From the NCBI GenBank assembly GCA_009924455.1, contig RFRO01000003.1:1-45069 (forward strand): DNA of 45,069 bases, written 5' to 3'. Origin of the DNA: Betaproteobacteria bacterium (lineage in GTDB: Bacteria > Pseudomonadota > Gammaproteobacteria > Burkholderiales > Burkholderiaceae_C). A program made the translations under genes and the position numbers. Of the stretch, positions 1 to 45,069 are shown in pieces. The number at the start of each line of letters is the position of its first letter. Positions within the stretch are counted from its first letter, which is position 1. The notes under the pieces are model-generated. The model did not search any database and was not told where the DNA came from. It was given only the letters and a program-made list of their open reading frames with translations.

Positions 1-2
1 AG

Positions 3-404
3 GCGGTTGAAGTCGGCGAAGAACCTTGGGTGGAAGCGCGCATGCTGCACCTGTCCGAAGAACTGCGGTGCCTGGTGTGCCAAAACGAAACGCTGGCCTC
101 TTCACGCGCCGAACTGGCCAACGACTTGCGCGTGGAAGTGCGCGGCCTGGTCAAAGCCGGAAAAACCGATACCGAAATCAAGCAGTACCTGGTGGCGCGC
201 TACGGCGACTTTGTGCTGTACCGGCCGGAAGTGAAACCAGTGACCTGGTTGCTGTGGTTCGGCCCCTTTGCCGTGCTGCTGGGCGGGATCGGCATGGTCT
301 GGCTCTACATGCGCGAACGCCAAAAACAAACCGAGCAGACGCGCCTGAGCGAAGCCCAACTGGCGCGCGCCGACCACCTACTCAACCCGGCGGACCACCC
401 GTGA
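3..404 (+). CDS. ccmH: Cytochrome c-type biogenesis protein CcmH (5' end outside window)
   Basis: Open frame from the window edge: AVEVGEEPWVEARMLHLSEELRCLVCQNETLASSRAELANDLR..., with the LRCLVCQN haem-handling motif and a C-terminal TM segment. Confidence 0.93.
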   Translation, partial: AVEVGEEPWVEARMLHLSEELRCLVCQNETLASSRAELANDLRVEVRGLVKAGKTDTEIKQYLVARYGDFVLYRPEVKPVTWLLWFGPFAVLLGGIGMVWLYMRERQKQTEQTRLSEAQLARADHLLNPADHP

Positions 405-1645
405 ATCCTGTTTCCCAATTTGTTGCCATCGCTTTGGCCCTCACCTTTGCGGTGGTCGCAGTTTTGTTGTGGTCCATGTTGCGCAAGCCGAAGTCCGGCC
501 GCGCAGACGCCCCCGATGAGGACAACGCGCGCATCTACCGCGAGGAACTGCAGGAATTGCAAGACGCCGTGCAATCGGGCGATATGGCCCCGGCCGACTT
601 CGATCGCGCGCGGCAAGACCTCTCGATACGCGTGGTGCAAGACATTCCCGAAGCGACCCATGCGGCGGCCAACGCCTCCAGCAACAGCCAACGCGCTGTC
701 GTCAGTGCAGTAGTGCTGGCACTTGTTTTTCCCCTACTGGGCGCATTCGTCTACCTGACCCTTGGTGATCCGATGGCCGTCGCCGAACCATCCCTGGCCG
801 CGCATGCTGGTAGTGATGGCACGCCAGATTACGCGGCCATGGAGGCGGAGCTCAAGGTCAAACTTCAGGCCAATCCCCAGGACACCCAAAGCTGGGTGTT
901 GCTGGGCCGTACGTACCGCAACCAAAACCAGTATGACGCCGCCATAGAGGCGTACAACCGGGCCGTGGCACTGGATGCTGATGACCGGCTTGCCATCGAA
1001 CGGGTGGAGGTGATTGCCGCCAAAAACGGCGGCCAATTTGCCGGCGAACCCTGGAACGTGATCCGCAAAATTCTGGCCAAGAACCCGCAACATGCCAACG
1101 CCTTACTCCTGGCTGGGAGCGCCGCCTTTTCAGAAGGACAATTCAAACAAGCGTTGGCTTATTGGACAACACTGCGCGGCCAGCTCGCCGACGGCAGCCA
1201 AGAGGCGCTGGCTGTGGACAACGCACTGCGCGCAGCGGCGGAAAAAGCCGGAGTAGAACTGAGTGCCCAAGTCACAAAAGCAGAACCCGCCGCCAACGCT
1301 GCAAGCCGCATCAGCGGCCGCGTCACGATATCCGATAGCGTGAAATCCAAGGCCGATCCCACCGATGTGGTCTTTATCTATGCGCAGGCCGAACAAGGCA
1401 GCCCGATGCCACTGGCCATCATGCGCACCACCGTGCAAGCGCTTCCGCTGGACTTCAGCCTGGACGACAGCATGGCCATGCGCCCCGAGGCCAAGCTATC
1501 CGGTCAATCCCATGTGACCGTGAAGGCCCGTATTTCCAAATCGGGCCAAGCCATACCGCAGCCCGGCGACCTGATCGGAACACTGCCGCATGTAGCCGTA
1601 GGCGCGAAGCAGGTGAAGCTGACGATCAGTGAAGTGGTGAATTAG
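401..1645 (+). CDS. ccmI: Cytochrome c biogenesis protein CcmI (TPR)
   Basis: GTG start overlaps the ccmH stop (GTGA); N-terminal TM, YREELQELQ segment, TPR-like repeats (SWVLLGRTYRNQNQYDAAIEAYNRAV). The tracked start at 26 is an extension. Confidence 0.88.
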   Translation: MNPVSQFVAIALALTFAVVAVLLWSMLRKPKSGRADAPDEDNARIYREELQELQDAVQSGDMAPADFDRARQDLSIRVVQDIPEATHAAANASSNSQRAVVSAVVLALVFPLLGAFVYLTLGDPMAVAEPSLAAHAGSDGTPDYAAMEAELKVKLQANPQDTQSWVLLGRTYRNQNQYDAAIEAYNRAVALDADDRLAIERVEVIAAKNGGQFAGEPWNVIRKILAKNPQHANALLLAGSAAFSEGQFKQALAYWTTLRGQLADGSQEALAVDNALRAAAEKAGVELSAQVTKAEPAANAASRISGRVTISDSVKSKADPTDVVFIYAQAEQGSPMPLAIMRTTVQALPLDFSLDDSMAMRPEAKLSGQSHVTVKARISKSGQAIPQPGDLIGTLPHVAVGAKQVKLTISEVVN

Positions 1646-1664
1646 CGCAGGGCCTCGGCGCGCG

Positions 1665-2411
1665 TTAAGGTTTGCACACACTGTTCAAAACATTGCTCAC
1701 CACGCGCGCGCCCTGCAGGGCAGAACCGCCAGCTTCCCGCGCAGCCTTTTGGATATCAGCCTCTGTGACAGCGTCATTTGGGCTGCTCTTGGCATCCGAA
1801 ATCAACAGCGGGTACCCATTTCCCTGTGCTTCGATATAGCCCATCACCGGGCCATCGATGTTGAATGATCGCGCCCTGCATTGAACATCCACGGGCACAG
1901 CAATCGAGCCAACACCAATCCTTTTGCTTAACATGTAAGGGCTCTTTGTGTCGAAACTCACCAGCACCTTGAATTTACGCGCGTTGCCATCCTTGACTAA
2001 GTCTGCAAAGTTAACAAACACACGCGCTCCAGCCAACCGCAAGGGGCCCTGATCCATCAGTTCATCGCTGAATTGATCAATGAATGTATAGGTCCCCGGC
2101 CGCACAACAGGCGCTGAGGGGTCGAACACCGTACCGTTCATGAAATCGGCATCGATTACCACCCCGCCGCCGAGGTCCTCCCGAACATGGCACATGTGCC
2201 ATTCCTTGAACCATTGGTTGTCGGGGCATGGTGGAAGTTTCAGCCGGGGCTTTGCATCAGGCACGCGTCCACCGTTGCCGTCTTCCGGGCACACACCCAG
2301 TTGGCTGCGCGTGCCATTTGCACAGACCCTTTCTTGGGCCAAGAGTTGTGTGTTTGCAGCAAGCAACACGACGGCCAGGGTGAGGATGCTTGCGCGAAGG
2401 TTTGAGACCAT
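1665..2411 (-). CDS. Hypothetical secreted protein
   Basis: ORF with plausible signal peptide MVSNLRASILTLAVVLLAANTQLLAQ, Cys-containing N-terminal part; no family recognised. Upstream in-frame extension to 2534 judged unlikely. Confidence 0.6.
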   Translation of the reverse strand: MVSNLRASILTLAVVLLAANTQLLAQERVCANGTRSQLGVCPEDGNGGRVPDAKPRLKLPPCPDNQWFKEWHMCHVREDLGGGVVIDADFMNGTVFDPSAPVVRPGTYTFIDQFSDELMDQGPLRLAGARVFVNFADLVKDGNARKFKVLVSFDTKSPYMLSKRIGVGSIAVPVDVQCRARSFNIDGPVMGYIEAQGNGYPLLISDAKSSPNDAVTEADIQKAAREAGGSALQGARVVSNVLNSVCKP

Positions 2412-2608
2412 ATAAAGCCTTAGTTTGAATGCTCCACCGACGCACCCGCAGGTGTGACCCCTCGGGATTGGGACCTCGATTGGCAGCTGGCTAGTGTGAT
2501 TGGTTGGACGTTGGCCCACTATTTTGAGAGGCACGCACCAACTTTTTGGTGGGATGTGGGTATATGTTCACATCCACGTCGATGCATATTTTCAGTTGCA
2601 TGACAATC

Positions 2609-2698
2609 TGGCGGAGAAGGCGGGATTCGAACCCGCGGAGGGTTTTACCCCTCGCACGCTTTCCAGGCGTGTGACTTAAACCACTCATCCACCTCTCC
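2609..2698 (-). tRNA. tRNA-Ser (anticodon GGA)
   Basis: Reverse complement GGAGAGGTGGATGAGTGGTTTAAGTCACACGCCTGGAAAGCGTGCGAGGGGTAAAACCCTCCGCGGGTTCGAATCCCGCCTTCTCCGCCA: long variable arm, TTCGAATCC T-loop, pairing acceptor stem, encoded CCA. Confidence 0.95.
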
Positions 2699-2746
2699 GG
2701 AGACTGCGATTCTAACCGCCTGAAAAAGCGGAGCGTCCCAATGCGC

Positions 2747-5089
2747 TCACGCGCCGCTGCGTTTGCGCGTGGCGCGCGCCGCGCCGGTGACGCGCGGCGG
2801 CAAACCGGTGTGCTGGGTCAGCATACGGCCAGGCACCGGTTGGCGGTTGGGCTTTTGCGCGGGGGCGGCAGTGGAATTTTTGCGCCGCGCACTTTGGTAA
2901 CTGCCGTCCACCAAGGGTTGGAAGGTGGGAATCAAATGGTGCTTGCCATTGCCGATCAAATCGGCGCGGCCCATGGCCTTGAGCGCTTCGCGCAGCAGCG
3001 GCCAGTTATTCGGATCGTGGTAGCGCAAAAACGCTTTGTGCAAACGGCGGCGCTTTTCACCGCGCACGATGTCCACGGTTTCTTCATCACTTTTCGCCGT
3101 GCGATGGATTTTGCGCAGGGGGTTGCGCCCGCTGTGGTACATGGCGGTAGCCGTGGCCATGGGGCTGGGGTAAAAGGTCTGCACCTGGTCGGCGCGGAAA
3201 CCGTTTTTCTTCAGCCACACGGCCAAATGCAGCATGTCTTCATCGCTGGTGCCGGGGTGTGCGGCGATGAAATACGGGATCAAGAACTGCTTTTTGCCCG
3301 CCTCCAGGCTGAACTTGTCGAACAAGGCCTTGAACTTGTCGTACGAGCCGATGCCGGGCTTCATCATTTTGGAGAGCGGGCCGGTTTCAGTGTGCTCCGG
3401 CGCTATCTTGAGGTAGCCGCCCACGTGGTGCTGCGCCAGCTCTTTGATGTACTCGGGGCTTTTGACCGCCAGGTCATAGCGCAGGCCTGAGCCGATCAAA
3501 ATCTTTTTGATGCCCTTGAGCGCGCGCCCGCGCCGGTACATCTTGATCAGCGGACCGTGGTCGGTGGTGAGGTTCTGGCAAACGCCCGGATAAACACAGC
3601 TGGGTTTGCGGCAGGCGGCTTCAATCTCGGGGGATTTGCAGCCCAGCCGGTACATATTGGCCGTGGGGCCGCCCAGATCGGAGATGGTGCCGGTGAAGCC
3701 CTTTACCTTGTCGCGGATGTCTTCCATCTCTTTGATGACCGAGTCTTCCGAGCGGCTCTGGATGATGCGCCCCTCGTGCTCTGTGATCGAACAAAACGTG
3801 CAGCCGCCAAAGCAGCCGCGCATGATGTTTACGCTGAAGCGGATCATCTCCCAGGCCGGTATTTTGGTCACCCCATCGTGGCCGCCCTGCGCGTCGGCAT
3901 ACGCCGGGTGCGGGCTTCGCGCATACGGCAGGTCGAACACCATGTCCATCTCGGCGGTGGTCAGCGGAATCGGCGGCGGGGTGATCCAAATGTCACGCGC
4001 GGTTGCGCCCGTGCCATGGGCCTGCACCAGCGCGCGGGCGTTGCCGGGGTTGGTCTCCAGGTGCAGCACGCGGTTGGCGTGGGCGTACAACACCGGATCA
4101 CTTTTGACCGCCTCGTAGCTGGGCAGACGGATCACGGAGCGCTCACGCGGCGGCACTTTGAGTTTGGCTTTGAGCGCCGGGTTGGCTTGGAAGACCATTG
4201 CTTTGCCCTGGGCGGCGGTCTCAGCCGCATGGGCAACTTGCTTGGCCTCGTCGTCGCGGGCGCAGGTGGCTCCGTTTTCCACCGCAAGTTCGGCCGTGGT
4301 CATGTAGGGATTGAAATGCGCCTCCACCCGACCCGGGGTGTCCACGCTGGTGGAATCGATCTCTATCCATTCGGCGTTACCCGGATCGTCGGGCCGGCGC
4401 ACAAACGCGGTTCCGCGCACATCGGTGATCTGCGCCACGGGCTCTTTGGCCGCCAGCCGGTGCGCGATTTCCACGATCGCACGCTCGGCGTTCCCGTACA
4501 AGAGCAAATCACACTTGGCGTCAACCACAATCGAGCGACGCACCTTGTCACTCCAATAGTCGTAGTGGGCGATGCGGCGCAGGCTGCCCTCGATACCACC
4601 CAGAATCAGCGGCACGTCTTTGAAAGCCTCGCGGCAACGCTGGCTGTACACAATGGCGGCGCGGTCCGGCCGCTTGCCGCCGATGTCGCCGGGCGTGTAC
4701 GCATCGTCACTGCGGATCTTGCGGTCTGCGGTGTAGCGGTTGATCATGGAATCCATGTTGCCGCTGGTCACACCCCAAAACAGATTGGGCTTGCCCAAAA
4801 CTTTGAAGGCCTCGGCGCTGGTCCAGTCCGGCTGCGCGATGATGCCGACCCGAAAGCCCTGCGCCTCCAGCATGCGGCCCACCACCGCCATGCCGAAGCT
4901 AGGGTGATCGACATAGGCGTCACCGGTTACCAGCACGATGTCACAGCTGTCCCATCCCAGCTTGTCCATCTCGGCGCGGCTCATCGGTAGAAACGGCGCG
5001 GTCCCGAAACGCGAGGCCCAGTACTTGCGGTAGCTACCCAGCGGCTTGGCAGCGCGGGCAAAGAAGGACACGTCAAGGGGAGCGTTCAT
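2747..5089 (-). CDS. ygiQ: YgiQ family radical SAM protein
   Basis: 780 aa; radical SAM motif [16 protein letters not shown]; YgiQ-like N-terminus ([51 protein letters not shown]). Confidence 0.93.
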
Positions 5090-5176
5090 CGGCCAAGTTT
5101 ACCTTTGCACCTAAAATCCGAGACAGTCCTGCCCTCAGACACCAGCGGGACATTCCCACTCTTCAAAGGTTGTTTC

Positions 5177-6016
5177 ATGAAAAAACTGTTCCTCGGCCTG
5201 TCCGTTTTGACATTGTTGGCCGCGTGCGGCAAAAAAGCCGAAGCGCCGGCTCCAGCACCCGCACCCGCCGCCGAACAAGTCGCTGCGGCCCCAGCCGCTC
5301 CAACCGAACTCAAAGTGGCCATTGACCCGACCTACGAGCCATTCACTTACAAGACCGCAGATGGCCAGCCAACTGGCTTTGACGTGGACATCGCCAACGC
5401 GGTGTGCGAGCAAATCAAACGCAAGTGCGTTTTTGTCGAGCAAGTGTGGGACAGCATGATCCCCGGCCTGAATGCCAAAAAATACGACGTCATCATCAGC
5501 TCCATGTCGATCACCGATGACCGTCTGAAAGAAGTCGACTTCACCGACAAGTACTACAACACCCCCAGCCGCATCGTGCTGAAGAAAACCGTCAAGTACA
5601 CCGACCCCGCCTCGATCAAAGGCAAGAAAATCGGCGTGCTCAAAGGCTCTACCCAAGAGGCCTATGCCATGGGCGAACTCAAGCCCGCCGGTGTGGTGGT
5701 CAACAGCTACGAAGCGCAAGACCAGGTTTATCTGGATATCAAATCCGGCCGTCTGGACGGAACCGTGGCCGACTTCATGGAGGTAACTGGCGGTTTCCTC
5801 AGCAAGCCCGAAGGCGCGAAATTCGCCCTAGCCGGTCCTGATCTGAAAGAGCCGAAGTACTTCGGCTACGGCGCCGGCATCGCCCTGCGCAAGGGCGAAG
5901 ACGCGCTCAAAGGCGAGTTGAATGCCGCCATCAAAGCGATCCGCGAAAACGGCAGCTACAAGACCCTGAACGACAAGTATTTCGCCAAGTTCAACATCGA
6001 CGTGTACGGCGAATAA
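5177..6016 (+). CDS. aotJ: Basic amino-acid (arginine/ornithine-type) ABC transporter substrate-binding lipoprotein
   Basis: Lipobox LTLLAACGKK; SBP family 3 pattern (LKVAIDPTYEPFTYKTADGQPTGFDVDIANAVCEQIKRKCVFVEQVWDSMIPGLNAKKYDVIISSMSIT); first gene of a J-Q-M-O-P order. Confidence 0.88.
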   Translation: MKKLFLGLSVLTLLAACGKKAEAPAPAPAPAAEQVAAAPAAPTELKVAIDPTYEPFTYKTADGQPTGFDVDIANAVCEQIKRKCVFVEQVWDSMIPGLNAKKYDVIISSMSITDDRLKEVDFTDKYYNTPSRIVLKKTVKYTDPASIKGKKIGVLKGSTQEAYAMGELKPAGVVVNSYEAQDQVYLDIKSGRLDGTVADFMEVTGGFLSKPEGAKFALAGPDLKEPKYFGYGAGIALRKGEDALKGELNAAIKAIRENGSYKTLNDKYFAKFNIDVYGE

Positions 6017-6054
6017 GCCCCTGCTCCGGCCGACCCCAAGGGTCGGCACAGCCA

Positions 6055-6094
6055 CAAATCGGCGCACTTTGACCAGAGTGCGCCGATTTTTTTG
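6055..6094 (+). terminator. Rho-independent terminator-like hairpin between the binding-protein and permease genes
   Basis: aaatcggcgcact-ttgacca-gagtgcgccgattttttt: long GC-rich stem followed by a T run. Confidence 0.8.
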
Positions 6095-6152
6095 CGTCTG
6101 CGGAAGCAGAAACCGGAGAATTGGGCCGGTTTTCGGTTACACCTGACTGCCC

Positions 6153-6839
6153 ATGCATGCCTATTACCTCAGCATCCTGCAAGCCTCGTTGGTGACGATA
6201 GCGGTGTCGCTGGCATCGCTGGCGGTATCCGTGGTTTTCGGCTTGCTCGGGGCTGCAGCGCGCTTGTCCCCGGGACGCCTGGCGTCGGCCGCAGGCACCG
6301 CCTACACCACGGTCGTGCGCGGCATCCCTGATCTGGTGATGATGCTGCTGGTGTTTTACGGCGGCACAATGGGACTGAACCACCTGATGGAAGCGCTGGG
6401 CCGTAAAGGCTCGGTGGATATCAATCCCTTTGTGGCCGGGGTGCTGACGCTGGGCTTTATCTACGGCGCCTACATGACCGAAACCTTTCGCGGCGCGATT
6501 CTGGCGATTCCGCGCGGGCAGGCCGAGGCGGCCTGGGCCTTTGGCATGGGACGGCGGCAAACCTTTCTGCGCATTACCGCGCCGCAGATGGTCCGCTACG
6601 CCCTGCCCGGCTTTACCAACAACTGGCTGGTACTGATCAAGTCGACCGCGCTGGTCAGCCTGATCGGTTTGCAGGAGATGACCTACATCGCCAAGCAGGC
6701 CAGCGCTGCCACCCGCTCGCCATTCGAGTTTTTCCTGTTCACTGCCGCGCTGTTTTTGCTGTTCACCAGCGCCTCGCTGTGGGTTTTGCGTCGCTTGGAC
6801 GCGCGCTACAGCCTGGGTACCCGGCGGGTATCGCTGTGA
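6153..6839 (+). CDS. aotQ: Amino-acid ABC transporter permease (HisQ/AotQ type)
   Basis: MHAYYLSILQASLVTIAVSLASLAVSVVFGLLGAAARLS...; EAAWAFGMGRRQTFLRITAPQMVRYALPGFTNNWLVLIKSTALVS permease EAA loop. Confidence 0.9.
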   Translation: MHAYYLSILQASLVTIAVSLASLAVSVVFGLLGAAARLSPGRLASAAGTAYTTVVRGIPDLVMMLLVFYGGTMGLNHLMEALGRKGSVDINPFVAGVLTLGFIYGAYMTETFRGAILAIPRGQAEAAWAFGMGRRQTFLRITAPQMVRYALPGFTNNWLVLIKSTALVSLIGLQEMTYIAKQASAATRSPFEFFLFTAALFLLFTSASLWVLRRLDARYSLGTRRVSL

Positions 6840-6852
6840 TGGAGTGCGCCGC

Positions 6853-7566
6853 ATGAAGTGGGACGTCATCTTCCAGCCCAACAACCTGGCGCTGTACGGC
6901 GAGGGCATTCTGACCACGCTGGCCCTGCTGTTCTCCAGCCTGGCCATTGGCGCGGTGCTGGCGCTGCTGTTTGCGCTGGCGCTCACCGGGCGCTCCGCCG
7001 TGTTGCGCGCGGTGGTGGGGGCTTACACCTACGTGGTGCGCGGCACACCCTTGCTGATACAGGTGTATTTGATCTACTACGGCCTGGGCCAGCTCGAATG
7101 GATCCAAGCGCGGTGGGACGACATCTGGCCCTGGACTTACTTCAAAGAACCATTTTTCTGTGCCCTGCTGGCCTTCAGCCTGAACACCGCCGGCTACACC
7201 GCTGAGATGTTGGCCGGCGCCATCCGCGAAACCAGTGCCGGCGAGATCGAAGCGGCGCAGGCCTACGGCATGGGCCACTGGCGCACGGTGTGGCGCGTCA
7301 TCCTGCCCAGCGCGCTGCGCCGCTCGCTTCCCGCGTACAGCAACGAAGTGGTGATGATGCTGCAAAGCACCAGCCTGGCCAGCGCGGTGCCCAGCATGAT
7401 CGACGTCACCTCCGCCGCCAGCCGCGTCTACAGCAAGTTTTATCTGCCCTTTGAGGCTTTTTTATTTGCCGCGGGCATCTACCTGCTCGCCACCTTTATG
7501 CTGGTGGGCCTGTTCCGCTCGGCCGAACGGCATTTCCTGGCCTACCTGTCACCACAAAAAGCCTGA
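6853..7566 (+). CDS. aotM: Amino-acid ABC transporter permease (HisM/AotM type)
   Basis: VVRGTPLLIQVYLIYYGLGQLEWIQ and EAAQAYGMGHWRTVWRVILPSALRRSLPAYSNEVVMMLQSTSLAS. Confidence 0.9.
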   Translation: MKWDVIFQPNNLALYGEGILTTLALLFSSLAIGAVLALLFALALTGRSAVLRAVVGAYTYVVRGTPLLIQVYLIYYGLGQLEWIQARWDDIWPWTYFKEPFFCALLAFSLNTAGYTAEMLAGAIRETSAGEIEAAQAYGMGHWRTVWRVILPSALRRSLPAYSNEVVMMLQSTSLASAVPSMIDVTSAASRVYSKFYLPFEAFLFAAGIYLLATFMLVGLFRSAERHFLAYLSPQKA

Positions 7567-7592
7567 ACCGCACGCCCCGTAATCTGTACCCC

Positions 7593-8723
7593 ATGCAACG
7601 CCACGACCACCTACTCCGCTCACCCAGCCTGGGCCGCCAGACCACACTGAGCAGTTTGCATTTCGGCACCCCCGGCAGCGGCCCCAAGGTCTATATCCAG
7701 GCCAGCCTGCACGCCGAAGAACTTCCCGGCATGTTGGCGGCCTACCACCTGCGCCCCCTATTGGAGGCCGCAGACTCACGCGGGCAAATCCACGGCGAGG
7801 TGGTGCTGGTGCCCATGGCGAACCCGGTCGGTGCGGCGCAACGCCTGCAGCACAAACCCATGGGGCGTTTTGAATTCAACACAGGCGGGAACTTCAACCG
7901 CCATTTCCCGGACTTCTTCGCCCGCATCAGCGCCGAGGTGCTCCCCGCGCTGGGCGACGACGCAGGCGCCAATGTTGCTCTGGTCCGCCAGGCTATGCGG
8001 CGCTATCTGGAACAGTGGCAAACGGACACCGAATTGGCCAGCCTGCGCAGGCAGTTGCTGCTGCTCTCTTATGACGCCGATTACGTACTCGACCTGCATT
8101 GCGACTGCGAAGCCGTTCTGCATTTTTATTGCGAAGAAAGCTGCTGGCCGCAGCTCGCACCGCTGGCCCACTATCTGCATAGCCGGGCGATTTTGCTGGC
8201 CAAAAATTCCGGCAGCAGCCCGTTTGACGAGAGCCTCTCGGGCGTCTGGTGGCGGCTGGCGGATGCGCTGGCGGCCAGCGGATCGACCGCGCCCCTGCCC
8301 CAAGCCTGCCTGAGCACCACGATCGAGCTGCGCGGTGAGGCCCAAGTCGAGCACCGTTTGGCCGCGCAGGACGCCCAGGCGATTGCCAACTACCTGCGCC
8401 ACGTCGGCGTCTTGCGTGATGTGCCCGCTGCAGTCCCGCCACCGCCGGCGTGTGAAGCCACACCGCTGGCCGGATCGGAAACCCTGTACGCCCCCGTTCC
8501 CGGTCTGGTCGTGTTTGCGGTCGAGCCGGGTCAGCAACTGCGCGCGGGCGATTTGGTCGCTGAATTGATTGATCCGCTGGCCCACACGGCGCAGCGCGTG
8601 TGCGCCGGCGTGGACGGCGTCTTATATGCCCGCATCCGGGACCGCTATGTCACCACCGGCTGTGAACTGGCCAAGATTGCCGGCGCGGTCGCCTTTCGCA
8701 GTGGCGAATTGCTCGGAGCCTGA
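7593..8723 (+). CDS. aotO: Succinylglutamate desuccinylase/aspartoacylase family protein (AotO-like)
   Basis: M14-type deacylase features (QASLHAEELPGMLAAYHL; YVLDLHCDCEAVLHFY); lies between permease and ATPase genes as in aotJQMOP. Confidence 0.8.
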   Translation: MQRHDHLLRSPSLGRQTTLSSLHFGTPGSGPKVYIQASLHAEELPGMLAAYHLRPLLEAADSRGQIHGEVVLVPMANPVGAAQRLQHKPMGRFEFNTGGNFNRHFPDFFARISAEVLPALGDDAGANVALVRQAMRRYLEQWQTDTELASLRRQLLLLSYDADYVLDLHCDCEAVLHFYCEESCWPQLAPLAHYLHSRAILLAKNSGSSPFDESLSGVWWRLADALAASGSTAPLPQACLSTTIELRGEAQVEHRLAAQDAQAIANYLRHVGVLRDVPAAVPPPPACEATPLAGSETLYAPVPGLVVFAVEPGQQLRAGDLVAELIDPLAHTAQRVCAGVDGVLYARIRDRYVTTGCELAKIAGAVAFRSGELLGA

Positions 8724-8731
8724 ATACAACC

Positions 8732-9514
8732 ATGGATATGAATACCCCTGCCCTGAAACTCCAGATTGACGGCATCCACAAGCGCTTTGGTGCGAACGAG
8801 GTGCTGCGCGGTGTCTCCCTGCGAGCCGCTGCGGGCGACGTGATTGCCATCATCGGCAGCTCGGGTTCGGGCAAAAGTACCCTGCTGCGCTGCATCAACC
8901 TGCTCGAAAAACCCAACGCAGGCAGCATTACCGTGGCCGGCGAAGCATTAGCCCTGGTGCCTGATAAGAACGGCGAACTGAACGCCCGGGACCCGCTGCA
9001 ACTGCAACGCCTGCGCACGCGCCTGGCCATGGTGTTCCAGCATTTCAATTTGTGGGCCCACATGACGGTGCTGCAAAACATCATTGAAGTGCCGGTACAC
9101 GTGCTGGGCGTGCCGCGTGAGCAGGCCGTTGCCACCGCGCGCCGCTACCTGCAACGGGTGGATCTGGTGGGGATGGAAGACCGCTACCCGGCGCACCTGA
9201 GCGGCGGCCAGCAGCAGCGCGTGGCGATTGCCCGCGCGCTGGCGGTGGAGCCCGAGGTCATGCTGTTTGATGAACCCACCAGCGCCCTGGACCCGGAACT
9301 GGTGACCGAAGTTCTGCGGGTCATGCAGGCGCTCGCGCAGGAGGGCCGCACCATGTTGGTGGTAACCCATGAGATGGGCTTTGCCCGCGAGGTGGCCAAC
9401 CACCTGATCTTTTTGCACAAGGGGCTGATCGAAGAGCAAGGCGCGCCGCGCGACGTGCTCAGCCAACCAAAAAGTGACAGGCTGGCGCAGTTTTTATCCG
9501 GAAACCTCAAGTAA
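8732..9514 (+). CDS. aotP: Amino-acid ABC transporter ATP-binding protein (HisP/AotP type)
   Basis: Walker A GSSGSGKST, signature LSGGQQQRVAIARAL, Walker B VMLFDEPTSALDPEL. Confidence 0.93.
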   Translation: MDMNTPALKLQIDGIHKRFGANEVLRGVSLRAAAGDVIAIIGSSGSGKSTLLRCINLLEKPNAGSITVAGEALALVPDKNGELNARDPLQLQRLRTRLAMVFQHFNLWAHMTVLQNIIEVPVHVLGVPREQAVATARRYLQRVDLVGMEDRYPAHLSGGQQQRVAIARALAVEPEVMLFDEPTSALDPELVTEVLRVMQALAQEGRTMLVVTHEMGFAREVANHLIFLHKGLIEEQGAPRDVLSQPKSDRLAQFLSGNLK

Positions 9515-9517
9515 TAC

Positions 9518-10120
9518 ATGAGCAATTCTGCGGATGTCGCGCGCCGTGGCCCGGGCTCCTTGCGCGATCTATTTTTTTCTTTTTCATGGATTGCGTTGCA
9601 GGGCTTCGGCGGGGTGATGGCCATTGTCCAACGGGAGTTGGTGGAGAAGCGCCAGTGGCTGAGCACCGCTGAATTCTTAGAGGATTGGGCCGTGGCCCAG
9701 GTGCTGCCCGGGCCCAATGTCTGCAACCTCGCTGTCCTGATGGGCGACCGCTGTTTCGGCGCGCGCGGCGCGCTGGCCGCCGCGGCGGGTTTGATGGTCT
9801 TCCCCTCGGTGGTGGTCCTGGCGCTGGCCGCATCGCTCTTCAGCATGCTGGACCTGCCCTTGGTGCAAGGCATGCTGCGCGGCATGGGCGCCGTCTCCGC
9901 CGGACTGATCGCCGGCTCCGCGCTGAAGCTGACCAGCGGTTTGCGTGGCCATCCATTCGGGGCTACGGGCTGCGCCATCCTGGCTGCTCTCACGCTGTGC
10001 GGCGCGGTGCTTTTGCATGTGCCCCTGGTCTGGCTGTTGCTTGGCCTGGGGCTTCCTGCCACGCTGTGGGCCTGGCGCCTGGTCTGGCTGCAGGCCCGCG
10101 CGGACGCGTCACACCCATGA
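9518..10120 (+). CDS. Chromate transporter, N-terminal-type half
   Basis: FFSFSWIALQGFGGVMAIVQRELVEKRQWLSTAEFLEDWAVAQVLPGPNVCNLAVLMG, typical CHR domain. Confidence 0.88.
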   Translation: MSNSADVARRGPGSLRDLFFSFSWIALQGFGGVMAIVQRELVEKRQWLSTAEFLEDWAVAQVLPGPNVCNLAVLMGDRCFGARGALAAAAGLMVFPSVVVLALAASLFSMLDLPLVQGMLRGMGAVSAGLIAGSALKLTSGLRGHPFGATGCAILAALTLCGAVLLHVPLVWLLLGLGLPATLWAWRLVWLQARADASHP

Positions 10121-10725
10121 GCGCAGCGGATCTGGGCGCCTTTGCCTGGGCGGACTACCTCGCCCTGTTTGTGCATTTCCTCACCTTGTCGTTGTTGGCC
10201 GTGGGTGGGGCTATCACGACGGTGCCAGAAATGCACCGTTTTTTGGTGCTGGACAAGCATTGGCTCAGCGACGGGCAGTTCAGCGCCTCCATCGCGCTGG
10301 CACAAGCAGCTCCCGGCCCCAACCTGCTGTTTGTGTCAGTGCTGGCCTGGAACGTGGGAGCCAATGCTGCAGCCGGCGCGCATGCGCCCGCGCTCGCCTG
10401 GCTATTGCCGCTGGCCTGCGCCACGGCCGCCACCATCGGCATCCTCGCGCCCTCGACCACGCTGACGCTGTACGCGGCGCGTTGGGTGCACCGCAACCGC
10501 GCCCGTCTGGGCGTGCGCGGCTTCAAACTGGCTATGGGCCCGATCGTGATCGGCCTGCTACTGGCCACCGCGTGGACGCTGGGCGCGGCACACGGTTTGC
10601 CGCAAGACATCCCCGTGTTGTGGGCGCTCACCGCTACATCGGCTGTGCTGGTCTGGAAGACTTGGGTCCACATGTTGTGGCTGATAGCCGCAGGCGCGAC
10701 CCTGGGCGCAGCAGGCTGGATTTAG
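10117..10725 (+). CDS. Chromate transporter, C-terminal-type half
   Basis: ATG overlaps the previous stop (ATGA); FVHFLTLSLLAVGGAITTVPEMHRFLVLDKHWLSDGQFSASIALAQAAPGPNLLFVSVLAW. The tracked start at 9685 is an extension. Confidence 0.87.
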   Translation: MSAADLGAFAWADYLALFVHFLTLSLLAVGGAITTVPEMHRFLVLDKHWLSDGQFSASIALAQAAPGPNLLFVSVLAWNVGANAAAGAHAPALAWLLPLACATAATIGILAPSTTLTLYAARWVHRNRARLGVRGFKLAMGPIVIGLLLATAWTLGAAHGLPQDIPVLWALTATSAVLVWKTWVHMLWLIAAGATLGAAGWI

Positions 10726-11084
10726 CGCGGATTTTCGAAGAATACGTAGCTGGTGGCGTAGTCGCTGATCTCGAAGTAGACCTTTTTCTCGCCCGGGTCG
10801 ACTTGCATATTCATGTTCTCGTCCAGGTAGCCATAGCCGTACCGGTAGGGTCGCGGCTTGTTGTCGTCGGTTCCCATGGCCGTGGTCAATTTATCAATCT
10901 GGATAAAGCGGCGCACCAGCTTGTCGCCGGCGTAGACCTCCAACACGCCGTTGGTGCCGGTCCAGTTCTGGATCTCCCGGCCGATTTTGTTTTGCTGCTC
11001 CTGGGTGCAGGCGGCCAGCATCGCCAACCCGGCCAGCAGCAGCGTGACGCCGCCACGTCGTCTCCATCGATTCACGGTGTGCAT
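10722..11084 (-). CDS. Small putative lipoprotein of unknown function
   Basis: MHTVNRWRRRGGVTLLLAGLAMLAACTQEQ: lipobox LAAC; convergent with the chromate transporter gene, stops share ttag. Confidence 0.65.
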   Translation of the reverse strand: MHTVNRWRRRGGVTLLLAGLAMLAACTQEQQNKIGREIQNWTGTNGVLEVYAGDKLVRRFIQIDKLTTAMGTDDNKPRPYRYGYGYLDENMNMQVDPGEKKVYFEISDYATSYVFFENPR

Positions 11085-11107
11085 ACCAAACCCTCCAGAA
11101 ATGACAG

Positions 11108-11884
11108 TCAAGCCGCGCGCGTGCGCTGGCGCACCGCCTCAAACAGGCAGACGCCGCTGGCCACCGACACGTTCAGGCTCTCCACGGCACCCTGCATGGG
11201 GATACGGACCAACTGGTCGCAGGTCTTGGCGGTGAGCTGGCGCATACCGTCACCTTCGGCACCGAGCACCAAGGCCACCGGACCGCGCAGGTCAGCGTCA
11301 TAGACAGTTTGTGTAGCCGCATCGCTGGTGCCAATGACCCAGATGTTGCGTTCCTTCAGTTCACCGAGGGTGCGCGCCAGATTGGTGACCATGAAATACG
11401 GCACGGTCTCCGCCGCGCCGCTGGCCACCTTGGCAACCGTCGCGTTGATACCGGCCGCATGGTCTTTGGGGGCGATCACCGCATGTGCACCGGCACCGTC
11501 AGCCACCCGCAGGCATGCACCCAGGTTGTGCGGATCGGTCACGCCATCGAGCACCAGCAGCAGCGGCTGCACGCGCTGCGCCACAGGTAGATCGGCTTGA
11601 CTGGCTTCCAGCCGCTCCAGTAATTCATCCAGCGAATGCGTTTGGATGATGGCCTGCACACGCGCCACCACGCCTTGGTGGCCATGGCTGCCGCACAGCT
11701 TGGCCAAGCGCAGGCCATCGGATTCGATCAGCCGGATACCGGCCTCTTTGATGCGCTCCACAAACTGGCGCATACGGGCGTCGCGGCGGGTGGGTTCGAT
11801 ATGGATTTCGAGAATCGATGCGGGTGCGGTTTTGATACGCACCCCGACGGCATGGAAGCCGAACAAGGTTTTGGCGCTAGACAT
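11108..11884 (-). CDS. rlmB: 23S rRNA (guanosine-2'-O-)-methyltransferase RlmB
   Basis: SpoU motifs VLDGVTDPHNLGACLRVADGAGAHAVI ... ALVLGAEGDGMRQLT ... IPMQGAVESLNVSVASGVCLFEAVRQR. Confidence 0.94.
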   Translation of the reverse strand: MSSAKTLFGFHAVGVRIKTAPASILEIHIEPTRRDARMRQFVERIKEAGIRLIESDGLRLAKLCGSHGHQGVVARVQAIIQTHSLDELLERLEASQADLPVAQRVQPLLLVLDGVTDPHNLGACLRVADGAGAHAVIAPKDHAAGINATVAKVASGAAETVPYFMVTNLARTLGELKERNIWVIGTSDAATQTVYDADLRGPVALVLGAEGDGMRQLTAKTCDQLVRIPMQGAVESLNVSVASGVCLFEAVRQRTRAA

Positions 11885-11890
11885 AGGCCA

Positions 11891-12595
11891 TTATCCCGCC
11901 GCTGTAGCAACAGCTGCCTGCGCACCCTCACGCAATCGCCCGGCTTCCATGGTGAAGATGCGCGAACAGCGCGCTGCAATACCGCGGTCGTGCGTGACCA
12001 GCACCAGCGTCGTACCCTGCTCCTGGTTCAACGCCAACATCAGCGCCATGATGGTCTCGCCCGTGGCGTAGTCCAGGCTGCCGGTGGGCTCGTCTGCCAG
12101 CAGCAGCACCGGCTGCACCACAAAAGCCCGCGCCAGCGCAACCCGCTGCTGTTCACCACCGCTGAGAACCTTGGGGTAGGACTTCAAGCGGCTGCCCAGG
12201 CCCACGCGCTCGAGCATGCGCGCCGCAGCGGCGCGTGCATCCGGGCGACCGGCTAGTTCGAGGGGCAGCATCACGTTTTCAATCGCGGTCAGGTTGCCAA
12301 GCAACTGCAGGCTCTGGAACACAAAGCCCACCGAACGCGCCCGCACAGCGGCCCGCGCGTCTTCGTCCAAGCTGAACAGGTCGGCACCGGCGATGCGCAC
12401 CGTGCCACTGCTCGGAAGGTCCAGACCGGCCAGGATGGACAGCAGCGTGCTCTTGCCTGAACCGGACGCGCCAACGATGGCTGCAGTCTCACCGGCGCTT
12501 AGCGCAAAATCGACATCACGCAGGATTTGCAAGCGGCCGGTCGAGTCTTCGACGGTTTTGCACACTTTTTCTACCGAAACAATGGAATCTGACAT
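11891..12595 (-). CDS. ABC transporter ATP-binding protein (LolD/YbbA type)
   Basis: [51 protein letters not shown]; divergent from tesA. Confidence 0.88.
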
Positions 12596-13253
12596 GGGGC
12601 CTTCTGTGAATCGACGCGACTGTATCCTAGGCTGCCTGACCGCCCTGATGGCAGACAACGCTCTGATGGCAGACACCGCTCTGACGCAAAGCGTACCGCC
12701 GACGCTGCTGGTACTGGGCGATTCGCTCAGCGCCGAATACGGGCTGGCCAAGGGCAGCGGCTGGGTTGCTTTGCTGGAACAACGCCTGGCGATGGAAAAG
12801 CGCGCGGTGAAAGTGGTCAACGCCAGCATCAGCGGTGACACCACATCGGGCGGGCTGGTGCGCTTGCCAGCGCTGCTCAAACAACACGCCCCCGCGATCC
12901 TGGTTGTCGAGCTGGGGGGTAACGACGCATTGCGTGGACTGCCGCTGGAGATGACCCGCGAGAACCTGCGCGCCATGGTCCGGCTGGCGCAGGCCGCCAA
13001 AGCGCAGGTGCTGCTGCTGGGTATGCAGGTGCCGCCAAATTACGGGCCTGATTACGCGCAACAGTTTGCGGCTAGTTTCGCCACCGTAGCCAAAGAACAG
13101 AAGACAGCTTTGGTGCCGTTTTTTCTCAAAGATGTGGCCGATGCACCCAACGCAGCCGACCTGTTCCAAAGCGACCGTATCCACCCCACGGCGGCGGCTC
13201 ACCCGATTTTGCTCAACAACGTCTGGCCCGGATTGAAGCGGCTGTTGCCATGA
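12594..13253 (+). CDS. tesA: Arylesterase / acyl-CoA thioesterase I (GDSL)
   Basis: LVLGDSLSAEYGLAKGSGWVALL, VNASISGDTTSGG, VVELGGNDALRG, DRIHPTAAAHPILLNNVWPGL; alternative start GTG at 12606. Confidence 0.88.
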   Translation: MGPSVNRRDCILGCLTALMADNALMADTALTQSVPPTLLVLGDSLSAEYGLAKGSGWVALLEQRLAMEKRAVKVVNASISGDTTSGGLVRLPALLKQHAPAILVVELGGNDALRGLPLEMTRENLRAMVRLAQAAKAQVLLLGMQVPPNYGPDYAQQFAASFATVAKEQKTALVPFFLKDVADAPNAADLFQSDRIHPTAAAHPILLNNVWPGLKRLLP

Positions 13254-14311
13254 GCCTGACGCTGATTACCGCCGCCGATGCGGTGCAGAACCTGGACCGT
13301 TTCGACACCGTGATCGACGCGCGCAGCGAATCCGAATTTGCAGAAGACCACCTTCCCCAGGCGCTCAACTGGCCCACGCTGAATGACGCTGAGCGCCAGT
13401 TCATCGGCACCACCTACAAACAGGTCAACGCCTTTGAAGCCAAAAAACGGGGCGCGGCGCTGGCTGCGCGCAACATCAGTGCACACATTGAGCGCGAGGT
13501 CATCGCCAAGGCCCGAGATTGGAGCCCCCTGCTCTATTGCTGGCGTGGGGGCAAGCGCAGCGGTTCGCTGGCGCTGGTGCTGGACCAGATCGGCTTTCGG
13601 GTCAACCTGGTCGAAGGCGGCTACAAGGCATTCAGGGCCGCCATGCTGCAAGACATCGAAGTCCGCGCCGAGGCACTGCAGTTTCAGGTGGTATGCGGAA
13701 CCACCGGTTCCGGTAAGACGCGGCTTCTGCACGCGCTGCAACGCGCAGGTGCGCAGGTGCTGGATTTGGAAGCGCTGGCGCAGCACCGCAGCTCGGTATT
13801 AGGGGCGATACCCGGTGTGCCACAGCCGAGTCAAAAGCGTTTTGACAGCTTGGTGTGGGATGCCCTGCGGCGCTTTGACACGACACGCACGGTATTTGTG
13901 GAGAGTGAAAGCAAGAAGGTCGGAAACGTATCCGTGCCCGAGCGGCTGATGCACCGCATGCGCCAAAGCCCTTGCATCAACCTGCAATTACCGCTGGCCG
14001 AGCGGGTGCAATTGCTGTTAGAGGATTACGCTTATTTCGTCGCCAACCCGGCGCATTTTTGTAACCGCTTGGACGTGCTCACGGCGCAACGCGGGAAGGC
14101 GGTGGTAGCGGCATGGAAGGACAGCGTGGGCCGCGGCGACCTGGCTGCGGTGGTGCAAGACCTGCTGCTGACACACTACGACCCGGTGTATGTGCAGTCC
14201 ATGGAGCGCAACTTCAGCCAGTTTGCCCAGGCCTTGGGTATTGCGCCGCAGGGACGCGGCGCAGCAGCGATGGACGCTGTGGCAGCGCAGCTTAAGGGCT
14301 GGGCGGTGTGA
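13250..14311 (+). CDS. mnmH: tRNA 2-selenouridine synthase
   Basis: Rhodanese Cys region LLYCWRGGKRSGSLALVLDQIGF, P-loop GTTGSGKTRLLHAL, FVESESKKVGN. Confidence 0.92.
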   Translation: MSLTLITAADAVQNLDRFDTVIDARSESEFAEDHLPQALNWPTLNDAERQFIGTTYKQVNAFEAKKRGAALAARNISAHIEREVIAKARDWSPLLYCWRGGKRSGSLALVLDQIGFRVNLVEGGYKAFRAAMLQDIEVRAEALQFQVVCGTTGSGKTRLLHALQRAGAQVLDLEALAQHRSSVLGAIPGVPQPSQKRFDSLVWDALRRFDTTRTVFVESESKKVGNVSVPERLMHRMRQSPCINLQLPLAERVQLLLEDYAYFVANPAHFCNRLDVLTAQRGKAVVAAWKDSVGRGDLAAVVQDLLLTHYDPVYVQSMERNFSQFAQALGIAPQGRGAAAMDAVAAQLKGWAV

Positions 14312-14480
14312 TCTCGGGATGTGCGGAAGTTTCTACCGCATCGGGTGTGTGGTCGCCCTGGGCCGAAGGCTCGCTGCCATCGGTGCGGCGCTCGGTTTTG
14401 CTCTTGAGCTTGTCTTCTTTCTTGCGCTTTTTCGCCAGCTCTTTCTGCCGCTTTTCGTAACCGTAATTGGGAGTTGCCAA
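14292..14480 (-). CDS. Small Lys-rich conserved-type hypothetical protein
   Basis: MATPNYGYEKRQKELAKKRKKEDKLKSKTERRTDGSE...; convergent overlap with the mnmH 3' end. Confidence 0.6.
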   Translation of the reverse strand: MATPNYGYEKRQKELAKKRKKEDKLKSKTERRTDGSEPSAQGDHTPDAVETSAHPEITPPSP

Positions 14481-14547
14481 GTTGTTCTTTCAGTAGGGTA
14501 GCGCAGACTTTAACACCCGCGGCATCCCGGGCAGCCACCGGACAAGA

Positions 14548-15750
14548 CTAGGTGCGCAGCAACGCCAAAGCCTGCGCGATATCGGCCTGCAGGTCCTGCG
14601 GATCTTCCAAGCCCACCGCAAAACGCACTACCGCGCCCCGCGCTACCTGGGCGGGCCAACGGCCGCGGGAACGCGCCAGGTCATAGGGCACAACCAGGCT
14701 GATGGGCCCGGCCCAGCTGTAGGCCAGGCGGAACAGGCGCAATGCGTCCACAAAAGCGTAGACCTGCGCCTGGCTGAAACGCGCGTCCAGCACCACCGAA
14801 AAAAGACAAGCCGCAGCGTCTGTGCACAGACTTCGCCAATGGGCGTGCCCGGGTGAGCTGGGCAAGGCCGGATGCAAGACCTGGACGAATTCGGGCTGGG
14901 CTTGGCACCAGGCCGCCACAGCGCGGGTACTGGTGTCATGGGCCCGGTAGCGCAAATAGATGCTGGGCAGCGCGCGCAACACCAGTTCCACATCATTAGA
15001 GCCTACGTTCAGCCCCAAGCGCATGTGGGTGAGCTTGATGCGCATGTGCAGCGCCGGGTCACGGGTGATAACGCTGCCCATCAATACATCGCCTCCGCCG
15101 CTGGGGTATTTGGTCAGGGCTTGCGTGGAAATGTCCACACCCAGCGCCGGTACCACGCCGGGCAGCAGGTCAAAGGGATTAAAAGCAATGCCCGCACCCC
15201 AGGTGTTGTCCAACGCGGTGCATATGCCTTTGGCTGTGCACAGCCGCACCAAAGCCGGCAGATCGGGGAACTCCAGGGTCACGGAACCCGCAGCCTCCAG
15301 CCACACCAGGCGTGTCTTGTCGCTCAGCTTCGATTCCAAATCGGCCAGGTCCATGGGATCGTAAAACTGGTGCGTGATGCCCCAATGCTTCAGCTCCGCT
15401 TCGACCAGCGATTTGTTGGGCTCGTAGACGTTGTCGGGCAGCAAGACCTCGTCGCCTGAACGCAGCATGGACAGCGACACCAGCGCCAAAGCGGCCAGGC
15501 CGCTGGGCGCGAGCACACACTGCAAGCCGCCCTCCAGGGTGCACAAACGCTCCTCCAACGTGTAGCTGCTGGGTGTGCCGTGCAGACCGTAGGTGTAGGC
15601 GGTTTTGTCTTTCCACTCGCGGCTGCGCATGGCTGCCACGTTGGGGAAAAAGACCGATGAGGCTTTGAAGATGCCGGGCTGCGGCGAATCGAAACCCTCC
15701 GGGGGCCGGTAGGGGTGGTGGATCAGCGCGGTGGAAGCCTTTTTCTCCAT
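14548..15750 (-). CDS. metC: Cystathionine beta-lyase-like PLP enzyme
   Basis: YGLHGTPSSYTLEERLCTLEGG; ALDNTWGAGIAFNPFDL; STQALTKYPSGGGDVLMGSV (PLP lysine). Confidence 0.85.
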   Translation of the reverse strand: MEKKASTALIHHPYRPPEGFDSPQPGIFKASSVFFPNVAAMRSREWKDKTAYTYGLHGTPSSYTLEERLCTLEGGLQCVLAPSGLAALALVSLSMLRSGDEVLLPDNVYEPNKSLVEAELKHWGITHQFYDPMDLADLESKLSDKTRLVWLEAAGSVTLEFPDLPALVRLCTAKGICTALDNTWGAGIAFNPFDLLPGVVPALGVDISTQALTKYPSGGGDVLMGSVITRDPALHMRIKLTHMRLGLNVGSNDVELVLRALPSIYLRYRAHDTSTRAVAAWCQAQPEFVQVLHPALPSSPGHAHWRSLCTDAAACLFSVVLDARFSQAQVYAFVDALRLFRLAYSWAGPISLVVPYDLARSRGRWPAQVARGAVVRFAVGLEDPQDLQADIAQALALLRT

Positions 15751-15756
15751 AGCGCG

Positions 15757-16281
15757 CTAGACGCTCCACTTGTGGATGAGTTGCTCGGGCCGCATCGCGT
15801 CGTAGCTCTCAAAGGGCTGGTGGATCCAGGGATTGGTCGGCAAAAATTCCACCGAGTAATCGGGGCTGAAAGTCGACAAAGCCTTGGTCCAGATGACTGC
15901 GCTGCGCAACTCAGTGATTGGCTTGTAGTTGGTGCGCAGCTGGTGCATCACCGCACTCAGGGTGTGACCGGAATCGGCCAGGTCATCAACCAGCAGCACT
16001 TTGCCAGCGATCTCGCCCTTGGGCGTGGTGATGAAACGGGCGATGTCCAGGTTGCCTCGCACCGTACCTGCGTCCGAGCGGTAGGAACTGGTGGACATGA
16101 TGGCCAAGGGCTTGTCAAACACGCGCGACAAGATATCACCGGGGCGCATACCGCCGCGCGCCAGACACAAAATGGTGTCGAACTCCCAGCCGGACTGGAA
16201 CACCTTGATCGCTAACTTCTCGATCAGGTTGTGGTACTCGTCGTAGCTGACGTACAGGTGCTTGCCATCTTCAGTCAACAT
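15757..16281 (-). CDS. Purine-type phosphoribosyltransferase
   Basis: ILCLARGGMRPGDILSRVF and PRPP loop VLLVDDLADSGHTLSAV. Confidence 0.85.
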   Translation of the reverse strand: MLTEDGKHLYVSYDEYHNLIEKLAIKVFQSGWEFDTILCLARGGMRPGDILSRVFDKPLAIMSTSSYRSDAGTVRGNLDIARFITTPKGEIAGKVLLVDDLADSGHTLSAVMHQLRTNYKPITELRSAVIWTKALSTFSPDYSVEFLPTNPWIHQPFESYDAMRPEQLIHKWSV

Positions 16282-16307
16282 GCGGAACTCCGGTTGAAAG
16301 TTGAAAA

Positions 16308-18853
<2,546 letters not shown>

Positions 18854-18863
18854 CCCGCGCGCC

Positions 18864-19546
18864 CTAGCGTTTGTTGGCCGCAGCGCCACCGCCAACGTTG
18901 CCACCGTTGCGGAAGGTTTTGAAGAACTCGGAACCGGCCGGGTCGAGCACCATCACATCGCTCTTGTTCGCAAAGCTGGCTTTGTAGGCGTCCAGGCTGC
19001 GGTAGAACTGGGCAAATTGGGCATCACGGCCAAAGGCTTCCGCGTAAATGCGGGATGCCTCGGCATCGCCCTCACCCTTGATTTTTTGTGCGTCCCGGTA
19101 CGCGTTGGCAATCGTGACCTCGCGCTGGCGGTCTGCATCGGCGCGGATTTTTTCGCCTTCGGCGGCACCGGTGGATCGCAACTCATTGGCAACACGTTTG
19201 CGCTCGGCTTCCATGCGGCGGTAGACCGATTCGGTGATCGCCTCTACATAGTCGACACGCGTGATGCGCACATCCACCACGTCAACACCCCAGGGCTTTT
19301 CGCCGCGCACTTTTTCCAGCACTTCGGCCTTGACCGCCGCCATCAGCGCTTCGCGCTTGAGCGACAGCAACTCCTTCACCGTGCGCTTGTTGATTTCCTC
19401 CTGGAAGGCATTGCGCACCACCCGGTTGAGCTGGTTGGCGCCAGCGCCCTCGTTCAAACCCACATTGCGGATATAGGGCGCGGGATCCGAAATGCGCCAG
19501 CGCACATACCAAAAATCGACGCGACGATAAATCCAATACGGTTCAT
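18864..19546 (-). pseudogene. hflC: hflC with internal deletion/frameshift (protease modulator HflC, N-terminal part missing)
   Basis: C-terminal part WYVRWRISDPAPYIRNVGLNEGAGANQLNRVV... in one frame; typical N-terminus MNRIGFIVAS starts at 19546 in another frame immediately after hflK; the conserved segment between them is absent. Confidence 0.8.
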
Positions 19547-19557
19547 TCCATGCTCTC

Positions 19558-20919
19558 CTAGCGGGTATCGCGGTCGCGGTTGCGCGAGGTATCGCGGCTG
19601 CGGGTGTCCAGCCCGTTAGACGGGGTAATCGCTGGCGTAGCCGGAAGCGGCGTGACGGCAGCCGGCGCCGGGCTCAGCGCATCCAGTCCGTTCATTTGCA
19701 GAATTTTTTCCAACGGCAAATTCAGCAGGGTTGCGCCCTGGCGCGATTCCACCAAAACCTTGGTGACGTTGCTGTAAATCTGCTGCATGGCATCCAGGTA
19801 CATCCGGTCGCGCGTTACCTGTGGTGCCTTTTGGTATTCGTTGTAAACCGATTTGAAACGCTGTGCATCACCCTGCGCCTGTGCGACGATGCGGGATTTA
19901 TAAGCGTCCGCCTCTTCCTTCAACCGCGAAGCCGAACCCACCGCGCGGGGAATCACGTCGTTGGCGTAGGCCTGCGCCTCATTTTTTGCACGTTCCCGTT
20001 CCTGGCCGGCTTTCAACACATCGTCAAATGAGGACTGCACCTGCTCGGGAGGACGGACCCCGCCCTGCTGCAGGTTGATGCCAACCACTTCGATTCCCAC
20101 CTTGTAACGATCCAGAATTTCCTGCATGAGTGCGCGCACACGCGGCGCAATCTGGTCGCGCTCTTCGGACAGCGCGGCGTCCATTTTCATTTTGCCAATC
20201 ACTTCGCGCACAGCCGTTTCCGCCGCTTGAACCACCGCTTCGCTGGGGTTCTTACTCTCAAACAGATAGGCGCGCGCGTCGCTCAAGCGGTATTGAACCG
20301 CGAACTTGATGTCGACAATATTTTCGTCGGCGGTCAGCATGGCGGACTCCCGCAAGCCGGTCGCCTTGAGCACGTTGTCGCGGCCGATGTCCACCGAGCG
20401 GATCTGCGTTACAGAAATGGTTTCATGGCGCTGAATAGGATAGGGAAGGCGCCAATTGAAACCGGCCCCCACCGTGGTCTTGTAACCTCCAAACTGGGTG
20501 ATCACCGCCTGCTGACCCTCCTGCACGATAAAAAAGCCGGTTCCCAGCCAAATGAAGGCCACGATAGCGGCGATCACGCCTACACCCAGACCTGCGTTTT
20601 TCATATCGGGCGGACCCATGGAGCCGCCATTGCGGGGGCCCTGCGGCCCGCGGGAGCCACCACCGAAAAAGCCATTGATTTTGTGAATGAAATCACGCCA
20701 CACTTCTTCGAGATCCGGGGGCGCATTGCTGGCCGAAGGGCGCGGGGCACTGGTGCGCGGCTCTTGCGGCGCTGGGGGTGTTTCGTCCGCTTTAGGATCT
20801 TTGGTGTCTTTCGTGCCGTCGGGGTCGGACCGGCCCCAACGGCTGTCGTTGAGATTCCATACCGGTCGCACCCAGCGCGAAATCGCAGCCTGGACAGTGG
20901 AAAACATGGCAAAACGCAT
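19558..20919 (-). CDS. hflK: FtsH protease activity modulator HflK
   Basis: NLNDSRWGRSDPDG ... FIWLGTGFFIVQEGQQAVITQFGGYKTTVGAGFNWRLPYPIQRHETISVTQIRSV; the true start may be downstream near the NLND segment. Confidence 0.92.
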   Translation of the reverse strand: MRFAMFSTVQAAISRWVRPVWNLNDSRWGRSDPDGTKDTKDPKADETPPAPQEPRTSAPRPSASNAPPDLEEVWRDFIHKINGFFGGGSRGPQGPRNGGSMGPPDMKNAGLGVGVIAAIVAFIWLGTGFFIVQEGQQAVITQFGGYKTTVGAGFNWRLPYPIQRHETISVTQIRSVDIGRDNVLKATGLRESAMLTADENIVDIKFAVQYRLSDARAYLFESKNPSEAVVQAAETAVREVIGKMKMDAALSEERDQIAPRVRALMQEILDRYKVGIEVVGINLQQGGVRPPEQVQSSFDDVLKAGQERERAKNEAQAYANDVIPRAVGSASRLKEEADAYKSRIVAQAQGDAQRFKSVYNEYQKAPQVTRDRMYLDAMQQIYSNVTKVLVESRQGATLLNLPLEKILQMNGLDALSPAPAAVTPLPATPAITPSNGLDTRSRDTSRNRDRDTR

Positions 20920-20950
20920 ACGTCAGCTTTCTAACGGGAATGGTGGGATG

Positions 20951-22108
20951 TTAAGCGCTCAGCGGCAGGAGCGCTTCCGCGTCCCGGTCCGCGTCAAGGA
21001 CGGCGGCTTGCGACAGGCATTCGCGCAAGCCCTGTAACCCGGTCATCGCGCGGGCACTGATAAATACGCGCGGACACTGCTGTCCATCAATTTCATAACT
21101 GTCGACCATACGCACCGGTTGGGCACCCGAGGCCAACGCGTCAATCTTGTTGAACACCAGTATTTGCGGCACCTCGGCCGCGCCGATTTCCCGCAATACC
21201 GATTGGACCTGCGCGATCTGCTCGGGGAAATGGGGGTTGGCGGCATCCACGACATGGAGCAGCAGGTCTGCGTCAACCGCCTCTTGCAAAGTGGCCTTGA
21301 AGGCATCAACCAAACCGTGCGGCAAATCGCGGATGAACCCGACCGTGTCGGACAAAGACACCGAGCGTCCAACGTCGCCCAGGTACATCTGCCGGGTTGT
21401 CGTATCCAGCGTAGCAAACAGTTGATCCGCAGCGTAAGCACGCGCCTTGACCAGGGAATTGAATAGCGTCGATTTTCCCGCATTGGTGTAGCCGATCAAG
21501 GAGATGTTGAAAGCCCCGTTGCGCTCTCTTTGCCGCCGCTGGGTGCCGCGCTGGCGCTGCACTTTGCGCAGCTGGTCTTTGGTGCGAACGATGCTCGCGG
21601 TGATCATGCGCCGGTCCAACTCAATCTGGGTCTCACCCGGGCCGCCCCGCGCACCGATGCCGCCGCGCTGGCGCTCCAAGTGCGACCAGCGGCGCACCAA
21701 GCGCGTGCTGAGGTATTGGAGCCTAGCTAACTCAACTTGCAGTTTTCCCTCGTGGCTGCGAGCGCGCTGGGCAAAAATCTCAAGAATCAGAAAGGTCCGG
21801 TCGTTGACCGGCATCTCTAATCGCCGCTCTAAATTGCGCTGTTGGCCCGGGCTGATCGCCTGGTCAAAGAGGACCTCACCGGCTCCAAGCTGTGCGGCTA
21901 ACTCCTTGATTTCCTGGGCTTTGCCGCTTCCGACGAACAGGGCCGCGTCGGGCGCACGGCGCTTGCATGTGATGCGCCCAACCGGCTCGAGGCCCGCTGT
22001 TTGCGCCAGCAAGCCCAGTTCTTCGAGGGTGCGGTCGAAATGCGGATGCCCGAAATCCACGCCGACAAGAATGGCCCGCGCGTCAGGATTGTTGGATTTT
22101 TCTTTCAA
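20951..22108 (-). CDS. hflX: GTPase HflX
   Basis: GGIGARGGPGETQIELDRR, GYTNAGKSTLFNSL, LSDTVGFIRDLPH, VFNKID. Confidence 0.95.
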   Translation of the reverse strand: MKEKSNNPDARAILVGVDFGHPHFDRTLEELGLLAQTAGLEPVGRITCKRRAPDAALFVGSGKAQEIKELAAQLGAGEVLFDQAISPGQQRNLERRLEMPVNDRTFLILEIFAQRARSHEGKLQVELARLQYLSTRLVRRWSHLERQRGGIGARGGPGETQIELDRRMITASIVRTKDQLRKVQRQRGTQRRQRERNGAFNISLIGYTNAGKSTLFNSLVKARAYAADQLFATLDTTTRQMYLGDVGRSVSLSDTVGFIRDLPHGLVDAFKATLQEAVDADLLLHVVDAANPHFPEQIAQVQSVLREIGAAEVPQILVFNKIDALASGAQPVRMVDSYEIDGQQCPRVFISARAMTGLQGLRECLSQAAVLDADRDAEALLPLSA

Positions 22109-22168
22109 CGCAAATCTGGGCTCTGCCCATGCGCGCGATGGCTGTCTAGACAGTGAGCCCGGTTTGTT

Positions 22169-22408
22169 TTAGGCGTCATCACCAGTCGGTGGCGTGAAGT
22201 TCACGGCGCGGCCGGGAACAATCGTGGAAATAGCGTGTTTGTAGACCATCTGCGTGACGGTGTTACGCAGCAGAACCACGTATTGGTCAAAGGATTCGAT
22301 CTGTCCCTGCAGCTTGATTCCATTCACCAGATAAATCGCAACGGGTACATGCTCTTTGCGCAGGGCATTGAGGAAGGGATCTTGCAGGAGTTGGCCTTTG
22401 TTGGTCAC
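22169..22408 (-). CDS. hfq: RNA chaperone Hfq
   Basis: (V/M)[71 protein letters not shown] start at 22408 fits family length, track start at 22438 is 10 codons longer. Confidence 0.96.
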
Positions 22409-22515
22409 GATATGTTCCGTGTTAGAAGGATTAAACAAGGGTTAACGATAGCATACGCCGCCCGGGCGGATGCTTCATATCCCTATGAAAGCTGGCACTA
22501 AGGCACCCATAGGTG

Positions 22516-23853
22516 CTAACTCGATTCGGCAAAAGGATTTGCCGATGACTTCATCTGGATCCGCAGCGGTGTGCCGGTGAGCTTGAAGGCCTTGCGAAAG
22601 CGGGCCTCCAAAAAGCGCTTGTAGGTCTCGGTAACGTGCTCCAAAGAGTTTCCGTGGACCACAATGATGGGCGGGTTCATCCCGCCCTGGTGGGCATATC
22701 GCAGCTTGGGGCGGTATGCACCGTTCTTTTTGGGCGTCTGAAACTGCACGGCTTCCAACAAAAGCCGCGTCAGGACGGGCGTGGGCATCTTGCAGTTTGC
22801 TGAACGGTGGGCCTGGGCGATGGAGTCCCACACCGGACCCAAACCCTGCCTTTTTTGTGCAGAAATATAGTGAACGTCAGCAAATTTGAGGAAAACAAGC
22901 CGCGTCTCCAGCGAGCGTTTGACCAGCTCGCGCTGATACGTATCGACGGCGTCCCATTTGTTGACGGCCACAACCACCGCGCAACCGGACTCCAAAATAT
23001 AGCCCGCGATGTGCGCATCCTGGTCGGTCACGCCCTGCTGCGCGTCAATCAGCAACAGCACCACGTTTGCCGAAGCAATGGCCTGCAAGGTCTTGACGAC
23101 AGAAAATTTTTCCACTGCCTCAAAAACCTGCCCGCGCCGGCGCAAGCCAGCGGTATCGATCAGATCGAATCGCTGCCCGCCGCGCTCAAACGGCACGGTG
23201 ATGGCGTCACGCGTGGTTCCCGGCAAGTCGAATGCCACCAAGCGCTCTTCCCCGAGCCAGGTATTGATCAGCGTGGACTTGCCCACATTGGGCCGACCGG
23301 CCACCGCCAGTCGGATAGCCCCATCTTCTGGCACCGCCTCGGACTCCTCTTCGGGATCGATGCCAAAAGACGCGAACACCATGTCCAACAGCGAGCGCAT
23401 GCCCTGCCCGTGCGCCGCAGAAATCGGCAGCACCTCACCCAAGCCCAGCTCAAAGAACTCGCCGAGTTGGAGGCCCTGCGTCATGCCCTCGGCTTTGTTC
23501 GCCGCGAGCACACAGGTCTTGCCCAAACGGCGCAGGTACTTGGCAATTTCATGGTCCTGCACCGACAGGCCATTGCGGGCGTCGACCACAAAAACCACGG
23601 CATCCGCTTCGGCAACGGCCTGGCGGGTTTGCTTCGCCATTTCCTTGTAGATGCCGCTGACAGCGTCAGGCTCGAAGCCGCCGGTGTCCACCACGATGAA
23701 TTCGCGCTTGCCGTGCGTGGCGTTGCCGTAATGGCGGTCACGGGTCAAGCCCGCCAAGTCTGCGACGATAGCGTCACGCGACTTGGTCAAGCGGTTGAAC
23801 AAGGTCGATTTGCCCACGTTGGCACGGCCAACCAAAGCAATCACAGGCTTCAT
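22516..23853 (-). CDS. der: Ribosome biogenesis GTPase Der
   Basis: Two G domains ([53 protein letters not shown]); start [10 protein letters not shown] at 23853. Confidence 0.96.
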
Positions 23854-23866
23854 CGACAACAGCCCT

Positions 23867-25006
23867 CTAGTCAGACGCGTAGGCGTACAGCCCGCCGCGC
23901 TGGGTGACGACCACCACATTCTTGCCGACCACCACCGGCCCCAGCGCAACCGCCGAGTCATCGGTTACCAGGCGGTTCACCAGCGTTCCATCCCGGACAT
24001 CCAAAAAGTGGAGGAAGCCGGCGCTGTCACCAAAAACCATGCTGCGGTCCCACACCACGGGTGCGCTCAGGCCACGGAACCGGAAGTTCTCGCTGCTCCA
24101 CAAAACCTCACCCGAAGCCCGCTGCCAGGCGCGCAAACGTCCATCGGCCTCGGTTCCCACCAAGACATTGGCGTCACCTGCGACTCCTGCAAAACCGTTT
24201 GCCGTGCGGGTCCACAGCAGCCGCCCGCTGTTGCCGTCCACGCAGCCCACGGCAGATTGGAAGGCCCGCATGCACAGCGCAGCACCCCGGCGACTGGTGC
24301 CCGCAACGATGTCAGCCAGCCGCTCTACTTCATTGGTTCCACGCACGTTGGCCAAGGCCACATCCCATCGGGTGCTCCCGTTTTGGGGATTCAACCCCAC
24401 GACGCGGCCACCCAATCCGACCACCAGGGTGTCTCCCACCGCGGTCAGCAAACCAGCGCGGGCCAGGATCAGAGGTTCGCCAGTTCGCTGTTGCTGCCAG
24501 AGCCGCTGGCCGGTGGCCGCGTCAAACGCGCTGATCATGCGATCGCCACCCAAAACAAAAACACGCCCGCCCGCAACCAGCGGCGCGGTCAAAACCAAAG
24601 CCTGCATGTTGACGCGCCAGAGTTCTTTGCCCTGCTCCAGCGCGACGAGCGTATTGCCCTGGGTGACTACCGCCATGCGCGCGGCGTCGCCACCCAAGCC
24701 GGACGTGATGGCAGCACCCACGTCCACGCGCCAGTTTTCGCCGCCAGAGGCGGCATTCAAGGAAACAATGCGCCCGGCTTTGGTCGCGACCAACACGTCC
24801 GAACCATCGACTTTGATATCCAGGGGTTCTTCGCCCAGCGCCTTCGGGTTACTCCACACAGAGCGAACCGGCAAGCTTGCCGGGTTCGGCGCGAGCACGG
24901 CGGGGCTGGGCTTCTCCGGGCCGGCGCACGCCCCCACCAGAAACGCCGCCAGAGCGGCCAGCAACCAGGGACGCCGGAATCTGCGCCAGATAGCCAAGTG
25001 GGGCAT
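23867..25006 (-). CDS. bamB: Outer membrane assembly lipoprotein BamB
   Basis: Lipobox [12 protein letters not shown]/beta-propeller repeats ([26 protein letters not shown]). Confidence 0.93.
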
Positions 25007-25677
25007 CAGCCCGCTCCAGCGGGGGCGGGAGGTTCTACGCCCAAGGCATTGAGCTTGATCTTGATCAGCCGGCGGTATTCCGAGTCCGCATCCATCGCGG
25101 AGAACGCTTTGAGGTAGGCCGCTTTCGCCTCCGCCGGCTTGTTTTGCAGCACATACAGATCGCCCAAACGGTCTTGCGCCAACCCGATAAATGCGTCGGC
25201 CCGCACCGATTCCAACACCTTGTGCGCCTGCTCGTACTGCTGCCCCTCGACCATCAATGCCGACAGACGCAGCGCTGCGACTGCGCGGTAACCGTCATCG
25301 GAGGCGTTATCTGCCACCCACTGCAAAGCAGCGGTCGCTGTGGCCGCAGCATCTTCCTTGCCGCCATCGACCGCCAACTTGGCCACCAGCAATCCAGCCT
25401 GGGGCGCATAGCTGGTTGCGGCAAAGCGCTGCTTCATGTCATCAAAGGCCCGCTGCGCGAGGACCAGATCCGAAGCGCCCGCCGCACGTTCCACTTCATC
25501 GAACATGGCCGAGGCCTGCGCCGCTTGGCGCGCCTGCCAATACCGGTAGCCGTTCCAACCGGCCAGTGCGAGCACAACCAGCAGCAAAACCGCACTGATC
25601 GCATTACCAAAACGGCTCCAAAAGTGCTTGAGCGCATCAAGCTGGTCTTGTTCTTCGAGGTTGAGATTGGTTGCCAT
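25006..25677 (-). CDS. YfgM-like TPR membrane protein
   Basis: MATNLNLEEQDQLDALKHFWSRFGNAISAVLLLVVLALAGWNGYRYWQARQAAQASAMFDEVE; located bamB-yfgM-hisS as expected. Confidence 0.88.
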   Translation of the reverse strand: MATNLNLEEQDQLDALKHFWSRFGNAISAVLLLVVLALAGWNGYRYWQARQAAQASAMFDEVERAAGASDLVLAQRAFDDMKQRFAATSYAPQAGLLVAKLAVDGGKEDAAATATAALQWVADNASDDGYRAVAALRLSALMVEGQQYEQAHKVLESVRADAFIGLAQDRLGDLYVLQNKPAEAKAAYLKAFSAMDADSEYRRLIKIKLNALGVEPPAPAGAG

Positions 25678-25690
25678 GGCTGCCTAACGG

Positions 25691-26990
25691 TTAAGCGCGG
25701 GATTGTAGGCTGTGCGCCCAATTGGCCACGCTATCCAAGGGTTGGCGGACCTGCGCCACCGACGCGTCACGCAAGGCTTTGACGGTAACCACGCCCTCGG
25801 CCATCTCGTCGGAGCCGAAAATCAACGCGTAGCGGGCCCCCGATGCATCGGCGCGTTTGAATTGTGATTTGATAGCGGGGAGCGCGCCGTCCGCGACAGC
25901 CTGCATGTGAACGGAGAGACCGCACTGGCGCAACAACTGCAAACACTGGTGCACACGCGGGAAATAGGCCGCATCGGTCACCAAGGCGTACACGTCCAGC
26001 GGCGCAGTGACCAAGGCCTGGTCGCCGATCAATTCGAGTACCCGCTCCATACCCATGGCCCAACCCACAGCGGGCGCCGGCTTTCCACCGATTTGCTCCA
26101 TGAGGTAGTCGTACCGACCGCCTGCGCAAATCGTTCCCTGGGCACCCAGGCGCGTGGTGACGAACTCGAAAACAGTCAGGTTGTAGTAGTCCAAGCCCCG
26201 CACCAACCGGTGGTTCACGGTATGGGCGACTCCGTTGGCGTCGAGGATCTCCAACACCGCCGCCAGATGGGCTTTGGACGCCTCACCCAAAAATTCAACG
26301 AGCTTGGGCGCAGCGCCAATCACCTCTTGCATCGCAGGGTTCTTGCTATCGAGCAAACGCAGCGGGTTGAGGTGCAAGCGGCGCTGCGCCTCCGGGTCCA
26401 GCACGTCGTGGTGCGCCTCAAAGTGTGCAATCAGAGCGCTGCGATGGGCATTGCGCTCGTTGGGCTGTCCCAGGCTGTTGATTTGCAATTCAATGTCGGT
26501 GATTCCCAGGCGCTGGCACACAGCGTGCGCCATGAGGATGACCTCAGCGTCTAACTCCGGACCGCCGAAACCCAGTGCCTCGGCGCCGATCTGGTGAAAC
26601 TGACGGTAGCGACCACGTTGGGGCCGCTCGTGGCGGAACATCGGACCCATGTAATACAGGCGCTTGCCACCGCCGTAGAGCAAAGAATGCTCCACCGCAG
26701 CACGCACCACCCCGGCGGTGTTCTCCGGGCGCATGGTGAGCTTGTCACCGTTGAGCTTGTCTTCAAAGGAGTACATCTCTTTTTCGACAATGTCGGTGAC
26801 TTCACCCAGGCCACGGACAAACAAGGCGGTGTGCTCCACGATGGGCGTGCGGATGTTCTCGTAAGCGTAGGCACGCATCAAGCGGCGCACCGTGTCCTCC
26901 AGAGCCTCCCAGCGCGCCGAATCCGGCGGCAGGATATCGTTCATGCCTTTGATAGCAGAGAGCTTCTCTGCCTTTGGCGGGGTCGCAGGG

Positions 26991-26998
<8 letters not shown>
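25691..26998 (-). CDS. hisS: Histidyl-tRNA synthetase
   Basis: [24 protein letters not shown] ... [12 protein letters not shown] ... [22 protein letters not shown] ... [31 protein letters not shown]. Confidence 0.96.
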
Positions 26999-28297
<1,299 letters not shown>

Positions 28298-28298
<1 letters not shown>

Positions 28299-29209
28299 TA
28301 CTTCACCTCGAAACGCGCAACATTGCCATGCGCAATTGACTTGATATCAAACACTTTTCCGCGAACCCAGACCTCGGTGGCATCGGCATTTCCGATCACC
28401 ACAGAAAGCGGCAACAGACCACTGAGGCCAGTCTGTTCCCCATCCGCCAAAACACGCCGCATGACGACGACACCTTTACCGTCTGCGATCTCCAGCCATG
28501 TTTTTCCATGGGATTTAAAACGGATCACGTCCGCACCGGGGGCCGGCGGGGACGGTGGTGCGTCACTGGCCGGGCTGCTTGCAGCATCAATTGGCGCAAC
28601 GGCAAGCACAACGGGCTCCGGCTCAGCAGGCAACGGGGCACTGACCGGACTTTGCTCGGGCGCCGACGCAACAATACCTTTCGCCACCCAGGGCTGCAAA
28701 GCCGATAAGGCCTCAGACTCCACCGCGCTGCGCATGGTCCAAGACGACACAGCAGGCCAAAAGTACAACAGTCCGGCCCCCACAATAAAGGCCAGCGTCC
28801 AGCGGATGTAGGGCTTGGCGACAACTTCCAACAGGCGGTGCGGACTATCGGCACCGGTCATCTCAAAGGGCATCGGCGCAATCGCACCCTCTTGCTTCAA
28901 GGGCTTGGTCGGCGCGGCCGGCAGCAAGGCCAGGATGGCCTGGGCATCGGCCTGCAATACGCGGCATATTCCAACCACCATGCCGCGCACAAAAACCGGC
29001 TCAGGCAAGGCGTCGAGGCGCCCTGCTTCCAGCGCTTCCAACTTGCGCACCGGCACTTTGACAACGGTCGCCAAAGCATCCAGGCTGTAACCCGCCGCTT
29101 CGCGCGCAGCCCGCAGCAAAGCACCCGCACGCTCAGCAGCGGAGGACTGCGGGGTCGGCGATTCGGCATCCGCCACGCGCAGCAGGTGGGCTTGCTCTGC
29201 CTCACTCAT
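28298..29209 (-). CDS. rodZ: RodZ-like helix-turn-helix/TM protein
   Basis: MSEAEQ start at 29209; HTH_25-type [57 protein letters not shown], single TM, Pro-rich linker, C-terminal DUF4115-like domain. Confidence 0.87.
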
Positions 29210-29818
29210 CGAAAGCCTTCCGCTCAAACCACAGAGCCTGCTGCGACTTGGGGAACTGCGTGCGCAGTTGTGAAGCAACTCGTAGGCGCGCAAGAAACTG
29301 CTGCGGCCTTCGGCCAAAGCGCCCGCCTTGCGTTGGCACAGACCCAGCGTGGTCCAGGTTTTGACCTTGTCCGAATAAGCCGGCAAGGCCAAGGCTGCGG
29401 CAAACATTTTCTCGGCCTCAGACCAGCGACCTTGCTGGCACAGGAACACGCCGTAATTGTGCTGAATGGGCGCAGCCTGGGGCTTGATTGCCAGGGCCCG
29501 CTTGAAGCTGTCTTCGGCGAAATCCGCCTCGCCCATGCGGGTGTAAATCAAACCCCGCAAGCTGTAGGCGTCGGCAGAATTGGGATTGATGGCAATCGAC
29601 TGCTTGACTTCGTCCAACGCCACCAAATTCTGACCGTTGGCAAAGTAGCCCGAGGCCAGCTCCAAGCGCAACAGCGCCCGCTTTTGTTCGCCGGAAATAT
29701 CCGACTCTGTCGGGATATCCGACCCTGCAGCGCGACCCGACCCCCCCGCGCAAGCTCCGAGCAACACGCCCAGCATGACCGCCAGGCCGACCCACACCCA
29801 AGGTCGGTGCAGCGTCAC
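29202..29818 (-). pseudogene. pilF: pilF/pilW (type IV pilus biogenesis TPR lipoprotein) with internal deletion and frameshift
   Basis: GTG at 29818; lipobox LLGACAGG and TPRs to FLRAYEL, then frame break; the PilF-type C-terminus [22 protein letters not shown] is present in another frame at 29270..29202. Confidence 0.8.
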
Positions 29819-30960
29819 AGCGCGGCACCCGCCAGCGCAGGCGCGCCGCGCACAAACTTCACCGGGCGCTGGCCGGACATCCGCTCCTGCACGCGTGTGC
29901 GGTCCATCACGTCGCCCGCGAGCTGCCCGCACGCCGCATCAATGTCCTGCCCCCGGGTTTTGCGTATCGTCGTCGTGAGGCCCGCCTCTGTGAGGACCTG
30001 TGCAAACGCCTGAACGCGCTGGGGCGGCGAGCACAGAAGCCCCGAAGCCGGGAACGGATTGAAAGGAATCAGGTTGAGCTTGCACCAGCTTTTGCCATCG
30101 CCGTAGCGCGCCAACACGTCGACAAGCTGCCGCGCTTGCTCCACGCTGTCGTTGACACCGTCGAGCATGCAGTATTCGAGGGTGATGAAATCTCTGGGCG
30201 CGTGCGCCAGATAACGCTCGCAGGCGCTCAGCAATTCGGCCACGGGGTACTTGAGGTTGAGCGGAACCAACTGGCTGCGCAAATGGTCATCGGGCGCATG
30301 CAGAGACACGGCCAAGGCGACCGGACAGTCCGCAGCCAAGCGCTCGATCATGGGCACCACGCCTGAGGTGGAGACCGTTACCCGGCGGCGCGACAGGCCG
30401 TAGCCGTGGTCGCTCAGCATCACCCGAAGGGCTGGGACCAGAGCTGCATAGTTTTGCAGAGGCTCCCCCATGCCCATCATCACCACATTGGAGATAACGC
30501 GGGTGGATCGCCCGAGGTGTTTGCGCAAGAAGTGTTCAGCAAACCAGAGCTGGGAGACAATTTCTGCAGTGCTGAGGTTGCGGCTGAAACCCTGGTGGCC
30601 GGTTGAGCAAAAGCGGCAGCCCACGGCGCACCCTGCCTGAGACGAGATACATAAGGTGCCGCGGTCGGTTTCCGGAATGAAAACCGCCTCGACGGCGTCG
30701 CCGCCACCGACATCAAAAAGCCATTTGATCGTGCCATCTACCGACGCATGCTGGGACAGCACGGACGGCGCCGCCACATGGGCCGAGACGGCCAATTTGT
30801 CCCGCAGCGATTTGGCGAGGTCGGTCATCGCGGAGAAGTCCGCCTCGCCGCGCTGGTGAATCCAACGGAAAAGCTGGGTTGCGCGGAAGGGCTTTTCGCC
30901 CAGACCCGCACAAAAAGCGGCCAAGCCCTCGATGTCAAAGTCGAGCAGGTTGGCCCTCAT
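29815..30960 (-). CDS. rlmN: 23S rRNA/tRNA adenine-C2 methyltransferase RlmN
   Basis: [45 protein letters not shown]; radical SAM CxxxCxxC. Confidence 0.96.
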
Positions 30961-30968
30961 GCTGCCTT

Positions 30969-31394
30969 TCAGCCGGAAAAAACGTTCATACCGGCAAAAA
31001 AGAACGCTATTTCCGCAGCTGCCGTATCGGGGCCGTCTGAGCCATGGACCGCATTGGCGTCAATGCTGTCGGCAAAGTCAGCGCGGATCGTTCCTGGAGC
31101 CGCCTTCTTGGGATCGGTAGCGCCCATGAGGTCACGGTTCTTCAAAATAGCGTTTTCGCCTTGCAAGACTTGGATCATCACGGGGCCGGAGATCATGAAT
31201 TCCACCAGGTCTTTGAAAAATGGACGATCCTTGTGGACGCCATAAAACGCCTCGGCTTCGGTGCGCGACAGGTGCGCCATGCGGGACGCAACCACTTTCA
31301 ATCCAGCGCCCTCAAAGCGGCTGTAGATCTGACCGATCACATTTTTTGCAACCGCGTCCGGCTTGATGATGGAAAGTGTCTTTTCAATAGTCAT
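30969..31394 (-). CDS. ndk: Nucleoside diphosphate kinase
   Basis: [23 protein letters not shown] ... [14 protein letters not shown] ... [20 protein letters not shown]. Confidence 0.97.
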
Positions 31395-31467
31395 AAGTCA
31401 TTGTTCTTCAAGAGTTAATTTCCCGCAGCAGGCCGCCGCGAAACCCCCATATTTTAGCATTCAGGTC

Positions 31468-32751
31468 CTAGCGGCCAAATCCACCGGAAGGGCCGTTTTT
31501 CCTCGAAGAACCACGGCCGGTTCGGCCCTTGCGGGCTTCCTGCTGACGCTGGCGGCTCAGGCTGTCGGTTCCGATGTAGCCCAAGGAGGTACGCATCGGG
31601 TCTGGCTGGGCCGGGGCTTTGGCACCACGCACTGGCTGGCGACCGGTTGGGGCACCACCTTCGGGGCGCGGGTCACGTCCGCGCACACGGTCCTTATCGC
31701 GCCGCGCACGGGAAACCAAGGGGCCGCGTAAACCGCCTTTGCGCGCACCATCCTGGGCACCGGGGGCACGGGCCGCGTGGCCCCCCTGGCCGGCGCGACC
31801 GCCGGCCGCCTGCGCCAACGCGCCGATATCAGCCTGGTCGAGTTCCATCCACTCGCCCCGCTTGAGTCCGCGCGGCAAAACCATGGCGCCGTAGCGGATG
31901 CGGATCAGGCGACTCACCGCGTGGCCCACAGCCTCCACCATGCGGCGCACCTCCCGGTTACGACCCTCCGAAATGGTGACGCGGTACCAGCAGTTGGAGC
32001 CCTCGCCACCGCCGTCTTCAATCGTCCCGAACTGCGCCATACCGTCGTCCAACATGACACCCGACACCAAGGTTTGCTTTTCCTCCGCGCTCAGGGCGCC
32101 GAGCACCCGGACTGCATATTCCCGCTCCAGACCGAAGCGGGGATGCATCAACTTGTTCGCCAGGTCACCGGAGCTGGTGAAAAGCAGCAAACCCTCGGTG
32201 TTCAAGTCCAGACGCCCGACGGACTGCCACTTGCCCTGGGGCAATTTGGGCAGACGGCGAAAAACGGTTGGGCGGTTTTGGGGGTCGTCGTGGGTGACGA
32301 CCTCGCCCGCGGGCTTGTGGTACGCGATCACGCGGGCCGCAGGCGGGTCAATGCGGAAGCGAATCGGCTTGCCGTTGACTTTGATGGTGTCGCCAAACTG
32401 GATCCGCTGACCGATGTGCGCAGGCTCGTTGTTGACGGAAATGCGCCCCTCCAGGATGAGCTGCTCCATCTCCAGGCGCGAACCCATGCCCGACTGCGCC
32501 AACACCTTGTGCAGCTTGGGCGTCTCCACCTGGGGCGCCAAAACGCGCTTGGCCACTGGCTCATCCGTAACGCCGGCATCTTCTGCGTCAAACTGGCCCG
32601 AAATGATGTCCAGGAAGGGACTCGGGTGGGTCTCCTGCGCAACCGCCGGATCGGCGGAGAGCGCATCTTGAACCGGTCGTTCCACCGCTGCAGTTTCTGG
32701 CAGGACGGTGGGTTCTGGGTGGGATTCCGGGGTGGTGGCAGAGTTGTTCAT
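31468..32751 (-). CDS. rluB: 23S rRNA pseudouridine synthase RluB with long basic C-terminal tail
   Basis: [66 protein letters not shown]. Confidence 0.94.
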
Positions 32752-33383
32752 GGGGGGGAGTCATTCGCAGGCAAAACCTCGGGATCCGCTTGTGCGGCTG
32801 GCGCGTCGGCAAACGGCAACTCGGCGCTATCGGCATCCTCAGCACCCAGCAGCTGGCCCAAGGCTTCGCTCTCATGGCCCGGGGCACTCAAAGCAGGAAG
32901 CTCTTTCAACGATGCCAATCCGAGATCATCCAAAAATTGCCGCGTCGTAGCCAGCAAGGCTGGACGCCCGACGGATTCGCGATGCCCCACGGTTTCGATC
33001 CAGCCACGGTCTTCCAGTTGGCGCAGCAGCTGGGAATTGATGGTCACCCCCCGGATATCCTCGATGTCGCCCCGGGTCACCGGCTGGCGGTAGGCGATGA
33101 TGGCCAAAGTCTCCAGGACTGCGCGGCTGTAACGCGGCGGTTTTTCGGGGTGTAGTTTTTCGAGGTAACGGGCTAAGTCGGGATGGCTTTGGAAACGCCA
33201 TCCGCTGGCCACCTCGGTGAGTTGCAGACCGCGCTCGGCCCAGTCAGCGCGAATGGCGTCCAGCAAGTCCCGCAGCTGCCCCTCCTCCAACGCCTCGTCG
33301 AACAAGGTGCGCAGATCGCGCATCTGCATGGGCTGATCCGCGCACAGGAGCGCCGCCTCCAGTACCCGCTTGGCATCGAGCAT
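32748..33383 (-). CDS. scpB: Segregation and condensation protein ScpB
   Basis: [13 protein letters not shown] ... [63 protein letters not shown]. Confidence 0.95.
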
Positions 33384-33528
33384 AGATTTCCTTCATGACA
33401 TTGGTCCGTGGCCCACGCTCCAATGGATGTACGTCTGTAGGGGAGCTGGCGGGCACGCTGCACCTCTGGCTCAATCCGTATGCGCATACAACGCGCCACG
33501 TGAGCGCCGGATTGCGTGCCGTTGGCCG

Positions 33529-34391
33529 TCAATCCGGAGGTGTTAAGCCAGTATATCCCAGCCCCTCGGCGCGCATGAGTCGCTCCATCGCAGCCGGAGG
33601 CCGCGCCTCAAAGCGCAGCGGCTGACCGGTAATCGGGTGGGCAAAGCCCAATCGACACGCGTGCAGCGCTTGCCCCGCAAGGCCGGGCGTGGACTTGCCG
33701 CGGCCATGCGCAACCGGTTACGCGGGTCCCGGCCAATCGCGCTCGTCGCGTGCCACAGCGGACCGCGCACCCAGTGTCCGTGCGCAATAGCCAGGTATTC
33801 GCGCCCCACTTCGCGTGCAGCGATGGCGGCAACCAGCGCATCCATCGCCGCCCGGGTTCGCGCTACCACCATCAGCCCGCTGGTGTCCTTGTCCAGCCGG
33901 TGCACGATACCGGCGCGGGGCACATCCATGAGAGCACCGTCCAGGGCCAGTAAGCCATTGAGCAGCGTGCCGCTCCAATTACCCGGTGCCGGATGCACCA
34001 CCAAACCGGCAGGCTTGTTGATAACCAGCACATCGGCGTCGCGGTAAACCACATCGAGCGCCATCGGCTCCGGCTTGAATGCCGTACTTTGGGGCGTGGG
34101 CTGCAGGCTGATCTGCATCCGGTCGCCGCAGCGCACGGTGGCCGATTGCTTGGCGGCAACACGCCCATTAACGGACACATGTCCGGCCTCAATCAGCTGC
34201 TGCAAATAGCTGCGTGAAAACTCCGGGACCACCTCCGCCAGGGCTTTGTCCAAGCGGATGCCATGCTGCCCAAGGCCCAGAACGACCTGCCGCAGCTCGA
34301 TCGCATCGCCGTGTACATCCGTCTCATCGAGCCCGCTTTCGAGAGGGTCGGTGGCTATACTGTTCGGCTTATCTTCCAAGGAATGTTCCAT
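33529..34391 (-). pseudogene. rluD: rluD (23S rRNA pseudouridine synthase) with internal deletion and frameshift
   Basis: Start MEHSLEDKP at 34391; catalytic HRLDKDTSG present; frame breaks after [11 protein letters not shown] at about 33705; genuine C-terminal region [35 protein letters not shown]...EGLGYTG in another frame to 33529; the HTGRTHQIRVH block is missing. Confidence 0.82.
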
Positions 34392-35220
34392 GATGCTGTG
34401 CGGCAAATTATCGGCGCTGTGGGGTGATGCGGGCCGGGCTGGCTTGCTGAAGTCGCTGGCACTGGTCTTGTTCGTGTCAGCCATGGCCGCCTGCTCTACG
34501 GCGGTGGTCGACAAAACGCTGGGCATGACACCGGCCCAGTTGTACGCCGAAGCCAAAGACGAAATGTCCAACCAGCAGATCGAAAAAGCGATCGTGCTGT
34601 ACGAAAAGCTCGAAGCCCGCGCCGCCGGCACGCCGCTGGCCCTGCAGGCGCAATTGGATAAGGCCTACGCCTACTACCTTTCCCGTGAGCCCGTGATGGC
34701 GCTGGCCACGATTGACCGCTTTATCCGAATGAACCCCGCCAGCCCGGCGATGGACTACGCCTACTACCTGAAGGGTGTCGTCACCTTCAATAACGATCTG
34801 GGCATGTTCGGACGCTACACCGGGCAGGACTTGGCCGAACGGGATCAAAAAGCCGCCCGGGAGTCCTTTGACGCATTTCGCGAACTGGTGACACGCTTCC
34901 CGCAGTCACGCTACGCCGAAGACGCGCGCCAACGCATGGGCTTCACGGTGTCAGCACTGGCCAAGTACGACGTTGTTGTCGCCAAATACTATTTCCGCCG
35001 TGGCGCGTACCTGGCGGCCATCAACCGCGCACAAAACGCTGTGTCCGAATACCGCAATGTGCCGGCCGTCGAGGACGCGCTCTTCTTGATTTACAAGGCC
35101 TACGATGTGATGGGTTTACCCGCGATGCGCGACGATGCCCGGCGGGTCCTCGCTGCCAGCTTTCCGGACTCCCAGTACCTGGGCCCGGCGGGCGAAGGTG
35201 ACGACTGGCTGAAGCGCTAG
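34390..35220 (+). CDS. bamD: Outer membrane assembly lipoprotein BamD
   Basis: Lipobox VSAMAACST; TPRs QLYAEAKDEMSNQQIEKAIVLYEKLEAR; ERDQKAARESFDAFRELVTRFPQSRYAEDARQRM. Confidence 0.94.
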   Translation: MMLCGKLSALWGDAGRAGLLKSLALVLFVSAMAACSTAVVDKTLGMTPAQLYAEAKDEMSNQQIEKAIVLYEKLEARAAGTPLALQAQLDKAYAYYLSREPVMALATIDRFIRMNPASPAMDYAYYLKGVVTFNNDLGMFGRYTGQDLAERDQKAARESFDAFRELVTRFPQSRYAEDARQRMGFTVSALAKYDVVVAKYYFRRGAYLAAINRAQNAVSEYRNVPAVEDALFLIYKAYDVMGLPAMRDDARRVLAASFPDSQYLGPAGEGDDWLKR

Positions 35221-37229
35221 TTCTCCGGCGGCGGGGCCATTGGCTCTGACAGCCCGGCCAGCGCAGCCTGCCATTCACCAGCGTCCCGTAAGCGGCGCAT
35301 GGGCGGCAGCGCTTGCAGCAACTTTTTTCCATACGCCCGGGTGTGCAAGCGGGTGTCGCACACCACCAGAATTCCCCGGTCGCGCTCCCCCCGAATCAAA
35401 CGGCCCGCCCCCTGCTTGAGCACCATGGCTGCATGCGGCAGGTGAATGTCCTTGAAGGCGTTTCCACCCGCCGCATTGCAGGCATCCGTCTGCGCCCGGA
35501 CCAAAGGATCATCGGGCGGAGCGAATGGCAACTTGTCGATCACCAAGAGCTGCAACACGTCACCCGCCAGGTCGATGCCCTCCCAAAACGACGCCGAAGC
35601 CACCAGCACAGCCCCCCGCGCAGGCAAGGGCGCATGCGCCGCAAAACGCTCCAGCAGCTCGCGCTTGGATGCATCCCCCTGAGCCAGGATATCCAAACCA
35701 CCAACTTCCTGCCGGGACATGAACTCCTGCAAAGCCACGCGAACGGCCTGCACAGCGCGCAGGGTCGTCGTCAGTACCAGGGTTTTGCCGCCTAAACGCA
35801 TGGCCGCCTCTGCCACCAGTGCCGCAACGGCGGCGCTGTGCCCGGGGTGTGCAGGCTCCGGAAATTCCTGTGGCAGATACAGCGCCGCCTGCCTGGCGTA
35901 GTCAAACGGACTTTCCACCCGCAGCGTACGCGCGCCCTGCAGGCCACAGGGCTCCACAAACCAACGCAGATCCGCGTCGGTACCCAGTGTGGCTGACGTG
36001 AAAATCCAGGCTCTGCTGGACTGTTCACCCAAGGCCACGTGCTGCCGTATCACCGCACTGATGTTGAGCGGCGACGCGCAGATGCGCACCTGCTGGCCCA
36101 CCTCTACCCATCGCACCATTCCGTGCGGACTTGCTCCCGCAAATACCGACAACTGCTCATGCAGCGTTTGTGCGCGCTGCGACAGCAATTGCATGGATAC
36201 GTCAGCATCGGCCAACAGATCCAGGCAGCGGCACACTTGCTCCAGCGTGGCAGCCATGCGCGCCAGCGCTGCGGTCCAGATGTCGATGTCGATGCCCTCA
36301 GGGGCACCGTCTAACCACGGCAGCCGCCGCATGGTGGCCGACGAGCCACACAGCGCTGCCACTGCCTGCGTCGATTGGGACACAGCCCCCGATAAACCAT
36401 GCCAATCCGCATAACCGCGCTGCGGTCCTTGCGCCTGGAGCAGCAAATCCGCCGCCAGGCGCTTCCAGGCACCGGTGCCGGTTTGCACAGCCAGAAACTG
36501 CAATCCGGTCGCATTGATCTGGTGCGCTTCGTCGAACACCACCACACTGGCGCTGGGAAGCAACTCGGCCATACCCGATTCACGGACCTGCAAATCGGCG
36601 AAAAACAGATGGTGGTTCACCACCACGACATCGGCGGCTAAAGCCGTACGGCGGGCCGAATTGACGTGGCACTGCGCGGCGCGCGGGCAGGATGCACCCA
36701 AACAGTTTTCACGGGTCGAGGTGATGACCGGCACAAGCGGGGATGCCTCGTCCAGCGCGGGCAACTCGGCCACATCACCGCTGGCGGTGCGCTGCGCCCA
36801 CAACCGCACGGTTTGCAGCAGGCGCTGCTGTGCCGCGGGTAGGTTGGCCACGGCGTCCCCATGGAGGGCTTCGTCTAGGCGCTGCAAACACAGGTAGCTG
36901 CTGCGGCCCTTGAGCTGGGCCAACCGAACCGGCGCGCCCAGGCTTGCCGCCAGCCGGGGGATATCGCGCAAAAAGAGCTGATCTTGCAAGGCCTTGGTTG
37001 CTGTGGATACCAGCACCCGGGCGCCGCTCAGCAGGGCTGGTGCCAGATAAGCGAAGGTTTTACCCACTCCCGTCCCCGCTTCGACCACCAAGGCGCCGCC
37101 GCCCTGCACCGTCCGCGCCACGGCCAGCGCCATATCGGTCTGCCCCGAACGCGGCACAAACCCCGGCACATCCCGCACCAAGGGACCGTCTGCCGCAAAC
37201 ACCTGGCGCACGGCGGCAATCAGCGGCAC
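35217..37229 (-). CDS. DinG/YoaA-family ATP-dependent DNA helicase
   Basis: VEAGTGVGKTFAYLAPAL, Fe-S cysteine region CLGASCPRAAQC, VVFDEAHQ, GRLIRGERDRGILVVCDTR. Confidence 0.92.
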   Translation of the reverse strand: MPLIAAVRQVFAADGPLVRDVPGFVPRSGQTDMALAVARTVQGGGALVVEAGTGVGKTFAYLAPALLSGARVLVSTATKALQDQLFLRDIPRLAASLGAPVRLAQLKGRSSYLCLQRLDEALHGDAVANLPAAQQRLLQTVRLWAQRTASGDVAELPALDEASPLVPVITSTRENCLGASCPRAAQCHVNSARRTALAADVVVVNHHLFFADLQVRESGMAELLPSASVVVFDEAHQINATGLQFLAVQTGTGAWKRLAADLLLQAQGPQRGYADWHGLSGAVSQSTQAVAALCGSSATMRRLPWLDGAPEGIDIDIWTAALARMAATLEQVCRCLDLLADADVSMQLLSQRAQTLHEQLSVFAGASPHGMVRWVEVGQQVRICASPLNISAVIRQHVALGEQSSRAWIFTSATLGTDADLRWFVEPCGLQGARTLRVESPFDYARQAALYLPQEFPEPAHPGHSAAVAALVAEAAMRLGGKTLVLTTTLRAVQAVRVALQEFMSRQEVGGLDILAQGDASKRELLERFAAHAPLPARGAVLVASASFWEGIDLAGDVLQLLVIDKLPFAPPDDPLVRAQTDACNAAGGNAFKDIHLPHAAMVLKQGAGRLIRGERDRGILVVCDTRLHTRAYGKKLLQALPPMRRLRDAGEWQAALAGLSEPMAPPPEN

Positions 37230-37241
37230 GTGGAATTCAAT

Positions 37242-38351
37242 TCAGTGAGACGACGGCAGTGGCACCGACTGGGAACCTTTTTGCTCCCGCAGGCGACGGT
37301 CACGCTCGGCGATACGCTCTTCCAGTTCCTGCTGCTTGCGGGCAAGGGCGGATTCTTTGGGCTGAGCGGCAGCGGGCGCCGGGGCGCTGGGCAGGGGCTT
37401 GCTGGCCGCCTTGAGTGGGACCGCAATCACGGTCGCGGCGTGCGAGGCGCGTTTCTCATCCAAGGCGCGCTGCCGCGCCTCCGGTCCCGACTCACCCGAC
37501 GCGGCCAGGGCTGCATGTTCCGCGCGCTTCTGGTCCAAAGCACGCTGCCGGGCGTCCGGGTCGGCCGCAGCCGGTGCGGATGCCGCAATCGCCGCATGCG
37601 CGGCGCGCTTCTCTTGCAGAGCGCGGGCTTTTTCCGCATGAGCCACAGACGTAGCGGCATCGGCGGCGACTGCGGCATGTTCAGCCTGCTTTTCCCATAG
37701 CGCACGCTCCTTTTCAGTCTGTGCAGCGGCCCGCTCCTGCGCCTCCAGCTCCACATCGGCGCGGTCTTGCAGGCGCTGTGCACGGTCAGCCTCGCGCTGC
37801 ACGCGCTCCGCGACACGCGCCTGGCGCTCCAACTCCTCGGTTTCACGCTCCGCGTTGCGCTGCGCATAGTCTTGCTCGCGCTGCACGCGCTCCGCGACAC
37901 GCGCCTGGCGCTCCAACTCCTCGGTTTCACGCTCCGCGTTGCGCTGCGCATAGTCTTGCTCGCGCTGGGCCCGCTCTGCCAGACGGGCCTGGCGATCCAA
38001 CTCCTGCTGGGCCGCCGTTTCGAGCCGCGCTTGCGCGGCACTCGCCGCTTCTTGCTCGAGCAATGCGCGCTGCTGCTGTGACAGCGCCAGCTCCTGCTTC
38101 TTGATAGCCGCCAAGGCCGTGCGACGCGACCGCGCCACATCCGCCCGGCAGGCATTCACCAGAAAACGACCGTAACAGGCGCTATCCCTTTGGTTGTGCT
38201 CCGCATCAACCGCTACGCGCTGCACCTGCAACGCCTCCATTTGGATCGATAGCGCGGGATCGGAGATGTCGACGCCCAGGGACAGCGCCGGCACAAGGGC
38301 ACAGGCCAGCGCCAAGGCGCGCGCAAGCCAGCTGACGCGGCGCAGCCTCAT
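37242..38351 (-). CDS. Secreted/periplasmic coiled-coil protein with internal repeats
   Basis: Signal-like N-terminus MRLRRVSWLARALALACALVPALSLG; Glu/Arg/Gln-rich heptad-like repeats. Confidence 0.7.
   Translation of the reverse strand: MRLRRVSWLARALALACALVPALSLGVDISDPALSIQMEALQVQRVAVDAEHNQRDSACYGRFLVNACRADVARSRRTALAAIKKQELALSQQQRALLEQEAASAAQARLETAAQQELDRQARLAERAQREQDYAQRNAERETEELERQARVAERVQREQDYAQRNAERETEELERQARVAERVQREADRAQRLQDRADVELEAQERAAAQTEKERALWEKQAEHAAVAADAATSVAHAEKARALQEKRAAHAAIAASAPAAADPDARQRALDQKRAEHAALAASGESGPEARQRALDEKRASHAATVIAVPLKAASKPLPSAPAPAAAQPKESALARKQQELEERIAERDRRLREQKGSQSVPLPSSH
37791..37958. repeat. Two perfect 84-bp tandem repeats within the coiled-coil gene (a third partial copy follows)
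   Basis: ctcgcgctgcacgcgctccgcgacacgcgcctggcg...cgcatagtcttg repeated without visible mismatch at 37791-37874 and 37875-37958. Confidence 0.93.
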
Positions 38352-39445
38352 ACCAATGCCGTATCCACCTGCCGCGGGCCCGCCACACCGAAATCCGTCG
38401 CCGTCATTTCGTGCAGGCGCGAGACGGTGCGCGGAAACTCGTGGGACTGCGGACCATGCAGATACAAGCCTTCCGGCTGCACCGCCGCAGAAACCACCAA
38501 GCGCACCTGGCGGTCATACAACACATCAACCAGCCAGGTCAGGCGGCGGGCTTCAGAGGCCATATCCGCGTCCATCACCGGTACGTCGCTGACAAAAACC
38601 GCGTCGAAGCGCTCCGCCAATTCCAGAAAATCGTTCTGGGAGTGCGCATCACCGCAGAGGGTGGAGAAATCAAACCAGGCCACCCGACCGGCCAAACGGC
38701 GCGCGCGCAAGGGGCGTCCCTCGACGGTGAGCACGGGCTCCTGGTCCTTGACCCGCGCCATCGCGTGGAACATCGACGCCATTTTGGCGTCGGCCTGCGG
38801 ACCACCCGGGCTCAGGTAAAACTGGGCGTCGGCGAGGGCATGCAGGCGGTAATCAATCCCGTTATCGACGCTCACAACGTCCAGCTTCTCGTTGAGCAGA
38901 TCGATGGCCGGTAACAGCCGATCGCGGTGCATCCCATCGGGATACAAGTCATCGGGCTTGAAGTTCGAGGTTGTCACAAAGCCCACGCCATTTTCAAACA
39001 GCGCCGATAGCAAGCGGTGCAGGATCAGCGCGTCGGTGATGTCTGCTACGTGGAATTCGTCAAAACACAACAAGCGGTGGCGCCGGGCCATGCGCCGGGC
39101 CAATTCGTCCAGCGGGTCAGCCAAGCCCTTGAGCTCGTTGAGCTGGTGGTGCACCTCGCGCATGAATTCATGGAAATGCAAGCGGGTTTTGCGCACCAGC
39201 GGGACCGCGTCAAAAAAGCAGTCCATCAAAAAGCTTTTGCCCCGGCCCACCCCGCCGTAGAGGTACACGCCCCGGGGGATCGGGGGATGCACCAACAACT
39301 TTTTGATGGCGTTGGAGCGCCGGTGCTTGTAGTTGGACCACTCGTCGGCACAGCGCTCCAGGGCCTCAACAGCCCGCATCTGGGCAGGATCGCTGTGAAA
39401 ACCGCGGTTCTTCAGTTCCTGGCGGTAGACGGTGTAGACAGACAT
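38348..39445 (-). CDS. zapE: Cell division protein ZapE (AFG1-like ATPase)
   Basis: GVYLYGGVGRGKSFLMDCFFDAVP, RLLCFDEFHVADITDALILHRLL; start MSVYTVYRQELKNRGF at 39445. Confidence 0.94.
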   Translation of the reverse strand: MSVYTVYRQELKNRGFHSDPAQMRAVEALERCADEWSNYKHRRSNAIKKLLVHPPIPRGVYLYGGVGRGKSFLMDCFFDAVPLVRKTRLHFHEFMREVHHQLNELKGLADPLDELARRMARRHRLLCFDEFHVADITDALILHRLLSALFENGVGFVTTSNFKPDDLYPDGMHRDRLLPAIDLLNEKLDVVSVDNGIDYRLHALADAQFYLSPGGPQADAKMASMFHAMARVKDQEPVLTVEGRPLRARRLAGRVAWFDFSTLCGDAHSQNDFLELAERFDAVFVSDVPVMDADMASEARRLTWLVDVLYDRQVRLVVSAAVQPEGLYLHGPQSHEFPRTVSRLHEMTATDFGVAGPRQVDTALV

Positions 39446-39579
39446 GGCGGGGGCTATTGTGCCCGCGCCGACCTGGCTGCATGGCGGGGCACAATAATCG
39501 GGCGCTGCCCATTCTGCGAATGCCATCTCGCAAGCTGGGGCCATCCGTTTGTCAACTCCCCCGCCACGCAACCCACCAC

Positions 39580-40356
39580 ATGCACCACACAACGGCCCTC
39601 GCCACCTTTCCCAGCCTGCGCGGCCAGCGCGTCTTCATCACCGGCGGAGCGACCGGCATCGGCGCCGCCATCGTCGAAGCGTTTGCGCAGCAGGGTGCGC
39701 AGGTGGCATTCGTCGACGTCGCCCAAGCACAGGCCGAGGGGCTCGCAGCGCGGCTTGCCGCCCTCGGCTACCCGCCCGTCTGGTGGCGCACCTGCGATGT
39801 GCGGGATATACCGGCGCTGCAAAACGCGATTGCCCAGGCGCAAACCGAGCTGGGCGACTTCTTCACGCTGGTCAACAACGTGGCCAGCGACGACCGGCAT
39901 GCGCTGGAGGCGGTCACGCTGGACTACTACGACGAGCGCATGGCGGTGAACCAGCGCCCCGCCTTTTTCAGCATCCAGGCCCTGGTGCCCGGTATGCGCC
40001 GGCTCGGAGGCGGCTCCATCATCAACCTGGGATCTACCGGCTGGCAGGGCAAGGGCACCGGCTACATCTGTTACTCGGTGGCCAAGTCCTCGGTCAACGG
40101 ACTCACCCGCAGTCTGGCCGACACACTGGGCGCGGACCGGATCCGCATCAACACGGTCTCGCCGGGCTGGGTGATGACCGAGCGTCAGATGCGCCTGTGG
40201 CTCGATGCCGAAGGCGAGGCCGCGATTGCGCGCAACCAGTGCCTGCCGGACAAGCTCCAGCCCTCCGATATTGCCCGCATGGTGCTGTTCCTGGCCTCGG
40301 CTGATGGCGCGATGTGCACGGCGCAGGAGTTCAAGGTTGACGCCGGTTGGGATTAA
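39580..40356 (+). CDS. SDR family oxidoreductase
   Basis: Glycine-rich VFITGGATGIGAAIVEAFAQQGAQVAFVD; YxxxK as YSVAKSSVNGLTRSLA. Confidence 0.93.
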   Translation: MHHTTALATFPSLRGQRVFITGGATGIGAAIVEAFAQQGAQVAFVDVAQAQAEGLAARLAALGYPPVWWRTCDVRDIPALQNAIAQAQTELGDFFTLVNNVASDDRHALEAVTLDYYDERMAVNQRPAFFSIQALVPGMRRLGGGSIINLGSTGWQGKGTGYICYSVAKSSVNGLTRSLADTLGADRIRINTVSPGWVMTERQMRLWLDAEGEAAIARNQCLPDKLQPSDIARMVLFLASADGAMCTAQEFKVDAGWD

Positions 40357-40456
40357 TGGCATCGGTCTGCGTTTGTTTCACGAACGCAAAGACCCGTAAA
40401 ATCGACAGTGAACGCGCTTTTGAAGCGGTCCCGAAGCACCATCTCCACTCCATTCC

Positions 40457-40786
40457 ATGACCCACATCGTTACCGAAGCCTGCATCCAGTGCAAATACAC
40501 CGACTGCGTCGACGTCTGCCCGGTTGACTGCTTTCGCGAAGGCCCCAACTTTTTGACCATTGACCCGGATGAGTGCATTGACTGCGCTGTCTGTATTCCG
40601 GAGTGCCCGGTCAACGCCATCTACGCGGAAGAAGACGCCCCGGCCGACCAGATGCACATGGTGGCATTGAATGCCGAACTCGCACGCCTGCCGACCTGGA
40701 AAAGCATCACCAAGCGCAAAGCGCCGCTGCCCAACGCGGACGACTGGAAAGACAAAGCCGACAAGCTCTCCGAGCTGATCCGCTGA
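40457..40786 (+). CDS. fdxA: 7Fe-type ferredoxin FdxA
   Basis: MTHIVTEACIQCKYTDCVDVCPVDCFREGPNFLTIDPDECIDCAVCIPECPVNAIYAEE. Confidence 0.96.
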   Translation: MTHIVTEACIQCKYTDCVDVCPVDCFREGPNFLTIDPDECIDCAVCIPECPVNAIYAEEDAPADQMHMVALNAELARLPTWKSITKRKAPLPNADDWKDKADKLSELIR

Positions 40787-40820
40787 TCCGCTTGCGGCAA
40801 AGCAGCGCGCAGGCCCGCCC

Positions 40821-41846
40821 TTGGAACCCACCACTACCGACGCTCTGATCATCGGCGCCGGGCCGGTGGGTTTATTCCAGGTATTCCAGCTGGGCCTTCA
40901 GGGGGTAAAAACCCAGGTCATTGACGCCCTGCCCCACGTGGGCGGACAGTGCGCTGAACTCTACGCCGACAAACCGATTTACGACATTCCGGCCATCAGC
41001 GAGTGCACGGGCCGCGAGTTGGTTGCGCGACTGCAAGCCCAGATCGCGCCGATGCAGGCCACCTTCCATTTGGGGCAGTTGGTGGAAAGCCTGGAGCGGC
41101 GGTCTGACGGACGTTTCGCCGTGGTGACGAACAGCGGGGCCCAATTTGCAGCGACCACCGTTTTCATCGCAGCCGGTGCAGGCGCCTTTGTCCCGCGCGC
41201 TTTCCCTTTGACAGACTGCCAGCCATACGCCGGCACCCAATTGCACCACCACCCATCCACCCTCCAAGGCGCGCCGGATGCGGCGACGGTGGTGTTCGGC
41301 GGCGATGATTTGGCACTGCAATGGGCCTTGGATTTGGCCGAACAAAACCCTGCCGTCACCTTGGTGCACCGCCGCGCGCAGCTGCAAGCCCAGCCCGACC
41401 TACTGGCGCGCATGCACACGGCCATCGCAAACGGCCGCTTGCGGTTTGTTGCCGGGCAGCCGATTGCCAGCACCTCGCTCCAGGGCCGTTTGTGCAGCCT
41501 GACCGTGGCCCTTCCGGACGGCGGCACCCAGGAGCTGCCGGTGGACCAACTCCTGGTAGCACTGGGCTTGTCGCCCAAGCTCGGGCCGCTGGCGCACTGG
41601 GGGCTGGCGCTGGAGCGCAAGCAAATCCCGGTGAACACCGAAAACTTCCAGACTGCCGAGCCGGGCATCTTTGCGGTGGGCGATATCAACACCTACCCAG
41701 GCAAGAAAAAGCTGATTCTCAGCGGCTTCCACGAAGCCACGCTGGCGGCTTTCGGCGCCATGGCCCTGATTGCGCCGCAGCATCCTGCAGCGCTGGAATA
41801 CACCACCACCAGCAAGCGCCTGCACCGAATTTTGGGCGTGGACTGA
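40821..41846 (+). CDS. Thioredoxin-reductase-like ferredoxin-NADP+ reductase
   Basis: DALIIGAGPVGLFQVFQLGLQGVKTQVIDALPHVGGQCAELYADKPIYDIPA; GIFAVGDINTYPGKKKLILSGFHEA. Confidence 0.92.
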   Translation: MEPTTTDALIIGAGPVGLFQVFQLGLQGVKTQVIDALPHVGGQCAELYADKPIYDIPAISECTGRELVARLQAQIAPMQATFHLGQLVESLERRSDGRFAVVTNSGAQFAATTVFIAAGAGAFVPRAFPLTDCQPYAGTQLHHHPSTLQGAPDAATVVFGGDDLALQWALDLAEQNPAVTLVHRRAQLQAQPDLLARMHTAIANGRLRFVAGQPIASTSLQGRLCSLTVALPDGGTQELPVDQLLVALGLSPKLGPLAHWGLALERKQIPVNTENFQTAEPGIFAVGDINTYPGKKKLILSGFHEATLAAFGAMALIAPQHPAALEYTTTSKRLHRILGVD

Positions 41847-41875
41847 AGCGCCGGGCCGCAACCCAAAACAGTGCC

Positions 41876-42544
41876 TCAGCGCGCGGCTGGAACCAGGACG
41901 GTGCGCAGAACCATATCCACAATCAAGGATTCCGCGTTGGCAAAGTCTTGTGCCTCCAGCGCCGGCTTGCCCAAAACCAGGCTGATTTGGCTGGCCCAAT
42001 CGGCATAGACCTGGGTTGAGGCCCACAGCAAAATCATCAAATGCTGGCCATCGACCGGGCGGCACGTGCCCTGCTCAGCCCAGCGGTTGAAAATCGCCAC
42101 ATCCGCCTGCAGCGACGGCACCACACGCTCGGCGATCTCCGCCGCGAAGATCGGTGCGCCGGAGAGAACCTCGTTGGCATACACGCGCGAGTCGTCCGGC
42201 CGTTCGCGCGAAAAACGCAGCTTGCCCGCGATGTATTCCCGTAGCGCCAACTCCGGATCGTCCTGGCGCTGGCTCAGGTTATCCATGTACAAGAGCCATA
42301 CATCAAGCACCCCGTGCAAGACCCGCCTGTACAAGGCCTCTTTGCTGGGAAAGTAATACAAAAGATTCTGTTTGGAAGCGCCCACCGCCGTGGCGATGTG
42401 GTCCAGCGACACGCCGCCGTAGCCGCGCTGGGCAAACAGCTTCTTGGCCGCGTCAAGGATGTCGTGCTCCAGCTGCTCGCGGGTGGCACGCGCCTTTGGG
42501 GCTTTGGGGGCTTTCGCAGCGGCAGAGGGGGGTTTCTTGTTCAC
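41876..42544 (-). CDS. TetR family regulator, RutR-like
   Basis: HTH AKKLFAQRGYGGVSLDHIATAVGASKQNLLYYFPSKEALYRRVL; RutR-like C-terminal domain; GTG start at 42544 suggested. The tracked start at 42649 would place the operator palindrome inside the gene. Confidence 0.85.
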   Translation of the reverse strand: MNKKPPSAAAKAPKAPKARATREQLEHDILDAAKKLFAQRGYGGVSLDHIATAVGASKQNLLYYFPSKEALYRRVLHGVLDVWLLYMDNLSQRQDDPELALREYIAGKLRFSRERPDDSRVYANEVLSGAPIFAAEIAERVVPSLQADVAIFNRWAEQGTCRPVDGQHLMILLWASTQVYADWASQISLVLGKPALEAQDFANAESLIVDMVLRTVLVPAAR

Positions 42545-42580
42545 GGTTGGTACGGATGTTGCACTAGTCGTCGCTAGGGT

Positions 42581-42598
42581 TTTTACCAATTGGTAAAA
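42581..42598. promoter_or_regulatory. Putative TetR/RutR-type operator (perfect 18-bp palindrome)
   Basis: TTTTACCAATTGGTAAAA, exact self-complement, located between divergent tetR and preT; core ACCANNTGGT resembles the RutR half-sites (TTGACCANNTGGTCAA). Confidence 0.8.
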
Positions 42599-42649
42599 CG
42601 CTTTTGGCGCCCTGTAATGGTGCGATCTGAGTCGACCGGAAAACCGCAT

Positions 42650-43996
42650 ATGACCATCGATGTTTCCACACCGGGTATCCAGCCGGGCCGCTTATCTGCC
42701 GCGCAATACCAGCGCAATTTTTGCGATGCGCACCCACCGCTCACAGTCTTTCAGGCCAAGAACGAAGCCGATCGCTGCTACTACTGCTATGACGCGCCCT
42801 GCCAAACGGCCTGCCCCACCGGCATCGACGTGCCCAGCTTCATCCAGCGCATAGCCGACGGCAATGTGCGCGGGGCGGCACACACCATTTTGGAATCCAA
42901 CCCCTTGGGTGGCATGTGCGCGCGGGTCTGCCCGACCGAGGTGTTGTGCGAGCAGGCCTGTGTGCGCAACACCTCCGAGGACAAACCGGTGGAGATCGGC
43001 GCGCTGCAGCGTTTTGCGACCGACAGCTACTTGCAAAAACCCGGTGCACCGCTGTTCACCCGCGCCGCAAGTACGGGCAAAAAGGTAGCCGTGGTGGGTG
43101 CAGGACCGGCCGGTTTGGCCTGCGCGCACGGCCTGGCGCGACGCGGCCACGATGTGGTGCTGTTCGACGCCCAGCCCAAAGCCGGCGGTTTGAACGAATA
43201 CGGCCTGGCCACCTACAAAACCACCGACGACTTCGCGCAGAAGGAAGTCGCCTGGCTGCTGTCGATTGGCGGCATCAGCGTGCGCCACGGGCAACGCTTG
43301 GGGCGCGATATGGCGCTGACGCAGCTGGTGAAGGACTATGACGCCGTGTTCCTGGGTATGGGACTGGGCGGCGTCAACAGCATCGGCATCGCGGAGCCGC
43401 AGGCCAGCGGCCTGCGCAACGCCGTGGAATTCATCGCCGAGCTGCGCCAGGCAGGAGACTATGCCCAGGTTCCTGTGGGTCGCCACGTGGTGGTGATAGG
43501 CGGCGGCATGACTGCGGTTGACGCCGCCGTGCAATCCAAAAAACTCGGGGCCCAAAGCGTCACCATGGTCTACCGCCGCGGTGCAGCCGACATGGGCGCC
43601 TCCGGGCACGAGCAGGCCTGGGCCCTGGAAAACGGCGTCCATATCCGCCACTGGGCAACGCCCGTGGAAGTGCTGGTCGAGGCCGGCGCGGTGCGCGGCG
43701 TGCGTTTTGCCGGCACGCGCATGGAAGGCGGCAAGCTCGTCACCGGCTCTGAGGAATTCACGGTGGATGCAGACATGGTGTTGAAGGCCATCGGCCAAAG
43801 CCCGGACGCACAGGCGCTGGGCACGCTGGTGGAGCTGCGCCAGGGCCGCATCGTGGCGGATGCGCATCAGCGCACCACGCACGCCAAGGTCTGGGCCGGT
43901 GGCGACTGCTGCCACGGCGGGCGCGACCTGACCGTCGAAGCCGTTGAGCACGGCAAAGTCGCCGCCCAATCGATTCACCAGGCGCTGTGCGCCTGA
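42650..43996 (+). CDS. preT: NAD-dependent dihydropyrimidine dehydrogenase subunit PreT
   Basis: Fe-S N-terminal CYYCYDAPCQTACPTGIDVPSFIQRI, KVAVVGAGPAGLACAHGLARRGHDVVLFD, GGDCCHGGRDLTVEAVEHGK. Confidence 0.93.
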   Translation: MTIDVSTPGIQPGRLSAAQYQRNFCDAHPPLTVFQAKNEADRCYYCYDAPCQTACPTGIDVPSFIQRIADGNVRGAAHTILESNPLGGMCARVCPTEVLCEQACVRNTSEDKPVEIGALQRFATDSYLQKPGAPLFTRAASTGKKVAVVGAGPAGLACAHGLARRGHDVVLFDAQPKAGGLNEYGLATYKTTDDFAQKEVAWLLSIGGISVRHGQRLGRDMALTQLVKDYDAVFLGMGLGGVNSIGIAEPQASGLRNAVEFIAELRQAGDYAQVPVGRHVVVIGGGMTAVDAAVQSKKLGAQSVTMVYRRGAADMGASGHEQAWALENGVHIRHWATPVEVLVEAGAVRGVRFAGTRMEGGKLVTGSEEFTVDADMVLKAIGQSPDAQALGTLVELRQGRIVADAHQRTTHAKVWAGGDCCHGGRDLTVEAVEHGKVAAQSIHQALCA

Positions 43997-44014
43997 GTCA
44001 CAAGGAACACCACC

Positions 44015-45069
44015 ATGGCCAATTTGCACTCCGTTTTCGCCGGTATCCACAGCCCCAACCCCTTCTGGCTGGCCTCGGCACCGCCCACCGATAAGGCCTA
44101 CAACGTCAACCGCGCCTTCGAGGCGGGCTGGGGCGGCGTGGTCTGGAAGACGCTGGGCGAAGCCGGTCCACCCATCGTCAACGTCAGCGGCCCGCGCTAC
44201 GGCGCGCTGCACACGCCGGACCGCCGCCTGATCGGCTTCAACAACATTGAATTGATTACTGATAGGGACTTAGAGCTCAATTTGAAAGAAATAACTGAAG
44301 TGAAAAAGCTCTGGCCGGACCGCGCCATGGTGGTCTCGCTCATGGTTCCCTGCGAGGAAAAAGCCTGGAGGGCCATCCTGCCGCGCGTCGAAGACACCGG
44401 CGCAGACGGGGTCGAGCTCAACTTCGGTTGCCCCCATGGCATGAGCGAGCGCGGCATGGGCGCGGCGGTTGGACAGGTGCCCGAATACATCGAGATGGTC
44501 ACCGCCTGGTGCAAGCAGTACAGCCGCCTGCCGGTGATCGTCAAACTTACACCCAACATCACCGACATCCGCAACCCCGCGCGAGCCGCCAAAAAAGGCG
44601 GGGCCGACGCGGTGTCGCTGATCAACACTATCAACTCCATCATGGGCGTGGACCCGGACACCCTGACCATGAGCCCCTCAACCGGCGGCATGGGCTCGCA
44701 CGGAGGCTACTGCGGCCCGGCGGTCAAACCGATTGCACTGAATATGGTGGCCGAGATTGCCCGCGACGCCCAAACCGCCGGCCTGCCGATCTCGGGCATT
44801 GGCGGCGTGGGCACCTGGCGTGATGCGCTGGACTACCTGGCCCTGGGCGCGGGCAACGTGCAGGTCTGCACCGCTGCCATGGTTTACGGCTTCAAAATCG
44901 TGCAGGACATGGCCGATGGCTTGTCCAATTACATGGACGAAAAAGGCATAGGCGCGGTAGCCGACATCGTGGGCCGCGCGCTGCCCACGGTGTCACAGTG
45001 GCAATTTTTGAACCTGAACCACATCTCTAAAGCGGTAATCAACCAGGACAGCTGCATCCAGTGCGGCCG
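44015..45069 (+). CDS. preA: NAD-dependent dihydropyrimidine dehydrogenase subunit PreA (runs off window 3' end)
   Basis: MANLHSVFAGIHSPNPFWLASAPPTDKAYNVNRAFEAGWGGVVWKTLG ... ELNFGCPHGMSERGMGAAVGQ ... start of C-terminal ferredoxin motif NQDSCIQCG; no stop in window. Confidence 0.94.
   Translation, partial: MANLHSVFAGIHSPNPFWLASAPPTDKAYNVNRAFEAGWGGVVWKTLGEAGPPIVNVSGPRYGALHTPDRRLIGFNNIELITDRDLELNLKEITEVKKLWPDRAMVVSLMVPCEEKAWRAILPRVEDTGADGVELNFGCPHGMSERGMGAAVGQVPEYIEMVTAWCKQYSRLPVIVKLTPNITDIRNPARAAKKGGADAVSLINTINSIMGVDPDTLTMSPSTGGMGSHGGYCGPAVKPIALNMVAEIARDAQTAGLPISGIGGVGTWRDALDYLALGAGNVQVCTAAMVYGFKIVQDMADGLSNYMDEKGIGAVADIVGRALPTVSQWQFLNLNHISKAVINQDSCIQCG

Follow-up and report, generated by a model that had tools for sequence, protein, structure and literature searches.

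The 45,069-bp stretch of DNA analyzed here, referred to below as the window, includes a copy of rluD that appears broken in two. This break is almost certainly an artefact of assembly, either a blind scaffold join or a collapsed or removed gap, and the organism very probably carries an ordinary intact rluD. Clean losses of the same kind recur genome-wide, within this bin only, in all three reading phases and with essential genes included. The rluD break is therefore not to be taken as a real biological feature, and serves only as a warning for annotation. The window corresponds to contig C113 of the bin G000, a draft MAG of 2.5 Mb in 390 contigs that is 90% complete and 6.5% contaminated. No runs of N are found in the contig. 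The closest relatives with which the bin was compared are the genomes G005 and G016, whose RluD proteins show 94% and 90% identity, respectively, to that of the window.

The rluD locus and its relatives

The features of the window on which the analysis is based are collected in Table 1. The rluD reading frame, located on the minus strand, is clean from the ATG at 34391 to position 33702 and includes in frame the catalytic motif HRLDKDTSG that characterizes members of the RluD/RluA family, after which ORF reading and alignment show a switch of frame and the translation turns into nonsense. The C-terminal end of the protein is encoded in a different frame, from 33701 to 33529, and the HTGRTHQIR block that should connect the two halves is lacking. 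In a Pfam profile search of the bin the PF00849 match at rluD covers profile positions 1-83 of 152 only. As assembled, rluD does not encode a complete catalytic domain including LHTGRTHQIRVH, a block that is absent from both the window and the bin, and this incompleteness is attributed to an assembly gap.

Table 1. Location of the rluD segments and of the three joins in the window
Feature	Coordinates	Strand	Characteristics
hflC join	19511..19512	-	229 bp missing, out of frame; comparison with G005; gene named by NCBIfam TIGR01932
pilW join	29273..29277	-	Net 184 bp missing; type IV pilus TPR lipoprotein; comparison with G005; TIGR02521 pilW
rluD C-terminal piece	33529..33701	-	Ends LTPPD*; frame differs from that of the N-terminal part
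rluD join	33701..33702	-	172 bp of both closest relatives missing; 1 bp ambiguity; halves out of frame
rluD N-terminal 230 codons	33702..34391	-	S4-like domain and catalytic HRLDKDTSG, in frame; 94%/90% amino acid identity to G005/G016 RluD

Alignment to the homologous contigs of the two relatives (G005:C7 and G016:C69) defined the lesion as a single clean event in which exactly 172 bp were lost at 33701/33702, with an ambiguity of 1 base. This length is equivalent to 57.3 codons, and the lost segment encodes VVDLARQSGK...LHTGRTHQIRVHMAE...VYG, which includes LHTGRTHQIRVH. A preliminary description made from the sequence had reported two rluD halves in different frames with the HTGRTHQIR block missing, and had estimated the loss at 50-60 amino acids; the ORFs and the alignments to G005 and G016 confirm the former, and the measured length falls within the latter. 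The DNA flanking the join on its two sides is 90% and 89% identical to that of G005, and thus there is no sign of decay around it. Chance can be disregarded, as the whole of rluD aligns to either side of the join. Slippage between direct repeats was considered for this locus and discarded, as the nearby ATGGC words do not yield the observed junction, at which the homology is 1 bp.

The rluD gene is intact in both close relatives, and the identities of 90-94% to G016 and G005, which become 60-67% across the genus, indicate orthology to an intact RluD. The G005 orthologue passes TIGR00005 and has PRK11180 RluD as its nearest match, but it scores below the cut-off of PRK11180 itself. When compared to RluD, the 23S rRNA pseudouridine(1911/1915/1917) synthase (NF008385; RluA family TIGR00005, PF00849), the S4-like N-terminal part, the HRLDKDTSG motif and the C-terminal end found in the window are collinear with the intact RluD of the relatives; unlike RluD (NF008385), the window copy as assembled is devoid of the 172 bp including LHTGRTHQIRVH and its halves are out of frame. 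The missing block was not found elsewhere in the 390 contigs of the bin, where the search yielded paralogue matches only. The preliminary description had also considered that a second intact rluD elsewhere, together with read support for the join, would make this copy a true pseudogene; no second rluD was found in the bin, in which the remaining PF00849 matches are paralogues with about 33-41% identity. A search of plasmid records with rluD returned only distant chromosomal-type paralogues or orthologues.

Clean deletions across the bin

A total of 60 bin stretches and 60 further G005 stretches were aligned, with the window included; of the roughly 760 kb of bin sequence, about 348 kb aligned. 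Over these 348 kb the bin showed 20 clean deletions relative to G005, or one in about 17 kb; in G005 no clean deletion relative to the bin was found over the same sequence. At this rate, the three joins present in the 45-kb window are what would be expected. The deletions range from 62 to 327 bp (mean 196, SD 74, n = 20), and their lengths modulo 3 are distributed 7/7/6, which indicates the lack of selection for frame. Junction homology is 0-4 bp, near chance, in 19 of the 20. Extremes of G+C content were examined as a cause of the gaps and none was seen, the lost parts (0.61) matching their flanks (0.615) over the 20 deletions. The remaining deletion, a 62-bp loss in the stretch L270, has 13 bp of homology and may be a real one. 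As a control, G016 was compared with G005. Neither the 39 kb examined in this region nor three additional 20-kb queries from G005 revealed such a deletion, and in the latter G016 is continuous through sites of the joins in the bin. Recurrence throughout the bin, restriction to one assembly, absence of frame bias and short homology in 19 of 20 cases together have the characteristics of collapsed gaps. A difference in the opposite direction was also observed, a segment of about 4.6 kb in the bin (L235 3785-8370, G000:C2) that is cleanly absent from G005.

Some of these deletions are located in genes that a living cell requires. The only full copy in the bin of rplN, the gene for the ribosomal protein L14, has 158 bp removed and is left out of frame (L243 3080, G000:C10). 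In a whole-bin search for L14, residues 1-28 and 78-122 were the only ones recovered, each in a frame of its own, apart from a 21-residue fragment (71% identical) in contig C359 whose origin may be a contaminant. The sole copy of ispE in the bin lost 221 bp, with 178 of the 279 residues and a tail remaining, and further joins were found in the orthologues of cca, gshB, carB, gltB and zwf. The loss of L14 is incompatible with life. As the joins cut the only rplN and the only ispE, a living cell could not harbor all of them, and because a bacterium with its L14 destroyed would not be viable, the joins as a class are to be regarded as artefacts.

Origin of the joins

The most probable course of events is that two sequenced pieces were joined and the unsequenced stretch between them, of about 60-330 bp, was left out; one such join within rluD would have dropped the 172 bp that include the LHTGRTHQIRVH block. 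An assembler that works by k-mer overlap requires the pieces to share a word wherever they are joined, which is not the case at these sites, and from this we infer that the step at fault would be scaffolding with a gap that was later dropped, or blind end-to-end joining. The fact that the 172-bp block was not left as a separate contig counts against an artefact, but a gap that was never assembled would explain its absence equally well. False pseudogenes that arise in draft genomes through errors of sequencing or of assembly are the topic of PMC11017572, and in a similar way the apparent frameshifted genes of the window would reflect assembly and not evolution. The difference would be that the cause here is the repeated omission of 62-327 bp at joins and not single-base errors.

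The preliminary description had left open whether the gene is dead or the join artefactual. The latter option is supported by the 20 like joins in about 348 kb and by the cuts in rplN and ispE, while the former, and with it a disruption of rluD in the biological sense, is not supported given the intact rluD of the relatives and the recurrence of joins in the bin. A true rluD pseudogene would imply a real frameshifting 172-bp deletion in the population, with helix 69 perhaps no longer pseudouridylated or else modified by a different enzyme, and we consider this very unlikely. The lack of both a second rluD and the missing block in the bin is in its favor, as is the fact that Escherichia coli does not strictly require RluD. 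However, the flanks of the join are undecayed, both close relatives have an intact gene, and identical joins exist across the bin, including those in the essential rplN and ispE; the lesion is thus not specific to a dispensable gene, as essential genes with a single copy in the bin carry lesions of the same kind. The existence of a free-living freshwater Comamonadaceae population that is naturally without RluD and without helix 69 pseudouridines must be given equally little credence.

A streamlined freshwater lineage whose genes are decaying throughout the genome, rluD being but one pseudogene among many, is extremely improbable. Although there are many interrupted genes in the bin, and its genome (2.5 Mb) is small compared to those of several members of the genus, decay would not be limited to clean single losses of 62-327 bp between intact flanks, it would not kill the sole L14 gene, and the similarly small genomes of the close relatives G005 (2.2 Mb) and G016 (2.3 Mb) show none of it. 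As for a restoration of RluD by translational bypass, programmed frameshifting, or the chemistry of a spliced or mobile intron, its probability is practically nil. Nothing beyond the existence of the two frames speaks for it, and DNA is missing rather than inserted; with 57 codons, including the conserved LHTGRTHQIRVH, gone from the DNA no recoding could restore the protein, and this explanation is refuted.

Other features of the window and consequences for the bin

An assembly artefact at rluD has implications beyond this gene. The bin includes approximately one silent omission of 60-330 bp per 17 kb that is not marked by runs of N, and a simple scaling of this observed rate suggests that about 140 genes may be affected in its 2.5 Mb. 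Gene losses, frameshifts and fusions taken from this bin are therefore not credible unless reads support them. One example is the apparent 546-amino acid pilW-rodZ frame at 28301-29938, which was opened by the loss of 184 bp in pilW; this fusion gene is not real.

Two in-frame differences of another kind were observed with respect to both relatives. An exact 84-bp (28-codon) tandem duplication at 37791-37967, in a region of coiled-coil-like repeats, is absent from G005 and G016, and could reflect either a genuine expansion of the repeat or overlapping ends left unmerged at a join. At 40355 there is an in-frame insertion of 36 bp relative to both G005 and G016.
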